A program made the translations under genes and the position numbers. The notes under the pieces were generated by a model. That model was not told the origin of the DNA. It saw only the letters and a program-made list of their open reading frames with translations, and ran no database searches. A DNA stretch of 64,000 nt from Marilutibacter spongiae (GTDB lineage Bacteria > Pseudomonadota > Gammaproteobacteria > Xanthomonadales > Xanthomonadaceae). Of the stretch, positions 1-64,000 are shown piece by piece. The stretch is from assembly GCF_014145325.1 (NCBI RefSeq), contig NZ_JACHTF010000002.1, forward strand, positions 275,659 to 339,658. Direction: 5' to 3'. Within the stretch, counting starts at the first letter, position 1. Each line of letters begins with the position of its first letter.

Positions 1-80
1 TGGCGGGCGTGAAGCTGCTGCTGGGCGTCGACCCGAAGAAGGACTACCAGGACAAGGTCGCCGACGTCCGCCTGGACTGA
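1..80 (+). CDS. C-terminal end of an unidentified protein (partial)
   Basis: Only the last 25 codons are inside the window, read in the frame that ends at TGA 78-80. The visible tail runs AGVKLLLGVDPKKDYQDKV and ends ADVRLD. It is too short to assign to a family. The gene converges with the AsmA-like gene that ends at 115. Codon use (GC-rich third positions) matches the neighbouring genes, so it is very probably a real coding end. Confidence 0.6.
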   Translation, partial: AGVKLLLGVDPKKDYQDKVADVRLD

Positions 81-90
81 TGCGTCGCGT

Positions 91-106
91 ACCGCCGCGG
101 GGCGGT
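91..106. terminator. Small hairpin between convergent genes
   Basis: ACCGCC (91-96) and GGCGGT (101-106) form a perfect 6-bp stem with a 4-nt loop in the 34-nt gap between two convergent stop codons. There is no T-tract on either side, so intrinsic termination is only suggested by position. Confidence 0.3.
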
Positions 107-114
107 GCGTCGAC

Positions 115-2373
115 TCAGGGCAGCAACGCCGGCTGCGCGTCGTACCACCGGCGCGATCGCACCAGGTGGAACTTGCGCGTGCCGTTGCGCAGTTCCACCG
201 CGCAATCCAGCACGCCCCACTTGGCGTACAGGCTGCCGGTGCGCTGCTTGCCCTGCAGCTTGAGCCTGGCCCGAAGTTCGTAGCGTCCGTTGTCGGCATG
301 CAGCTGGTCGAACACCAGCGTGTCGCCCTTCCAGGCCAGGCGACCGGTCACCTGCGCCTGGCCCGAACCGACCACCCGCGTGATCCACCTGGGGTAGTCG
401 CGTTGCCGCGAGTACAACGACAACAGCAGGCTGACGTCGCGCATGGCGATGCGGGCCCGGCCCGACACGTCCATCGGGCGCTTCCAGTCGATCCGGGCAT
501 CGTCGAAGGCGACCTTCGCCCACCAGCCCCGGATACTGTCGCCGGAGGGCTCGGTGTAGCTCACGTTCGCCAGGTCCAGGGTCGAGCCGTCGAGCTTGAA
601 CTCGTGCGCCACGGCGTCGTTGCGCGCCAGACGGGCGCGCAGGTCGACGTCGGCACCCATCGCCAGTTCGGCCATGTGCAAGCGCGCGCGGGTCGCGCGG
701 ATGCGCAGCCAACCCGAATCGATGACGCCCTCGGTATCCAGCCGCAGGTCGCCGCCCAGGGTGCCCGAGCCGCCGTCGAAGCGCAGTTGGGTACCGGGCA
801 GGAAGCCGTTGTAGGCACGCAGGTCGGGCACTCTCGCCCCCTCGAAGCGCAGGCGCGCCTTCACGTCCTGCCGGGCCTGCTGCAGGGCCGCCGCCGCGCC
901 GGCCTGGCGGACGCTGCCGATCGGGATGCCCGAATCGACCTCCAGCTCAAGCGCGTTGCCCTCGACATAGGGTCGGTCGGGCGCGGCGGCATCGGCCACC
1001 CGGAAGGCATCCATGTGCAGCGCCAGCCGGGGCACCAGCGCCCCGTCGGCGTCCTCCGCGAGGCGGGCCTCCAGGCGCGCCTGGCCATCGATCCGGTTGC
1101 CCATCACGGTTGCGCTTGCCTTGACCCGGGGCACGTCGACGCGACTGTCGGCGGCCACGCGGCCCTCCACGACACGGATGTCCGCATCGACCAGGCCCTC
1201 GCCTTCGATGCCGAGCCAAGCAGCCTGCGGCAGGAAGGCCTCGAGCCAGGCCAGCGAAGGGAATGCCCAGCGACCCTGCACATATCCCGAGGTCCGCGCC
1301 AGCAACGCATCGATGCCTTCGAGCGGCAAGGCCCGGCCGTCGATGTCGAGCCGGGCGTCCACGGACAGGTCGGGCGCATCCGCGCCATCGATTGGGACCC
1401 GCGTCGCCGCCGCCAGCCGGATTCCCTCGTCGACGTCGAGGTGGAGCTGCAGGCGATTCTCGTGGCGGACGCCATCGAAACCGGTGCTGTGCACCGGCAC
1501 GTCGATCCGGGCCTGGCCACCGGGCAGCAGGGCCCCGTCCGCCCACGCCAGGTCGGCGGACGCCCGCCCCTCTTCGGCCACCAGGCGCGTGTCGACGCCC
1601 GACTGGCCTTCCTGCAGTCGCAGGGAAAGTCCGGGCGTCCTGCCCTCCACCTGCAATACCCCCTGGGTCAGGCGCAGGGCGTCGGCGCCGGCCGCGTCGG
1701 CGCGGCGATGGCGCGCCATCGCGAAGCGTGCGTCCAGCGTGGCGCTGGCGAGCAGGCCGACCTCGCCCCTGTCCAGGCGGGCATCGCTGAAGTGCGCGTG
1801 CGACGGCATCACTTCCAGCGCACCGCCCCGCAGTTGTTTCTCGAAGCCCGTTTCCACCGTGCCCTGCCCGGAGAGCACCAGCCCACCCAGTCGCGCGCTC
1901 CGCACTTCAGTGGCCGCGACCCGCTCGAAGCGCAGCGTCCAGGCGCCGGGCCGTGGCGCGGCGCGTGCCAGGGCCCCGGGCAGGCGCTCAACGCGCGCAT
2001 CGACGCCGCCTGCTTCGACCCAGGGCACTTCCAGCCGCCGTCGCAGCAGCGGCAGCAGGCGCACGCGGCCGGCCGCGGCGTCCACTTCGAGCGTCCACGC
2101 GTTACGCGCGACGCGACCGCCCAGTTCGATGTCCCACAGCTGCGCGCGGCCCGGCCACAGCGTGTAGCCGTGACCCCAGTCGACGTGGAATTTTTCCGGC
2201 TGCCGGTTCGCCAGCGCGGGCCCCAGGGGGGTGTTGAGCAGGAGGTTGCCGATCAGCAGGTAGCCAGCGTAGGCCAGGCCCAGCACCAGTGCGAGCTTGC
2301 GCAGCCACCTGCGCGCACGCCGTCGGCGGGCGGATTCCCCCGGGCCTCGACCGCCGGTGCCATGCGGGCTCAT
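115..2373 (-). CDS. AsmA/DUF748-like inner-membrane-anchored periplasmic protein
   Basis: This is a 752-aa protein with an Arg-rich cytoplasmic N-terminus (about residues 1-26), one transmembrane segment (about 28-47, ALVLGLAYAGYLLIGNLLL) and a long extracytoplasmic region of alternating beta-type sequence rich in Val, Leu, Asp and Arg. That layout is typical of AsmA/TamB/YhdP-like proteins, which bridge the periplasm and influence outer-membrane lipid homeostasis. No catalytic motif is visible, so the role is by analogy only. The start is the first ATG of the frame; no clear Shine-Dalgarno precedes it. The gene stands alone, convergent with the fragment at the window start and separated from glutaminase (also minus) by 65 nt on the other side. 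Confidence 0.6.
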   Translation of the reverse strand: MSPHGTGGRGPGESARRRRARRWLRKLALVLGLAYAGYLLIGNLLLNTPLGPALANRQPEKFHVDWGHGYTLWPGRAQLWDIELGGRVARNAWTLEVDAAAGRVRLLPLLRRRLEVPWVEAGGVDARVERLPGALARAAPRPGAWTLRFERVAATEVRSARLGGLVLSGQGTVETGFEKQLRGGALEVMPSHAHFSDARLDRGEVGLLASATLDARFAMARHRRADAAGADALRLTQGVLQVEGRTPGLSLRLQEGQSGVDTRLVAEEGRASADLAWADGALLPGGQARIDVPVHSTGFDGVRHENRLQLHLDVDEGIRLAAATRVPIDGADAPDLSVDARLDIDGRALPLEGIDALLARTSGYVQGRWAFPSLAWLEAFLPQAAWLGIEGEGLVDADIRVVEGRVAADSRVDVPRVKASATVMGNRIDGQARLEARLAEDADGALVPRLALHMDAFRVADAAAPDRPYVEGNALELEVDSGIPIGSVRQAGAAAALQQARQDVKARLRFEGARVPDLRAYNGFLPGTQLRFDGGSGTLGGDLRLDTEGVIDSGWLRIRATRARLHMAELAMGADVDLRARLARNDAVAHEFKLDGSTLDLANVSYTEPSGDSIRGWWAKVAFDDARIDWKRPMDVSGRARIAMRDVSLLLSLYSRQRDYPRWITRVVGSGQAQVTGRLAWKGDTLVFDQLHADNGRYELRARLKLQGKQRTGSLYAKWGVLDCAVELRNGTRKFHLVRSRRWYDAQPALLP

Positions 2374-2437
2374 GGCGCGAGCATAGCCAAGACCGCTGGG
2401 CTTGGGTATCCGTCAACGGGCCGCGCCCGTCGAGGCC

Positions 2438-3391
2438 TCAGAACACCGACAGGCCGGTCATGCGGCTGAAGCGATGAAGGGCATACCGGCCGAGCAGCGA
2501 GTTGCCCTTGTCGTCGAGGCCCGGATACCAGACGCACAGGCTGAGCACGTGCGGGACCACGGCGACGATGCCGCCGCCGACGCCGCTCTTGGCCGGCAGC
2601 CCGACGTAGAACGCGAAGTCGCCTGCGGCATCGTAGGTCCCCGCGGTCATCATCAGGGCATTGATGCGGGTCGCCAGTTCGCCGCTGACGACCTGCTCGC
2701 CGGAAACGCTGCAGTGGCCGTTGCCGGCCAGGTACTGCATGCTCCGGGCCAGGTCGACGCAATCCATGCTGAGCGCGCACTGGTGGTAGTAGAAGTCGAG
2801 CACGTCCTCCACCGGGTTGTGCAGGTTGCCGTAGCTCTTGATGAAATGCGCCAACGCCAGGTTGCGATGCCCGGTGTCGGCCTCCGAGCGCGCCACGCCC
2901 TCGTCGCAGGCCACCGCCGTGTTGCCCGAACGCGCGCGCATGAAGGCCAGCAGGCGCGAACGCGCGTCGCTGCAGCTGGACAGGACCACGTCGGCGACGA
3001 CCAGCGCGCCGGCATTCATGAACGGATTGCGCGGGATGCCCTTCTCGTACTCGAGCTGGATGAGCGAATTGAAGGCATCGCCCGAGGGCTCGCGATCCAC
3101 CCGCTCCCACAGCGCGTCGCCCACCGCGTCCAGCGCCAGGGTCAGCGTGTGGACCTTGGAGATGCTCTGGATGGTGAAGCGATGACGGGCACGACCGACC
3201 TCGAATACGCGGCCGTCGCGAAGCACCAGGGCCATGCCGAAGCCATCGAGCGGCACTTTCGCCAGGGCCTGGATGTAATCGGCCTGGCGACCTTCGCCCA
3301 GGCGCCGGCGAACCTCGTCGTGGATGGTGTCGAGGATGCCGGCGAAGTCGTGCTGGCCGATGTCGCAGGCGCTGGGGAACCGCAGGTGCAT
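2438..3391 (-). CDS. glsA: Glutaminase
   Basis: A 317-aa serine-dependent glutaminase (L-glutamine to L-glutamate plus ammonia), cytoplasmic. The beta-lactamase-fold active site is clear: QSISKV gives the S-x-x-K pair (Ser76/Lys79 from the chosen start), followed by NPFMNAGAL, the YGNLHNPVEDVL region with its conserved Asn and Tyr, and the terminal KSGVGGGI loop. Length fits the bacterial GlsA/YneH family (about 300-310 aa). The ATG at 3391 (MHLRFPSACDIGQ) was chosen over an upstream ATG at 3421 because the extra ten residues are Arg-rich and unlike the family. It is probably a single gene; the M14 peptidase upstream ends about 100 nt away. Confidence 0.93.
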   Translation of the reverse strand: MHLRFPSACDIGQHDFAGILDTIHDEVRRRLGEGRQADYIQALAKVPLDGFGMALVLRDGRVFEVGRARHRFTIQSISKVHTLTLALDAVGDALWERVDREPSGDAFNSLIQLEYEKGIPRNPFMNAGALVVADVVLSSCSDARSRLLAFMRARSGNTAVACDEGVARSEADTGHRNLALAHFIKSYGNLHNPVEDVLDFYYHQCALSMDCVDLARSMQYLAGNGHCSVSGEQVVSGELATRINALMMTAGTYDAAGDFAFYVGLPAKSGVGGGIVAVVPHVLSLCVWYPGLDDKGNSLLGRYALHRFSRMTGLSVF

Positions 3392-3496
3392 GCAGGGGCG
3401 TCTTCGATGGGAACGGCGCACAGCATGACCGGAATGGGCGCGCTCCGGAACCCGTCCCGGCCGCGCGACCAGCGGCCGGTGCTGTGCCGGTGGCGC

Positions 3497-4420
3497 TCAG
3501 CCGTGCGCGAGTGCGTGGTCGATCGCCGCGCGCACCGCGGTGGCCTGGGCCTCGTTGCACTGTTCGGGGGTCGCCCTCGGGCTGTCGGGGTATACCTCGG
3601 TGGTGGTGGTGTAGCGCGCACCTGTGATGCTCGCGCACAGGCCCAGCGGCTTGAGCGGGTAGTTGATCACGCCCGGCGCGACGACCGGCGACCCGATGAT
3701 CTCGCCGCGCGCATCGGCGGGGGCGATGTGGGTGACCTTCGCCACGGCGTCGATGATCGCCCGCTGGAAATCCGATTGCGGGTTCGCCGTATCGCCCACC
3801 AGGTAGAAGCCATCTGGGATCTCGCCCGGCTCGAAGGGCTTGCCATCGCGCGCCGCCAGCGCGGGCCGGAATTCGCTCTCGTCGCTGTCGGTGGTCTCGT
3901 GCAGGTCCACGTGCAACAGCACCCGTCCCTGCAGCGGGGCCACCAGGCGCATCAGCGCGGCCGACTCGCCGGCGGGGCTGTCTTCGACGAAAGAGCGGTT
4001 GGGGTCGATCGCATCCGGGTTCCAGCGGTGGATGCGCTCGTAGGCCCAGGGGCTCACGCAGGGCACCACCAGCAGGTTGACCCGGTCGGCGTAGTCGGCG
4101 GCATCGAGGTCGAGGAAACGCAGCGCGCCATGGACTCCGCTGGTCTCGTAGCCGTGGACACCCCCCGTCACCAACACGACCGGGAGGTCGTCGCGCCAAC
4201 CGCGGCTGCGCACGGCATACAACGGATAGGCTTCCTCGCCATAGACCAGGCGCCCATAGTCCTCCACGTCGAAGCGCGCGCGCAGGCGATCGATCGCGTC
4301 GACGACGTCTTCCCGATAGCTGCGGTGTCTGGACTGCCGCGCCAGCCATTGCCCGCGCTCGGCCGGGCCCCACGCGACGCCGGGGGTACCGATGGAATGG
4401 AAGGCGGGGGTGCTGGACAT
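3497..4420 (-). CDS. M14-family zinc carboxypeptidase
   Basis: A 307-aa M14 metallocarboxypeptidase-like enzyme. Zinc ligands are recognisable as the H-x-x-E pair in GGVHGYETS (about residues 89 and 92) and a later His in LLHVDLHETTD. The catalytic Glu is likely the one in TTTEVYPD near the C-terminus. The substrate-carboxylate Arg of the family probably lies in DPNRSF. No signal peptide is seen with the ATG at 4420 (MSSTPAFHSIG), so it is predicted cytoplasmic; the longer reading from 4519 adds only a Pro/Gly-rich stretch. Such proteins process small peptides or peptide-like amides; the exact substrate is unknown. It is followed after about 100 nt by glutaminase on the same strand, possibly without functional linkage. 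Confidence 0.85.
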   Translation of the reverse strand: MSSTPAFHSIGTPGVAWGPAERGQWLARQSRHRSYREDVVDAIDRLRARFDVEDYGRLVYGEEAYPLYAVRSRGWRDDLPVVLVTGGVHGYETSGVHGALRFLDLDAADYADRVNLLVVPCVSPWAYERIHRWNPDAIDPNRSFVEDSPAGESAALMRLVAPLQGRVLLHVDLHETTDSDESEFRPALAARDGKPFEPGEIPDGFYLVGDTANPQSDFQRAIIDAVAKVTHIAPADARGEIIGSPVVAPGVINYPLKPLGLCASITGARYTTTTEVYPDSPRATPEQCNEAQATAVRAAIDHALAHG

Positions 4421-4541
4421 GGACACAGGCTCCGGTGCGGGCGATGGAGCGGCCCACTCTACCATCGCCCCGCCGGGCGCCGGATGCCCTCGCCGCCCGC
4501 CCCCGGTCCGCTCGCGCATCCGGCGCCCGGCCCGCGCCCGC

Positions 4542-5273
4542 CTAGAGGTCGAAGGGGAAGAAGCCCCAGCAGTCGGCCGTATCGCGCGCCGTGGGCGCCC
4601 CGTGCGCGGCGCAGATCAGCCGCGCCTGCGCGAGGGTGTCGGCGTAGGCCGCGTCGTTGGTGTCGGCCAGCGCATGCGACATCTCGTGGATGATCGTTTC
4701 CTGCTTGAGCATGTCGTCGGCATTGCGGAAGCGCGTATTCAACTGGATATTGAACGCGAGGTCGCGCGCGGGCGACACCGTGACCGGCAGGCCGTTGTGC
4801 ATGAACACGTAGCTCTGGGTGCCGCGGTTCATGTTGTTGCGCACGTCGGCCCAGGTCGCCTGGAAGCTGTTGGGATTGCCCGCGTCCACGTTGCCTTCGG
4901 CATCGGGGAACACCACCGGCGGGCGCGCCGATGCGTATTCGTCCGGATCGTGGTCCTGCCAGTCGGCGTACTCGATGTACACCGTCCAGGTATTGAGCGC
5001 GGTGGCGATGGCGGCGTAGACGGTCTGTGCGGTATCGACGAAGACGGTGTCGCCCGGCCCCAGCGCCGGCATCGGCCCGGCGCCGAACTGGACGCCGAAG
5101 TAGGTCGTCAGTGCGCCGCGAACGGTCCCGGCGTCCGCGTCGTTGGGGTCGAGCAGCACGTTGCGGTTGCGCGGCTGCAACCAGCCGGCCGCGGCCCGGC
5201 ACAGGCCAAGCGCGTCGATGAAATAGGGGTCCAGGCTCTCGATCTGGGCCTGGCCGCGGTAGATGCGGGTCAT
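4542..5273 (-). CDS. Asp-zincin (M35/deuterolysin-like) metallopeptidase
   Basis: A 243-aa protein with H196-E-M-S-H200 followed by DTNDAAYAD, the H-E-x-x-H plus downstream D-x-x-Y arrangement of aspzincins (M35 deuterolysin and lysine-specific metallo-endopeptidase domains); Asp207 would be the third zinc ligand. No signal peptide or membrane segment is visible at the N-terminus (MTRIYRGQAQIESLDPY), which is unusual because most family members are secreted. The start is well supported by GGAGGA about 7 nt upstream. The C-terminus (CWGFFPFDL) follows soon after the domain. Family assignment is from motif only; substrate and route of export, if any, are unknown. Confidence 0.75.
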   Translation of the reverse strand: MTRIYRGQAQIESLDPYFIDALGLCRAAAGWLQPRNRNVLLDPNDADAGTVRGALTTYFGVQFGAGPMPALGPGDTVFVDTAQTVYAAIATALNTWTVYIEYADWQDHDPDEYASARPPVVFPDAEGNVDAGNPNSFQATWADVRNNMNRGTQSYVFMHNGLPVTVSPARDLAFNIQLNTRFRNADDMLKQETIIHEMSHALADTNDAAYADTLAQARLICAAHGAPTARDTADCWGFFPFDL

Positions 5274-5361
5274 GGGGAGTCCTCCGGCAGGGGCGTCATT
5301 GCCCATGCCGTGGAAAACGTCAGCCGGGGGCCCGGCGTGAACCGCAAATCGCGAACCGGGT

Positions 5362-6219
5362 TCAGTCTTCCAGTTCGGCGGCTTCCCGGCCCTGCTGGCG
5401 GATGAGCGCCTCGTCGCGGGCCTCGTTGATCGCATCGCGCACGCCCTCGACATCGGCTTCGTGCGCGTCGTGCTCGAAGTGGCCACTCAGGTCGGTATCG
5501 GATGCGAGGGCGCCGGCTTCATAGAGCGCCCACATCTCCTCTCCGTACCAGGTGTCCAGCAGTTCCGGTGCCGATCGACCGAGCCACGCGGTGAGGTTGT
5601 TGACGTCGCGCAGCAGCATCCTCCGCGCCGCATTGTTGCCCGCGGCGCTGACCACCTGCGGGAAGTCGATCACCACCGGGCCGTCCGCGCCGACCAGGAC
5701 GTTGTAGGGCGACAGGTCGCCGTGGACCAGGCCGCAGCACAGCATCCGAACGACCTGCCGGACGAGCACGCCATGGAATGCCCGCGCTACTTCCGGACCC
5801 AGCTCGACCTCGCCCAGGCGCGGCGCCGGCGAGCCGTCGGCATCGACGACCAGCTCCATCACCAGCACGCCGTGGAAGAAGCCATGCGGTTCGGGCACGC
5901 GCACGCCAGCGTCGCGAAGCTGGTAGAGCGCGTCGACCTCGGTGTTCTTCCACTCGGCTTCCTGTTGCCGCCTGCCGTATCGGGTCGCCTTGCCGATGGC
6001 ACGGGCCTCCCGGCTGCCGCGGACCTTGCGCCCCTCCTGGTACTGCACCCGCTGCTGGAAACTGCGTTGCGCCATGTCCTTGTAGACCTTGGCGCAGCGG
6101 ACATGGTCGCCGCTGCGGACCAGGTACACCGCTGCTTCTTTGCCGCTCTTGAGCGGGCGCAGCACGGCGTCGATGACGCCGTCCTCGATCAGCGCCATCA
6201 GCGCGGTGGGGGTCTTCAT
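5362..6219 (-). CDS. RIO1-family atypical serine kinase
   Basis: A 285-aa RIO-type kinase. Visible elements are the nucleotide-binding SGKEAAVYLV strand (which lacks a classical Gly loop, as in RIO proteins), Lys in CAKVYKD, the catalytic loop HGDLSPYNVLV and the metal-binding VIDFPQVV (DFPQ replaces DFG). Bacterial RIO kinases phosphorylate serine in unknown targets; eukaryotic and archaeal relatives work in ribosome maturation. The C-terminal 40 residues are acidic and helical. The ATG at 6219 (MKTPTALMALIEDG) begins at the conserved domain; an upstream in-frame start would add a Pro/Arg-rich extension. It is transcribed in the same direction as the histidine kinase upstream. Confidence 0.88.
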   Translation of the reverse strand: MKTPTALMALIEDGVIDAVLRPLKSGKEAAVYLVRSGDHVRCAKVYKDMAQRSFQQRVQYQEGRKVRGSREARAIGKATRYGRRQQEAEWKNTEVDALYQLRDAGVRVPEPHGFFHGVLVMELVVDADGSPAPRLGEVELGPEVARAFHGVLVRQVVRMLCCGLVHGDLSPYNVLVGADGPVVIDFPQVVSAAGNNAARRMLLRDVNNLTAWLGRSAPELLDTWYGEEMWALYEAGALASDTDLSGHFEHDAHEADVEGVRDAINEARDEALIRQQGREAAELED

Positions 6220-6301
6220 GGACTGGGGGCGGCTCGGGCGCTCGGGGGCGGGCATTCTCGCACGGGCCCGCGACGGCGATCGCACCGCCGTCGCGAAGCG
6301 T

Positions 6302-8791
6302 TCAGCCAGCCGGCGACGACGAGGCGTCCAGGGCCTGGGTGGCCAGGGCGATGGCCGAGGTCAGCTGCGCGCGCGAGAAGGGCTTGGACAGGATCGCCCC
6401 GACGCCGCCGCGCTCGCGCACCGCGTCCTCGTCGTGCCCCGTGACGAACACCACGCGAAGGCCCGGCTGGCGCACGCGCGCCTCGCGCGCGAGCTCGATG
6501 CCGTCGCAGCCGGGCAGCTCGACATCCGTCAGGAGGACGTCGCGCGGCGATTCGGCCAGGCGCCGCAGCGCCTCTTCGGCATTGCCCGCGTGCGCCACGT
6601 CCATCCCGCAGGCCTCCAGCAGCTCGCCCGTGAGCAGCCTGTCGTCCTCGTTGTCCTCCACCAGCAGCACGCGCAGCGATGGCGGCAGCCGGTGGCCATC
6701 GATGGCGGCGCGCACGTGGCGGCCCAGGTCCGCGCGCGTGTAGGGCTTGGCGAGCATCGGGACATCGGGCCGCGCCGCGCCGGAGCGTGAGAGGGTTGCC
6801 TCTGCATAACCCGAGGTCATCAGGACGGCGGTCCCGGGCAACCGAGCCTGCACGTGCGCGACCAAGTCGAAGCTGTGCATCGGCCCAGGCATCACCACGT
6901 CGCTGAACAGCAACGCCGGCCGCAGGCCCTCATCGAGCAGGGCGCGCCCCATCGCGGCATGCGAGGCCTGCACGACGTCGTAACCCAGGTCGAACAGCAT
7001 GTCCACGCCGGTGCGTCGCACGCCTTCGTCGTCCTCCACCAGGAGCACCACCTCATTGCGTCCGCGTGGCGTGCTGTCCGCGGGATCGACCACCGGCTCG
7101 CCGGGCGCGTCGGTGGTCGGCAGGTAGAGCGTGAAACGGCTGCCCTCGCCGGGAACGCTGTCGACGCGGATCTCGCCGCCGCTTTGCTGTATGAATCCGT
7201 ACACCGCGGCCAGGCCCAGACCGGTGCCCTCGCCCTGCGGCTTGGTGGTGAAGAAGGGCTCGAAGATGTGCTCCACGACCTCCGGGGCCATGCCCGTGCC
7301 GGTGTCGGCGATGGTGATGCGGACGTGCTCGCCGCCCCGTCCCGCTTCGGCGCCGTCCACGCAGCGGCACTCGATGCGGACCTTGCCGCCATGGGGCATG
7401 GCGTGGCGGGCATTGATCACGATGTTCAGGATCGCGGTCTCGAACTGTTGCGGGTTGGTCCGGATCCGCGTCTCGCAGTCGAGGTCGAGCTCGAGCGCAA
7501 TCTCGCGTCCCTCGCCCAGGGTGCGTTCGAGCATGTCGGCCAGGGTCGACAGGGTGAGCGCCGGATCGAACACGGCCACGTTGAGCGGGTCGCGGCGAGC
7601 GAAGGCCATCAACTGCGACACCAGCTGGGCGCCGCGCTGGACCGCGTTCCGGGCCGAGGCCAGGCGCTGGCTCGCGACGCTGTCCTGGACCTGCCCTTCG
7701 AGCAGTTCGAGGTTGGCGCCGATGACCTGCAGCAGGTTGTTGAAGTCGTGGGCCACGCCCCCGGTGAGCTGGCCGATCGCCTCGAGCTTCTGCGACTGGT
7801 GCAGCGCGGCCTGCGCGGCGAGCCGTTCCTCCTCGCTGACCTTCAACGCCTGCGTGCGCTGCTCGACCAGTTCGGCGAGGTTGTTGTGGAAAAGCTCGAC
7901 TTCCGCCTGCGCGGCGACCTGGGCGGTCATGTCGTTGCCCTGGACGAAGATGCCGACGACCTGTCCACCGGCATCCTTCACCGGCTGGTAGACGAAGTCG
8001 ACCACGAGCTCCTCGGGCTCCGCGTCGGGCTCGCGCTGGAGCAGCAGCGGGACCGCCTGGCCCACGTAGGGCCGGCCGCTCCGGTATACCTCGTCGAGCA
8101 GCGCCAGGAAGCCCTGCTCGGCGGTCTCGGGCAAGGCCTCTTCCAGGACCCGCCCGATCAGGTCGCGGTCACGGCCGACCAGGGTCTCGTACGCCCGGTT
8201 GGCCAGGGTGAAGCGGTGCTCGGGCCCGGACAGGTAGGCCATGAAGCCGGGCGCCTGCGCGAACAGGGTCTCCAAGTCGCTGATGCGGTGTTCGAGCGCG
8301 CGATTGTGCTCCTGGACCTTGCGCGCACGCTCGAACATGCCGAACTCGATCTGTTCCTGCGATGCCCCGGTGGCCCGCGCGAGCGCCTGGTTGAGGCGCT
8401 GCAGGTGGGTGACGTCGGTGGTGTGCTGCAGGACGTGCGCGACCCGGCCGGCGCTGTCGAACAGCGGCGTGTGCGTGGCCGACCAGTAGCGGTCCTCCAT
8501 GACCGGCCCCGCCTCGTCCGGTCGCTCGATTGCGTAGCGGATCAGGCTCAGCACGTCGCGCTCGCCGGTGGCGAAGACCCGCTCGATGGATTGTCGCAGC
8601 AGGGCGACATTGGTCTCGCCCAGGCGCGTGCCGTCCCCGGGGAAGGCCTCGAACAGGCCCACCCCGAGCAGCACGTCGCGCGTGCGCCCGACCACCGACT
8701 CATAGGCGCGGTTGACCGCCACGTAGCGCAATCCGCGGTCCACGACCATGTACGGATTGGGCGAACGTTCGAACAGGTCCAGGTAATCCAA
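6302..8791 (-). CDS. PAS-PAS hybrid histidine kinase with two C-terminal receiver domains
   Basis: An 829-aa predicted cytoplasmic sensor kinase. Domains in order: PAS (about 5-128, starting at LFERSPNPYMVVD), PAS (about 172-295), linker coiled coil, HisKA with GGVAHDFNNLL (phospho-acceptor His348), HATPase (about 445-565, NIVINARHAM, DTGTGM and GEGTGLGL boxes), receiver 1 (VVLLVEDDEG, LLFSDVVMPG) and receiver 2 (RVLLVEDNEDDR, LLTDVELPG, final KPFSR). No membrane segment, so it senses a cytosolic signal. The frame stays open to 10192, but that upstream part is antisense to the pseudouridine synthase. I chose TTG at 8791, preceded by AGGGGGG; an ATG at 8749 is the fallback. No HPt or output regulator lies nearby. 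Confidence 0.85.
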   Translation of the reverse strand: MDYLDLFERSPNPYMVVDRGLRYVAVNRAYESVVGRTRDVLLGVGLFEAFPGDGTRLGETNVALLRQSIERVFATGERDVLSLIRYAIERPDEAGPVMEDRYWSATHTPLFDSAGRVAHVLQHTTDVTHLQRLNQALARATGASQEQIEFGMFERARKVQEHNRALEHRISDLETLFAQAPGFMAYLSGPEHRFTLANRAYETLVGRDRDLIGRVLEEALPETAEQGFLALLDEVYRSGRPYVGQAVPLLLQREPDAEPEELVVDFVYQPVKDAGGQVVGIFVQGNDMTAQVAAQAEVELFHNNLAELVEQRTQALKVSEEERLAAQAALHQSQKLEAIGQLTGGVAHDFNNLLQVIGANLELLEGQVQDSVASQRLASARNAVQRGAQLVSQLMAFARRDPLNVAVFDPALTLSTLADMLERTLGEGREIALELDLDCETRIRTNPQQFETAILNIVINARHAMPHGGKVRIECRCVDGAEAGRGGEHVRITIADTGTGMAPEVVEHIFEPFFTTKPQGEGTGLGLAAVYGFIQQSGGEIRVDSVPGEGSRFTLYLPTTDAPGEPVVDPADSTPRGRNEVVLLVEDDEGVRRTGVDMLFDLGYDVVQASHAAMGRALLDEGLRPALLFSDVVMPGPMHSFDLVAHVQARLPGTAVLMTSGYAEATLSRSGAARPDVPMLAKPYTRADLGRHVRAAIDGHRLPPSLRVLLVEDNEDDRLLTGELLEACGMDVAHAGNAEEALRRLAESPRDVLLTDVELPGCDGIELAREARVRQPGLRVVFVTGHDEDAVRERGGVGAILSKPFSRAQLTSAIALATQALDASSSPAG

Positions 8792-8932
8792 CGGCGCCCC
8801 CCTGCAAGCAGCCGTGACTGCAATCGCACGATGGTTGCAGAACGCCGCGCAGCCGGCAAACGCTTCGTTCAGGCAGCACGCCCCGGGCGGGGTCGTTACA
8901 CTGCCACCCCCCTGCCCCTGCATGCCGCACCC

Positions 8933-9670
8933 ATGTCCGAACCCGTCCGCCTGGCCCACCGCGTCGCCGAAGTGTTCAGGTGTTCGCGCGCGGATGCCGA
9001 GCAATACATCCGCAACGGCTGGGTGTCGGTGGATGGCCGCGTGGTCGAATCGCCGCAGCACCCGGTCGCGGACGCCACGGTCGAGCTGCATCCGGACGCG
9101 CGCCTGGAGGACGTCGAGCCGGCCACGGTGCTGCTGCACAAGCCGGCGGGCTACGACGCGATCGAAGGCAGGCGCATGGCCGCGGGCCTGGTCCAGCCCG
9201 GGTCGCACTGGGCCGACGACCCATCGGGCATCCGGCCGCTCGAGCGCCACTTCCATCGACTCACGCCCCTGGTCCACCTGGACACCGACGCCAGCGGCCT
9301 GATGATCCTCACCCAGGACGGCCGCGTCTGGCGACGGCTGACCGAGGATGCGGACGTGATCGAGCACGAATACCTCGTCGAGGTCGAGGGCGAGCTGGCG
9401 CCGTGGGGCTTGCGCCGGCTCAACCACGGGCTGTCCTTCCAGGGCCGCGCCCTGCCCCCGTGCAAGGTCAGCTGGCAGAACGAGACGCGCCTGCGCTTCG
9501 CCCTCAAGGGCGTGCGCGAGGGCCAGTTGCAGGACATGTGCGCGCAGGTCGGGCTGTCGGTGCGGTCGATCCGACGCCTGCGCATCGGCAGTATCCCGAT
9601 CGGCAAGGGCCCCGAGGGCGCGATGCCGCCGGGACAGTGGCGCTACCTGCCGGTCGGCACCAGGATCTGA
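8933..9670 (+). CDS. Pseudouridine synthase, RsuA/RluF family
   Basis: A 245-aa enzyme that isomerises a specific uridine in rRNA. An S4 RNA-binding domain occupies about residues 1-60 (LAHRVAEVFRCSRADAEQYI, then NGWVSVDGRVV). The catalytic domain follows with LLHKPAGYD and the signature LVHLDTDASGLMILTQDG, whose Asp after HL is the nucleophile. The usual Arg of the G-R-L-D signature is His here. The C-terminus carries the family's VRSIRRLRIGSIPIG stretch. Length agrees with RluF/RsuA-like proteins. It is divergent from the histidine kinase (141-nt gap) and its end overlaps the convergent DUF998 gene by 28 nt. The target uridine cannot be told from sequence. Confidence 0.88.
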   Translation: MSEPVRLAHRVAEVFRCSRADAEQYIRNGWVSVDGRVVESPQHPVADATVELHPDARLEDVEPATVLLHKPAGYDAIEGRRMAAGLVQPGSHWADDPSGIRPLERHFHRLTPLVHLDTDASGLMILTQDGRVWRRLTEDADVIEHEYLVEVEGELAPWGLRRLNHGLSFQGRALPPCKVSWQNETRLRFALKGVREGQLQDMCAQVGLSVRSIRRLRIGSIPIGKGPEGAMPPGQWRYLPVGTRI

Positions 9671-10290
9671 CCGCGCGGGCCGTTGCGCAGGGCCGCGGCC
9701 GAGAGGGCCAGCCAGGACAGGATCAACAGGATCTCCACCTTCTGGGTCAGGCCGCGCGGGGCTTCGCGCCATAGGGCATGCACCCACAGGCCGATGAAGG
9801 CGAGCAGGGCCAGCGCGAAGGCCGCTGCGAAGCGGTGGCGCCAGACGGGGTCGCCGCGCAGGCGCCAGGCTTGCAGCAGCATGGCGACGGTGACGCACAG
9901 GAAAGCGGTCTGTGCGGCGACTCCGTGCACCAGGGCCTCCAGGCTGGGCGACGAACCGGCACGCCCGGTCCCGGCCAGTGCGGTCACGGCCAGAGACACG
10001 GCGGCCGCGACGAACAGGAGCAGCGGCGCCGCGCTGCGGGCCGCGGGTCGCAACGTGCGATACCAGCCCACCCCCAGCAGGACCAGGGCCAGCGCCAGCG
10101 CGAAATACGCACCCTGCACCCAGGTGCCGTACGGTCCCACCAGGTAGAAGCTCAGCGGTGCGTGTTGCCAGTCCAGGTCGGCGCGCAGCCATTGCGCGGC
10201 GGTCGCGGCCGCCGCGAACGCACAGATGCCCGCAAGCGCGATCTCACCCATGCGTGCGGGCAGGTCGAGGGCATCGCGTGTCCTGTTCAT
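9643..10290 (-). CDS. DUF998-type integral membrane protein
   Basis: A 215-aa protein with about six hydrophobic segments (near residues 14-32, 58-75, 88-106, 122-142, 152-172 and 183-202), matching DUF998 in length and in the YLVGPYG loop after helix 1. No catalytic residues are evident and the function of the family is unknown. The start is the ATG at 10290 (MNRTRDALDLPARMG). The 3' end overlaps the pseudouridine synthase on the other strand, a tail-to-tail overlap of 28 nt. Confidence 0.75.
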   Translation of the reverse strand: MNRTRDALDLPARMGEIALAGICAFAAAATAAQWLRADLDWQHAPLSFYLVGPYGTWVQGAYFALALALVLLGVGWYRTLRPAARSAAPLLLFVAAAVSLAVTALAGTGRAGSSPSLEALVHGVAAQTAFLCVTVAMLLQAWRLRGDPVWRHRFAAAFALALLAFIGLWVHALWREAPRGLTQKVEILLILSWLALSAAALRNGPRGQILVPTGR

Positions 10291-10397
10291 GCGGGCATTA
10301 TCGGCAGGCGACCGACGGTGTGTCGATCCGTGTCCCCGCCGGACGTCGTCCAGGTGAAGGCGCGCCTGTCGCGCGCCACGCCAGCACGGAGCCCACC

Positions 10398-10763
10398 ATG
10401 AAGTATGTCGACGGATTCATCATCGCCGTCCCCACCGCCAACAAGGACGCCTTCGTCGCGCATGCCCGCGCGATGGACGAGGTGATCATGGAGTACGGGG
10501 CGCTGCGGATCGTGGAATGCTGGGGCGACGACGTGCCGCGCGGCAAGCACACCGACTTCTTCGGCGCGGTCCGGGCGACCGACGCGGAGACCGTGGCGTT
10601 CTCGTGGATCGAGTGGCCGGACAAGGCCACGCGCGACGCCTTCATGAAAAAGATGATGGACGGCGACGACCCCCGCTTCGATCCCAAGGCGCATCCGATG
10701 CCGTTCGATGGCAAGCGCATGGTGTTCGGGGGCTTCGTCCCGGTCCTGGACCTGCCCGACTGA
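10398..10763 (+). CDS. DUF1428 family protein
   Basis: A 121-aa soluble protein of ferredoxin-like alpha/beta pattern. The start MKYVDGFIIAVPTANK, the central ALRIVECWGDDVP, the FFGAVRATDAETVAFSWIEW strand and the end GKRMVFGGFVPVLDL are typical of DUF1428 (YbaA-like). The family has dimeric-barrel-like structure and no established function. It is divergent from the DUF998 gene (107-nt gap) and convergent with the DUF4126 gene. Confidence 0.88.
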   Translation: MKYVDGFIIAVPTANKDAFVAHARAMDEVIMEYGALRIVECWGDDVPRGKHTDFFGAVRATDAETVAFSWIEWPDKATRDAFMKKMMDGDDPRFDPKAHPMPFDGKRMVFGGFVPVLDLPD

Positions 10764-10780
10764 CGCCAGCGGCCGTCAGT
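10759..10780. terminator. Hairpin containing both convergent stop codons
   Basis: ACTGACG (10759-10765) and CGTCAGT (10774-10780) pair perfectly around an 8-nt loop. The left arm contains the TGA of the DUF1428 gene and the right arm the stop of the minus-strand DUF4126 gene. There is no T-tract, so this is a candidate bidirectional terminator or mRNA 3'-end stabiliser. Confidence 0.45.
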
Positions 10781-11255
10781 CCTGGCCGCCCGCCAGCAGT
10801 GCGACGGTCCCCAGCGCCAGCCCGATCGCCGCCGCGTCCTCGAGCAGCGCTGCGGGCCAGTCCTTTCCCAAGCGCGTGGCCAGGCCCATGCGCAGCCGAT
10901 AGCCGCCGCGCGTGCCCAGCGCCGCGGCGATCGCACCGGCCAGGGCCGGCAGCAGCCAGGCGACTTCCATCGCCAGCGCGACCGCGCCGCCGCAGAACGC
11001 GCCCGACAGCACGCGCGCGCCGGCGGCCGGCAGCGTCTTGCGGCTGGGCGCGCGCGGCGACTTGTCGCCGGCGAGTTCGGCCAGCGCCAGCAGGGTGAGC
11101 ACCCAAGGCGCCCAGGCGCCCCCAAGCCATTCCAGCGCCGTGCCCTGCAGATCCAGGGCACCGCTCCGTGTCGCCCAGGCCAGCACCGCCGGGGCGGTGA
11201 AGGTCCGGGCACCCGCGACCAGGCCGAGCAGGCAGGCGGCGACCGTCGCGATCAT
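10776..11255 (-). CDS. DUF4126 family membrane protein
   Basis: A 159-aa protein with four to five hydrophobic segments. The N-terminal VAACLLGLVAGARTFTAPA, the ELAGDKSP loop after the second segment, and a Gly/Ala-rich C-terminal half match DUF4126. Function unknown. The start is the ATG at 11255. It lies 18 nt downstream of the DJ-1/PfpI gene on the same strand and may be co-transcribed with it. Confidence 0.8.
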   Translation of the reverse strand: MIATVAACLLGLVAGARTFTAPAVLAWATRSGALDLQGTALEWLGGAWAPWVLTLLALAELAGDKSPRAPSRKTLPAAGARVLSGAFCGGAVALAMEVAWLLPALAGAIAAALGTRGGYRLRMGLATRLGKDWPAALLEDAAAIGLALGTVALLAGGQD

Positions 11256-11273
11256 GCGGCCGCGGACCTGGCG

Positions 11274-11798
11274 TCAGGACAGCGCATCGATCACCGCGCG
11301 GGTGAATGCCGGGATGTCATCGGGCTTACGGCTGGTGATCACGTGGCCGTCCACCACGACCTCGGCGTCGCGCCAGCGCCCGCCGGCATTCTCCAGGTCG
11401 GTGCGGACCGAGGGCCACGATGTCAACGCGCGGTCCTTCGCAGCGCCGGACTGCACCAGCAGCCAGGGGCCGTGGCAGATCGCCGCGAGCGGCTTGGCGG
11501 CTTCGTCGAATGCGCGCACGAACGCCACCGCGGATTCGTCGATGCGCAGCTTGTCGGGGTTGATCACGCCACCGGGCAGTACCAGGGCGTCGTAGGCATC
11601 CGGGGAGGCGTCGTCGAGCGCGACGTCCACCTCGACCTCGTCGCCCCAGTCCTTGCCCGCCCAGCCTCGGATGCGCGCGCCGCCGGGCGACACGACGTCG
11701 ACATGGAAGCCGGCGGCGCGCAGGCCGTCGCGGGGCTCCACCAGCTCGGACTGTTCGAAGCCGTCGGTGGCGAGGATGGCGATCTTCTTCTGGCTCAT
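11274..11798 (-). CDS. DJ-1/PfpI family protein (type 1 glutamine amidotransferase fold)
   Basis: A 174-aa protein of the PfpI/YhbO/YraA branch: KKIAILATDGFEQSEL at the start, DALVLPGGVINPDKLR in the middle, and the nucleophile elbow AICHGPWLL with Cys about residue 108 followed by His. Relatives act as deglycases, chaperones or peptidases in stress responses; the exact activity is unsettled. Cytoplasmic, no signal peptide. A second, more distant DJ-1 family gene occurs at 45561. The DUF4126 gene follows 18 nt downstream. Confidence 0.9.
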   Translation of the reverse strand: MSQKKIAILATDGFEQSELVEPRDGLRAAGFHVDVVSPGGARIRGWAGKDWGDEVEVDVALDDASPDAYDALVLPGGVINPDKLRIDESAVAFVRAFDEAAKPLAAICHGPWLLVQSGAAKDRALTSWPSVRTDLENAGGRWRDAEVVVDGHVITSRKPDDIPAFTRAVIDALS

Positions 11799-11939
11799 GG
11801 GCTCACTCGTCGCATGGGGGATGCAAGGACGCTATCGCGGGTGCGGTGGCAGCCGGGTGAAACCCGCGGCGCGCCCGCCACGCGGGGCGTGGCGGCGCGA
11901 ACCCGTACACTGCAGGGACACACACCCACGGAACGCTCG

Positions 11940-12089
11940 ATGGCCAAGCCCAACTATTCGTACGAAAAACGACAGCGCGAGATCGCGAAGAAGAAGAAGA
12001 AAGACGAGAAACAGGCGAAGAAGCTCGCTGAACGCGACGCATCCAGGGACAACGACAACGCGCAGCCGTCCACGGACGGCAACGGCTAG
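11940..12089 (+). CDS. Small Lys-rich conserved protein
   Basis: A 49-aa, highly charged protein beginning MAKPNYSYEKRQREIAKKKK and continuing with a mixed Lys/Glu helix, then a polar Ser/Asp/Asn tail. Small proteins with this N-terminus are common in proteobacteria and have no known function; a nucleic-acid-binding role would be a guess. The start is the ATG at 11940, where the recognisable protein begins. It is divergent from the PfpI gene. Confidence 0.75.
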   Translation: MAKPNYSYEKRQREIAKKKKKDEKQAKKLAERDASRDNDNAQPSTDGNG

Positions 12090-12162
12090 GCCGCGACGAC
12101 CGGGACCCGTACGGGCCGCGCGCGGCGCGGCGCGCCGGACACCGGTGGACCAGGCGCCGGCG

Positions 12163-13482
12163 TCACGGGGGCAGCAGTTTCCAGAACACCCCTTCGCGCA
12201 GTTTCACCGTCTGCAGCGGCTTGCGCTCGGCCGCTGGCAGGTTGCCCCGCAGCATCTGCCGGATGTCGCCCATGACCTGGTCCGACTCCATGAAATAGGA
12301 ATGGGCGAGGATGCTCTGGTCGACGCCGGACACATCGATCGTGTCGATGCCGTCCACCAGCATCACGCCCTCGCTCGAGTCGCCGGCGCGGGGACCGCGG
12401 TTGACCTGTCGCGATGCCTTGAGCGCCAGGTCCTCGGACGAGGCATACAGCGTCACCCGGCCGCTTGCCAGGTGCATGGCCGGCGCCAGTTGCTCGCGGA
12501 AGACCTTCGCGTCGATATCCGGCGCGGCCAGGATGATGCCGCGGAAGCGCCCGCGCAGGTCCGGGCGGCGGGCCACCAGGTTGCGGATCGCGCGGGTGAC
12601 GCCGCGCGTCCCCATGCTGTGGCCGATGACGTAGAGGTTCCGCGCGCCGGAGCGGTCGGCCATGTCCGCCAGGAAGCCCTCGATCAGCGGCACGGTCCTG
12701 GCCATCGTCTCCTCGTCGGTGAAATACCCCGTCAGCGATGCCTGCGACGGCCAGCTGTAGAACACCGGCGCGCCGTCGAAGCGCAGGTCGTAGGCCAGCT
12801 GCGCGGTGCGCCGGGCGGCGTCGCGGTAGCTCACGTTGAAACCGTGCACGAAGACGAAGGCACTGCTGTCGCCGGAGTCGCGCACGCGCGACTGCAACGA
12901 TCCGAAGAACGCACCCTCGGGCAGGCGGCTGACGTCCTGCAGCACCACATGGCGGGCGGGGTCTTCCTCGAACTCCAGCAGGTACCAGCGCGGCGACTCC
13001 AGTTCGCCGGCAACGTGGCTCTTGGGGATACTGATCCGGGCCTGGCCGTAGGTCAGCTTCCCGGCATTGGCAGCGGTGAAGCGGTCCGCCGCGGGCCGGC
13101 TGTCGAACGCGGCGTGCGGGCTGCGGTTGGTCGCGTAGAAGACATCGACGTTGACGTAGTCGGCGGTCGGGGCCGACGGGCGCGCAGCAGGCGCGCGCGA
13201 GCGGCCGGTGCGCGGCGGCGGCGGTGGCGGCGGGGGTGGCGGTGGCGGCGCCATGCCGGCTTCTTCCCTCGCCCGCGCCTCGCGCTCGGCGGCGCGGCGA
13301 GCTTCGGCCAAGGCTTCGGCGTCCTTGCGTTGCGCTTCCGCGCGCGCCTGCGCCTCGCGGCGCTCCGCCTCGGCACGCGCCTGTGCCTGCGCCTGCTCGA
13401 CTGCTTCGTCCGGCGTCTGGCGCACCGGTGCGCAGCCCGCCATCAGCACGGCCACCAGCAACATTCCGACGATCCGCCGCAT
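12163..13482 (-). CDS. DUF900 alpha/beta-hydrolase lipoprotein
   Basis: A 439-aa predicted lipoprotein: lipobox LMAGC (Cys17), an Ala/Glu/Arg-rich coiled-coil stalk (about 22-75), a run of twelve prolines, then a DUF900 alpha/beta-hydrolase domain. The domain shows VDVFYATNRSP, FVFVHGFNVSYRDA, FYSWPSQ and the nucleophile elbow VIGHSMGTR (Ser), with ILAAPDIDAKVF and a late His-Ser (ILAHSYF) as likely acid/base region. The substrate is unknown. The stalk and poly-Pro tract suggest that the catalytic domain is held away from the membrane. The start at 13482 follows a strong GGGGGAGGGG ribosome site; the longer reading frame upstream is not needed. Confidence 0.85.
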   Translation of the reverse strand: MRRIVGMLLVAVLMAGCAPVRQTPDEAVEQAQAQARAEAERREAQARAEAQRKDAEALAEARRAAEREARAREEAGMAPPPPPPPPPPPPRTGRSRAPAARPSAPTADYVNVDVFYATNRSPHAAFDSRPAADRFTAANAGKLTYGQARISIPKSHVAGELESPRWYLLEFEEDPARHVVLQDVSRLPEGAFFGSLQSRVRDSGDSSAFVFVHGFNVSYRDAARRTAQLAYDLRFDGAPVFYSWPSQASLTGYFTDEETMARTVPLIEGFLADMADRSGARNLYVIGHSMGTRGVTRAIRNLVARRPDLRGRFRGIILAAPDIDAKVFREQLAPAMHLASGRVTLYASSEDLALKASRQVNRGPRAGDSSEGVMLVDGIDTIDVSGVDQSILAHSYFMESDQVMGDIRQMLRGNLPAAERKPLQTVKLREGVFWKLLPP

Positions 13483-13585
13483 GGTCCCCTCCCCCTGTCT
13501 TGTGCGGGCGCGGCGGCCAACCCCCTGGCGCCGGCGTCCCGCTGCCGATGTTACCCCAGCCCGATCGTCTTGGAGCCGCGCGCGC

Positions 13586-14418
13586 TCAGCCCGCGACGCG
13601 CCCGCCCTCGACGCCATCCAGGCGCTGCGGATGGCTGTAGACCACGTGGCGGCCCGGCCGGGTGAAGCCGACCAGGGTGAGGCCACAATCGCGCGCGAGA
13701 TCGACGGCCAGCGCGCTGGGCGCGGACATGGCCGCCAGTACCGGAATCCCGGCCTCGGCGGCCTTGGCGGCCATCTCGTAACTGGCCCGGCTGGTGACCA
13801 GGGCGAAGCCGTCCTGCACCGCGGTGCCCGGCCGCCGCATCGCCCCGATCAGCTTGTCCAGCGCGTTGTGGCGACCGATGTCCTCGCGGACCAGTCGCAG
13901 GCCGCCGGCGGTATCGCACCACGCAGCCGCATGCAGCGCGCCGGTTGCGGCATTGAGCGGTTGCCGCGAGCGCAGTGCCGACAAGGCCGCCTCGATCGCA
14001 CCGGCCCCCAGCCGACCGCCCTCGCCGACGGCTGCCGGACGGCGCAGCACTTCCTCCAGCGCGCGGCTGCCGCACAGGCCACAGCCGCTGCGTCCGGGGA
14101 TCGCCCGCGGCGCCGGGGCCCTGCCGCTCGCGGCCGGTTCGCGGGTGCTGATCTCCAGGACGATGCCCTCGATGACTTCGCGGACCTGGATCCCGACGAT
14201 GGCGTCGGGCGCGATGCGGCGTTCGGTCAGGGCAAAGCCGACGGCGAAGTCCTCCAGGTCGGACGGCGAGGCCATCATCACCGCGAACGCAACGCCGTCG
14301 AACCGGATATCGACCGGGACCTCCTCGGCCAGCAGGTCGTCGGCCGGCGTCGACGCGCCCGCCTCCACCCGCCAGACGCCCCGCCCCGCGAGCCCCTTGC
14401 CGACGGGTTCGCCCCTCT

Positions 14419-14422
<4 letters not shown>
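13586..14422 (-). CDS. fdhD: FdhD sulfur-transfer protein for formate-dehydrogenase-type molybdoenzymes
   Basis: A 278-aa FdhD/NarQ protein, which passes sulfur from IscS to the Mo-bis-MGD cofactor. The diagnostic CGLCG motif (SGCGLCGSRAL) is present, as are SPSDLEDFAVGF near the N-terminus, REDIGRHNALDKLIG and TSRASYEMAAKAAEAGIPV. No ATG lies before MMASPSD, so the start is an alternative codon: TTG at 14422 overlaps the stop of the upstream molybdoenzyme (TTGA), implying translational coupling; a GTG about 16 codons later is possible. The pairing with the upstream gene shows that it matures that enzyme. Confidence 0.88.
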
Positions 14423-16713
<2,291 letters not shown>

Positions 16714-16895
16714 CCCGCGTCCTCCGATCCGTTCGCGGCCGGCCCCGGCCACTTTCCGCCGACGGTTCTACGGTACCACCGTGCCCGCGCCCTTTCGCCC
16801 GGAAGTCGCGTCGCACGCACTGTCCTGCCCATGGCGACCTGCGCGATACCGGGCGCGCGTACGATGCCTGCAACGTCCCGATCGCCGGAGGCTCC

Positions 16896-17756
16896 ATGCC
16901 AGGCCCGACCATGCCCGCCGCCTTCCTCGGCCACGGCAGCCCGATGAACGCGCTGGAACGCAACCGCTACACCGACGCCTGGCGGGCATTCGGCGCCAGC
17001 GTGCCGAGGCCGCGCGCGATCCTGATGGTCTCCGCGCACTGGTACGTCAACGCGAGCGCGGTCACCGCGATGGCCCGGCCGCGCACCTTGCACGATTTCT
17101 TCGGTTTCCCGCCCGCCCTGTTCGACATGCAGTACCCGGCGCCGGGACTGCCCGCGCTCCATGAAGAGATCGCCGACCTCGCCCGGCCCGACCACGTCGG
17201 CGCCGACGTCGACGGCTGGGGCCTGGACCACGGGACCTGGTCGGTACTGGCGCACGCCTTCCCCGACGCCGACATCCCCGTGGTGCAGCTGTCCATCGAC
17301 GCACGGCGGCCGGCGGCCTACCACCTGGCAATGGGCGAGCGGCTGGCCGCGCTGCGCACCCGCGGCATCCTCGTGATGGGCAGCGGCAACGTGGTCCACA
17401 ACCTCCGCGCGATCGACTGGAACCGGCCGGACGGCGCCTTCGACTGGGCCCGGCGCTTCGACGAACGGGTCCGCCAGGTCATGCAAGAACGGCCGGGCGA
17501 GCTGCCCTCGCTGATGGAGGGGCCGGACTACGGCCTGGCGGCGCCGACGCCCGAGCACTTCCTGCCCCTGCTGTACATCGCCGGGCTCGCAGCGGCCGAC
17601 GGCGGCACGCCCGGCGTGCTGGCCGATGGCTACACCTACGGTTCGCTGTCGATGACCGCGTACACCGTGGGCCTGGACGTCGCCACGGCCGGCCGCTCGA
17701 GTGCCGGCGCCGCTCCGCTCGACACCTCGGCGCCGCCCGCCGACTCCAACGCCTGA
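16896..17756 (+). CDS. LigB-family extradiol dioxygenase (4,5-DOPA dioxygenase-like)
   Basis: A 286-aa class III extradiol ring-cleavage dioxygenase homologue of YgiD. Metal-ligand histidines are in FLGHGSPMNAL near the N-terminus and VSAHWYVN (about residue 49); later conserved parts are DHGTWSVLAHAFPDADIPVVQLS, GSGNVVHNLR and the final YGSLSMTAY. The family cleaves catechols such as DOPA, with a mononuclear zinc or iron centre. The last 25 residues are a disordered Ser/Ala/Pro tail. ATG 16896 follows CGGAGG. It is divergent from the FdhF/YdeP gene across a 182-nt gap that probably holds promoters for both. Confidence 0.9.
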   Translation: MPGPTMPAAFLGHGSPMNALERNRYTDAWRAFGASVPRPRAILMVSAHWYVNASAVTAMARPRTLHDFFGFPPALFDMQYPAPGLPALHEEIADLARPDHVGADVDGWGLDHGTWSVLAHAFPDADIPVVQLSIDARRPAAYHLAMGERLAALRTRGILVMGSGNVVHNLRAIDWNRPDGAFDWARRFDERVRQVMQERPGELPSLMEGPDYGLAAPTPEHFLPLLYIAGLAAADGGTPGVLADGYTYGSLSMTAYTVGLDVATAGRSSAGAAPLDTSAPPADSNA

Positions 17757-17766
17757 GGCGGTTGGC

Positions 17767-18541
17767 TCAGGCCGGCGCCAGGAGCCCGCTGAGGAGGAGC
17801 ATGGCGCCGAACAGCAGCCAGTCGTTGATGATGTGCGCGCCGGTGGACACCCATATGTTGCGCGTCTTCAGGTAGCCCAGCAGCAGTACGAGCCGCGCGC
17901 TGCCGATGATCACCAGGCACTGCACCCAGTTCCAGTCGTACGTCGGCAGGTGCGCCATGCCGAACAGCACCGCCGCGCCCAGCCAGGCCAGCACGAGCGC
18001 GGCGGTCCGACCCAGGCCGCACTTCATGTGCAGCAGCCAGGCGATCGCCAGGAACGGCAGGACCGTGATCACCTCTTCGCCGAACAACTGCGGCAGGGTC
18101 CTGAGGAAGAACATCACGCGATCGCCGGTGGCCTGTCCGCGCAGCATCTCCATCGCCGGGTTGGCCGAAACGCCCGAGAAGCGCGAGACCGCCAGCGCGA
18201 TGCCCAGCGTCACGACCACGTTCAGCAGCGCCACCAGCAGCATCCAGCCGAAGTCGCCAGGCGTGAGTCGACGGAAGATCGCGGTCCAGTGGCCCGGCGC
18301 GGCCCCACGCCAGTGTCGCGAGCGGGATCGCGAAGAACAGGACCGCCGGGATCCATTGCCCCCAGGCGCTTGCGAAGAAGGGAACGGGTGCGATCAATAC
18401 CAGGAATCCCAGCACCACCCCGGCCATGACCAGCAACCACCTGGGGCCTGTCAGGGCCATCGGCCGGTCGTCGTAGAACGGAAAGTCGTCCTCCGCTCGC
18501 CGCGCGGCAATGCCGCCGTGCGTTGCCTGCGTACCCGTCAT
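17767..18541 (-). pseudogene. CPBP/CAAX-type intramembrane protease, one frameshift
   Basis: Two frames together encode one CPBP-family membrane protein of about 257 aa. The N-terminal part (18541 to about 18300) ends at IPLATLAWG; the C-terminal part continues as PGHWTAIFRRLTPGDFGWMLL down to 17767. The one-base shift lies in the runs at 18291-18306 (one extra C/G fits). Family motifs are FGEEVITVLPF (EE pair), LFGMAHLP and GAHIINDW. The EExxxR Arg is absent, so peptidase activity is uncertain even if the frame is intact. It could be a true pseudogene or a sequencing/assembly error in a GC run. Converges with the dioxygenase gene. Confidence 0.7.
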
Positions 18542-18634
18542 GCCCACGGCCGTCCCCAGGATCGGAGCGCATGCTCCGGTCCCGACTCTAGCGCCAAACC
18601 CGCGCCGGTGCCCGCCCGGCCGGGATGGCGACGC

Positions 18635-19567
18635 TCAGGCGGGTCGACGGCGACGCTTGCCCACCACGGTGATCAGGGCGACACCGACCAGGATGATGGC
18701 CATGCCCGCGAGGTCGTAGGGGCCCACGGTCTCGGCCGCCAGAAGCACGCCGATCAGCACCGCCACCGGCGGGTTGACGTAGGCGTAGCTGGTCGCCACC
18801 GCCGGACGCGCGTGCTTGAGCACGTACAGGTAGGCACTGAAGGCCACGATGGAGCCGAACACCGCGAGGTAGGCCAGGGCAAGCGTCGCCTGCACCGTCG
18901 GGTGGCTGGGCAGACGCTCGCCCGAGAGCACGCCCACCGCGAGCAGGGCCACGCTGGCGCAGAGCATCTGCGCGGCGGTGTTCATCGGCCCGGCCGGCAT
19001 GTCCTGGCGACGGCTCCAGACCGAACCGAAGGCCCAGCACATGGCGGCGGTCAGCAGCGCGATCGCCCCCAGGCGCTCGCCCGACAGCCCACTGCCGAGG
19101 TTGAGCACGACGACGCCGACGAAACCCACGAGCAGCCCCAGGGTTTCGCGCCGGCTCGGCCATTGCCCGTACAGGCCCGAGAACGTGGCCGCGAACAAGG
19201 GCATGCTCGACACCGCCACCGCGGCGATGCCGGAGCTGACCCGCTGCTCGGCGAAGCACACCAGGCCGTTGCCGAACCCCAGCAGCAACAGGCCGGTGAT
19301 GCCGGCGTTTCGCCACTGCAGGCGCGTCGGCGCCGCGTGGCCGCGCCAGCGCAGGAAGCCGTACAGCACCACCCCCGCGGCAAGGAAGCGCATGCCAGCC
19401 AGCAGGAACGGCGGATAGCTCTCGAGCGCGAAGCGGATGCCGAGGTAGGTCGAACCCCAGACGAGGTACAGCGTCAGCAGGCACAGCGGGATCATCACCC
19501 GCGGATCGAGGTGGCGGGGCAGCGGCGCGGGCAGGGGCGCGTCCGCGGCGGTGGACGTGTCGGACAT
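18635..19567 (-). CDS. EamA-family (DMT) transporter, YedA-like
   Basis: A 310-aa inner-membrane protein with about ten hydrophobic segments arranged as two EamA repeats (about residues 24-150 and 168-300). LYLVWGSTYLGIRFALESYPPF near the N-terminus and SYAYVNPPVAVLIG in the second repeat are typical of the drug/metabolite transporter superfamily, YedA branch. It probably exports amino acids or small metabolites; the substrate is unknown. Start at ATG 19567 (MSDTSTAADAP). It stands alone between the CPBP gene and a luciferase-like oxidoreductase. Confidence 0.9.
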   Translation of the reverse strand: MSDTSTAADAPLPAPLPRHLDPRVMIPLCLLTLYLVWGSTYLGIRFALESYPPFLLAGMRFLAAGVVLYGFLRWRGHAAPTRLQWRNAGITGLLLLGFGNGLVCFAEQRVSSGIAAVAVSSMPLFAATFSGLYGQWPSRRETLGLLVGFVGVVVLNLGSGLSGERLGAIALLTAAMCWAFGSVWSRRQDMPAGPMNTAAQMLCASVALLAVGVLSGERLPSHPTVQATLALAYLAVFGSIVAFSAYLYVLKHARPAVATSYAYVNPPVAVLIGVLLAAETVGPYDLAGMAIILVGVALITVVGKRRRRPA

Positions 19568-19686
19568 GGGGGCGTCGACCGGAGGGGGCCGCATAGTATC
19601 GGCGCGATCGGCCCGCGCGTGCGCATGCCATTGGCAACACTGCTGACCGCCGGCGGCAGCAACGCGCCCGGGCGGAGCGGGTCGGC

Positions 19687-20679
19687 TCAGGCCTGGATCG
19701 CCTCCATGGCCAGCGCGAACGAGCGCAGGCGCGCGTCGTGGTCGAAGATGTTGGCGGTGAGGATCAGCTCGTCCGGCCGGTAGCGTTGCACGAAGGCATC
19801 GACCGCCGTGCGCACGGTGTCCGGCGACCCCACCGCGGCGCAGGACAGGGCCGCGTCGACGCCGGCGCGCTCGCCCGGCTGGCAATAGGCGTCGAAGGCT
19901 GCGCCCGAGGCCAGCGGTGGCGGCACCTGGCCGGGACGACCGCGCCTGAGGTTGACGAAGGCCTGCTGCTGCGTGGTGAACAGCCGCGCGGCCTCCTCGT
20001 CGCTGTCGGCGGCGACCACGTTCAGCGCCAGCATCGCGTGCGGCGCCTGGAGGTGGCGGGACGGCCGGAACTCGCGGCGATACACCGCCAGTGCCTGTTC
20101 CAGCATGGCCGGCGCGAAGTGCGAGGCGAACGCATAGCGCAGGCCGAGGGTCGCGGCCAGCTGCGCGCCGAACAGGCTGGAGCCCAGGATCCAGGGTTCC
20201 ACCTCGACTCCGGCGCCCGGCACGGCCTGCACGGACTGCCCGTCGCGGACGGGCTCGAAGTAGCCCAGCAGCTCAACCACGTCGGCGGGGAACTCGTCGG
20301 CGCCCTGGTAGTAGCGTCGCAGCGCCCGCGCCGCCGGCTGGTCGGTTCCCGGTGCACGGCCCAGGCCCAGGTCGATGCGGCCGGGGTACAGCGAGCCCAG
20401 GGTGCCGAACTGCTCGGCCACCTGCAGCGGCGCGTGGTTGGGCAGCATCACGCCGCCCGAGCCGACGCGGATCGACGAGGTGCCGCCGGCCACGTGCCCG
20501 ATCAGCACCGCCGTGGCGGCGCTGGCGATCCCCGGCATGTTGTGGTGTTCGGCCAGCCAGAAGCGCCGGTAGCCCAGCTGCTCGGCATGGCGGGCCAGCG
20601 CCAGGGTGTTGGCGAAGGTGTGCGCCGGCGTGCTGCCGACGGTGACGGGCGCGAGGTCGAGGACGGACAACGGGATCAT
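19687..20679 (-). CDS. Luciferase-like (LLM class) flavin-dependent oxidoreductase, YhbW-like
   Basis: A 330-aa TIM-barrel protein closely resembling E. coli YhbW (luciferase family group 1). Clear signature blocks: [12 protein letters not shown] at the N-terminus, [71 protein letters not shown] and [12 protein letters not shown]-dependent monooxygenase chemistry is known for the superfamily, but the substrate of this branch is unknown. Soluble. Start at ATG 20679 (MIPLSVLDL). Divergent from the halogenase gene across 110 nt. Confidence 0.92.
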
Positions 20680-20789
20680 GGTCGCGGCTCTGCGGGGGAA
20701 TCCTACAGATGGGGACGCGCCGGCACGGGATAAAGGGCGCGGCCTCGCGACCGTGCTTGAAATGCCGGCGACCGTGCGTAGGCTGGGGC

Positions 20790-22406
20790 ATGGCCACCCT
20801 ACCCCTCTATACCCAGTCCTGCGGCACCGGTGCCGCCCATGCCGCCCACGCCGCGATCGATGCCGAACCGCCGGTGAAGCACGTGGCCGTCGTCGGTGGC
20901 GGCAGCGCGGGCTGGATGACCGCCCTGCTCCTGGCCAACTCGGCCTATGGCGAGCGCCTGCGCGTGACCGTGATCGAATCGCCGCAGGTGGGCACCATCG
21001 GCGTCGGCGAGGGATCGACCCCATGGCTGCGCGGCTTCTTCGATGGCCTGGGCATCGAGGAACCCGAGTGGATGCCCGCGTGCAACGCGACCTACAAGGC
21101 CGGCATCAGCTTCGAGGGCTGGTCCACCCGTCCCGGCTTCGAGCGCTACTTCCATCCCTTCGCCTCGATGCTCGACAACCTGACGATGACCCAGTTCGTG
21201 CAGAACGTGCATGCACGCCTGCAGGGGGCCGACGTCGATGCGCACCCGGACCGCTTCTTCATCGCCGCGCGTCTGGCGCGCGACGCCCTCGCCCCTCGAC
21301 CGTCGCGCAACTTCCCCTTCGATGTCTGGTACGGCTACCACTTCGACTCCAGCCTGCTGGGCGTCTTCCTGCACGACAAGGCCGTGGAACGCGGGGTGCG
21401 GCACGTGCCGCGCCACGTGCGCGCGGTCCGCCGCGCCGCCAACGGCGACATCGCCGCGCTGGAGCTCGACGGCGACGAGACCCTGTCGGCCGACTTCTTC
21501 GTCGATTGCACCGGCTTTGCATCGCTGCTGATCGGCAAGGCGCTGGAAACGCCCTTCGTGCCGTTCACCGAGAACCTGTTCAACGACGCCGCCGTCGCCC
21601 TGCCGGGCCCGGCCGGCGGCCGCATCATGACCCAGACCGTCTCCACCGCCCTCTCGCACGGCTGGGCATGGAAGATCCCGCTCACCGAGCGCCACGGCAA
21701 CGGCTATGTCTACAGCACCGCGCATTGCACGCCCGACCAGGCCGAGACGGAGCTGCGCGCGCACCTGGGCCTGCTCGATGCCGACGTCCAGGCGCGCCAC
21801 CTGAAGATGCGCGTGGGGCGCGCCGCGGAGAGCTGGCGCCACAACTGCGTCGCCAACGGGCTGGCGCAGGGCTTCATCGAACCGCTGGAGGCGACCGCGC
21901 TGCAGTTCGTCCAGCGCACCGCGAGCCTTCTGGTCGAGGCGCTGGAAAGCGGCGACATCGGGCAGGCCACGCGCTCGCGCTTCAACGACACCCTCAACGC
22001 GCAGATCGAGGGCACGCGCGACTACATCGTCGCCCACTACAAGACCAACAACCGCACCGATACCGAATACTGGCGCGACAACACCGCCAACGCGCACCTG
22101 TCCGAGTCGCTGGTGCAACTGCTGCGGACCTGGATGGCACGCAAGCCGATCATCGGCGGCCTCAGGCAAGGCCAGTTCGGCAATGCCTACCCGGTGGTGT
22201 CGTGGTATTGCCTGCTGGCGGGCATGGGCATCTTCCCCGACGCCACGAGCCTGCAGCCGCCAACCCCTCGGCAGGCACAGCACAACCTCGCCGCGATCGA
22301 AAACCTGATCGAGCGCAGCGCGATGAACTTCCCCGACCACCGCGGACTGCTGGCGGACATCCCGCCCCGACCTCGGGAGGACTCGCTCCAGCTCTACCTG
22401 TGGTGA
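20790..22406 (+). CDS. Flavin-dependent tryptophan-type halogenase
   Basis: A 538-aa FADH2-dependent halogenase family member. Features: GGGSAGW FAD loop (about 36-42), [12 protein letters not shown], the catalytic Lys in [13 protein letters not shown] (Lys103, aligned by eye with the chloramine-forming Lys of PrnA), the W-x-W-x-I-P-type GWAWKIPL, and [14 protein letters not shown], which holds the conserved Glu of the active site. All hallmark residues are present, so it is probably active, but regiochemistry and substrate are unknown. No biosynthetic cluster, carrier protein or flavin reductase lies beside it. The extra 30 residues before the FAD domain are Ala/His-rich. ATG 20790 was chosen; a frame upstream is not conserved. 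Confidence 0.9.
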
Positions 22407-22422
22407 GCGCCGCGCGGCGCCC

Positions 22423-23154
22423 TCAGCGGCACACGCGTGCGCCGCCCCGGTCGAAGTGGAAGTGGTCGGCATGGGCCGCGTTGTACGCCGGCCCGAGGAC
22501 CGCATCGAAGTAGCGGCAGGCGCCATCGTGCAGGTCCTGCAGCAGGCGCGCTTCATCGCCGCCAGGCGCGTCGGCGGCACCGTGCGCAAGCACGCTGACC
22601 CGGCGTCCGTCGGCCAGCACGAAGGCCGCCAGGTCGAGGGCATCGGCAGTGGCATGCCGGCTGCGTCGACCGTCCGGGCGTCCGTAGAGATTGCGGCAGG
22701 CGTACGAACCCAGGTGCTCGAACGCCACCACCGCCTGCCCCGTCCGCTGCCGCGCTGCAGGTTGCAGCACGTGCGCTTCCCACATGGCCAGCGACAATGC
22801 CGCCCGGCAACTGAGGGGGAACGCCTGTCCGGGATCGATGCGACCGCCCTCGACGCGTACGGCATTGCGCAAGCCGCAGCCGTCGCCGGTCGTGCGGTCC
22901 GGCAGCGGCGTCCACGCCAGGCGCGAGCGGGACAGGGCCTCCAAGCAGGCCTCCGGATCGGCGCCGGCCCGACGCAGCTTCAGCCCGGTCAATGCATTCG
23001 GCGTGGCCCGTACGTCCAGCGGCGCCCAGGGGTTCCAGTCGTCGGGCACCTGCAGTCGACCCGAACCCAGCGACCACGCCAGGAACGCAAGCAACAGGAG
23101 CAGCAACCACGCCAGGCGCGAAGCCGGCGACGGGGAAGACGAGGTATCGGCCAT
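22423..23154 (-). CDS. Extensin-like (VanY-type fold) membrane-anchored protein
   Basis: A 243-aa protein with one N-terminal membrane segment (about 12-30, LAWLLLLLLAFLAWSLG) and an extensin-like C-terminal domain. Its late motifs RHATADALDLAAFVLADGR and NAAHADHFHFDRGG place His, Asp and His as in the LAS/VanY-type zinc peptidase fold, and conserved Cys occur (CGLRNAV, CRAAL, YACRNLY). A role in peptidoglycan or other periplasmic peptide cleavage is likely but unproven. It converges with the halogenase gene; 16 nt separate the stops, with a palindromic GCGCCGCGCGGCGC at 22407-22420 between them. Confidence 0.82.
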   Translation of the reverse strand: MADTSSSPSPASRLAWLLLLLLAFLAWSLGSGRLQVPDDWNPWAPLDVRATPNALTGLKLRRAGADPEACLEALSRSRLAWTPLPDRTTGDGCGLRNAVRVEGGRIDPGQAFPLSCRAALSLAMWEAHVLQPAARQRTGQAVVAFEHLGSYACRNLYGRPDGRRSRHATADALDLAAFVLADGRRVSVLAHGAADAPGGDEARLLQDLHDGACRYFDAVLGPAYNAAHADHFHFDRGGARVCR

Positions 23155-23295
23155 GCCCCACTATCGACCCGCGAGCGTCAACCCGCGATCAAACGGCCCG
23201 TGCCGATGCTGCACTGCAGCTTGCCCTTTTGGACACTGTGCAGGCCTCCGCGACGCTGTCGTACTGCCCGGTACATTCGCTGTCAGGAGACGCAG

Positions 23296-25158
23296 ATGCC
23301 ACCGGTTGCCCATGGACGCGCGCCGTCCCCCGTTCCTGCACCGCCCGCCACGCGTCCGGCATTGCCGCGGCCGCTGCGGAAGTTCGCCACCCTCGCCTGC
23401 CTCGCCCTGGCGTCGCTGGGCGCCCTGCCCGCCGTGGCCCAGACCGAAGTCAGCGGGTTCGGCAGCAATCCCGGCAACCTGCGGATGTTCAAGTACGTGC
23501 CTGCCGGACTGCCGGCCAATGCTCCCCTGGTCGTCGCGATGCACGGCTGCTCGCAGACCGCTTCCAGCTACGACGCCGAGACCGGCTGGCAGATGCTGGC
23601 CGACCGCTGGCATTTCGCCCTCCTGCTGCCGCAGCAGCAGAGCGGCAACAACGCCAGCGGCTGCTTCAACTGGTTCACCACCGCCGATACCAGCCGGGGC
23701 CAGGGCGAACCGCTGTCGATCAAGCAGATGGTCGACCGCATGATCCTCGACCACGGCATCGCCGGCGATCGCGTCTACGCCACCGGGCTGTCCGCCGGCG
23801 GCGCGATGACGGCTGTGATGCTCGCGACCTATCCCGATGTCTTCGCCGGCGGCGCGATCCTGTCCGGCCTGCCCTATCGCTGCGCGACCAGCCAGCCCGC
23901 GGCTTTCAGCTGCATGAACCCGGGCAGCGACCTCACGCCGTCGGCGTGGGGCGACAAGGTCCGCGCCGCCGGCAACTGGAACGGTCCCTGGCCGATCGTG
24001 TCGATCTGGCATGGCGACGCCGATTACGTGGTGCGGCCGGCCAACCTCACCGAGGCGATGGAACAGTGGACGAACGTGCATGGCATCGATGCCGTCGCCG
24101 ATGTCGCCGACACCGTGGCCGGCTATCCGCACAGGGTCTACAAGGACGCCGCCGGCACGCCACGCGTGGAGACCTACACCATCACCGGCATGGGCCACGG
24201 CACGCCGGTGGACCCCGGCACCGGCGAGAGCCAGTGCGGCACCGCAGGCGCCTACATCCTCGACGCCAACATCTGCTCCAGTTACCACATCGGTCACTTC
24301 TGGGGCCTGGACAACCTCGACGGCGTCGCGCCGACGGTCAACCTGACCTCGCCCGCCGACGGCAGCACCGTGAGCGGCAACGTGGCCCTCGCGGCCGTCG
24401 CCAGCGACGACGTCGGCGTGGAACGGGTCGAGTTCCTGGTCGACGGCGTCCTCGTCGGCAGCGACACCAGCGCGCCCTACGCCGCCACCTGGGACGCCGG
24501 CGTCGCGAGCAACGGGTCGCACGCGGTGCAGGCGCGCGCCCGTGACCTGGTCGACAACGTCGGCACCTCGGCCGTCGCCCACGTCACCGTGACCGGCGGC
24601 GACGACGGCGGCGGCGCACCGCTCACCCTGGACTTCGCCAACGAAGCCGCCCTGGACGGGTACGTGAAGGCCACAGGCGATGGCGGCGGCGCGGCGGTGG
24701 GCACGCTGGAAGCCTACCTGGGACTCGCCGTCGGCCGCGGTACCGACGGCAAGTTCAACCGCAGCCTGCTCTCGTTCGATACCTCGGCCCTGCCCGATGG
24801 CGCCACGGTCACCTCGGCCACGTTGACGGTCGCCTACCGCAGCGCTTACGGCGACCCGTGGAGCAGCCCTGCGGGCAACGCACTGGTGGTCGACGTGCAT
24901 ACCGGCTGCCTGGGCGCGTGCACCGTCGAGGCCTCCGACTGGGCCAACACGCCGACGGCGAGCGCGGTCGCCCAGGTCCCGGCCTTCAGCGGCGGCAGCC
25001 AGGCCAGCACCGCGTTCAGCACCGCCGGGCGGGCGGCGATCAACAAGGGCGGCCGCACCCAGGTGCGGCTGCGCTTCGCCCAGGACCCGCTCGCGACCCA
25101 CTACCTCTGGCTCGACAACGGCGCCTCGGCCATCCTGAGCGTCACTTACACGCCGTGA
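23296..25158 (+). CDS. Secreted PHB-depolymerase-type esterase with Ig-like and DNRLRE domains
   Basis: A 620-aa exported esterase. Long signal peptide (hydrophobic core about 31-48, ending ALPAVAQ), then an esterase domain (about 52-330) with VAMHGCSQTAS (oxyanion His-Gly), GLSAGGAM with Ser166, HGDADYVV for the acid and GMGHGTPVD for the His. Next is an Ig-like domain (about 340-430, APTVNLTSPADGSTV), a Gly/Asp linker, and a DNRLRE-type beta domain (about 440-620). This matches LpqC/feruloyl-esterase or PHB-depolymerase family enzymes that act on extracellular esters. ATG 23296 has AGGAGACGCAG before it. It is divergent from the extensin-like gene. Confidence 0.9.
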   Translation: MPPVAHGRAPSPVPAPPATRPALPRPLRKFATLACLALASLGALPAVAQTEVSGFGSNPGNLRMFKYVPAGLPANAPLVVAMHGCSQTASSYDAETGWQMLADRWHFALLLPQQQSGNNASGCFNWFTTADTSRGQGEPLSIKQMVDRMILDHGIAGDRVYATGLSAGGAMTAVMLATYPDVFAGGAILSGLPYRCATSQPAAFSCMNPGSDLTPSAWGDKVRAAGNWNGPWPIVSIWHGDADYVVRPANLTEAMEQWTNVHGIDAVADVADTVAGYPHRVYKDAAGTPRVETYTITGMGHGTPVDPGTGESQCGTAGAYILDANICSSYHIGHFWGLDNLDGVAPTVNLTSPADGSTVSGNVALAAVASDDVGVERVEFLVDGVLVGSDTSAPYAATWDAGVASNGSHAVQARARDLVDNVGTSAVAHVTVTGGDDGGGAPLTLDFANEAALDGYVKATGDGGGAAVGTLEAYLGLAVGRGTDGKFNRSLLSFDTSALPDGATVTSATLTVAYRSAYGDPWSSPAGNALVVDVHTGCLGACTVEASDWANTPTASAVAQVPAFSGGSQASTAFSTAGRAAINKGGRTQVRLRFAQDPLATHYLWLDNGASAILSVTYTP

Positions 25159-25170
25159 GTGCGCCCCCGC

Positions 25171-25593
25171 TCAGCCCCAGCTTTCGGGGTAGGTGTCGTG
25201 CGTGGGGATGCCGCCACTGGGGCATCCCCATTCCACCCGCGAGCCCCAGAAGATGTGGTCGCCCGGCAGTATGGGCGGCGCGGTGTCGAGCGACCCGGCG
25301 GGAATCATCACGAAGCTGCCGTCGCGCGAGCGCCGGGGCAGCGGGCAACCGCAATGGCTGCAGAACCATTTGCCGAAGCGCTCGGCGCCGGGCAGGTCGA
25401 AGCGCGAGATCGACGACTCGCCCGACAGCCACGCGAACTGGCCGCTGTCGACGGCGATGTTGGTCGCATGCCCGGTGCCGGTGCTGCGCCGGCAGCGCGA
25501 ACAATGGCAGTGGACCATGCGCCGGAACGGCGACGTCGCCTCGAACCTCACCGCACCGCACAGGCAACCGCCCTGGAGGGTGGAACCGCTCAT
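25171..25593 (-). CDS. GFA-family zinc protein (first of two)
   Basis: A 140-aa glutathione-dependent formaldehyde-activating-like (Gfa, Mss4-like fold) protein. Cysteine ligands are in GGCLCGAVRF, VHCHCSRCRRSTG and FCSHCGCPLP, the pattern needed for two zinc sites. Most members have no demonstrated activity, and Gfa itself binds glutathione. Start at ATG 25593 (MSGSTLQGGC), where the domain begins. It converges with the esterase gene. A second GFA gene lies at 28252. Confidence 0.9.
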   Translation of the reverse strand: MSGSTLQGGCLCGAVRFEATSPFRRMVHCHCSRCRRSTGTGHATNIAVDSGQFAWLSGESSISRFDLPGAERFGKWFCSHCGCPLPRRSRDGSFVMIPAGSLDTAPPILPGDHIFWGSRVEWGCPSGGIPTHDTYPESWG

Positions 25594-25741
25594 CGTGTCG
25601 TGCTCCCGAGAAAGATGGACAACCCATGCGTCCGGGGAACGATTGCGCGGCGAAGGGCGCCGGTGCCCGCCCGGCCCGCCCCCGCGGTCCACCCCCTGGA
25701 TCCCGCCATCGCATCCTACGCCCGTCGCAGCGCCGCGGCAC

Positions 25742-26965
25742 TCATGCCGTCGCCGCTGGCGCAGGCGCCATCGCCGGCCGCCGACGGAAGGGCGGTCGCT
25801 CCCCCCGCGTGGACCAGCGCCACAGCCACTCGACCGGGCCGTGGCGGTACCGCGCCAGCCAGCGTGGACTGACCCACAGTTGCAGGCCAAGGATCGCGGC
25901 CCAGGCCAGCAACACCGGCCACAGGCCGCCCCCGGGCCCGATGCCGAAGCCGATCGCGTAGAAGAGGCCCACGCCCGCCACGCTCTGGAGCAGGTAGTGG
26001 GTCAAGGCCATGCGGCCTGCCGGCGCGAACGCGCCCAGCCACCACCGCCCCGCCGGCTGCAGGAACAGCAGGACGAAACCCGACGCGTAGGCGACGCCGA
26101 GCGCGATCGACTCGAGTCGCCCCACCATCCGCAGCGCGCGCCGGGCCAGCGGCGCCTGCAACAACGGGACGGCCTCGCGCAGTTCCGCCTGCAGGCCCGC
26201 GACCAGCAGGAGCGCGAGGCCAAGCAGCCCCCCGCCGATGCACAACCGGCGCAGCAGGCCGACGTGCCGCTCCGGGTCCTGCAGCAGGCCGCGGCGCCCG
26301 GCCCAGTAGCCCAGCAGGAAGCGCGACAACACGAAGCACAGCAGCCCCCAGTTCGACATCCGCGCCCAGTTGGCGAGTTCGGCGTTGCCCTGGAAGGCAA
26401 CGGCCAGCGATGGCGTCGAGAACGCGACCAGGCCCTGAGCGAACGCTTCCGGGCCGCTGGGCAGCGGCGGCAGCCACGGGCGTACCCAGGGTGCGATGAG
26501 CCCCGGCAGCAGGGCGAGGACCAGGGCCAACAGCAGCAACATACGATCGCCCAGGCGGCGCAGCGGCAGCATCAGCAGCGCGACCGCCGCATAGGTCAGC
26601 AGGATGTCGCCCCACCACAGGCACCAGCCGTGCAGCGCGCCGATCAGTGCCAGCCCGAGGACGCGACGCACGTATCGCCGGGCGCCGCCGGCGCTGGCGG
26701 CCCGGTCGTCGCGGTCGACCTGCAGGGCGAAGCCGAGGCCGAACAGCATCGAGAACAGGGTGATGAACTTCGCGTCCAGCAACCCGCCCATCAGTGACAG
26801 CACCACGCCGTCGAAGCCCGCCGAAGGCAGGGCCTCACGGGCCTCGGTCGGCAGGAATGCATACAGCGACAGGTAGCGCAGGTTGACCAGGGCCACGCCG
26901 GCTAGCGCGAAGCCCCTCAGCGCGTCGATGACCTCATGCCGGGGCCACGCCTCCCTATGGGACAT
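25742..26965 (-). CDS. DUF418 (YeiB-like) membrane protein
   Basis: A 407-aa membrane protein with about ten hydrophobic segments. The start RHEVIDALRGFALAGVALVNL, the FITLFSMLFGLGFALQ loop and the C-terminal FAPAGRMALTHYLLQS (the G-R-M-x-L-T-x-Y signature of DUF418) identify it. The family resembles acyltransferase-3 membrane proteins and has no known function. The start is ATG 26965 (MSHREAWPRH); the longer open frame upstream is Arg-rich and unlike the family. The C-terminal 25 residues are a polar tail. Confidence 0.87.
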   Translation of the reverse strand: MSHREAWPRHEVIDALRGFALAGVALVNLRYLSLYAFLPTEAREALPSAGFDGVVLSLMGGLLDAKFITLFSMLFGLGFALQVDRDDRAASAGGARRYVRRVLGLALIGALHGWCLWWGDILLTYAAVALLMLPLRRLGDRMLLLLALVLALLPGLIAPWVRPWLPPLPSGPEAFAQGLVAFSTPSLAVAFQGNAELANWARMSNWGLLCFVLSRFLLGYWAGRRGLLQDPERHVGLLRRLCIGGGLLGLALLLVAGLQAELREAVPLLQAPLARRALRMVGRLESIALGVAYASGFVLLFLQPAGRWWLGAFAPAGRMALTHYLLQSVAGVGLFYAIGFGIGPGGGLWPVLLAWAAILGLQLWVSPRWLARYRHGPVEWLWRWSTRGERPPFRRRPAMAPAPAATA

Positions 26966-27015
26966 GTCGCGTCCGCGGGGCGCCGGCCGACGCTGCGGGC
27001 GGCATGCCGGTCCGC

Positions 27016-27570
27016 TCAGTCCAGCACACGGAACGCCGTCCGCAGGGGCATCTCGATGCCGCGGTGGCGGTCCTTCAACACCACCTCCACGGTCCAGTCG
27101 CCGGAGAGGTCGTCGGCGTCGGCGACGTACAGCAGCGAGGTCGCGCACAGCAGCACATTCCCCGGCGCGCCGCCGTAGGGGCCGCTGACGCAGGCTTCGT
27201 CCGTGGCGTCCAGCTGGACCTGTCCATCGGGCTGCGTCACGCGAACACCGACCGCGGTATCGATCGCGCCGTCGACCTGGCCCGCGTTGGCGAAGAACAC
27301 GAGGATGGCGAGTTTCTCGCCCCGCGCGACCTCGCTGGCTTCGCGGAAATGCGGAATGACATCGGGTGGCGTGTCCCATTTCGCCGCCCAGTCCATGTCC
27401 GGCGTGACAAGCAACATGCCGCTGAAGCCGTCGATGTAGCGGCGCGACTCGGAAGGCGGGCTCGCCCTGCCCTCACCGTCACGGAACGCCTGGGCGACGG
27501 CCACGCCGCCGAGCGCCAGCCAGGCCACGGCCAGCCACGCGCACTTCCCTATTCCCTTGCTTGCCTGCAT
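27016..27570 (-). CDS. Exported protein of unknown function
   Basis: A 184-aa protein with a clear signal peptide (hydrophobic about 9-25, ending VAVAQA). The mature part has a beta-rich pattern: GFSGMLLVTPDMDWAAKWDT, KLAILVFFANAGQVDG, VGVRVTQPDGQVQLDA, NVLLCATSLLYVADA and DWTVEVVLKDRHRGIEMPL, suggesting an Ig-like or beta-sandwich periplasmic domain. One Cys pair (EACVSG, LLCATS) could form a disulfide. No family is recognised. ATG 27570 has a good GGGAGACGGGG upstream. It lies 50 nt downstream of the position where the DUF418 gene starts, on the same strand. Confidence 0.7.
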   Translation of the reverse strand: MQASKGIGKCAWLAVAWLALGGVAVAQAFRDGEGRASPPSESRRYIDGFSGMLLVTPDMDWAAKWDTPPDVIPHFREASEVARGEKLAILVFFANAGQVDGAIDTAVGVRVTQPDGQVQLDATDEACVSGPYGGAPGNVLLCATSLLYVADADDLSGDWTVEVVLKDRHRGIEMPLRTAFRVLD

Positions 27571-27660
27571 GTCCCCGTCTCCCCTGGCGCAACAGCACCG
27601 GCAGAGCGCACTCTCGCCGTGATCGCCGGTGCAGGCAAGTCCGGCGGCGCGGAGCGCGGC

Positions 27661-28074
27661 TCAGCGCGGGTCGTCCACGCCCGGGGCAAGCGGTGGCCGT
27701 GCACCACCAGCCGCGCACACGGCGTCGGCGGCGACGCGAGCGTCGAGCGCGCTCCGGGCCATCCTGCCGCCAAGCGCGGCGAGCGTGTCGTCGAGCATCG
27801 CGCGCAGGGCATGCACCCGTTCGAACACGGAATGAAGCCGATCGTATGCCTGCAGGTCGCGACGCAAGCGGTCCAGACCCGGATCCCCGCACGGCCCGGT
27901 GGACACCAGCGAACGCAGCTCCGGCGGCCCGGCGTTCGCCGCGCCCATTTCCCGGCGCTCGTCGGGCGTCAGTGCGGTGAGCCCGGGCAAGGCGCGCACC
28001 AGTTGCTCGAAGGCGGCATCGGCCGCGGCGATCTGTTCGTCGGACAAGGTGATGTCCAGCAGGTCCTGGGGCAC
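27661..28074 (-). CDS. Small helical protein of unknown function
   Basis: A 137-aa, mostly helical, soluble protein: PQDLLDITLSDEQIAAADA, ALPGLTALTPDERREMG, then Leu/Arg-rich heptads (DRLRRDLQAYDRLHSVFERV). The start is taken as GTG at 28074, preceded at the right distance by AAAAGGAG; there is no ATG nearby. The family is not recognised. It sits downstream of the second GFA gene, from which it is separated by a probable terminator, so it is likely to have its own promoter in the 28075-28150 interval. Confidence 0.65.
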   Translation of the reverse strand: MPQDLLDITLSDEQIAAADAAFEQLVRALPGLTALTPDERREMGAANAGPPELRSLVSTGPCGDPGLDRLRRDLQAYDRLHSVFERVHALRAMLDDTLAALGGRMARSALDARVAADAVCAAGGARPPLAPGVDDPR

Positions 28075-28151
28075 GGACGTACTCCTTTTCTCGTCTCCAT
28101 GGGGCGGGCCACGGACAGCGGCCACGTGCGCGCGTCGGCATGCGCGACGCG

Positions 28152-28172
28152 AAAGCCCCGTTTCCGAGGGGC
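28152..28172 (-). terminator. Intrinsic terminator of the GFA gene
   Basis: On the minus strand GCCCC, an 8-nt loop and GGGGC are followed by TTTC. It lies 80 nt beyond the stop of the GFA gene at 28252. On the plus strand the same bases read AAAGCCCC then GAGGGGC. Confidence 0.55.
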
Positions 28173-28251
28173 CTCCACAACCCCGGAAGTGTGGACCAGA
28201 TGGCGGCCCGGGGCCGCTGTCGGTTCGGACAGGTCGCACCGGCACGCGCCG

Positions 28252-28758
28252 CTATGGGGCATCGCCGCCGCGTTCCTCCAGCAGGCCATGGCGGCGGTGC
28301 CAGTCCTCAAGCGATTCGTCCGGGAACTCCGCCAGGCGGGTCTCGCCCTTCCCCGCCGGGACCTGGACCCAATTGGCCTTCGAGTCGAGCAGCATGTGCA
28401 CGCGCGCGGGCGCTTCGGGCAGGGGCGTGTCGATCGCGGAGGCATGGGGATGGAGCAGCCCAGGCCAGCGCGGATCGAAGGCCCACAGCGCGCTCCCGCA
28501 CTCACGGCAGAACCGGCGCTCGCCGCGACTGATGCGGCACGCGCCGTCGTCCTCTCGGATGCGCGCGTGGTACAGGCCCAGGTGCGCCTCGCCTTCGACC
28601 TCCAGCGTGTCGGCCCAGGCGCCCAGGTTGATCGCCGCGCCGGTGCCGCCGGCGGTCTTCCGGCAGATCGAGCAGTAGCAGTAGAGGAACGGCACCGGCG
28701 CGTAGGCTTCGCAGCGGAAGCGCACCTTGCCGCAGTGGCAGGATCCTTCGAGTTGCAT
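28252..28758 (-). CDS. GFA-family zinc protein (second of two)
   Basis: A 168-aa GFA/Mss4-like protein: EGSCHCGKVRFRC, FLYCYCSICRKTAGG and RRFCRECGSALWAFD supply the cysteine zinc ligands. Its longer C-terminus (SKANWVQVPAGKGETRL, DWHRRHGLLEER) matches the branch often annotated as GFA family protein in proteobacteria. Activity unknown. The ATG is at 28758 and begins directly with the domain. It is diverged from the shorter GFA protein at 25171, so the two are not a recent duplication. Confidence 0.9.
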   Translation of the reverse strand: MQLEGSCHCGKVRFRCEAYAPVPFLYCYCSICRKTAGGTGAAINLGAWADTLEVEGEAHLGLYHARIREDDGACRISRGERRFCRECGSALWAFDPRWPGLLHPHASAIDTPLPEAPARVHMLLDSKANWVQVPAGKGETRLAEFPDESLEDWHRRHGLLEERGGDAP

Positions 28759-28834
28759 GGGCGTCCATCCGTCGTCGGGACGCCCGAGCCTAGCGCCACC
28801 GCCCTGACGGTCGCGTGTGCAGGCCGCGGTGCCG

Positions 28835-29380
28835 CTAGGCGGCCTGCGGCGCGCCGAAGGCCTTGCTGAACTTGCCCGAGCGGTCGAAGCAGCATACGCG
28901 GCGCTTGCCGGATGCCAACATGTCGCAGGCGCCGGCGACCCGCTTGTCGCGCGTCTCCGCCTTCTTCGCCGTGGTGATCCACAGGATCCAGTCGCGGCGC
29001 GCGACCAGGGTGATGTCGTTCCAGACGGCACGCGCGGCCGGATCGGCGTCGAGCGCCTTGCGCAGGTCGGGCGGCAGCTCCGGCTCGAGCTGCTCTTCCG
29101 AGTGCCGGATCTCGAGTGCGACGCCGTCGCCCACCTCGACCCCCGCCGCCTCGCGCAGCGCGCGCGTCACCTTCAGCCAGTGGCTGCCCTCGCCGTCGGG
29201 CTCCAGCGTCGCCTTGAAGTCCTGGTCGCCGAAGCGGCCCTCGACGGTCGTCATCGCCCGCGTCGGCAGTTTCGCGCTGGCGGCCGCGGGCAACACCAGG
29301 AACGACCAGCTCGCGCCTTTCGGCGTGGCGGGCCGCATCAGGCGGGCTTCGAAGCGGATGGAATCGGATGTCTTGGCCAT
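28835..29380 (-). CDS. DUF1905/YdeI domain protein
   Basis: A 181-aa protein with an N-terminal DUF1905 beta-barrel-like half (about 6-90, IRFEARLMRP, WSFLVLPA, TVEGRFGDQDFKATLEPDG, HWLKVTRALREAAGVEVGD) and a C-terminal YdeI/OmpD-associated type helical half (ARRDWILWITTAKKAETRDKRV). Relatives in Bacillus are linked to peptide resistance, but the molecular role is unknown. Cytoplasmic. The final CCFDRSGKFSKAF is an unusual Cys-Cys tail. Transcribed toward the GFA gene with a 76-nt gap. Confidence 0.8.
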   Translation of the reverse strand: MAKTSDSIRFEARLMRPATPKGASWSFLVLPAAASAKLPTRAMTTVEGRFGDQDFKATLEPDGEGSHWLKVTRALREAAGVEVGDGVALEIRHSEEQLEPELPPDLRKALDADPAARAVWNDITLVARRDWILWITTAKKAETRDKRVAGACDMLASGKRRVCCFDRSGKFSKAFGAPQAA

Positions 29381-29485
29381 GCGCTGAATCTAGCAAACGC
29401 CCGGCACGGTTCAAGTCGCACGCATGCGTGGACAGCCCGGGCGTCTTGCGTGAGGCTTCACGCATCCCCCGCCGGAACCGCCGCC

Positions 29486-29920
29486 ATGCCCACCGACCTG
29501 GACTCGATCGACGCCGCCATCGCCGGCATGTACGCAATGATCTCGGGCCCGGCCGGCCCCCGCGACTGGCGCACGCAGGACGACTGCTTCCATCCCGACT
29601 GCCGCCAGGTTCGTACCGGCGTGGATGCCGACGGCAATCCCTGGATGCAGGCCTTCGACCTCGCCTCCTACCGCGAGAACGTCGACCGCCTGCTGGCTTC
29701 GCAGGGCTTCCACGAGGTCGAGACGGCGCGCGAGTTGCAGGTCTTCGGCAACATCGCGCATGCATGGAGCACCTACGAGGCCCGCGTCGCGCCCGACGCG
29801 CCGGAGATCGAGCGCCGCGGCGTCAACAGCATCCAGCTGTACCGCGAGCCGGATGGACGCTGGCGCATCATCCACATGATCTGGGACAACGAACGACCGG
29901 GCCTGTCGCTGGCACCCTGA
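29486..29920 (+). CDS. SnoaL/NTF2-like domain protein
   Basis: A 144-aa protein with the cone-shaped alpha+beta NTF2 pattern: two N-terminal helices (LDSIDAAIAGMYAMISG), DWRTQDDCFHPDCRQVRTG, then strands ELQVFGNIAHAWSTYEAR, GVNSIQLYREPDGRWRIIHMIWDNE. Such proteins may be enzymes or ligand binders; no catalytic residues can be named here. Start ATG 29486. Followed by the M15 peptidase after 105 nt on the same strand. Confidence 0.75.
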   Translation: MPTDLDSIDAAIAGMYAMISGPAGPRDWRTQDDCFHPDCRQVRTGVDADGNPWMQAFDLASYRENVDRLLASQGFHEVETARELQVFGNIAHAWSTYEARVAPDAPEIERRGVNSIQLYREPDGRWRIIHMIWDNERPGLSLAP

Positions 29921-30025
29921 GGCTTGCGGCCCGGACCGCTACCGCCGTCGCAGGCGCCGCACGCACGGCGTGGCACCATCGGGCCGTGGGCCAGGCGGAG
30001 CAGGAACCCGAAGGGAGCAAGGGCG

Positions 30026-30634
30026 ATGAAGACCGAAGACATGATCCGCGCGGTGCAACGCAAACTGGGCGTCGTCGTCGACGGCCGCGCCGGACCGCAG
30101 ACCTGGGGTGCCATCCATCGCTACGTCGTGCAGCCCGCTGCAAGGCCCCGGGTCGCGTTCACCGCCCCCGGCGATCGCGCCAGCGACCGCAGCGAACGCG
30201 CCATCGCCCCCCTGTTGCCGGAGGTGCGGCCCTATGCGCGCGCCCTGTACTTCAAGGCGCGCTCGCTGGGCATCACGCTGGAGATCATCAGCGGCCTGCG
30301 TTCGTTCGAAGAGCAGGACCGGTTGTATGCACAGGGCCGCAGCACGCCGGGGACGAAGGTCACGGGCGCCCGGGGCGGCCATTCGACGCACAACTTCGGC
30401 ATCGCCTTCGACATCGGCATATTCAGCGGCAATCGCTACCTGCCGGACTCGCCGGCGTACCAGGCAGTCGGCGCGCTGGGCATCGACCTGGGACTGGAAT
30501 GGGGCGGCAACTGGAAGACACTCGTCGACCGCTCGCACTTCCAGCTGCGGCCACAATGGGCCCTCGACCTGACCGAGCGCCGCATGCTCACCGAGTTGCG
30601 GCGCCGGGTCCGCATGGACGAACCGGTCTTCTGA
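30026..30634 (+). CDS. M15 peptidase (phage-endolysin-like L-Ala-D-Glu or D-Ala-D-Ala peptidase)
   Basis: A 202-aa protein with a short peptidoglycan-binding-like segment (about 6-37, IRAVQRKLGVVVDGRAGPQT) followed by an M15 domain: ISGLRSFEEQDRLYAQGR, then the zinc-binding GGHSTHNFGIAFDIGIF (His and Asp) and DRSHFQLRP (second His). No signal peptide, as in phage endolysins and the Ply500-like group. It could be a stray phage lysis gene, but no holin or spanin lies beside it. ATG 30026 has GGGAGCAAGGGCG upstream. Confidence 0.88.
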   Translation: MKTEDMIRAVQRKLGVVVDGRAGPQTWGAIHRYVVQPAARPRVAFTAPGDRASDRSERAIAPLLPEVRPYARALYFKARSLGITLEIISGLRSFEEQDRLYAQGRSTPGTKVTGARGGHSTHNFGIAFDIGIFSGNRYLPDSPAYQAVGALGIDLGLEWGGNWKTLVDRSHFQLRPQWALDLTERRMLTELRRRVRMDEPVF

Positions 30635-30708
30635 AGCCTCCACGGCCGTATGCCGTGTTGCCCTGGTGGCGGGATGCCGGCCTCGCGCCGCCCCCGCCCC
30701 TGGCAGCG

Positions 30709-32430
30709 CTACTGCGCCGACCCCTGGGCGGGCGAGGCGTAGCACAGCGGCACGTCGCAGACGAATTGCCGGCGGCAACTCCACATGCCCTGCGACTCCA
30801 CGCACGTCTCGTCGGTGAAATGACCGCCACCACCGCCGGTACAGGACGGCGCGGCGAGCGCCGCCAGGCGGGCCTCGGCCTCGGCGCGACTGCCGACGAT
30901 GTAGGGCGTGCTTTGCGGGCGGAGCTGCGGGCCGGTGCTGGCGCATGACGGCGACGCACCGCCCGCCGCCGTGCCGGATGCGCTCGAAGAATCGGCGAGC
31001 GACCGGCCCACGCCCACCACAGCCTGCGTTTGCGTCTGGGCCTGGGCCTGGGCCAGTTGAGCCTGCGCCTGTTGCATCTGCATCTGCGCCTGTTGCGCCT
31101 CTTGTGCCTGCCGAATCTGCTGCGCCTGTTGCGCCTGCGTCTGCGCGTACATCGCGGCGCCCTGCGCGAGGCCCTGGTCGATCGAGCCCTGCAGCTGCGC
31201 TTCCATCGCCTGCTGGCTTTCCATCGCGGCCATGGTGCCCACCGCCAAGCCCTGCGCGATGGCGCCGAAGGTGGCCCAGCGCTCGGCGCTGCGAGCGGCC
31301 TTGTCGGCCTCGTTGCGCGCCATCACCGCCTCCCAGTTCCGGCGCTCCACGGCCTCGCCGCGCGCGACCAGCACCCCGGCCTCGCCCGCGCTGTAGCCGA
31401 TCATCGGCGTCGTTTCCCCGGGGAACGGCATGTCGCGGCGGTCGTCTTCCGGGCGCCAGATCGTTTCGATGAGGTAGTCGCCCGGACCGCTGGAGACGAT
31501 GCGCGTACGCGACTCGTCCTTGCTCGCCATGCCGAAATCGCGCCAGAAGGAATAGGGCCGGCGATGCCATTCCGACACCAGCACGCCGCCCGCCGTGCGC
31601 CGGAACACCACGCTCCGCTTGGCGTAGCCATCCGACAGCTCGGCCTGGACCACGTCGGGGCTATCGCCCGGCGAGAAGGTCCACGTCGACGAACCGATGC
31701 CGTAGGTGCGCTGCAGCAACTCGATGCGACCCTTGCGATCACGCGAGATCGAATCCACGCGGACCTGGACGTCGGGTGCATCGTCCAGGTGATTGGGCGA
31801 CCAGTAGGTGCCGACCAACGCCTCCAGGATCGACCAGGCCGAGCCGTCCATCGCGATGCTCGCCGTCCCGGCCCCGCCGATCGGCTGGGCGGCTCCGCCG
31901 GCCGGGTCGGTCGCGACCGCGACGGCAACCGCCGTGTCGCTGGACGCGCCCAGGAAAACGAAATGGTTGTAGTCGTCGACCGGCAGGATCGAGGCGATGC
32001 GTTCGCCATCGAGCTTCACCCGCCGGACCTCCCAGGCGCCATCGTCCGACAGCCCCACGCGATACGGGAGCTTGAGCAGGCCCTTGCCGATGAAGAGCAC
32101 GCTGCCGTCGGCCTGAAGCGTGCCGTTCCACTGCTTGTTGCCCAGCACCGAGGACGTCAGCAGCAGGCGGCCGGGCGCATTGCCAGGCTGGATTTCCTCG
32201 CGGTTGGCGACCGACCCGTCGCCGGGATTCAGGTATTCCTGCACGAGCACCTGGCCCGGCACCTGCCATTGCCAGCGCAGGGTGTAGGCGCGCTCGCCGC
32301 CGGACGCCGTGCGTCCGGCGACCTCGGCGAAATCGCCCCAGACGGCCGGGTCGGCGCCCGGTTCCCCGGCCCGCACGGGCGACGCCCATGCCAGGCAGGC
32401 GTACAGCAGCGCCAGGATGTACTTGCCCAT
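30709..32430 (-). CDS. Exported protein with Gln/Ala-rich coiled coil
   Basis: A 573-aa exported protein: signal peptide about 1-21 (ALLYACLAWASPVRA), a beta-rich body (about 25-330, many WT/WS/Trp-containing strands such as YTLRWQWQVPGQVLVQEYL and TYGIGSSTWTFSPGD), then a helical segment with QAQQAQQIRQAQEAQQAQM-type repeats (about 410-475), a Ser/Gly linker and a Cys-rich tail (about 500-573, six Cys). The family is not recognised. The tail may be disulfide-bonded. It may sit in the envelope, but no sorting signal beyond Sec is visible. ATG 32430 follows GGGGGCATCG. Confidence 0.65.
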   Translation of the reverse strand: MGKYILALLYACLAWASPVRAGEPGADPAVWGDFAEVAGRTASGGERAYTLRWQWQVPGQVLVQEYLNPGDGSVANREEIQPGNAPGRLLLTSSVLGNKQWNGTLQADGSVLFIGKGLLKLPYRVGLSDDGAWEVRRVKLDGERIASILPVDDYNHFVFLGASSDTAVAVAVATDPAGGAAQPIGGAGTASIAMDGSAWSILEALVGTYWSPNHLDDAPDVQVRVDSISRDRKGRIELLQRTYGIGSSTWTFSPGDSPDVVQAELSDGYAKRSVVFRRTAGGVLVSEWHRRPYSFWRDFGMASKDESRTRIVSSGPGDYLIETIWRPEDDRRDMPFPGETTPMIGYSAGEAGVLVARGEAVERRNWEAVMARNEADKAARSAERWATFGAIAQGLAVGTMAAMESQQAMEAQLQGSIDQGLAQGAAMYAQTQAQQAQQIRQAQEAQQAQMQMQQAQAQLAQAQAQTQTQAVVGVGRSLADSSSASGTAAGGASPSCASTGPQLRPQSTPYIVGSRAEAEARLAALAAPSCTGGGGGHFTDETCVESQGMWSCRRQFVCDVPLCYASPAQGSAQ

Positions 32431-32555
32431 CGATGCCCCCTGTCGCCACCCCCTGCGGCGTCCATGCCGATAGTGCGACTTCCGTCACCGTTCGGCAATA
32501 GGCCGCGCATGCGTCGGCTATGCTCGCCCGCCTCCCCCGACGAGGTCAGCGCCCC

Positions 32556-33152
32556 ATGCATTACTACCGGCTCCTGGAGGACGTCCCCGGCGACACCGCC
32601 TCGCTGTTCCAACGCAGCCATGCGGGCGTGGAGACCAAGACCGGCCGCAGGCTCGTCGACTACGAGGCCTGCGACGCCGGCGCGCCCTTTCGCGGCCCGC
32701 TGGTCTGCGAGCTCGACCGCGACAGCCCGGACGCCCATTGGCCAACCCTGTTCTGTTCCCCGGCCCTGATCGCGACGCGCGGCTTCCTCGACGACCTGCA
32801 GGCCCTGGGCATCGACAACCTCGAGGTGCATCCGGTGCGTATCGAGGGCGACGACCTGTCCCAGCCCGACGAGTCCTACGTCCTGCTCAACATCCTGGGT
32901 CGCGTGTCCTGCGCGGACCTGGCGAACTCCGACGTCGCCCGTATCGACGAAGGCGGCGATGCCGACGAAATCCATCCGATGCGGATCATCGACCGGCTTG
33001 TGCTCGATCCGGCGCGCATCGGCGTCCTGGACATGTTCCTCGTCGACGAGGACACCGATTGCATCATCGTCAGCGAGCGGGTCGCACGGCACCTGCAGGC
33101 AAAAGGCCATCCCGACATCCGCTTCGAACGCCTGGCACAGCGCAGTCGCTGA
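32556..33152 (+). CDS. DUF1629 (Imm11-type) immunity-like protein
   Basis: A 198-aa protein with the DUF1629/Imm11 layout: MHYYRLLEDVPGD at the start, FCSPALIATRGFLDDLQALGIDNLEVHPVRI in the middle, YVLLNILGRVSCADL, and the closing FLVDEDTDCIIVSERVARHL. Members of this family are predicted immunity proteins in polymorphic toxin systems; other roles are possible. No toxin gene is seen beside it: the neighbours are an exported coiled-coil protein (divergent) and a broken protease gene. Soluble. ATG 32556 was chosen at the conserved start rather than an upstream ATG at 32520. Confidence 0.7.
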   Translation: MHYYRLLEDVPGDTASLFQRSHAGVETKTGRRLVDYEACDAGAPFRGPLVCELDRDSPDAHWPTLFCSPALIATRGFLDDLQALGIDNLEVHPVRIEGDDLSQPDESYVLLNILGRVSCADLANSDVARIDEGGDADEIHPMRIIDRLVLDPARIGVLDMFLVDEDTDCIIVSERVARHLQAKGHPDIRFERLAQRSR

Positions 33153-33368
33153 GCGATCGCACCCCGGCCCTGGCCGACCGCGACCGGGGCACCGGCAACG
33201 ACCTATCCGAATCGTGAGCCGCGTCGCTCTTTCCGGGTAGGGGGCGGCGAGGCGCCGCCGTTCCAGCACGCACGGTCGCCCAGGCGTCCCGGCCACGCCC
33301 CCACTGGCGATGCCGCCCGGCCTGCCGTCACTGCTGTCCACGCCCACTACTGGAAAAGGAGTTTGGCA

Positions 33369-34568
33369 ATGCGCAAGTTCAGTGTGTCGGTCCTCGCCGC
33401 CGTCGTCGCGATGACCCTGTCCGGAGCCGCCCTCGCCGCCGATGGACTCTCGCCCGCCCTGGAGGCGGCCATGCAGCGCGACCTCGGCCTCAGCGGCCCG
33501 TAGTTGGCGCAGTACCTCAAGGCCGAACGCCTGGCCATGCAGCAGGAGAAGGTCGCCGAGCGGCAGCTGGGCCGCGAGTTCGCCGGTGCCTGGCTGGAAC
33601 GCAAAGCCAATGGCAGCTTCGGCCTGGTGGTCGCGACCACCTCCAATACGCGCCCGGCGGGCGTGCCAGGCGCTGAATCGCGCCATGCGCGCCACAGCCT
33701 GGCCGCGCTCAATGCCACCAAGGGCCAGCTCGACGACCAGCTTGCCCGTCGCGCCGGTGCACCGCGCGGGGTGTACAGCTGGGCCGTGGACCTGCCCAGC
33801 AACAGCGTCGTGCTCGGCGTCGCGCCGGGCGCGGAGGACGCCGCCATCGACTTCGTCGCCCGCAGCGGCCTGGACGCCAGCACCGTCCGTTTCGAGCGCA
33901 TGGACCAGGCACCGCAGCGGCGCGCTGCCATCCAGGGCGGCCGCGGCATCCTGCGCGATCCCGGCGATGGCTACCTGTACGCCTGCTCGAGCGGCTTCGC
34001 GGTGACCAAGGGCGCCACGCCCGGCCATTGCGGCGACGTCGGCGAGATCGTCTACCAGGAGGTCTCGCAGTGGACGCCGGGCGTGCGCCTGGGCGCGTTC
34101 GCCGCCTCCGCGATGCCCGAAGGCAACCAGACCGGTCCCGACCGCGGCTGGGTGCAGGTCGACAGCACCCACACCCTCTCGCCGAGCGTGTATGGCTACG
34201 GCAAGGGCGACGTGACCGTGCGCGGCGGCACCGAGGCGCCGGTGGGCACCGCGATCTGCCGCTCCGGCCGCACCTCGGGCTGGCACTGCGGCGCGATCGG
34301 CAGCAAGAACGTGACCGTGTCCTACGTCAACGACAGCGGCCAGCCGGACGGCACGGTCACCGGCCTCACCCGCACCACGGCCTGCGCCGAGGGCGGCGAT
34401 TCCGGCGGTTCGTACATCACCGGCGTGGGCCAGGCCCAGGGCGTGCTGTCCGGCGGCAGCGGCAGCTGCAAGGGCCGCCAGGGCCGCAATGGCGGTGGCA
34501 ACAGTTACTTCACCCCGATCAACGCCATCCTCGGTGCCTATGGCCTGAGCCTGCGCACCAGCCCCTGA
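33369..34568 (+). pseudogene. Alpha-lytic-type (S1E) secreted protease gene with an amber codon in the propeptide
   Basis: The frame opens at ATG 33369 with a clear signal peptide (SVSVLAAVVAMTLSGAALAA) and reads on in one frame to 34568, broken only by TAG at 33501-33503 (codon 45, inside GLSGP-stop-LAQYL). A Gln codon (CAG) is expected there. The rest is intact: propeptide LAQYLKAERLAMQQEK, then the mature protease with ATPGHCGDVG (catalytic His), GPDRGWVQV (Asp) and GGDSGGSYI (Ser), a chymotrypsin-fold endopeptidase family typical of Lysobacter. Translation from a downstream start would lack the signal peptide. Possible explanations are a fresh null mutation, amber readthrough, or a base-call error. 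Confidence 0.85.
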
Positions 34569-34591
34569 TCCATCCGGACATGGGACTTCGA

Positions 34592-34621
34592 AGCGCCCCC
34601 CGCACGTCGCGGGGGCGCTTT
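34592..34621 (+). terminator. Strong intrinsic terminator of the protease gene
   Basis: A GC-rich hairpin, arms GCGCCCCCCGC and GCGGGGGCGC around a short acgt-like loop, directly followed by TTTCG, 24 nt after the protease stop. Confidence 0.75.
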
Positions 34622-34787
34622 CGTCCCGACCCTGCGCCTGGACCCGGCGAGCGCGAGCACCGCCCCTGACCTTCGACACTGGGGTGCGGCCAGGCCTGCC
34701 TCCAGACTGGCCCAAAGGCGTCCGGGCCCGCTTTCCCGCACGACGGGGCCGGCCCGGGATGCCTGCCCATCGGCCCCCTGGATCGCC

Positions 34788-35897
34788 ATGCACCTGACAC
34801 CCTGCGTCGCCCTGCTGCTCTTGATGCCTTTCGCCGCCGCTGCCGAGGACATCAGGTTCGTCAACCATGACGGGTTCCTGTCGGTGGGAACAGGCACCGA
34901 ACGCACGGCCTCGATCACCCTGGTCGACATGGACGGCGATGGCGACCTGGATGCGCTGGTGGCGAACGGCCGCCATTGGGCGGAACAGAATTACCTCTAC
35001 CTCAACGACGGCCATGGCGCCTTCAAGTCCGGACGCCCCGTCGGTGAGTGGATGGACGCCTCGTACGCCATGGCCGCCGCGGACTTCAACGGCGACGGTC
35101 GCATGGACATCGCCGTCGCCAACGACAAGGTCCAAAACCGGCTGCTGTTCGGAAACGCCAGCGGCGGCTTCGATGCCGCCGGTGATTTCGGCGACCCCGC
35201 CCTCGCTTCGCGCAGCGTGGCCGCCGTGGACATCGATGCCGATGGCGACGTCGACCTGGTGGTCGCCAATCGCTTCGGCCCCAACGAAATCGCCCTCAAC
35301 GACGGCACCGGGCGCTTCGACCGCGTCACCCGCTTCGGCGACGCCAAGGGCCCGACGATCCAGGTCCATGTCGCCGACATCGACGGCGACGGCTGGCTCG
35401 ACCTGGCCACCGCCGAGCGCGGCGCGCCCGGGCGCGTCCACCTCAATGACGGCCATGGCGGCTTCGACGCCGGTCTCTCCTACGGCGAAGCCGACGACGA
35501 CACGCGCGCGGTCGCCAGCGGCGACATGGACGGCGATGGACGCCTCGACCTGGTGACCGGCAGCCTGCGGACGGGGTCGACGATCCATTACGGAGACGGC
35601 CGCGGCGGATTCACCCGGCGGCGCGTGCTGTCGACGGCGCATGCGACCGCCTCGGTCGCGGTCGCCGACTTCAATGGCGACGGGCGGCTGGACGTCGTCG
35701 AGGGCAACAGCGAGCAGGCGAATGTCGTGTTCCTGTCGCAGGCGGACGGCCGCTACCGGGAGATGGCGCTTCGCCCCGAACTGGCCGAAGACACCTACCA
35801 CGTCTCCTGCGGCGACCTGGATGGCGACGGTCGCCCCGACATCGTGGAGGCGAATTCCGGCGAAACCAATCTCTATCACCTCGTCCGGGCGGACTGA
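34788..35897 (+). CDS. Secreted FG-GAP/VCBS repeat protein
   Basis: A 369-aa exported protein: signal peptide about 1-19 (MHLTPCVALLLLMPFAAAA) followed by about seven FG-GAP-like blades, each with a D-x-D-G-D-G-x-x-D calcium loop: DMDGDGDLDALVAN, DFNGDGRMDIAVAN, DIDADGDVDLVVAN, DIDGDGWLDLATAE, DMDGDGRLDLVTG, DFNGDGRLDVVEGN, DLDGDGRPDIVEAN. It is predicted to be a calcium-stabilised beta-propeller and may bind surface ligands or act as an enzyme-associated module. No catalytic domain is attached. Convergent with the exported gene at 35974. Confidence 0.9.
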   Translation: MHLTPCVALLLLMPFAAAAEDIRFVNHDGFLSVGTGTERTASITLVDMDGDGDLDALVANGRHWAEQNYLYLNDGHGAFKSGRPVGEWMDASYAMAAADFNGDGRMDIAVANDKVQNRLLFGNASGGFDAAGDFGDPALASRSVAAVDIDADGDVDLVVANRFGPNEIALNDGTGRFDRVTRFGDAKGPTIQVHVADIDGDGWLDLATAERGAPGRVHLNDGHGGFDAGLSYGEADDDTRAVASGDMDGDGRLDLVTGSLRTGSTIHYGDGRGGFTRRRVLSTAHATASVAVADFNGDGRLDVVEGNSEQANVVFLSQADGRYREMALRPELAEDTYHVSCGDLDGDGRPDIVEANSGETNLYHLVRAD

Positions 35898-35973
35898 CCG
35901 CCTTCCAATCGCCCTTCGGGCACATCGTCGGGACGCCCACCCTCCCTGCGCGTCCTTCCGCTGCCCACCCCGC

Positions 35974-36786
35974 TCAGGGGGCCTTTGCGTGCCCAGGCGG
36001 GCCCGCGCGCGCGGCGAGGCGCTCTCCGCCGCGACCGTGGCGCTGGCGCGAGGCCGTGTTCACCGAACCGCCGACATCGAGCACGTACTCGAAGTTCTGC
36101 ACCATGTTGCCGTAGCTGCGATCGGCATCGACCCCATAGTTGGCGCCCACCACGATCGTGTGCCGACCCGGCGCGAGCGGCCGGATCAGCAACCAGTAGC
36201 CATCGGCGGCGGCGAGCCGCCCGGGACGCTTCCCGGCATCGCCCGCCCCGTTGGCCCCTTCGCGATCCTCGTCCATGTCGAAGCATCCATGGCTGCGCAC
36301 GCGGTAGCGCGCCACGTCCCGGACCGGCTCGCCGTCGATCAGCACCACGGCACTGTTGAGTCCGTCGTTGTTGACTGCAGCCGCCGCCTGGAGCTCACTG
36401 CAGCGGCGCCTTACGTAGCCCTTCGGCGCCCGCGGCGGGTTGCTGTGCAGCATGTTGATGACCGGCAGCAGCAGGTGGCGATCGGCCGGGATGGTGCACT
36501 CGCGGCGCGCGGTGAAGCTGCCATCGGTCCCCGCGAGGAACCAGACCGGACCCGCCTGGCCCAGATCGCACAGTCGCCCGTCCGGATCCTGGTAGGGCGC
36601 GACCGGCAACGACTCGGCCCAGCGCCACCAGTGTTCGGTCAGCTCGCCGAAGTCCGTGCCTTCGACGGACGCATCGGGCGCCAGGACGCGCGGATCGATG
36701 TCCCCACCCGACGCGGCCACGCTGCCCGCGACGACGAGCATTGCGATCGCCAGTCCCCGGCTGATGCTCCTCGACGCGTCCCGCAT
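35974..36786 (-). CDS. Exported conserved hypothetical protein
   Basis: A 270-aa protein with a signal peptide (about 8-25, SRGLAIAMLVVAGSVAAS). The mature part has a conserved-looking pattern: FGELTEHWWRWAESLP, DPDGRLCDLGQAGPVWFLAGT, RECTIPADRHLLLPVIN, NNDGLNSAVVLIDGEPV, ADGYWLLIRPLAPGRHTIVVGAN and FEYVLDV, i.e. Trp-rich and Cys-containing, probably beta-sandwich. I know no function. ATG 36786 was chosen because it directly precedes the signal; an upstream in-frame start is less likely. It lies 55 nt after the stop of the serine hydrolase gene on the same strand, so it is probably co-transcribed. Confidence 0.65.
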   Translation of the reverse strand: MRDASRSISRGLAIAMLVVAGSVAASGGDIDPRVLAPDASVEGTDFGELTEHWWRWAESLPVAPYQDPDGRLCDLGQAGPVWFLAGTDGSFTARRECTIPADRHLLLPVINMLHSNPPRAPKGYVRRRCSELQAAAAVNNDGLNSAVVLIDGEPVRDVARYRVRSHGCFDMDEDREGANGAGDAGKRPGRLAAADGYWLLIRPLAPGRHTIVVGANYGVDADRSYGNMVQNFEYVLDVGGSVNTASRQRHGRGGERLAARAGPPGHAKAP

Positions 36787-36841
36787 CCCTGCCCGCCTCC
36801 GATCCTGCGTGCCGGGCAGGCTACCCGATCTCCCGCCCGGC

Positions 36842-37990
36842 TCAAAGCGCATCGGGCGCGGCGGTGGCGGGCGCGCCCAGCCCGGCGAAATCGGCGAGGA
36901 AGGTCGCCGCGACCGGGCTGGTCTCGATCTCGGCGCGCACCGCCGAGTTGTCCCACCACAAGGCTTCGGTGTTGGCCAGCACGATCAGGGTCAGGCTGCG
37001 CTCGGGCACTTTGAGGTACATGGCCGAGTAGCGGCCCGGGTCCCAACCCGAATGCCAGAGCAGGCGTTCGCCCCGCCATTCCTGGGCGAACCAGCCCCAG
37101 CGGTAGTCGCCGGCAGCGGCCTCGACGGGCGCGTCGAAGATGCGTGCATGCCAACCTTCCGGCAGCAGGCGGCCGGCGTCGAGTGCGGCGTCGAACTGCG
37201 CCAGTTGGCGGACGCTCGCCTTGATGCCCGCGGCGGCGCGGAAGTCGTCGTCGGACACATTGTTCTTCCGGCGCTTGCCGTCCACGACTTCGAAGGGCGG
37301 CGCCAGCAGGCGCAAGGCGGAACCGCCCTGCGGATCGCGCCAGCCCAGGGCCAGGTCGTGGATGCCGGCCGGGTCGATCATGCGCTCGCGGACGATGGCG
37401 CGCAGGTCGCGCCCGCCTGCGCCGCTGATGACGCGATCGATGCGCGCGTAGCTGACCGGGTTGTAGACGAACTGCGACCCATCGCCGTTGGCGCGCATGT
37501 TGAGCATGTCGCGAAGCGTCACCCCCCGCGTGCAGTCCATCGCCGGCACCGGCGTGCCGTCGGCCTCGCGGCCGCCGCTGCCGAACAGGATCTCGCTGTG
37601 CGAAAGCCAGTCGCAGGTATCGGCCCAGTCCGGATCGGCCGCCATCGGCGTGTCGAGGTCGAGCGCTCCGGCCTCGGCCTCCGCGATGATCGCAGCGGCC
37701 GCGATCGGCTTGGTCACCGAGGCGATGGAGAACGTGGTGTCGATGGTGGCCTCGACTTCGGCCTCGTCGTCGGACCAGCCATAGGCCTTCGCCCAGAGCG
37801 GCCGGCCATCGCGCAGCACCGCCACCGCGAGGGCGGGAATCCGGTGCTCCTCGCGGAACGCGGCGAGGTAGGCATCGAAATGCGCGATCGCCGCCGCGTC
37901 CCGCTCGCCGGGACCGGCGGCCGATGGCGATGAGAACGACGCGACGAACGACGCGGCGACAAGCAGCACGATCATGGGCATGCGAGGCAT
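36842..37990 (-). CDS. Exported serine hydrolase, beta-lactamase/PBP4* family
   Basis: A 382-aa class C-type serine hydrolase. Signal peptide about 1-25 (MIVLLVAASFVASFSSPSAA); S-x-x-K motif FSIASVTKP (Ser91/Lys94); Tyr motif YNPVSYARI; third motif LLWHSGWDPG. The family includes esterases, D-aminopeptidases and penicillin-binding-like proteins, and activity cannot be assigned from sequence. ATG 37990 follows AAGGGAGC. Two further members of the superfamily occur in this window (38066-39508 and the frameshifted 54215-55383). Confidence 0.85.
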   Translation of the reverse strand: MPRMPMIVLLVAASFVASFSSPSAAGPGERDAAAIAHFDAYLAAFREEHRIPALAVAVLRDGRPLWAKAYGWSDDEAEVEATIDTTFSIASVTKPIAAAAIIAEAEAGALDLDTPMAADPDWADTCDWLSHSEILFGSGGREADGTPVPAMDCTRGVTLRDMLNMRANGDGSQFVYNPVSYARIDRVISGAGGRDLRAIVRERMIDPAGIHDLALGWRDPQGGSALRLLAPPFEVVDGKRRKNNVSDDDFRAAAGIKASVRQLAQFDAALDAGRLLPEGWHARIFDAPVEAAAGDYRWGWFAQEWRGERLLWHSGWDPGRYSAMYLKVPERSLTLIVLANTEALWWDNSAVRAEIETSPVAATFLADFAGLGAPATAAPDAL

Positions 37991-38065
37991 CGGGGCTCCC
38001 TTTTTCCCTGGACGTCCTGTCAGGGTAACAAGTCCGCCCGAGCCGGCCCCTCCCGTGCGGTGCGC

Positions 38066-39508
38066 CTAGCCCTCCGCACCACCGAGCGCATCGCGCCAGG
38101 CGCGTGCGCGCGTGGCGTCGAAGCGCTGGCGCCAACGCGCGGTGGCGCCAGTGGTCGCGCCTTCCGTTGCTTCTCTCTCGAGCGCCATCTCCACCACCGC
38201 CGATGCGCGTTCCGGGGCGATGCTGCCATCGACCAGGCCGAGCACGAAGGGCGCGATGGCATCGTGCGCGGCCTGCCGCTCCGCCGCTGGCAGGCCGGCC
38301 CCGGCGACGAGCCGGGCATCGGCCGCGTAGAGGAAGCGCGCCATGAAGGGCGGCGAGCGCGGGAGCATGTTCGCCAGCTGGCCCACCTGGCCCGCGGGCA
38401 TCCGCTGCAGGTAGAGCCAGATGTCGCGATCGATCGCCGCCAACAGGGCATCGGCACCCGGCCACGTGGCCTCGAGCACCGGCCGGGTCAGCAGCTCGCC
38501 GTTGTCGCCATTGGTCAGTATGACCAGGCCGTCGCCGCTGGCGGGCGCCACGTAGACCTGGGTGCGCACGCCGGGCTCGCGGCCGTCGTGCGAAAGCACC
38601 GTCGCGCCCTCGACCTCGCTCACCCGCCAGCCGAGGCCGAAGTGCTCGGCCGCGCCTGCATGCAGGGCCTGCGGCCGCTGCATCTGCGCGAACATCGGCG
38701 CCGGCAGGCCGGCACCGCGCGCCACCCTGGCGGTGAATCGCCCGTAATCGCCGATGGTGGTGAACATGTTGGCGGCGGCATTGGGCCCGCGCTTGCGCAG
38801 GTACGCCATGTCGTAGGGCGTGCCGTCGGCGCCGAAACCGATCGCAAGATGGCCTTCGATGCGTGCGTTCCAGCCGAACGAGGTCGAGCTCATGCCCGCG
38901 GGCGCCAGCACGTGGGCGCGCATCAGCGCCGGCATCGACTCGCCCGCCCGGTGCTCGATCGCGCGACGCAGGTACTCGTAGCCCTCGCCCGAGTATTCGT
39001 GGCGCTCGCCCGGGGCGAACGCGAACGCCAGCGGCGCGTCGCCGCGCCAGTTGGGCAGGCCGGTCTGGTGGCTCAGGGCGATGCGCGGCGTCAGGGCCAG
39101 GTGGCGTGGATCGCCGGCGACGTCGGGGTCGACCCAGTCCGCGGCGAGGGACTCATCCAGCCCCGGGCCACCGTCGGCCGCCCGGTGCAGGGCCATCATG
39201 GCGAACACGGGCTTGGTCAGCGAGGCGACGTTGAAGATGGTGTCCGCGTCGAGCGGCTCGCCGGCGTCGCGCTCGCCCCATGTGGATGTCCAGGCCAGGT
39301 GGCCGTCGCGCACGCGGGCGATGGCCACGCCGGGAACACGGGTGCGCGCCATCCATTCGCCGAGGGCGGCATCGAGGCGGGTCCGTTCGGGACCCGCGGC
39401 GGCGACGGTATCGCCTCCGGTCGAGGGGTCGCCGGGGGTGTCGGTCGCGGCGGCGGGCAATGCGCTGCCCGCCAGCAGCACGCCCGTGAGGACGAGGCCA
39501 GGTGTCAT
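38066..39508 (-). CDS. Exported serine hydrolase with C-terminal helical extension, beta-lactamase family
   Basis: A 480-aa enzyme: signal peptide about 1-21, S-x-x-K motif FNVASLTKPV (Ser96/Lys99), YSGEGYEYLRRAIEHR as the Tyr motif, and SHDGREPGVRT as the third motif. Within it, DPDVAGDPRHLALTPRIALSHQTGLPNWRG matches a subfamily also represented by the frameshifted gene at 54215. An added helical region (about 365-480) is rich in Ala and Arg. Substrate unknown. ATG 39508 has AAGGAATC upstream. Confidence 0.85.
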   Translation of the reverse strand: MTPGLVLTGVLLAGSALPAAATDTPGDPSTGGDTVAAAGPERTRLDAALGEWMARTRVPGVAIARVRDGHLAWTSTWGERDAGEPLDADTIFNVASLTKPVFAMMALHRAADGGPGLDESLAADWVDPDVAGDPRHLALTPRIALSHQTGLPNWRGDAPLAFAFAPGERHEYSGEGYEYLRRAIEHRAGESMPALMRAHVLAPAGMSSTSFGWNARIEGHLAIGFGADGTPYDMAYLRKRGPNAAANMFTTIGDYGRFTARVARGAGLPAPMFAQMQRPQALHAGAAEHFGLGWRVSEVEGATVLSHDGREPGVRTQVYVAPASGDGLVILTNGDNGELLTRPVLEATWPGADALLAAIDRDIWLYLQRMPAGQVGQLANMLPRSPPFMARFLYAADARLVAGAGLPAAERQAAHDAIAPFVLGLVDGSIAPERASAVVEMALEREATEGATTGATARWRQRFDATRARAWRDALGGAEG

Positions 39509-39562
39509 GGGGATTCCTTGTGGAGGGGCCGCGCGCCCGGCGGGCGCGGGCCGGGTGGACGG

Positions 39563-39895
39563 TCAGTGGCGACCGCGGGGGAGGAAGTGGTAGCCGATCA
39601 TGCCCAGCCCGATCGCGCCGAAGAGGATGCCGTAGCTGGCCGCGTCCTCGGCGGTGAGGTTGGCGACGTCGATCAGGCCGAAGGCCAGTCCGGTCAGGAC
39701 CAGCACCATGCCCCACTTGAGCGTGGCCTGGTGGCGGTTCTCCTGGTCGGCCAGGAGCAGGGTCCGGATCAGGTCTTCGCTGGCGTGGGTCTCGGCCAGG
39801 CGCCGGCGCAGCCGGCTTTCGACGACGGCGCGGATCGCGAGCACGATGCAGACCGCGAAGACCATCGGGATGAACAAGGCAATGATGTCGACCAT
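39563..39895 (-). CDS. Small membrane protein (DUF6249-like)
   Basis: A 110-aa membrane protein with an N-terminal TM helix (IALFIPMVFAVCIVLAI), a charged central helix (RLRRRLAETHASEDLIRTLL) and two more TM segments (LKWGMVLVLTGLAFGLIDV, YGILFGAIGLGMIGYHFL). This size and topology resemble DUF6249-type proteins often found divergently from an ECF sigma gene, as here (149-nt gap). Function unknown; it may be a target or modulator of the sigma pathway. ATG 39895 is preceded by CTGGAGACG. Confidence 0.65.
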   Translation of the reverse strand: MVDIIALFIPMVFAVCIVLAIRAVVESRLRRRLAETHASEDLIRTLLLADQENRHQATLKWGMVLVLTGLAFGLIDVANLTAEDAASYGILFGAIGLGMIGYHFLPRGRH

Positions 39896-40044
39896 GGGGC
39901 GTCTCCAGGGGCACCATGCCCCGTTTGCAGGAATGGAGACGGCCAACGCGCGTCCGGTTGCATCCAAGGCGGATGGGATCGCCCTTCGCCGCGGATGACC
40001 CGCTCCACGTGCAACCGGGGGCCGTCCCGGTGTATCCAATGGGC

Positions 40045-40617
40045 ATGGAACAAGGACCGGAGGACGATCGGAACCTGGTGGCCGCCGTGATGGCGCGCCG
40101 CCCGGGCGCGTTCGAGCACCTGGTCACGCGCTACCAGAAGCTGGTCTGGCACCTGGTCCATCGCATCGTCCAGCACCCCGAGGACACGCGCGAGCTGGCC
40201 CAGGAGGTGTTCCTGCAGGTGCACCGGCGCCTGCACCAGTTCCGTTTCGAGAGTGCGCTGGGCACGTGGATCGGCCGGATCGCATTCAGCGTCGCCAGCC
40301 GCCACATGCAGCGCAAGCGCCTGCCGATGGTCGAGCCCGACGAGGACGGCGTGTCCCCGGCCGAGCGCGTCGAGGACGGCTTCGATCTTGCCGCCAGCGT
40401 CGCCGATGCCGAGCTCATGCGCCACCTGCACGCCGCGATCGACGCCCTGCCCCCCTTGCAGCGCACGCTGGTCACGCTGTACCACGTGGACGAGCTGGGC
40501 ATCGCCGAGGTGGCGCGCATCACCGACCTGCCCGAAGGCACCGTCAAGAACTACCTGTTCCGCGCCCGCCAGCGCCTGCGCCGGCACCTGGAATCCCTGG
40601 AGGCCTGTCCCTCATGA
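40045..40617 (+). CDS. ECF-type RNA polymerase sigma factor
   Basis: A 190-aa sigma70-family factor of ECF size. Region 2 spans about 10-80 (FEHLVTRYQKLVWHLVHRIV, DTRELAQEVFLQVHRRLHQF, WIGRIAFSVA) and region 4 about 125-182 (ALPPLQRTLVTLYHVDELGIAEVARI, GTVKNYLFRARQRLRRHL). ATG 40045 was chosen; an in-frame ATG two codons earlier is equally possible. Its stop overlaps the next start (ATGA), which places the following membrane protein as a probable anti-sigma partner. Confidence 0.92.
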   Translation: MEQGPEDDRNLVAAVMARRPGAFEHLVTRYQKLVWHLVHRIVQHPEDTRELAQEVFLQVHRRLHQFRFESALGTWIGRIAFSVASRHMQRKRLPMVEPDEDGVSPAERVEDGFDLAASVADAELMRHLHAAIDALPPLQRTLVTLYHVDELGIAEVARITDLPEGTVKNYLFRARQRLRRHLESLEACPS

Positions 40618-41072
40618 ACACGCATCGCCCCGACCCCGATCCCAACGCGTCGGACGTCGCGCAGGACGCCCGACGCCAGGCCGAGGCCGAGCGCCCCGCC
40701 ACGGCGGGTGGCGCGCCCGACCCGCGCACGGACCGCTACCGCGCCGTCTACCACGCCATTCGCAGCGCGCCCATGCCCGAGCCGCCCGCGAGCTTCGCCC
40801 TGCAGATGGAGCGCCTGGCGCTGGCCGCCGACGCATCCAGCGACACCCGGGCACGCGGTGGAAACGACACCTGGCTGCTCGGCCTGCTGCCGGGCGTGGC
40901 CGTGCTGGCCCTGGTGGGCTGGGGCGGCGCGGAAGTGATCGAGGGTCTGCGGACCAGTGCCGCGCACTGGCGCGGTCTGCCGTGGCCGATGCTGCTGGCG
41001 ACCGGCGCCGGCCTGGCGGGCGCCTGGGCCTTGGACCGCTGGCTGGCGAAACAGCGCCCGAGCCCGCGCTGA
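40614..41072 (+). CDS. Putative membrane anti-sigma partner
   Basis: A 152-aa protein with a polar, disordered N-terminus rich in Pro, Asp and Arg (about 1-80) including a short helical block (RYRAVYHAIRSAP, FALQMERLALAAD), then two TM segments (LLGLLPGVAVLALVGWGG, WPMLLATGAGLAGAWALD). Cytosolic tail before a membrane anchor, overlapping stop/start with the ECF sigma gene and same orientation suggest an anti-sigma role. It has no ZAS-type His-Cys motif, so the family is unassigned. Confidence 0.65.
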   Translation: MNTHRPDPDPNASDVAQDARRQAEAERPATAGGAPDPRTDRYRAVYHAIRSAPMPEPPASFALQMERLALAADASSDTRARGGNDTWLLGLLPGVAVLALVGWGGAEVIEGLRTSAAHWRGLPWPMLLATGAGLAGAWALDRWLAKQRPSPR

Positions 41073-41094
41073 TTTCCCTACGGCACGGTCGCGC

Positions 41095-41460
41095 TCAGGC
41101 CGCGCCGGCATCCACGCCCGAGGCGACCAGCCAGTCGCCCAGTCGCTCGCGGTTGGACGGCTCCAGGTGGACGAAGCGCAGGCCGACGAGGATCGCGCCA
41201 TCGGCCTGGCGCTGCTGGCGCACCACCTGCACGCCCGCTTCCACCGGCAACCGGCGCTCGCCCACGGGCAGCTCCATCCGCAACTGGTACAGCGCCTGGT
41301 CGACCAGCGGCTCGACGACCTGCATCTTCATCCCGCCGCGCGAAACGTCGCGGGTCAGGCCCATCGCACGCTGGGTCATGGCGTTGACCACCGGCACCAG
41401 CACGTCGACGGCTTGCCGCGGCGCGCGCCGCCCGCCCGTCTCGTGGCCTTCGGCCGTCAT
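41095..41460 (-). CDS. PilZ-domain c-di-GMP-binding protein
   Basis: A 121-aa single PilZ domain: RRAPRQAVDVLVPV (R-x-x-x-R box) and LTRDVSRGGMKMQV (D/N-x-S-x-x-G box), both consistent with c-di-GMP binding, followed by the beta-barrel (LRMELPVGERRLPVEAGVQVV, LVGLRFVHLEP). ATG 41460 overlaps the stop of the upstream DUF1631-like gene (ATGA), so the two are translated in tandem. Effector function is unknown. A diguanylate cyclase gene is about 3 kb away. Confidence 0.85.
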   Translation of the reverse strand: MTAEGHETGGRRAPRQAVDVLVPVVNAMTQRAMGLTRDVSRGGMKMQVVEPLVDQALYQLRMELPVGERRLPVEAGVQVVRQQRQADGAILVGLRFVHLEPSNRERLGDWLVASGVDAGAA

Positions 41461-42765
41461 CGCTGTCCCCCGGTCCCGGTGAGCAGCCAGGCCTGTCCGT
41501 TGGCGAGCAGGCGCGAGACGGTATCGCTGTCGATCCAGGCCTCCTGGCCGCTGTCCTCGCTGGCGAGCAGCACGTGGTGGGTGTCCCGGCGATGGTCGCG
41601 CAGCCGTGCGCGGACGATGCCGCCATCGCGACTGAAACCGATCAGCGCGCCCTGCGGCAACGCATCGAGCCGGGCCTGCCAGCGCCGCGCGTCGCGCGCG
41701 CCGGCCGTCACGCCGGCACCGCCCATGTCCACCAGGGCGGTGGACAGGCGCTCGGCGTCGACACCGGAATAGCCGACCATCGCGAGCGACCCGGCGATCC
41801 ACTCGCGGATGGCCGGATCGATGGCATTGCCCGCGCGGATCGCGTCGACCACCTCGGCGACCACCATGCGGCAGCGCAACCACTCCGGCGACCTCGGGCC
41901 GAAGCGGGACACCAGTTGCACCATCGCCGCCACCGCCTCGGCGCGTTCGGTCAGGCGACTCGCCGGCAGCGTGCCGGGCGGCGCGAGTTCGTCGAGGGTG
42001 GCGTTGACGATGCGCATCGCCTCGATCGCCGACAGCAGCCCATCATCCGCGGCGGCGGCCGGCGCCTCGGCGCCCTGCCCGCGCCCGGGGTGGCTGGCGC
42101 CTGCGCGCGCGCAGGGGGATGAAGCTCAGGCCGGGCAGGATCCCGGCGTCGTCGAGCAGGGCATTGGCGGTCTGGATGCAGGCCTCGTAATGCCGGCCGA
42201 TCTCGTTGTCGTAGGCGTTGTACAGGACCACGCGGGCATGGATCGGCAGGTCGATCGCCTGTGCCGCGATGCGCAGCGCGCGGCAGCATGCCTCCGGGCC
42301 GATGGGCAGCGCGGCGGCATCCAGCGGCGGGCGCTCGAGCAGCACAGCGAAGCGGTGGCCGAGCAGCAGCAGCGGCAGGCTGGCGCGCGACGCATGCCGG
42401 GTCGCGACCGCGGCAAGGGCGTTGTCTTCGTCGACGATGTGCTCGTCGAGGAGCATCAGCGGCTGCAACTGGTCGCCGAGCAGGCCCCGCGACAGCGAGG
42501 GGGCCGCATGGTCGTACGCGGCCTCGCATTCCCGGCCCAGGGCCTGGTTGAACGCTGGTATGAAGCCGTCCTTGCGCCGGCCCAGGGCCTCGCGGGTATC
42601 GACCCATTGCACGAGCATCGCGTCATCGCGCTCATCGCGCGCGCGGCGGATCACGGCGGCGTCGAGCTGGTCCAGGATGATCGACAGATCGGGCCGCAGG
42701 TCGGCCAGGAACCGCTCGAGCACCTGGTCGATCGCGTGACGCGCGCGGCGGGGTATCGCTTCCAT
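41457..42765 (-). pseudogene. DUF1631-like protein with a frameshift at a GC repeat
   Basis: Two frames read as one protein of about 435 aa. The first runs from ATG 42765 (MEAIPRRARHAIDQVL, then QWVDTREALGRRKDGFIPAF, LDEHIVDEDNALAA, LYNAYDNEIGRHYEAC) to GLSFIPLRA. The second resumes in a (GC)5 run at 42103-42112 and continues as GASHPGRGQG, DDGLLSAIEAMRIVNAT to the stop at 41457. The join looks like a one-base insertion or loss of one GC unit. The PilZ gene is coupled to its end. The protein resembles DUF1631 proteins (unknown function, often linked to PilZ) but is shorter than typical members. It may be a real pseudogene, phase-variable, or a sequence error. Confidence 0.6.
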
Positions 42766-42895
42766 GCCCCATTCAAGCCCCCCCTTCATCTAGGCAGGGT
42801 GAACGGGAGGCACGAATTCCATCATTCCGCTGAACGGACGCCGGTTATGTTACGTGCGGCGCCGCTTCAGCGGCGAGCCGTCACTGCACGTGCCC

Positions 42896-44428
42896 TCACC
42901 ATACCGGGTAGTCCTGCACCCGCCCCACCGCGTCGATCGCGGCAAGCACGTCGGGACGCGCCAGCATGGCGTCCATTCGCTGCTCGGTTTCGAGCTCTCC
43001 CGGCAGCGGCGTGGGCTCGAGGGATCGCTGCGCCAGCAGGAGCGCGTCGCCGCGCAACCTCGGATCCTGCAGGCGGCGGACATACAGGGCGGCGGCCTCA
43101 TCCACATCCCCGATGCGGAGCAGCGCGCGCATCAGCAACGCCTCGTTGCCGTCGGCAACCGCGCGGAGACGATCGAGCAGGCGCATGGCATCGTCGCTGC
43201 GGCCTTCGATGATGGCCGCATGCAGCAGTACGGCATCCCGCCACGCCTTGTCCGGCGCTTCGGCCATGACACCCAGGCCATCCGCCATGGCGATCGCCTC
43301 GGCGGGGCGCATGCGGGCGTTGTACCAGCTCGCCAGGCTGAGTCGCTGGGTGATGTTGGGCTCTCCTGCTTCCGGCAGGCCGCTCGCGCGCCTGAGGGCG
43401 GCCTCGGCCTCGTCGAGGCGTCCCTCGCGCCGGAGTGCTGTCGAGAGAATGGCCAGGGTGGCGTTGAGATCGTCCCCGTCGTGGTAGACGGGACGTCGCG
43501 GATCCTCGCCGTCGATGCGCGCCACGATGTCCTCGGCGATGGCGACGACCTCCGTGCTGCGCCCGGCCGCCAGCATCGCGTCCATCCGCTCGTGCTCGGT
43601 ATAGAGGTTGCGCGGGTTGTCCGCGGCCATCGACGCAAGGCCTTCCACGAGCACGTCCAGGCGATCGCCCACAAGGGTCGGGTCCGTCGCCAGCAGTCCG
43701 TCGAAACGGCGGTCGGCCTGCATGCGTATCAGCGGATCGGGCCAGAAGACGTTGTCGACGACATGCTGGGCGCGTTCACGCTCCTCCCGCTCCACGAGCG
43801 TCAGGGCCAGTTCGTACCAGAGCGTGCTGGCCGCCTCCTCGCCCGGTTTCCAGTTCGACTCGAACAGCGTCAGCATCAGTTCCAGGCGCTTGTCCGACTC
43901 GCGGGGCAGGTGCCTCACCAGCGCCAGCACGTGACCCGCCGACATGCCGTTGTACAGCTCGGGCCAGCTTTCGAGTATCCGCAGCAACGCATCGATCGAA
44001 GCGTCGTGGTGGCCCAGTATGTCCTCGACCATGGACAGGCGATGCCAGTCGTCCGGATCGCCCGGATCCATGCGTACGGCGTCGCGATAGAAGCCGGCGG
44101 CCGCCTCGTAGCGTCCGGCGCGTACCTCCACCCACGCCGCCGAGGATGCCAGGTAGCGCTTCTCCCCCGGGCCGAGCGTCTCGAACAGCGGCTCCGCCAT
44201 GACGGCGGCCATCGCTGTCCTCGCGGCGTCCAGCTCATCGGTGGTCAGCGCCAGCGTGGTCGCCTCCTCACGGCGCAGGGCGTATGCGGTCGAGGCCTCC
44301 CGGTCCTGCGCCGATACCCTGGGCGGTGCCATCTCCTGGCTGTCATACGAGGGCAACGTCGATGCCATGGCCGGCAAGGCCGCCACGAAAATCAAGAGTC
44401 CCGCCACACCCACGCACGTTGCTCTCAT
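42896..44428 (-). CDS. Exported tetratricopeptide-repeat protein
   Basis: A 510-aa protein: signal peptide about 1-22 (LLIFVAALPAMA) and then almost all helical with TPR-like pairs, e.g. WVEVRAGRYEAAAGFYRDAV, HHDASIDALLRILESW, REGRLDEAEAALRRASGL, RMRPAEAIAMADGLGV, GRSDDAMRLLDRLRAVADG, RIGDVDEAAALYVRRLQ. It is probably a periplasmic scaffold or assembly protein; no enzymatic motif is present. ATG 44428 follows CAGGGGACCC. A GC hairpin (CGCCGCT with AGCGGCG) lies beyond its stop near 42863-42878. Confidence 0.78.
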   Translation of the reverse strand: MRATCVGVAGLLIFVAALPAMASTLPSYDSQEMAPPRVSAQDREASTAYALRREEATTLALTTDELDAARTAMAAVMAEPLFETLGPGEKRYLASSAAWVEVRAGRYEAAAGFYRDAVRMDPGDPDDWHRLSMVEDILGHHDASIDALLRILESWPELYNGMSAGHVLALVRHLPRESDKRLELMLTLFESNWKPGEEAASTLWYELALTLVEREERERAQHVVDNVFWPDPLIRMQADRRFDGLLATDPTLVGDRLDVLVEGLASMAADNPRNLYTEHERMDAMLAAGRSTEVVAIAEDIVARIDGEDPRRPVYHDGDDLNATLAILSTALRREGRLDEAEAALRRASGLPEAGEPNITQRLSLASWYNARMRPAEAIAMADGLGVMAEAPDKAWRDAVLLHAAIIEGRSDDAMRLLDRLRAVADGNEALLMRALLRIGDVDEAAALYVRRLQDPRLRGDALLLAQRSLEPTPLPGELETEQRMDAMLARPDVLAAIDAVGRVQDYPVW

Positions 44429-44492
44429 CTGGGTCCCCTGTTCCCTTCAAGGCTGCGCAGGTGCCGCGCTGGCCCGATATCCCCTGAGGTGA

Positions 44493-45461
44493 TTATTCCA
44501 GCACTTGGATCTGGTCGCGGCCGCGGGCCTTGGCGTCGTAAAGACGTCGATCGACCGCGGCGAGGAAGTCGCGGGCGGTGTCGCCGCCGGCTGGACGCGC
44601 GGTGCCCACGCCGAGGCTGGCGGTCACGATGTCACTGACGTCCGAGCCGCCGTGCGGGATGCGCAGCCGGGCGATGCCGCGCACGCAGGCCTCGGCGGCC
44701 TCGCGCGCGGCGACTTCATCGGCACCCGGCAGCAGCAGGATGAACTCCTCGCCGCCGAAACGCGCGACCACGTCCCCGGGCCGTTGCGACAGTTCGTGCA
44801 GCATGCCGCCGACGCGCTTGAGGCACTCGTCGCCGGCCACGTGGCCATGGGCGTCGTTGTACTGCTTGAAATAATCGATGTCCACGATCACCAGCGACAG
44901 CGGCACCCCGCCTTCGCGCGCGGCCTTCCATTCCGTGCCCAGGCGGGTATCGAACATGCGCCGGTTGGCGATGCCCGTCAGTCCGTCCGTCATCGACAGG
45001 CGCTCGAGTTCGCGATGCAGGCGCAGGAGTTCTTCTTCGTCCTTCTTGCGCTCGCTGATGTCGAACATGAAGCCGACCAGGCTGTCGACCCCGCCATCGG
45101 GACGGCGCACGACGTGGACGACATCGCGGATCCAGACATAGCGCCCGTCATGGGTCATCGCGCGGTAATCGGCCTCGTGGTCGACACCGGCCTCCGACTG
45201 CGCCACGCAGAAGCCGACCACCCGCTCGCGGTCCTCCGGATGCATGCGTGCCGCCCAGTCCTCGACCGTGCTCCAGCTGTCCTGCGGCCAGCCCAGCAGG
45301 GCCTCGATCTGCGGCCCGATGTAGGCGAAGCGCATGCTCGCCCAATCGATCTTCCACGGAATCGCGCGGGTGGACTCCAGCAGCGTGCGGTAGACATCCG
45401 CATCGGCCATGGCCTCGCGGAGGGTGGCATCGACGGGGTCGGGGGTCGTCAGGTCGTTCAT
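44493..45461 (-). CDS. PAS-GGDEF diguanylate cyclase
   Basis: A 322-aa cytoplasmic diguanylate cyclase (2 GTP to c-di-GMP). A PAS domain (about 20-150, WKIDWASMRFAYIGPQIEALLG) ends in the PAC-type segment RYVWIRDVVHVVRRPDG, then a short coiled coil leads to the GGDEF domain: LTGIANRRMFD, IDYFKQYND, ARFGGEEFILLL. The catalytic GGEEF is intact and an RxxD inhibitory site (RPGD) sits five residues before it, so product inhibition is expected. No membrane segment. Upstream of the TPR gene on the same strand. Confidence 0.92.
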   Translation of the reverse strand: MNDLTTPDPVDATLREAMADADVYRTLLESTRAIPWKIDWASMRFAYIGPQIEALLGWPQDSWSTVEDWAARMHPEDRERVVGFCVAQSEAGVDHEADYRAMTHDGRYVWIRDVVHVVRRPDGGVDSLVGFMFDISERKKDEEELLRLHRELERLSMTDGLTGIANRRMFDTRLGTEWKAAREGGVPLSLVIVDIDYFKQYNDAHGHVAGDECLKRVGGMLHELSQRPGDVVARFGGEEFILLLPGADEVAAREAAEACVRGIARLRIPHGGSDVSDIVTASLGVGTARPAGGDTARDFLAAVDRRLYDAKARGRDQIQVLE

Positions 45462-45560
45462 GGCGCGATAGTAGCCAAAAAATGGACGCGGCCCGCACCG
45501 GCTTCACGCCCGGTTTCGGTGGCGACCGCTAGGGTCTTGGCCTTCCCCATGGAGCGCGAC

Positions 45561-46247
45561 ATGAAGATCCTGATGGTGCTGACCTCCCACGACCGGCTGG
45601 GCGACACCGGCGAGAAGACCGGCTTCTGGCTGGAGGAATTCGCCGCGCCCTATTATGTCTTCAAGGACGCCGGCGCCACGATCACCCTCGCCTCGCCGAA
45701 AGGTGGCCAGCCGCCGCTGGACCCCAAGAGCGACGCCCCGGACGCGCAGACCGATGCCACCCGCCGCTTCCGCGACGATGCCGACGCACGGGCGGCGCTC
45801 GCCTCCACCGAGGTCCTGGCCGGGATCGACCCCGAGCGCTTCGACGCAGTGTTCTACCCCGGGGGCCACGGGCCGCTCTGGGACCTGGCGAACGACCGCG
45901 ACTCCATCGCCCTCATCGAGTCCACCCACGCCGCCGGCAGGCCGGTCGCACTGGTGTGCCACGCCCCCGGCGTGCTCCGCGGCGTCAAGGGCAGCGACGG
46001 CGACCCGCTGGTCCAGGGCAAGCGCGTTACCGGGTTCACCAACAGCGAGGAGGCCGCCGTGGGCCTGACCGACGTGGTGCCGTTCCTGGTCGAGGACATG
46101 CTCAAGGAAAACGGCGGCCACTACGAGAAGAAGGACGACTGGGCCAGCCACGCCATCACCGACGGTCACCTGGTCACCGGCCAGAACCCGGCCTCGTCCG
46201 AAGCCGCCGCCGAGGCCGTGCTCGCCCTGCTCGGCAAGAAGGCCTGA
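45561..46247 (+). CDS. DJ-1/PfpI family protein, Hsp31-like branch
   Basis: A 228-aa protein: MKILMVLTSHDRLGDTGEKT, GFWLEEFAAPYYVFKDAGA, FDAVFYPGGHGPLWDL and the nucleophile elbow VALVCHAPGVLRG (Cys about residue 132). The size and the GEKTGFWLEE block fit the Hsp31/ThiJ-like branch, implicated in deglycation or chaperone activity. The ATG at 45561 has GGAGCGCGAC upstream; the in-frame ATG 12 nt earlier is less well spaced. Divergent from the diguanylate cyclase gene. Confidence 0.9.
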   Translation: MKILMVLTSHDRLGDTGEKTGFWLEEFAAPYYVFKDAGATITLASPKGGQPPLDPKSDAPDAQTDATRRFRDDADARAALASTEVLAGIDPERFDAVFYPGGHGPLWDLANDRDSIALIESTHAAGRPVALVCHAPGVLRGVKGSDGDPLVQGKRVTGFTNSEEAAVGLTDVVPFLVEDMLKENGGHYEKKDDWASHAITDGHLVTGQNPASSEAAAEAVLALLGKKA

Positions 46248-46278
46248 AGCCCGCGGCCCCGTCCCGCCGCCCTTCGCT

Positions 46279-46309
46279 GTAGGGTGCAATAAGCAAAGCG
46301 CATTGCACC
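46279..46309 (+). repeat. GTAG-type REP hairpin, forward copy
   Basis: A 31-nt element starting GTAG, with arms GGTGCAAT and ATTGCACC around an 11-nt loop; an identical sequence recurs at 50012-50042. It lies just beyond the DJ-1 family gene, far upstream of the RAYT, as expected for scattered REP copies. Confidence 0.75.
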
Positions 46310-46360
46310 AAGGCCCGAACTGCCCCACCCCCTTCCCCGTCCCCTTCCCCGAAAGGCTGG

Positions 46361-46380
46361 ATTCCAGCGTTCGCTGGAAT
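46361..46380. repeat. Second repeat class: ATTCCAGC-gttc-GCTGGAAT hairpin
   Basis: A perfect 8-bp stem around a 4-nt loop, without the GTAG foot, in the gap between the DJ-1 gene and the UdgX gene. Hairpins of this sort recur in Xanthomonadaceae intergenic DNA (general knowledge; not searched here). Confidence 0.6.
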
Positions 46381-46437
46381 GACGGGTGGGGGTGGCGCCA
46401 GGATTCTCGAATCCCGGCACCGGCGTATCGGGGACGC

Positions 46438-47895
46438 TCAGACTGGCCCGTCACGCTCGCAGGCTTCCCGGACCTTCGCGAGGTCGGCGACGAACGCGGC
46501 CCAGGCGGCTTCGCGCTCGGCCACCGGCAGGCGCAGCAGATACGCCGGGTGGAAGGTCGGCATGACCGCCGCGCCCGTCGCCGAGGCGTGCCAGACGCCG
46601 CGGTCGGCGTTCACCGACACGCCCGCGCCCAGCAGGGCGCGGGCGGCGGTATTGCCCAGGCACAGGACGAATCGCGGCTTCACCCGCTCGAGCTCGGCCT
46701 GCAGCCACGGGCGGCAGGCCGATTGCTCGGCGGCACTGGCACGCGCATGCAGGCGGCGCTTGCCACGCGGCTGGAACTTGAAGTGCTTCACCGCGTTGGT
46801 CAGGTACAACCCCGCCCGGTCCAGCCCGGCCGCCACCAGGGCTTCGTCCAGCAGGCGGCCCGCCGGGCCGACGAAGGGCCGCCCGGCCAGGTCTTCGGCG
46901 TCGCCGGGCTGCTCCCCGACCACCATCACCCGGGCATCCACGGGCCCTTCGCCCGGCACCGCCTGCGTGGCGGGTCGCCACAACGCGCACTGGCGACAAC
47001 TGCGGACCGCAGCGGCCAGCGCATCGGCCTCCATCGGCAGCGCGACATCGCGCGCCGTACGCGCAGGTGCCCGCTGCGCCCGTCGCGGCGTGGTCGGCGC
47101 GGCATCGACCATCGCCTGCATGCGCCCGCCGGCCTCGCGTATGAGACCGGGGATCAGCGCGGCTTCGGGCAGGTTCTTCCAGTAGCGGACCGGCATCTCC
47201 TTCACCATCGCGTCGACCTTCAGCCGAGCCGGATTGAAGATGTTGGCGTAGTAGACGCGCCACAGCGCTTCGAGCGCGTCTCCGTCGGGCGCGTCCGCGC
47301 GTTCCGCGCCGGGGCCCAGGCGCAGCGCCTGGCCGTCCCAGTGCGCGCTCCGCAGCGGCGTCAGGATGGACCAGCGCATGCCGGCGAAACGCCGCGCGAA
47401 GAACGGCGCGACCTGGGCCAGGACGTCGTGCACCGGTTCGAACCAGGCCACGTACACGCTGCCGTCGGCCGCCTGGACTTCGCGGAGTCGCACGAAGGCC
47501 TTCATCTTGTGCTTCTCGCGATTCACCGCCTTCGCCGCATCCGCGGCCCAGGCCACGTCGTCGTCGGTCGCCATGCCCAGCAGCGCGCGCTCGCCATGGA
47601 CGAGGCGCCACAGCAACCGGTACAGCACCGCATGGCGTCGCGGATCGGCGTGCGCGATCACGCGTCCGGCCAGCGACAGGAACGCCGCCGGCACCTTCGC
47701 CTGCGCTACGGCCGGCACGGGTCGCGCGCCGCTCGCAAGGCCTTGCCCCGGGGCCGCCAGCGCGCCCAGCAGGTCCGCCTGAGCGCCCACGTCCCACAGC
47801 ACGTGCTCGGGGGCGATGCCGTCCGCCAACAGGCCGCGCGCGGCCTGCCGCCATTCGGCCAGGTCGGCGCCATCGTCCAGCGAGACGCGGCGCAT
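46438..47895 (-). CDS. udgX: TIGR03915 domain fused to UdgX uracil-DNA binding domain
   Basis: A 485-aa fusion. Residues about 1-255 match the TIGR03915 radical-SAM-linked domain (AFLSLAGRVIAHADP, KMKAFVRLREV, FEPVHDVLAQVAPFFARRF, MPVRYWKNLPEAALIPGLIREA). Residues about 285-485 are a UdgX-type family 4-like uracil-DNA glycosylase: VVGEQPGDAEDLAGRPFVGPAG, TNAVKHFKF, then RGKRRLHARAS with His383, the residue known in UdgX to form a covalent bond with the excised-uracil site, and PTFHPAYLLR. A paired Cys (SCRQCALW) may hold a 4Fe-4S cluster. ATG 47895 shares its A with the upstream stop (TGATG), so it is coupled to the radical SAM gene. Confidence 0.9.
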   Translation of the reverse strand: MRRVSLDDGADLAEWRQAARGLLADGIAPEHVLWDVGAQADLLGALAAPGQGLASGARPVPAVAQAKVPAAFLSLAGRVIAHADPRRHAVLYRLLWRLVHGERALLGMATDDDVAWAADAAKAVNREKHKMKAFVRLREVQAADGSVYVAWFEPVHDVLAQVAPFFARRFAGMRWSILTPLRSAHWDGQALRLGPGAERADAPDGDALEALWRVYYANIFNPARLKVDAMVKEMPVRYWKNLPEAALIPGLIREAGGRMQAMVDAAPTTPRRAQRAPARTARDVALPMEADALAAAVRSCRQCALWRPATQAVPGEGPVDARVMVVGEQPGDAEDLAGRPFVGPAGRLLDEALVAAGLDRAGLYLTNAVKHFKFQPRGKRRLHARASAAEQSACRPWLQAELERVKPRFVLCLGNTAARALLGAGVSVNADRGVWHASATGAAVMPTFHPAYLLRLPVAEREAAWAAFVADLAKVREACERDGPV

Positions 47896-49115
47896 CAGTG
47901 GCCGAACAGGTCCGCCTGCGCCGGCGGACGCGCGGCGGCGGCACGGATGAGCCGGCTGTCGACGTCGGCGCGCGGCCGATGGTCGAGCGTGACGATGAAC
48001 GGCGCGACCTTGCCCATCGCCACGCGGAGCCGGACCAGGTCGTCGTAACGCAGGCGGCGGTGGCGGCGCATGACCAGCAGCTTGTGCACCGTCCGGGTTC
48101 CCAGCCCGGGCACCCGCAACAGCATCTCGCGGTCTGCCGTGTTGAGGTCGACGGGAAACTTCTCGCGATGGCGCAGCGCCCACGCCAGCTTCGGGTCGAT
48201 GTCCAGGTCGAGCATGCCCGACTCCCCCGGCGGTGCGATTTCGCCGACATCGAAACCATAGAAGCGCATCAACCAGTCGGCCTGGTAGAGGCGATGCTCG
48301 CGCAACAGTGGCGGCGGGCGCAGCGGCAGCGCCCGCGAGGCATCCGGTATGGGGCTGAACGCGGAAAAATACACCCGGCGCAAGCGATAGCTCGCGTAAA
48401 GGGTGCTGCTGGTCTTCAGCACGTCGCGGTCGCTGGCCGCGTCGGCACCGACGATCATCTGCGTGCTCTGCCCCGCGGGTGCGAAACGCGGGGCTTTCTT
48501 CTCGGCCCGTGCCTCGTCGATTCCCAGGCGCAGGCGGCCCATGGAGCGCCTGATGTCGCCGGCATCCTTCTCCGGCGCCAGCGCGTTGAGTCCGGACTCG
48601 GTCGGCATCTCCACGTTGATGCTCAGCCGGTCCGCCCAGCGGCCCGCCGCGGCCAGCAGTTCGGGCGAGGCGTCGGGAATGGTCTTGAGATGGATGTACC
48701 CGCGGAACCGCTCCTCCACCCGCAGGCGACGCGCGACCTCCACCAGCATCTCCATGGTGTAGTCGCTGGACTGGATGATCCCCGAGGACAGGAACAGGCC
48801 CTCGATGTAATTGCGCCGGTAGAAGTCCATCGTCAGGCGCACGATCTCATCGACCGTGAAGCGCGCCCGCCGCACGTTGGAGCTGCGCCGGTTGATGCAG
48901 TACGCGCAGTCGTAGATGCAGAAGTTGGTCAGCAGCACCTTCAGCAGCGAAATACAGCGGCCATCGGGCGCGTAGGCATGGCAGATGCCCATGCCACCGG
49001 TCGAGCCGATGCCATCGCTCCCGCGCGAGTCCCGCTTGCGGCCGCCACTGGACGAACAGGACGCATCGTACTTGGCCGCATCGGCCAGTACCGCGAGTTT
49101 TTCTTTCAGTTTCAT
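47895..49115 (-). CDS. Putative DNA modification/repair radical SAM protein (TIGR03916)
   Basis: A 406-aa radical SAM protein: the CxxxCxxC cluster motif is C66-x3-C70-x2-C73 within LTNFCIYDCAYCINRR, preceded by a Cys-containing N-terminus (YDASCSSSGG, GICHAYAPDGRCISLLK). Later come YIEGLFLSSGI, YIHLKTIPDASP and SINVEMPTESGL, and a C-terminal helix-hairpin-helix (FPVDLNTADREMLLRVPGLG) that would contact DNA. Families TIGR03916 and TIGR03915 typically occur together, as here with UdgX. The reaction is unknown; DNA lesion repair or modification is the prevailing prediction. A 29-nt palindrome sits 18 nt before the start. Confidence 0.88.
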   Translation of the reverse strand: MKLKEKLAVLADAAKYDASCSSSGGRKRDSRGSDGIGSTGGMGICHAYAPDGRCISLLKVLLTNFCIYDCAYCINRRSSNVRRARFTVDEIVRLTMDFYRRNYIEGLFLSSGIIQSSDYTMEMLVEVARRLRVEERFRGYIHLKTIPDASPELLAAAGRWADRLSINVEMPTESGLNALAPEKDAGDIRRSMGRLRLGIDEARAEKKAPRFAPAGQSTQMIVGADAASDRDVLKTSSTLYASYRLRRVYFSAFSPIPDASRALPLRPPPLLREHRLYQADWLMRFYGFDVGEIAPPGESGMLDLDIDPKLAWALRHREKFPVDLNTADREMLLRVPGLGTRTVHKLLVMRRHRRLRYDDLVRLRVAMGKVAPFIVTLDHRPRADVDSRLIRAAAARPPAQADLFGH

Positions 49116-49133
49116 GCAGTTATAGCCTGCCCG

Positions 49134-49162
49134 CCTCCCGTCTCACCAGGTGAGACGGGAGG
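49134..49162. promoter_or_regulatory. Near-perfect 29-nt palindrome upstream of the radical SAM gene
   Basis: CCTCCCGTCTCACC (49134-49147), a single A, then GGTGAGACGGGAGG (49149-49162): all 14 positions pair. It ends 18 nt from the start codon at 49115, so it would sit in the 5' leader or overlap the promoter. It could be an operator or a stable leader hairpin; it is unlike the GTAG-REPs nearby, because it lacks a GTAG foot and a loop. Confidence 0.6.
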
Positions 49163-49268
49163 CTGTTCAGGATGGACATGAAGGGCCCTGCATCGCCCGT
49201 GATTCAAATCATCCGCCCCAGGCACCGGCGCGCCCCTGGCGCCGTTAACGCAAGTGGCAGCCTCCACC

Positions 49269-49299
49269 GTAGGATGGGCCGAGCGAAGCGGCACCCGTC
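49269..49299 (+). repeat. GTAG-type REP hairpin, diverged forward copy
   Basis: A 31-nt GTAG element whose arms (GGATGGG-like left, CCCGTC-like right) pair with one G-T. Same length and foot as the other copies but a different stem sequence. Confidence 0.5.
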
Positions 49300-49340
49300 A
49301 TTCGCCGGCGCCACACCGTCGAAGCAGGATGTCGGTATCT

Positions 49341-49371
49341 GTAGGGTGCATCAAGCGGATCGCAATGCACC
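49341..49371 (+). repeat. GTAG-type REP hairpin, forward copy 5' of RAYT
   Basis: Begins GTAGGGTGCA, ends GCAATGCACC; left arm GGTGCAT and right arm ATGCACC pair. It lies 27 nt before the RAYT start codon, including its ribosome site. Confidence 0.65.
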
Positions 49372-49397
49372 TGCATCGGCGTCAAGGAGGACGCGAC

Positions 49398-49931
49398 ATG
49401 CCCCAGTATCGGCGCGCCTGGCACCCGGGCGGCACCTGGTTCTTCACCGTCAACCTGCTCGAACGCGGCAAGAACGACCTGTTGCTGCGCGAGGCCGACC
49501 TGCTACGCCAGACAGTGCGAAAGGTTCGCGGACGCCACCCCTTCCGCATCCATGCATGGGCGGTGCTGCCCGATCACCTGCATTGCCTCATTGAGCTCCC
49601 CCAGGGAGACACGGACTTCGCCCTGCGTTGGCGACTCATCAAGGGAGGCTTCTCCCGCGGCCTGCCACGGGACGAGAGACGCTCATCGGTGCGACAAAGG
49701 CGCGGCGAGCGCGGCATATGGCAACGCCGGTATTGGGAGCACCTCATACGGGATGGCGACGACTATCGGGCACACATGGACTACGTCCATTTCAACCCGG
49801 TCAAACATGGCCTGGTCGCCCGCGTGGCCGATTGGCCGCATTCCACGTTCCACCGCTGCGTGGGCGCCGGACTCTATTCCCTGGACTGGGGCAACGCCAG
49901 TCTTGCGGAGGGTCTGACCTGTTCCGACTGA
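49398..49931 (+). CDS. REP-associated tyrosine transposase (RAYT, Y1_Tnp)
   Basis: A 177-aa Y1 transposase of the IS200/IS605-related RAYT class. HUH metal motif His60-Leu-His62 in AVLPDHLHCLIELP; catalytic Tyr129 in AHMDYVHFNPVKHGL, the signature of RAYTs. Start is ATG 49398 with AAGGAGGACGCG. Flanked by GTAG-REP hairpins: two forward copies upstream and, downstream, alternating reverse, forward and reverse copies. RAYTs nick and mobilise such REPs in trans. The protein appears intact. Confidence 0.93.
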   Translation: MPQYRRAWHPGGTWFFTVNLLERGKNDLLLREADLLRQTVRKVRGRHPFRIHAWAVLPDHLHCLIELPQGDTDFALRWRLIKGGFSRGLPRDERRSSVRQRRGERGIWQRRYWEHLIRDGDDYRAHMDYVHFNPVKHGLVARVADWPHSTFHRCVGAGLYSLDWGNASLAEGLTCSD

Positions 49932-49939
49932 TCCCATCC

Positions 49940-49970
49940 GGCGCAATGCGCTACGCTTAGTGCGCCCTAC
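49940..49970 (-). repeat. GTAG-type REP hairpin, reverse copy 3' of RAYT
   Basis: Reverse-orientation copy: plus strand begins GGCGCAATGCG and ends GCGCCCTAC (GTAG on the minus strand). It starts 9 nt after the RAYT stop. Confidence 0.65.
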
Positions 49971-50011
49971 GGTATCCCGGTGGCGGCGGACCGGCACGGT
50001 CCAGCACATTC

Positions 50012-50042
50012 GTAGGGTGCAATAAGCAAAGCGCATTGCACC
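50012..50042 (+). repeat. GTAG-type REP hairpin, forward copy
   Basis: Identical in sequence to the copy at 46279-46309 (GTAGGGTGCAATAAGC at the 5' end). Stem GGTGCAAT/ATTGCACC is perfect. Confidence 0.75.
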
Positions 50043-50097
50043 ACCGCCCGCCGCGCCTGCCTGAGACATCCGGATTCCACCCGCCTGTGCTCCATCC

Positions 50098-50128
50098 GGC
50101 GCAATGCGCTGCGCTTATTGCGCCCTAC
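50098..50128 (-). repeat. GTAG-type REP hairpin, reverse copy
   Basis: Plus strand GGCGCAAT and ATTGCGCC pair perfectly; GTAG foot on the minus strand (CTAC at 50125-50128). It lies 19 nt from the end of the DUF5694 gene. Confidence 0.7.
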
Positions 50129-50146
50129 GGGACGTGCTTCGCGCCC

Positions 50147-50980
50147 TCAGTCGCCGGCCTCAAGGTAGGGGCGCACGTCTTCGGCGACCCGGCGGTCGTC
50201 GACGGCCAGGAGGTCCTTCAGGATCGCGGTGTGACCCTGCCCGGCCAGGACGACGACCCGGTCGCCCGGTCCGGCGGCCTTCTGGATGTTGGCGTACATG
50301 CGGAAATTGCGATGCCACCAGCTCGCCGAGGCGTCGGCGCCCGCGAAGCCGTCGCCGGCGCCGACGGCGTTGGTCCGCAGGTACAGGCCCTTGTTGACGG
50401 CATCGCGCCCAGGATCGCTCGCCAGTTGCAGCAGCTGCGCCAGCGACAGGCTCGACTGCTCCCGGTCCTGCTCGGCGGAGAGCGCCTTGAAGCGCGCCTC
50501 GATGTCCTCGCGCGCCCGGGTGTCGTGCGCGTCCATGTAGTCGAACATCGGCTGCGCGTCCCAGCCCACCTGGTCCTCGTCGAAGCAGGTCACGCCCGAC
50601 AGGCCTGCCTGCTGCGCCAGCCGGAACCCTATCTGATAGGTCTCGTTCGTGGGCAGGTCGAAGTCTCCGGCGACGTACTCCTCGAACTGCGCGTCGTAGC
50701 GCGCCTGGTCGCCCGGGCTGCACTCGGCCAGCACCGCGGTGGGCTCGAAGCCGGCCAGGCGCCCGGCGAGGCCGTCAAGGTAGGCCTGGTGGGCGGGCGT
50801 GGTCACGTCCACGACCCCGCTCTTGACCATGTCCCGCCCCGGATTGGCGAAGTGGAACATGCCGAACATCATCACCCGCGCCGGCGCGGGGGCGCCCTCG
50901 GGCGGCGCGGCAAGGGCCGTGGCGGAAAGCGCCGCCAGGGCGGTGGCGAGGGCGGTTCGGACCAGCAGTTGCGTGCGCAT
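50147..50980 (-). CDS. Exported DUF5694 protein
   Basis: A 277-aa protein with a signal peptide (about 1-25, TALATALAALSATALA). The mature part has the DUF5694/TraB-like pattern: VMMFGMFHFANPGRDMVK with its MFGxxHF motif, LAECSPGDQARYDAQFEEY and, at the end, GDRVVVLAGQGHTAILKDLL, where Gly-x-Gly-His near the C-terminus recalls TraB/PrgY-type peptidase-like proteins. Function unproven. ATG 50980 begins the signal; an upstream in-frame start would add an unlikely Cys/Arg-rich extension. Confidence 0.8.
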   Translation of the reverse strand: MRTQLLVRTALATALAALSATALAAPPEGAPAPARVMMFGMFHFANPGRDMVKSGVVDVTTPAHQAYLDGLAGRLAGFEPTAVLAECSPGDQARYDAQFEEYVAGDFDLPTNETYQIGFRLAQQAGLSGVTCFDEDQVGWDAQPMFDYMDAHDTRAREDIEARFKALSAEQDREQSSLSLAQLLQLASDPGRDAVNKGLYLRTNAVGAGDGFAGADASASWWHRNFRMYANIQKAAGPGDRVVVLAGQGHTAILKDLLAVDDRRVAEDVRPYLEAGD

Positions 50981-51134
50981 GCGGCAGCATCCTTGTGTCG
51001 GGGGCCTGAGCTTACAGATGCGCGGCGGCCGCGTGGGGTTTAGCCCGCGTGGCCGGCGTGTCGATCCGGCCAGCGCCCGTTCGTCTAAGGGATACGTGCA
51101 CGCCATGCACCCCACCCCGACAGGAGCCCGAGCG

Positions 51135-51623
51135 ATGGCCACCCCCGCCAAGAACACCATCTGCCTCTGGTACGACGGCAACGCCCAGGACGCGGCCCGG
51201 TTCTATGCCGAGACCTTCCCCGAAAGCGAAGTCACCGCCATCCATCGCGCCCCCGGCGACTATCCCGACGGCCAGGAAGGCGACGTCCTCACCGTCGAGT
51301 TCACCGTCATGGGCATCCCCTGCCTGGGCCTGAACGGCGGACCGGCCTTCAAGCACGACGAAGCGTTCTCGTTCCAGGTCGCGACCGACGACCAGGCCGA
51401 GACCGACCGCTACTGGAACGCCATCGTCGGCAACGGCGGCCAGGAGAGCGAATGCGGCTGGTGCAAGGACAAGTGGGGCCTGTCCTGGCAGATCACCCCG
51501 CGCGTCCTGACCGAAGCCTTCACCCACCCCGACCGGGCCCTGGCCAAGCGTGCGTTCGACGCCATGATGACGATGAAGAAGATCGACATCGCCGCCATCG
51601 AAGCCGCCGTGGCCGGGAAGTGA
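51135..51623 (+). CDS. VOC-family (PhnB-like) protein
   Basis: A 162-aa vicinal-oxygen-chelate fold protein of the PhnB/3-demethylubiquinone-methyltransferase-like group: KNTICLWYDGNAQDAARFYAE, DVLTVEFTVMGIPCLGLNGGP, FSFQVATDDQAETDRYW, CGWCKDKWGLSWQITPRVL. Enzymatic function is not established for the group. ATG 51135 follows AGGAGCCCGAGCG. The next gene, a second VOC protein, starts 55 nt downstream on the same strand. Confidence 0.9.
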   Translation: MATPAKNTICLWYDGNAQDAARFYAETFPESEVTAIHRAPGDYPDGQEGDVLTVEFTVMGIPCLGLNGGPAFKHDEAFSFQVATDDQAETDRYWNAIVGNGGQESECGWCKDKWGLSWQITPRVLTEAFTHPDRALAKRAFDAMMTMKKIDIAAIEAAVAGK

Positions 51624-51678
51624 CCCCACGACCCCACCCCCGTGTTCGCACGCCCGTTCCCCCACCCAAGGAGACACC

Positions 51679-52125
51679 ATGAAGATCGTGACCAGCCTCA
51701 GCTTCCAGGGACAATGCCGTGAAGCCTTCGAGTTCTACGCCAAGGTCCTGGACGGCAAGATCACCGCCGCCTATCCCTACGGCGACGCGCCGCCCGACAT
51801 GCCGATCACCGGCGAAAAATACAAGGACTGGCTGATGCACTGCTGGCTCGACGTCGGCGACCAGTCGCTGATGGGCGCCGACATGGACGTCGAGTGGAGC
51901 CCCAACATCGACAAGCCCAAGAACGGTTTCGACGTCACCCTGCACACCGAGGACGTGGCCCAGGCCGAGCGCTGGTTCAAGGCGCTGTCCGAAGGCGGCA
52001 AGGAGGTGATGCCCTTCGCCGCGACCTTCTGGTCCCCCGGCTTTGGCTCCGTGGTCGACAAGTTCGGCGTGCCGTGGATGGTGAACACCATCCCCGCCGG
52101 TGACGGCAAGCCGCCGCAGGGCTGA
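51679..52125 (+). CDS. VOC-family glyoxalase-like protein (PhnB type)
   Basis: A 148-aa VOC protein: KIVTSLSFQGQCREAFEFYA, KYKDWLMHCWLDVGDQSLMGAD, GFDVTLHTEDVAQAERWFKAL, FWSPGFGSVVDKFGVPWMVNT. Close to the PhnB/YjdN group, unknown substrate. Start ATG 51679 has AAGGAGACACC. It is the second gene of a tandem with the VOC protein at 51135, probably co-transcribed; the two differ enough to be old paralogues. Confidence 0.9.
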   Translation: MKIVTSLSFQGQCREAFEFYAKVLDGKITAAYPYGDAPPDMPITGEKYKDWLMHCWLDVGDQSLMGADMDVEWSPNIDKPKNGFDVTLHTEDVAQAERWFKALSEGGKEVMPFAATFWSPGFGSVVDKFGVPWMVNTIPAGDGKPPQG

Positions 52126-52303
52126 GGCGTCGCATGCGAGGCGATGTGGGCCCTACATCTCCGGCGTATTCGCCTCCAGGCCCTTCATCGCCCCGCTCTT
52201 GCCCGGCGGGCATGCAGCAGCGCCTTTTGGACCATGCATCACGACACCGCGGACCGCGGCGCCACTACCCTAGGCCGCATCATCCCATCGTGAGACGCAC
52301 CGA

Positions 52304-52489
52304 ATGAAGTACCTGCTCGTCCTGCTGTTCGCCCTGTCCCTGTCCGGCTGCCTGTGGGTGCCGGTCGACTTGGACGGTCACTCCGGCAAGGGCCTGGTCT
52401 GCCACAAGGGCAAGAAGACGCTGGAACTGCCGCCCGAGGCGATCAGCGCCCACCTGGGCCACGGCGACCACCGCGGCCCCTGCTACTGA
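52304..52489 (+). CDS. Small lipoprotein of unknown function
   Basis: A 61-aa predicted lipoprotein: signal and lipobox FALSLSGC (Cys16), then WVPVDLDGHSGKGLVCHKGK, LELPPEAISAHLGHG and a final GPCY. A His/Cys-containing mature part (three Cys in all) suggests metal or disulfide use, but no family is recognised. ATG 52304. Followed by a strong terminator. Confidence 0.7.
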   Translation: MKYLLVLLFALSLSGCLWVPVDLDGHSGKGLVCHKGKKTLELPPEAISAHLGHGDHRGPCY

Positions 52490-52516
52490 AGCGACGTTCG
52501 CAGGAAGCGAGCCAGG

Positions 52517-52555
52517 CACCCGGGTGGCGGCGAGCGTCGCACCCGGGTGTTTTTT
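52517..52555. terminator. Intrinsic terminator from two self-palindromic arms
   Basis: CACCCGGGTG at 52517-52526 and again at 52540-52549, followed by six T. Each arm is its own reverse complement, so they pair with each other as a 10-bp stem across a 13-nt loop. The amidohydrolase gene, ending at 52558 from the other side, is also terminated here. Confidence 0.8.
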
Positions 52556-52557
52556 CA

Positions 52558-53823
52558 TCACGGCCGGGTCAGGCGATTCACCACGGTGCGCCCCTCCTTC
52601 ATGACGAAGGCCACGTCTTCAAGGGCGCCGATGTCCTCCAGCGGATCGCCGCGCACGGCGATGAGGTCGGCCCTGGCCCCCGCCTCGATCGTCCCGATTG
52701 GATGCCTGGGCGCAAGCAGCTCGCCCGGCAGCAGGGTGGCCGAACGCAATACGTCCATGTTGGACATCCCCGCCGCGACGTAGCGCGGATAGATGCGCGC
52801 GGCGACCTGGCCCCGCGTCAGGCCATCCGCGCGGTAGTACGCATCCGATCCGATCGCGATGCGGATGCCGGCGGCGACGGCACGGCGGATGCGTGCCCGG
52901 TGGTGTTCGGCCGTCGGGCTGTCGGTCGGCACCAGGGCGATGTGCTTGCGTGCCATGACCGCCAGCACGTCGTCCGAGATCGTGTAACCGTGTTCGATCG
53001 AATCCACGCCTGCCTGCACCGCGATCATCGCGGCGGCGTCGCCGTGGGTGGCATGCGCGGCCACCTGGACGCCTGCGCGGTGCGCTTCGTCGACGATCGC
53101 TTCCATCTCGCCGGGCGACAGCATCAGACTGTCGGAATTGACGATGACCTTGATCCAGTCGGCGCCGTCGTGGATCGCCTGCCGCACGGCCCTGCGGGCC
53201 TGCTCCGGGCCGTCGACCTGCACGTACTCGCGCGCCACGAGCGGCTGCGCCGCTTCCACCAGCTCTTGGAACTGACCGCCCACCGGCGACAGGGCACGGG
53301 TCGACACGAACATGCGCGGCCCGGGCACCCATCCCCCGTCGATGGCGTCGCGCAACGCGACATCATTGTTGATGCCGGAATTGCCGAGGTCGCGAACCGT
53401 GGTGAAGCCTGCTTCCAGCATGTCCCGCGCATTGCGCGCGCCCAGCAGCGCGCGGTCCGCCGCCCTCATCTCGACGATCTCCAGGATGCGATTGGCGTCG
53501 TCGTCGCCGTGCTCGCGGTCGTACTCGTGCAGCAGGTGGGTATGCACGTCGATCAGTCCGGGAAGCAGGGTGACCTCGCCCAGGTCGATCACTTCCGCTC
53601 CCATCGGCATGCCAGCGCCAGTCTCGATCGAGCGGATCTCGCCACCCGCGATGACGACTGCGACGTCATCGATCACCCGACGATGCCGCACGTCCACCAG
53701 ATGCGCGGCCCGCACGACGGTCAGGGCCCCATCCGCGGTGTCCTGCGCGCGCCCGGGAGAAGGCAGGGCCGCCAGGACGCAGGCAAAGGCCATCGCAAAT
53801 TTCGCAAACAGCACTGATCTCAT
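52558..53823 (-). CDS. Exported amidohydrolase-superfamily metallohydrolase
   Basis: A 421-aa protein: signal peptide about 1-25 (FAKFAMAFACVLAALPSPGRA), then an amidohydrolase TIM barrel with LPGLIDVHTHLLHEYD (HxH), a metal-bridging Lys in DGADWIKVIVNSD, VAAHATHGDAA and SIEHGYTI (two His), and GSDAYY (catalytic Asp). It belongs to the prolidase/imidazolonepropionase-like amidohydrolases that hydrolyse Xaa-Pro or similar amides; periplasmic location is predicted. ATG 53823 fits the GAGGAA ribosome site (6-nt spacing) better than ATG 53829. Confidence 0.9.
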   Translation of the reverse strand: MRSVLFAKFAMAFACVLAALPSPGRAQDTADGALTVVRAAHLVDVRHRRVIDDVAVVIAGGEIRSIETGAGMPMGAEVIDLGEVTLLPGLIDVHTHLLHEYDREHGDDDANRILEIVEMRAADRALLGARNARDMLEAGFTTVRDLGNSGINNDVALRDAIDGGWVPGPRMFVSTRALSPVGGQFQELVEAAQPLVAREYVQVDGPEQARRAVRQAIHDGADWIKVIVNSDSLMLSPGEMEAIVDEAHRAGVQVAAHATHGDAAAMIAVQAGVDSIEHGYTISDDVLAVMARKHIALVPTDSPTAEHHRARIRRAVAAGIRIAIGSDAYYRADGLTRGQVAARIYPRYVAAGMSNMDVLRSATLLPGELLAPRHPIGTIEAGARADLIAVRGDPLEDIGALEDVAFVMKEGRTVVNRLTRP

Positions 53824-53829
53824 GAACAT

Positions 53830-54214
53830 TTCCTCGTTGGTACGGAAGTCGTCACGAACCCCACGTCGTGACGTGGGCGGCGGTCGGCACTCGCGGGGTC
53901 CCGCCCCGCCCGGGCGTCCGTGAGACGGATGTCCGCCCGGACACCGGCGTAGCGCCTCGCACGCGTCTGGGCGCGCAAGCCCCGCGGGCATCGAAGCGAC
54001 GCCGCCGCGAAGGGATACGTCAAGGGGATTCACCGGGCCAAGCGGCCCACACTACGGATGCGGCGCCGCGACCAATGGTTGGAAATTCGCCCCTTTTGTC
54101 CGGGCGGGATCCTTCGCTGGTCGGCCCACGGGACGCGTTCCCGCACGGACAACGCGTAAACCCTCCCGCAGGTTTCGGCATCGGATGGAGCCCGGCCCTC
54201 CAACGGACAACGAC
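53830..54214. other. Noncoding gap of 385 nt
   Basis: Between the divergent amidohydrolase and beta-lactamase genes. It contains the 18-nt palindrome at 53860-53877 and no open frame that looks coding in either direction. It probably carries both promoters, but I see no convincing -35/-10 pair. Confidence 0.5.
53860..53877. promoter_or_regulatory. Operator-like palindrome CCCACGTC-gt-GACGTGGG
   Basis: Perfect 8-bp arms with a 2-nt spacer, 37 nt upstream of the amidohydrolase start codon. Shape and position suit a dimeric repressor or activator site; no regulator gene is nearby. Confidence 0.45.
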
Positions 54215-55383
54215 ATGCGACTGCTGCCCCTCGCCGCCATGCTCCTGCTCGGCGCCTGCACGACGATCGCTTCAACGCAACCCCCACCGCCCGCGAACGG
54301 CCGTGTCGCACTGCCCGCCCCCGATGCCGGGCCGGCGCTGGACGCGGTGCTGCGTCGCGAAGGCATCGTGACCGCCGGTATCGGTATCCTTCGGGACGGG
54401 AAGCTGGTGTGGTCGCACTACCATGGCGATCAAGCGCCCGGCCAGCGGGCCGGCGCCAGCACCCGCTTCAACGTCGCGTCGATCACCAAGCTGGTCACTG
54501 CCGAGACCGCGCTGCGCCTGGTCGCGTCGGGCGACCTGGACCTGGATGCGCCACTCGCGCCGTACTGGGTGGACCCCGATGTCACCGGCGACTCCCGCCA
54601 CGAGGCGCTGACGGCCCGCATGGTGCTCGACCACCCTCCGGGCTCCCCAACTGGCGCGTATTCCGTGCCGACCGCACGCTGGTCTTCGAACACGACCCGG
54701 GCACCCGCTACGGCTATTCCGGCGAGGGTTTCGAGTGGCTCGCCCACGCCATCGAAGCAAAGCTGGGCGCGCCCTTCCCCGCCATCGTGCAGCGCACCGT
54801 CTTCGATCCCGTCGGCATGACGACGGCGGCCATCGCCGTGGACAGGCATCACCTGGAAGGCATCGCCCGACCGGTCGACGCACAAGGCATGTTTCCCGGC
54901 TACTACTGCCCGCCCTACGGCGGCTGCAAGGCCGACGGCGCCTGGTCGGCGGCGGACGACCTGGTGGTGAGCGTGCCCGATCTCGCCCGCTTCCTCGGTG
55001 CCCTCCACACAGGCAGCGGCTACGACCGCGCGCTGGCACGGGAACGCGACCGCGTGCAGACCGATCGCGGCAAGGACCGGCTGGTCGATTGCGCCGCATA
55101 CCCGGGCACGCCCTGCCCCGTCAGCCAGGGTTACGGCCTGGGCGTGGAAGTCGCCCACTTCGCCGATGGCTCGACCCTCGGCCATGGCGGCAGCGACTGG
55201 TCGGAAGACACCCTGGCCTACCTCTACCAGCCCTCAGGCGACGGTCTGGTCATCCTCCTCAACGCACCGCACCCACGGGGCGTACAGGCCATGGCGGACC
55301 TGATCGCCATCCTCGACCCCGACTCGCCCTACCTGCCCCGCTATCGCACGTGGCAAGCGGCCAGTCGGGACGGAGACGCTTAA
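54215..55383 (+). pseudogene. Lipoprotein serine hydrolase (beta-lactamase family), one frameshift
   Basis: Two frames give one protein of about 388 aa. The first starts ATG 54215 with a lipobox (LLLGAC, Cys15), then TRFNVASITKLVT (SxxK) and DPDVTGDSRHEALTARMVLDH. The second resumes at SGLPNWRVFRADR with YGYSGEGFEWLAHAIEAK, YLYQPSGDGLVILL and the third motif GHGGSDWSED, ending at 55383. A one-nt deletion in CCACCCTCC at 54631-54639 explains the shift (H-[T]-SGLPNW expected, as in the intact paralogue at 38066). It may be a null allele or a base-call error. Confidence 0.8.
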
Positions 55384-55457
55384 GCGCGTTTGTTCGACCT
55401 CGGCGTCCCCATGGAGTCGAGTTGCGCAGCCACCGCCGCGTTGATAGTTTTTTTGAT

Positions 55458-55475
55458 TGTCACAATGACGTGACA
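55458..55475. promoter_or_regulatory. Operator-like palindrome TGTCAC-N6-GTGACA
   Basis: Perfect 6-bp arms with a 6-nt spacer, 18 nt before the ATG of the 244-aa exported protein and overlapping the region where its promoter or leader would be. Arms are the reverse of the CRP/FNR half-site order, so another dimeric regulator is more likely. Confidence 0.4.
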
Positions 55476-55493
55476 TGCAAGGAATGCACTCAA

Positions 55494-56228
55494 ATGGAAA
55501 TGAGAAAAAGCTGTCTCGCAATTGCCACGATGAGCCTTCCACGGCTTGTTCCATGGGGACTCGCACATGCCTCCACACCCCCGGGTGATGTGATCGAATT
55601 GCCCAACGAAGGAATTGAGGACGGCCGGAGCTTTGAAGCACTCGATCCTGTCGCACAACAGTATCAAGTCAGCCATTCCGAAGTAGGCGCAATCATCGAC
55701 CTTGCCACCAATCGGGTCTATGTCAGCAATTCAAAGGGTGAGAACCTTTCGATTTCGATTTCAGATGCGGTACTGACCGAAGCCGGATTGACGCGCGCTG
55801 AGTTCGAGCACGTGATGACTGCCCCCGGCCACGCCTTCGAAGTACGTTACGACTCGAACGCCAACGGACAAATGGACGATTGGCAGCTAACTGGAAACGG
55901 CTGTCTTTCCGCCCACTGCTCTCCGTGGAAGTTCAACAACTTCGACGCGCTAGACGGCTATGACGGCTTGAACTTCTTTGATCGATTTTCTACGTTCGGC
56001 GGCCCGCGCACGCCTCCCAGCCCCTCGGAAAGAGCCGCTGCATGCGACCGCGTCCGGGAACTATCCGAGAAGGGAATCATCGAAGCGGGAGTGACGGGCG
56101 TCAGCTGTGCAGCCGCGGCTTCGGTAGTGGGCGGAGTAGCGTGTGCTGGAGGCCTCATCAAGATGGGGTTCACGGCGCATCGGCGGAACCAGAATCAGAA
56201 GAAGTGCAAGTGCGAGGAACCGCGATGA
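55494..56228 (+). CDS. Exported protein of unknown function with EF-hand-like loop and Gly/Ala zipper
   Basis: A 244-aa protein of the low-GC island. Signal peptide about 1-27 (LAIATMSLPRLVPWGLAHA). The mature part has DLATNRVYVSNSKGENLSIS, DSNANGQMDDWQL with a D-x-N-x-N-G-x-x-D calcium-loop pattern, Cys pairs (GNGCLSAHCSPW), FDALDGYDGLNFFDRF, and near the C-terminus the Gly/Ala-rich GVSCAAAASVVGGVACAGGL, possibly membrane-active, then a basic tail with CKC. No family is recognised. Its stop overlaps the next ATG (ATGA). The AAGGA at 55478-55482 lies 11 nt before the start. Confidence 0.6.
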   Translation: MEMRKSCLAIATMSLPRLVPWGLAHASTPPGDVIELPNEGIEDGRSFEALDPVAQQYQVSHSEVGAIIDLATNRVYVSNSKGENLSISISDAVLTEAGLTRAEFEHVMTAPGHAFEVRYDSNANGQMDDWQLTGNGCLSAHCSPWKFNNFDALDGYDGLNFFDRFSTFGGPRTPPSPSERAAACDRVRELSEKGIIEAGVTGVSCAAAASVVGGVACAGGLIKMGFTAHRRNQNQKKCKCEEPR

Positions 56229-56410
56229 CACAGAACTTCCTCGTTGGCATGGCGATTGCGGCGATATTCGGCTATGTCGTCGGCATCCTGTCGCTTCGAA
56301 GTGCCCCTACCATCGAAAAACGAAGATTCATGAGCACGTTGATAGGCACAGCAGCGCTCAGCTTCTTCATGACATCCCTCGCGTACGAGTTGGGCTGGCT
56401 AGTGCCCTAG
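56225..56410 (+). CDS. 61-aa membrane protein coupled to the upstream gene
   Basis: Two TM segments: FLVGMAIAAIFGYVVGILSL (about 5-24) and LIGTAALSFFMTSLAYELGW (about 39-58), linked by a short basic loop (RSAPTIEKRRFM). ATG 56225 overlaps the stop of the 244-aa gene by ATGA. Small two-TM proteins coupled to an exported protein are often immunity or accessory factors. No homologue is recognised. Confidence 0.65.
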   Translation: MTQNFLVGMAIAAIFGYVVGILSLRSAPTIEKRRFMSTLIGTAALSFFMTSLAYELGWLVP

Positions 56411-56443
56411 CGACTTGAACGTAACCTAAGCGAAAAGTGACAG

Positions 56444-56518
56444 CCGCCTGCGTGCGCTGCGGCAGGCGGGGATCAACGAGCGGCGGAGGTAGACACACTT
56501 GCCTGGTTTGCCTCCGCC
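56444..56518. terminator. Pair of hairpins in a convergent gap
   Basis: CCGCCTGC (56444-56451) pairs with GCAGGCGG (56462-56469), and GGCGGAGG (56482-56489) pairs with CCTCCGCC (56511-56518). Both lie between the 61-aa protein gene and the convergent DUF6164 gene; no T-tract. Confidence 0.4.
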
Positions 56519-56554
56519 TCCTCTTGTTCCCAGGCCCGCGTGCCGTCCAGCCTG

Positions 56555-56923
56555 TCAACCGCCCCCGAGCAGGATCATCGGCAGCGCCATGAGCCCGAGC
56601 AGCAGCACGATCGCGAGCAGCGTCAGCACCACACGCACCGGCTCGTCCCGCAAGACGGTCCAGAAGGTACCAGCGCTGCCGTCCCGCACCGCGGCCTCGT
56701 GCTCGGCGCGCACGCGTGCAGCGCGCTGGGCCTGGTAGTCGTCCATCAGGCGCCGCGCCCGCTCGAAGTCGCCGTTCTCGCTGACGTGGATCCCGCCCGC
56801 CGAGATGCCCCACATGCTCGGCGGGGTTTCATGGAAAGCGATACGGGCCTCGTCGAGCATGGCGCGCACGTCGTCGGCCTCGTCGTCGGGCACGTGGCGG
56901 AGGTTGAGCAGGAGTCGGGCCAT
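56555..56923 (-). CDS. DUF6164 family protein
   Basis: A 122-aa protein: a conserved N-terminal domain (MARLLLNLRHVPDDEADDVR, FHETPPSMWGISAGGIHVSE, FERARRLMDDYQAQRAARVR) and a C-terminal TM helix (VVLTLLAIVLLLGLMALPMILL). This matches DUF6164, a small family found in gammaproteobacteria, of unknown function. Its codon use is normal for the chromosome, so the low-GC island may be inserted in pieces around it. Confidence 0.85.
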   Translation of the reverse strand: MARLLLNLRHVPDDEADDVRAMLDEARIAFHETPPSMWGISAGGIHVSENGDFERARRLMDDYQAQRAARVRAEHEAAVRDGSAGTFWTVLRDEPVRVVLTLLAIVLLLGLMALPMILLGGG

Positions 56924-57121
56924 GCCGCGATCTTAGCCGAGCCCCGAAATTGGGGTTAGGTACATTTCGTACCCAAATCCTGCCCGGCGTCCTGCCTCCG
57001 AGCATCGCGGCCCCAGGTCGCTCGACAAACAATACCGTCCCCTCTTCTGTTGAAAGCGACTCCCGATCATTCGCTCCGCGAGAGCACTAACAGTTTGCGA
57101 GCCGTAAATCGAGGCACTGGC

Positions 57122-57151
57122 TTGACAGCCAAAGGTCGCACCTCCTAGAGT
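57122..57151 (+). promoter_or_regulatory. Candidate sigma70 promoter of the Fic-RHS unit
   Basis: TTGACA (57122-57127), an 18-nt spacer, then TAGAGT (57146-57151). It lies 66 nt before the Fic start chosen here. The -35 box is consensus and the -10 matches four of six bases. Confidence 0.5.
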
Positions 57152-57160
57152 CCGGCGCTC

Positions 57161-57179
57161 GGCAATCGAACTGATTGCC
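57161..57179. promoter_or_regulatory. Palindrome GGCAATC-gaact-GATTGCC before Fic
   Basis: Perfect 7-bp arms around a 5-nt spacer, starting 9 nt after the -10-like box. It would be in the leader mRNA near +1 to +20 or serve as an operator that overlaps the start site. No regulator gene is beside it. Confidence 0.5.
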
Positions 57180-57217
57180 TCTACTGCGACATGGAAAGTC
57201 TGCTAAGGGGGACAGGG

Positions 57218-58282
57218 ATGGCTCCAGTGGTCTCCGCACGAAATTGCTCTTCAAAGAGCGACGAAGCGCTCCGCATACCTATAGGGCGCTCTGACGCCAT
57301 CCCCTCTGCCGTAACCGGGCTACCGATACGCTATGCGGCCCCTGAGCCCTTGAGTGAGCTTTTGTCTCGCTGCGCGGGTCAGCGACCAACTGACGTCCCA
57401 GAGCTTGAGTCGAGCATCGCAACGTGGCTGCTTCCCTTGGCATCCTATCGCCTGTCTGCAGGCGTTATCGATGCGAAGCTGGCGACAACTCTTGGCCAGG
57501 TTGCCATTGGACAGGCGGCATATCGGTCGCCCCAGGCGGTCCTTGAGGCTGCGCGAAGCGTCCACCCCCTTGCGACGAGCTTGCGCCAGGAGAACGTGTT
57601 CACTGGCGCAGCGACTGCCAGCCAAGCACGCCATGTCTATCCACCCTACGAGGCGCTGACGGAACTCGTCGATGACCTTGGACGCGTCCTCGCGTCCCCT
57701 CCCACAGACGTCAGCCCATTTGTTGTCGCCGCAGTGACAGGGATGTACTGCAGCTGTGTTCATCCCTTCATCGATGGCAACGGCCGCTGGGCCAGATTGA
57801 TGACGGTCCAAGCCGGCGCGGCCGCTGGCAGCCCCGGGGAGGGGGTCGCCGCGGCAGTGTTCCTGGCAACCTTCAGCGCCGAACTGGCAGGTCAGGTATG
57901 GCCGGACGCGTTCATGGCGGGGCTCGATCCATACTTGCGCCTGGCCGGTGCATTTCGAACGTCCTTGTCCTCGGTACTGGAATGCGACCGTAGCAAGCAT
58001 GTCTTCTCGCACGTGGCGCGAGCCATCCGCGGTGCGTCCCGATCCCCGAGAGATGGGGACCGCGCACTGCTGTGCGTACTGACGCAGAACTGCATTGAAG
58101 TCGCAACGTTGAGAAATGCCCTGGGTGTCTCGGAGCGGAGAGCCAATGCGCTGGCTGACGAGATCCGTAGCGAATTTGTCGGCACTCCCTTCTCGATTGC
58201 AAACGATGGCCCGGCAGTCATGTCCGGGCTTTGGAACGTTGCGGTTCAAGCTAAAGATCAAACCATAGGAAGGCTTACATGA
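57218..58282 (+). CDS. Fic-domain protein (AMPylase-type), intact motif
   Basis: A 354-aa protein. The Fic core motif [12 protein letters not shown] (residues 182-193, catalytic His182) matches HPFxxGNGRxxR in full, preceded by TGMYCSC in the usual helix. The upstream flap region [17 protein letters not shown] matches the Fic-protein layout. The C-terminus (about 260-350) is helical, with a winged-helix-like block ([26 protein letters not shown]). I see no (S/T)xxxE(G/N) inhibitory motif. There is no signal peptide. ATG 57218 follows AAGGGGGACAGGG; the ATG at 57191 has no good ribosome site. Known Fic enzymes transfer AMP or other nucleotide groups. The stop overlaps the RHS start. Confidence 0.88.
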
Positions 58283-61200
58283 TGGAAGGAAGGTCCTTGG
58301 GAGTCGAGCTGAGTGCGCGTGGCAATTCAGATCTTGGCAAGGCGTTACGCTGCCTGCTCATCGCTGCGGTTGGCTCAGTCGCCGCGGTCGGTCAATCACA
58401 TGCGCAACAGGTACCCGACAGCGTGCCTACGCTTGATCGCGTGACGGCGTATGGATTCCGGATATCGCGCCTTCCCATGGCGCCGCCGATGGTCTCTTTG
58501 AACACCGGGCCGCTGGCATCGATGAATCCGAACAGCATCTCCTTCTTCCTTGATGGAGTCCCTCAGGCTGGTGATTTCGGCTATGACACCGAACGGCCGG
58601 ACCCTTCAGACCCAAGCCCCGGGACAGCAATCAATCCGCAACCCGACACCCAGTGTGGCGCTGTCGACAACAAGGCGCCACCTGCGATACAGAACAACCC
58701 TGTAAACGTAGTAGATGGCTACAAGCATGCATCTGCCGTCGACTTCCAGTCGGTTTCAAATCCCGATCTCAGATTCGAACGATACAAGAACCCGCGGTGG
58801 AAAGGGATAGGCGTTCTGGGCCAGTCGTGGGTGACGAACCTCGATCTGAAAATTGCGTTTTCCAAGACAGGCGTGATGTGCTACCCGACCCCGGGGAAAC
58901 CATCCTGTAACGTAAGCAGTCCGACAACGCTGCATTTTTATACCGATCAGGGTGGCGTCATCCAGATGACCAAATCCGGTGGCAACTGGCACGGTACTGG
59001 AACAGCCTCGATGTACTGGGTATCCGTCATCGACGATGGAACTGCTGACAGCGGCAAATATCTTCTCCACACGCGCGGCGGATCAGCCTTTGGGCCAAGG
59101 ATGGTATTCCGGCGCAACGGGTTTATAGACTATATTGACCAGCGCGACGGCAACCGCCTCACATACACTTACGACACCAGTAATCGCCTCACCAAGGTAA
59201 CGCATACCTCAGGCCGGGCGATCACGTTGTCGTGGACCAGCGCCACGCCAGGGGCCGTGACCAGCATACAAGCGCCAAATGGCGGAGTGTATAGGTTCGG
59301 ATACTACACGGCGGGCACCGCATACGCCTCGAACGTCGAGGCACCCATACTGCGCACGGTAAGCTACCCCGATGGAAAGGGTAACCTGGAATATATTCAC
59401 GAAACGGGGACTTCCAACTCAACGGGCACGCCTCGCCCCTACACAAACGTCCATCGAATGTTGCAGATCAAGGTCAATGGCGTCCCGATCTCGACCTATA
59501 CCTACAAGCTGGCGGGCCAGAACACGTCTGCTGTAGCGACTACGCAGCTAGCCAACGGCGCCAATCGCTATGTTTACAACTACGACTTCAACGGTGGCAG
59601 CCGTGAAGTCATCAATCCTTACCAGAAAAAGACCACATACCATGTAGAAGACGGGCAGATCGTTGAGACTGTAGGTGCCGCCACGACCAACTGCCCTTCT
59701 ACCTTCAAGCTTGCGTCCTACCTTGAGAACGGTCTGTTGGAGTACGCATCCGATGAACGAGACATCGTGACCCGATACGAGTACGACAGCTTCGGTCGTC
59801 GCACAAAAGCGATTGAGGCAGCTGGAAGGCCCGAGCAGCGTGTCACGACGTGGGAGTATGACGCGGACCCAACGAACGTCTTGCGTACCGAACTCATCAA
59901 GTCGATCACCGTAAGTGGACTGCGCCGTACGACGTATACCTACACGCCAAGTGCGTCCACGTTCCCGAACGGCAACAGCCTCACTGCCAGCGTGACGTCC
60001 CGTAACCTGACGAACACGGGTGTAGCGAACCAGGATAGGAAAACCAGCTATTCCTACACGTTTCATTCAAACGGAATGATCGCGACATCGACTGAGGATG
60101 GCCCGCTAGGCGGCACCGGAGATCGCAAGGTCATGTCTTACAACCCCCTGGGCGATCTGGTATCCATCCAGAATGGCTTGGGGCACAAACGGACCTTCAG
60201 CGGCCACAATGCATTTGGTCAACCGACGAAGGTGACCAATGAGAACGGGGACATTATCGAGTACACCTACGATCTTCGGGGCAGGATCGTGAAAGAGGCT
60301 CGATTCTATAACGGGGCGCGCACTGAAACAGATTACCTGTATGACCTCAACGGCCGGCTGGACAGTATCAACAAGCCGTACGGCGCATCGCGGATCTTCC
60401 GCTACGACGTCGTGGGACGCCTCATTGGACAGTACGAGGTCCAGCCGAACGGGAAGTACGCATTCGAGTCCTATGACTACAACGCCGCCTCCGATATCGT
60501 CGCAACGTATCGCGGCGAAATTGCCAGCATCCCTGGCCCGGTCAACCCCATGCCTGCTTCGATACCTGGTGAAGACATTGGCGCCATCATTGCGCCCGGT
60601 ATCGAGGTTTCCGCGGTGCCGACAGGGGCGACGGTCAGCTACCGGTCCATTGTGGAGTACGATGAGCTGGGACGCCCCCTCCGTATTAGAGGCGCAAACG
60701 GCCAATCGATACGTCGTACCTATGATGAGTCGGGCAACCTTGCCACCCAGACGGATGCCCAGAACAACTCCAAGACATTCGAGTACGATGGCCTTGATCG
60801 ATTGATCACCTCTACCGACCCTCGCGGAAAGTCCACTCGTTACACCTACAATGCAGCAGATCAGGTAGTACGCGTCACAGACCCTCGCGGGCTAGTCACC
60901 AACTACAGCTACGATGGGTTTGGGGCACTTTGGAAACTGACCAGCCCGGACACGGGCGTGACGAATTACACCCTGGATGCAGCAGGTCGCGTCACGAAGA
61001 TGGTCCGCGCCAACGGCAAACAAGTCATTTATACCCACGATTCACTGGGGCGAATCTTGACCGCGGTAGCGGGAGGGCAGACGCAGGAGTTCGCTTACGA
61101 TGTGTGTTCGAACGGCAAGGGTCGAATCTGTAGAATTACGGATCGCACCGGGGAACTCACATATACATACAATCCTCAGGGATCACGGCTCACGCAGGGG

Positions 61201-62883
61201 CAAAGGATTGGGACCAGTTCGATCAACTTCGACCAGGCATACGCCTACGATAATCTGGGAAGATTGACAGGCATCAGCTACCCGGGCGGAGTCAGTCTAG
61301 GCTATGGATACTCGCTCGACAGCTTGGTCGCGGTGACTGCGAACATTGGCGGAGTCGCCAAGAACGTCGCAACCGGCATACAGCACTTGCCGTGGGGAGC
61401 AATAGCTGGATGGACGTATGGGAACGGCATCACGCGATCTCATCAGTACGACCAGGGATATGCCATCGGGGATCAGCGACTCACCAGCATCTATTCCAGG
61501 AATGGCAGCAGCTTTATTCAGAGCCGGACGCTTGAATACGACACTCGGGATCTGATCACACAGATCGAGAATGGCGTGTCCGGCAGCGCGACGTTTTATG
61601 AGTACGATGAGCTTGGGCGCTTGATCAAGGACGGCTCCGCGGCAGACCCCACGCGCCGTTATACACAGTATGAGTACGACGACAACGGAAACAGGGTCAC
61701 CAAATACAGTCGAGCGCCCGGCGTCATGGTGCCGCCTATCCCCACTGTGATTGAGGCGGCGAGCAACCGTATTGACAACGTGAAGGGTGCACCCTTCACC
61801 TACGACAACGCAGGGAACACCCTGACCAGCAACTCCAATGGAGGCATGACCCTCGAATACGATGCCTTCAACAGGCTCGGCAAGGTTACGACGGAAGGAG
61901 TGTCCACGAGCTACTTCGTGAATGCGCTGGGTCAGCGGAACCGGAAAACGCAGGGAAGCGCCGCAACACAGTGGGTGTTCCTGTACGGCCTAGGAGGGCA
62001 GCTTGACGTTGACTATCACTGGGGCCCCAGGACGTGGACACATTACCTGCGATTGCCGAACGGCTCGCCGATCGGCGTTGTCCGCGGAGGGCAGCTCTAC
62101 ATGGCGCATACCGATCACCTGGGACGTCCCGAGGTCCTGACCAATAGCGCGAAAGCGGTAGTGTGGCGTTCGGGAGGCGGGACCTTCGACACAAACGTTT
62201 CGTTGGACCAGGTTGGGGGTCTGAACCTGGGGTTCCCGGGACAGTATCGCGACACCGAGTCAGGGCTGTGGTACAACAATTTTCGGACGTATGACCCGGC
62301 CCTTGGGCGATATGTTGAGAGTGATCCGATTGGCTTGGCTGGAGGTATTAATACCTATATCTACTCAGCCGCCAATCCCCTAAGCTTTATCGACCCAAGC
62401 GGCCTGGAGATTGCATACGCAAACCACGAGGTTGCTCTCGGCATCTATCATTCAAAGCTAGTGATAACTCCAATTGACCAAGCATACTGGGCAAATCATC
62501 CCGATTTCAAAAATAACATTGACTCCAATGGCAGGCATTTCGCCACTATAGGTGGCGGGCCTGATGTTTCTAGCGATGTACTTTCCGGCGGCATCAATCG
62601 AATCAATGATGTCACCAAACCAAATAGCAACATTACCCCTTTAACTTTGCCATGCATCTACAAAAATGAAAATTCTGCGATCGAGAAGCTTATGGGCATG
62701 GTTGGGAACTACAACAATCGAACCGTTCCTTATACGTTGATTCCTGTGGGGAACTGGCAGTTTAATTCCAACAGCTTTGTGAGTGGCATCGGCATGGCTG
62801 CAGGTTTTACTATGCCCGCGCATACTGGAGCACCAACCCCTGGATATGGAAATCCATTGCCGAGCTATCTATTTGACCGATGA
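58279..62883 (+). CDS. Sec-exported RHS/YD-repeat protein with variable C-terminal tip
   Basis: A 1534-aa protein. N-terminal signal (about 22-42, [21 protein letters not shown]), a short Pro-rich linker, then an RHS-type entry domain ([30 protein letters not shown]). From about residue 285 on come many YD repeats ([45 protein letters not shown] and others). The core ends in the classical [19 protein letters not shown], then [13 protein letters not shown]. The last 158 residues are the variable tip. ATG 58279 overlaps the Fic stop (ATGA). The YD cage probably wraps a toxin, but no TSS6/VgrG partner, PAAR or self-cleavage site is obvious here; export is by Sec at least to the periplasm. Confidence 0.9.
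62407..62883 (+). other. Variable tip of the RHS protein (residues 1377-1534)
   Basis: The base composition drops sharply after DPSGL, as is usual for exchanged RHS tips. Visible pieces are [67 protein letters not shown] and the closing [12 protein letters not shown]. The His near the start and the NSNSF-V-S-G block recall a recurring tip seen in other RHS proteins, possibly a papain/NlpC-like fold (inference from memory, not a search). No Cys aligned as a nucleophile is apparent. Confidence 0.5.
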
Positions 62884-63245
62884 ATACAACAATCCGAGCT
62901 TCAATATCTCTTGTTTTATTGACCGCCTTGGGCTGCTCTCAACAGAGTCGGAGCGAGAGTCAAGCCATTAAAGAGGTCGAACGTTTCCTTGTCGCCGGCA
63001 TGAGTGTCGACCAGGCGAAAATGGAGGTGAGCAGACGAAAGTTTCGAGATGTTCGCGTGAATGATGATCAAGGGGTTTGGATCCGGAGTCAGAATGAAGT
63101 CATAGGGGAGCGCTCGATTCAGTTTACCTATGATGATTATTGGGAGGGTTTTTTGCGGCGCGCGAACATTACGGTTAGCGTTGCTTTTGATGAGGAAGGC
63201 AGACTTTTGATGGTGAGCGCTAGGAAGACCGTGGATGCTCCCTAG
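62880..63245 (+). CDS. Putative immunity lipoprotein for the RHS tip
   Basis: A 121-aa lipoprotein with lipobox LTALGC (Cys19). The mature part (about 20-121) is polar and beta-rich: [59 protein letters not shown]. Start ATG 62880 overlaps the RHS stop. Position immediately after the toxin tip, coupled translation, and a periplasm-facing lipoprotein all fit an immunity protein for a periplasmically acting toxin. No family is recognised. AT-rich like the tip. Confidence 0.65.
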
Positions 63246-63890
63246 GGATGCTCTGAACAATTCCCTCGGCGACAATAGCGCAAGGTTCGACGGATGACGA
63301 CGATGCAGCTGAGCTTCGGGGACGCGCAACACGATCATCGCGGCGCCAAGTTCGACGAAGAACAAGGACGGCGAGCGCGACCCGGAGATGCACCAAAAGA
63401 AGAAGGTCAACCAGTGGCGCTTCGGGATGAAGGCGCACATTGGCGTGGATGAAGAGTCAGGCCTGGTGCACCACGTGGAGTGCACGGCAGCCAACGTGGG
63501 CGACGTGACCCAGGTGCACACGCTGCTGCATGGAAAGGAAGACACGGTGTGCGGGGTCAGCGGCTACACCGGTGCGGACAAACGCGAGGAACTGCAGGGC
63601 GTTGACGTCGCGTTCTGGATCGCGGAGAAGCCGTCGAAGCTGCGCGCGATCAAGAACAAGCGCGAACGCAAGGACGCCGAACGCTGGGAGCACTTCAAGG
63701 CCAGCGTGCGGGCGAAGGTGGAGCATCCGTTCCGGGTGATGAAGCGGCAGTTCGGCTACGCCAAGGTGCGCTACCGCGGCCTGGCGAAGAACACGGCGCA
63801 GGTGCTGACGCTGTTCGCAATGTCGAATCTGTGGATGGCGCGGCGACGCTTGCTGCAGCCGGCGGGGTACCTCCGACGTCCCCCCGCCTT
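63245..63890 (+). mobile_element. IS5-family insertion sequence, internally deleted, right end missing
   Basis: The left end begins about GGGATGCTCTGAACAA (63245-63260) and matches an IS5-type terminal inverted repeat by eye. After the transposase start MTTMQLSFGDA the sequence jumps to the catalytic C-terminal third. No matching inverted repeat (TTGTTCAGAGC) occurs before the window end, so the right side is truncated, apparently by the adjoining IS3 element. Confidence 0.7.
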
Positions 63891-63909
63891 CAGTAGCAAG
63901 GCGGTTTAG
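63294..63909 (+). pseudogene. IS5-family transposase remnant with internal deletion
   Basis: An N-terminal fragment (63294 to about 63324, MTTMQLSFGDA) joins out of frame to the C-terminal part, which in its own frame reads TIIAAPSSTKNKDGERD, then PEMHQKKKVNQWRFGMKAHI, LVHHVECTAANVGDV, VSGYTGADKREEL, WEHFKASVRAKVEHPFRVMK and GLAKNTAQVLTLFAMSNLW. The central part of the DDE domain is lost (roughly 600 nt, estimated from the usual size). After LLQPAG the frame continues through non-IS5 DNA to a chance stop at 63909. Confidence 0.8.
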
Positions 63910-64000
63910 AGTCCGGGATCAATCGTAGCGGATGCCAGCTGGCTGGCGTAGTCGCTCGGGGTCAGTCCGCCGAGCACCTTCTTGGGTCGCTCCTCGTTGT
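63906..64000 (-). CDS. C-terminal end of an IS3-family transposase (partial)
   Basis: Thirty-one codons on the minus strand run from the window edge to TAA at 63906-63908: NEERPKKVLGGLTPSDYASQ, then LASATIDPGL. The NEERP-x-x-x-LGGLTP pattern is the C-terminal signature of IS3-family OrfB transposases. A hairpin CCGCCTT/AAGGCGG (63885-63905) follows the stop and may act as its terminator. The rest lies beyond the window. Confidence 0.8.
   Translation of the reverse strand, partial: NEERPKKVLGGLTPSDYASQLASATIDPGL

Follow-up and report, generated by a model that had tools for sequence, protein, structure and literature searches.

We read the Fic, RHS and lipoprotein genes of the window (the whole 64,000-nucleotide stretch analyzed) as a polymorphic-toxin unit that carries a novel, constant module at its 5′ end, made up of a Fic protein whose catalytic residues are preserved and a leader at the start of the RHS protein. 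For this polymorphic-toxin-like unit we predict from sequence, with confidence that is about evenly balanced, that Fic binds the leader and either modifies the RHS protein or licenses its export. Known Fic enzymes act as toxins, as injected effectors or in stress regulation. If the prediction is true, this would be a Fic enzyme dedicated to a single exported client that bears a candidate recognition sequence, and it would provide a testable substrate rule for Fic enzymes. It would also place a further, cytoplasmic level of control on Sec-exported polymorphic toxins, a class to which the table of a 2012 survey (PMC3482391), in the portion consulted, assigns no signature neighbor gene.

The three genes lie on the forward strand in the order Fic (57191–58282), RHS (58279–62883) and a 121-residue ORF (62880–63245). 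The four-base ATGA overlaps described in the first-pass annotation are present in the ORF coordinates at both joins, where the Fic stop meets the RHS start (58279–58282, +) and the RHS stop meets the lipoprotein start (62880–62883, +). The AT-richness claimed for the unit was also borne out: GC content is 0.614 in Fic, 0.568 in RHS before the tip, 0.465 in the tip and 0.492 in the lipoprotein ORF, all below the 0.689 of the whole window. The proposal of a single shared promoter stood only in part. A sigma-70-like candidate (TTGACA-18-TAGAGT; 57122–57151, +), located by a scan against shuffled sequences, is the sole promoter-like site on the forward strand, but the four sites counted in the region on both strands do not exceed the shuffles (3.4 ± 2.1). 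One promoter for all three genes is thus weakly suggested, and the genes are presumably co-transcribed. The upstream neighbor of Fic is a divergent DUF6164 gene, and a piece of a transposase lies downstream of the unit at 63388 (both by Pfam).

The Fic ORF encodes 363 residues. Its likely true start is Met10 (57218). A purine-rich stretch, judged by eye, precedes this start and none precedes 57191; the earlier numbering H182, which is H191 of the 363-residue ORF, implies the same position. The HPFxxGNGRxxR motif is intact, as had been reported, at residues 191–202 of the translation (57761–57796, +), and Pfam matched Fic with E 1e-7. An HPFx[D/E]GNGRxxR motif combined with a profile score above the curated cut-off assigns the protein to the Fic/Doc family (PF02661). 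Catalytic residues H, P, N, G, R and R are invariant in all 12 aligned Fic proteins, which have 17–39% identity to that of the window. Nucleotide transfer by Fic is predicted, and which group would be transferred is uncertain: the best structural neighbor, a Mycobacterium marinum Fic-domain protein with 16% identity, was solved with CDP (PDB 7cb8). No paper on that structure was found in the literature searched. PADLOC profiles matched the Fic core alone (best E 3.9e-11). SoFic-like protein adenylyltransferases (PDB 3eqx, 3zcn, 3zec) are distinct, as the window's Fic scored 19.9 bits where the SoFic equivalog (NF046030) has a curated cut-off of 550; unlike them, it adjoins a gene for a predicted secreted protein and has an N-terminal stretch of its own, conserved in the alignment of relatives.

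A conserved [S/T]xxxE[G/N] inhibitory helix is the mark of class II and III autoinhibited Fic proteins. S130-E134-N135 fits this pattern by letters; SxxxEN at 130–135 is probably not an inhibitory helix, being unconserved in relatives and a loop in the structure model of Fic. A conserved autoinhibitory motif was not evident from the alignment and the model. Class I Fic toxin-antitoxin systems have an adjacent small antitoxin gene, and none is evident at this locus, where Fic is flanked by the divergent DUF6164 gene upstream and RHS downstream. The known pairs FicTA and VbhTA share the Fic core with our protein, whose neighbor is instead a predicted secreted RHS protein. In our estimation Fic is unlikely to be another toxin, or an addiction enzyme of the toxin-antitoxin type, that rides on the RHS unit and stays silent until induced. 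Stand-alone Fic enzymes are often toxins, and the lack of an evident autoinhibitory motif agrees with such a role, but the gene upstream is not an evident antitoxin, and a stable place before RHS in seven genomes is unexpected for a free toxin.

The RHS/YD-repeat protein (1534 residues) matched RHS_repeat (E 8.9e-57), RHS and DUF6531 (residues 140–197; 58696–58869, +) in Pfam and the RHS repeat-associated core profile Rhs_assc_core (residues 1316–1376; 62224–62406, +). Residues 25–42 (58351–58404, +) form the hydrophobic core and presumed cleavage region of a signal peptide, ending in SHA/Q with the presumed cut after SHA. This stretch was recognized by eye, and the Sec export claimed previously stays a prediction. 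No PAAR domain, which characterizes type VI secretion Rhs effectors, was matched on RHS in Pfam at E 0.1; the N-terminus carries the leader and the signal-peptide-like stretch instead. The variable C-terminal tip (residues 1372–1534; 62392–62883, +) has no Pfam or PHROG match. Its best match among PDB sequences (E 0.81) is not meaningful, and a single-sequence structure model (pLDDT 31.7) was unusable. The lipoprotein gene said to lie beside the tip is the 121-residue ORF overlapping the 3′ end of RHS, a predicted lipoprotein whose lipobox (TALGC) was identified by eye; a search for relatives of this candidate immunity protein returned only itself. We infer that the tip is toxic and that the lipoprotein confers immunity.

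Conserved co-occurrence of the two genes had been named as a check on a functional link between Fic and RHS, and it was observed: Fic lies just before a predicted secreted RHS gene in 7 of 395 genomes of the same family. The Fic profile matched 11 loci in these genomes along its full length (scores of 229.7 bits or higher) and a twelfth (G412) over profile positions 1–233, after which the contig ends. The remaining matches listed scored at most 90.5 bits and lacked the N-terminal part; G133, a disrupted copy close to the end of its contig, was omitted from both counts. Downstream of Fic is a predicted Sec-exported RHS gene in seven of the 11 loci, the window included, and in the other four, all from genus g18, a short predicted secreted protein and a lipoprotein-like ORF. 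The Fic-then-RHS order recurs in six genera with pairwise Fic identities of 17–34%. In six loci the RHS start falls between 11 bases inside Fic and 19 bases beyond its end, and in the seventh (L160) 236 bases separate the best RHS start from Fic. The fetched loci contain 111 distinct Fic ORFs, of which 7 precede RHS. None of the 98 others whose downstream sequence can be read for 1000 nt or more is followed by RHS, and a further six (of 104) were cut short. Two remote Fic proteins (G611 and G627) share part of the N-terminal motif and have no RHS downstream. In G627, a transposase-like ORF is found downstream of Fic.

The window was the sole end-to-end match among the matches listed in a class-wide search of 369 genomes, and its Fic alone, run against 100 genomes, returned only core matches besides itself. 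A single-sequence search of genome contigs found no relative, an alignment scan of genome contigs found three short Fic proteins only, none with an adjoining RHS, and no relatives were found in viral contigs or in plasmids. Protein searches, which scored only the roughly 8000 candidates sharing most words, supplied relatives P0002 and P0003 without gene context. Co-mobilization of accessory DNA with no functional link would account for the AT-richness of the unit and the transposase piece at 63388. We consider this very improbable given the recurrence in six genera at 17–34% Fic identity, the gene overlaps, the invariant catalytic residues and the association with the leader.

The leader comprises 17 residues (residues 7–23; 58297–58347, +), defined by motif and profile, ahead of the hydrophobic core. 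All seven Fic-linked RHS proteins have the pre-signal pattern [LI]Gx[ET]L-x7-LxxA[IL] (as the variant LGNTL in L160), and the spacing from [LI]Gx[ET]L to LxxA[IL] is exactly 12 in each. [LI]Gx[ET]L occurs in 7/7 of these proteins versus 0/40 other RHS reading frames (Fisher 1.6e-8), a comparison in which the motif was defined after the seven sequences had been seen and at least five of the 40 controls do not begin at a true N-terminus. These controls cover part of the RHS genes: they are ORFs from the 40 RHS places fetched, minus the two that are Fic-linked, plus L168, and C-terminal halves or cut rows among them include at least L064_6368, L090_8570, L087, L089 and L075. A background scan of 175 ORFs missed the Fic-linked L154 and L160 through its start-codon rule. 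The leader 17-mer shows 43% identity, compared with 10% after shuffling and 7% for the linker that follows the signal peptide. Searched against six genomes, the leader profile returned nothing better than E 0.0146 beyond its five built-in members, and the best match in the Fic-less genome among the six had E 0.485. The secreted partners in the four g18 loci share just the LxxA[IL]-like part.

Extended signal peptides of large exported proteins (ESPR) have an extra conserved stretch before the hydrophobic core, and Pfam includes an ESPR model. No ESPR-type family matched RHS in Pfam at E 0.1 and, to our knowledge, the sequence of the leader is unlike ESPR; a conserved pre-core stretch is common to both, whereas the leader here is tied to the Fic gene. 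The leader could be an extended signal-peptide address for export, unrelated to Fic, with the two as neighbors on a 5′ cassette and Fic acting elsewhere in the cytoplasm, which we hold to be a possible but doubtful explanation. Fic and the 5′ end of RHS lie together on the DNA, and a single recombination event can transfer or delete the pair; their correlation can therefore arise without contact, and their joint gain and loss is explained. The RHS tree, from which L091 and L168 (no match) were omitted and to which L160 was added by hand, is compatible with such movement. Fic-linked shells are scattered rather than a single clade (at least three changes are forced, and there are five on the tree), and the Fic-less, leader-less L064 is sister to the Fic-linked L066 with moderate support (91/88). 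Both the scatter and this sister pair also speak for the preferred reading of a Fic–leader module, while the Fic label is only weakly clustered on the tree, 34 of 500 shuffles being as low. An export address also accords with the leader having no column that is Ser, Thr or Tyr in all seven proteins. Against this, the leader's absence from the 40 Fic-less frames and the lack of a strong second match in six genomes make it look unlike an export signal in general use among these bacteria, and the Fic catalytic residues are intact in all seven loci.

Fic identity correlates with identity of the RHS N-terminus (r 0.69; 69 of 5040 permutations were as high). Tips and downstream immunity-like genes differ among the six loci with a readable RHS end and Fic stays. 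Three roles had been proposed for Fic. Fic occurs where the RHS leader does while the tip changes, and the data therefore lean toward a Fic–RHS link, and of the three roles to priming of the RHS protein. Protection of the producer, in which Fic modifies a resident target to shield it from the tip as an enzymatic layer of immunity, is in keeping with Fic belonging to the unit and having no evident signal peptide, but one target could hardly serve all when tips differ and Fic is conserved, which makes this role quite improbable.

Under the preferred priming role, Fic would bind the leader during synthesis of the RHS chain. It would modify this chain or license it for export while the leader is still attached; removal of the leader would follow, probably by cleavage at the membrane. 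We infer the Fic–leader contact, the leader cleavage and the modification or licensing itself. A conserved Ser/Thr of the leader was rejected as the modified site; since no column is Ser, Thr or Tyr throughout, the leader is more likely a docking address. The modified residue may belong to the conserved RHS shell or to an export factor, and the lipoprotein would shield the envelope of the producer against the tip. A more specific version, which we put forward only tentatively, is a leader-addressed and self-erasing system: a private Fic reads the 17-residue address and nucleotidylates the toxin in the cytoplasm, export removes the address, and Fic and leader pass together from one RHS shell to another as a cassette at the 5′ end, much as tip and immunity gene do at the 3′ end.

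No description of this arrangement, previously suspected to be new, was found in the open-access literature searched. In the consulted portion of PMC3482391, Fic is named once in the text, as the toxin tip Tox-Doc. The Sec/T2SS-type RHS toxins of that portion have in common with our unit a signal peptide, RHS repeats, an exchangeable tip and a 3′ immunity-like gene; the unit here differs in its constant 5′ module of a Fic gene and matched leader. Across the relatives, the architecture is that of a polymorphic toxin, with an export signal (by eye), repeats, and tips and 3′ immunity-like genes that vary. The L065 tip had no match in the family-profile scan, and L066 has a weak Ntox37 match in its tip together with a weak Imm32 match, with other tips elsewhere. 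The Ntox37–Imm32 pairing stands in the table of PMC3482391, in agreement with these weak matches.

Three open reading frames (ORFs) on the forward strand form the unit: a Fic gene (57191–58282), an RHS gene (58279–62883), and a 121-residue predicted lipoprotein (62880–63245). Fic translation likely starts at 57218, because a purine-rich stretch precedes this position and not 57191. ATGA overlaps occur at both the Fic/RHS and the RHS/lipoprotein joins, and the GC content is 0.69 for the window vs. 0.61, 0.57, and 0.47–0.49 successively along the unit. These coordinates and values bear out the three-gene layout, the ATGA joins, and the AT-richness described in the first-pass annotation; as to its shared candidate promoter, the count of promoter-like sites is not above chance expectation. 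The database entry for this Fic (P0001, 233 residues) begins about 130 residues late and is missing the N-terminal part. Immediately downstream of the unit lies a piece of a DDE transposase (63388–63909, forward strand). A second AT-rich pair is found closely upstream (55494–56410, forward strand); a predicted secreted, Cys-containing protein (55494–56228) and a 61-residue membrane-type ORF (56225–56410) overlap by ATGA and may be another effector/immunity pair.

The N-terminal 474 residues of the RHS protein, used as a query, gave matches in 105 of 297 Xanthomonadaceae genomes. Forty of the RHS places listed were fetched for neighborhood inspection, and a Fic gene lay directly upstream in two, G142 and G187, the second and third best RHS matches after the window itself. 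The best match after the window, locus L064 of genome G044, has no Fic gene upstream. Fic profile searches of 395 family genomes returned 11 end-to-end matches (each at least 229.7 bits) and a further match, in G412, interrupted by a contig end; the remaining matches listed reach at most 90.5 bits and all lack the N-terminal part. RHS follows Fic on the same strand in seven of the 11 (the window's own genome G000, G142, G187, G280, G159, G158, and G143), spread over six genera; the window corresponds to G000:C21:275659–339658. The pairing noticed in the window therefore recurs, in 7 of 395 family genomes with the window's included. The RHS start lies inside the Fic gene by 4 bases in the window and G158, by 11 in G159, and by 8 in G187 (or 10 after it from a later start); it follows the Fic stop by 6 bases in G142, 19 in G280, and 236 in G143. 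G142 matches the window's order of Fic, RHS, and lipoprotein-like ORF, again with ATGA at the RHS stop. Only these seven among 111 distinct Fic ORFs of the fetched loci have RHS downstream; none was seen behind the other 104, of which 98 have at least 1000 nt readable downstream; for the other six the sequence breaks off earlier.

The seven Fic-linked RHS proteins have in common a 17-residue leader, [LI]Gx[ET]L, seven residues, and LxxA[IL], located before the signal-peptide hydrophobic core (judged by eye) and identically spaced in all seven. Mean leader identity is 43%; shuffled leaders reach 10%, and the linker that follows the signal peptide 7%. The motif was set post hoc from the seven. 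[LI]Gx[ET]L was absent near the start of 40 other RHS reading frames, at least five of which are not true N-termini, and occurred in 5 of 175 secreted-like ORFs from the window and large loci, all five Fic-linked. When a profile of the seven leaders was run against six genomes, the only strong matches were the five members already built into it (E at most 1.4e-14), which match their own profile by construction; all further matches had E 0.0146 or worse, and the best in Fic-less G044 had E 0.485. The informative part of this search is the absence of other matches. The most divergent Fic-linked member (L160:2966–4009), that with the 236-base gap, carries HPYSDGNGR and the leader variant LGNTL.

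Whereas the 5′ end of the unit is constant, the 3′ end is polymorphic across the six loci in which the RHS gene end is readable, and the tips (the variable C-terminal ends) differ among them. The window tip (163 residues) has no family match and precedes the predicted lipoprotein; G142 has a different tip and a different lipoprotein-like ORF. The G187 tip matches Ntox37 weakly (E 6e-4), and the sequence behind it matches Imm32, again weakly (E 8e-4), both below curated cut-offs; an Ntox37–Imm32 pairing is tabulated in PMC3482391. The G280 tip contains NNC, and the overlapping ORF downstream has a single hydrophobic segment. In G158 the tip is rich in glycine and precedes a membrane-type ORF; G159 has a further distinct tip, behind which no gene of clearly immunity-like type was seen. 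The tip-immunity half is of an already known kind, that of polymorphic toxin systems. Searches of an open-access literature library found no description of the Fic-leader half, in keeping with the earlier impression that the arrangement looks undescribed, and within that scope we therefore file this half as the new part relative to polymorphic toxin systems. The RHS protein is in two chains in four loci (L064, L066, L154, and L155); at least in L064, L066, and L155, a separate predicted signal peptide is present on the second chain, and in L064 and L154 the two frames share an ATGA overlap.

Mapped onto a 42-row RHS tree, the Fic label requires five changes, at least three of them forced by well-supported branches. 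Fic-labeled rows formed one group in 0 of 200 bootstrap trees, and the label is weakly clustered (34 of 500 shuffles were as low). L064 is sister to Fic-linked L066 (91/88) and L083 to Fic-linked L156 (97/93); both L064 and L083 are without Fic and without leader. This pattern fits a putative 5′ cassette of Fic and leader, gained or lost as a single piece. Joint gain or loss alone is no proof of Fic-leader contact, because DNA neighbors move together anyway. The identities of Fic and the RHS N-terminus correlate (r 0.69, 69 of 5040 permutations), a modest correlation that shared descent could produce.

We propose that Fic, presumably co-transcribed, would be synthesized just ahead of the RHS chain and would bind the leader as it emerges. 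Its predicted activity would then modify either the shell of the RHS protein or an export factor, keeping the putative toxin harmless or making it fit for export, and the leader would afterwards be removed at an AxA-like site. In no column of the leader alignment do all seven have a Ser, Thr, or Tyr residue, which makes a docking address the more likely role of the leader.

Four end-to-end Fic loci of genus g18 (G350, G282, G424, and G358) have no RHS; the next gene, for a predicted secreted protein (about 300 residues), shares a 14-base overlap with Fic, with a lipoprotein-like ORF behind it. In these four loci (L164–L167), the related Fic carries HPLSDTNGR and the secreted partner is short and proline-rich. 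L156 and L161, from two genomes, hold different Fic cassettes, both between TonB-receptor-like and nucleosidase-like genes (names assigned by eye), and these same flanks suggest an insertion hotspot.
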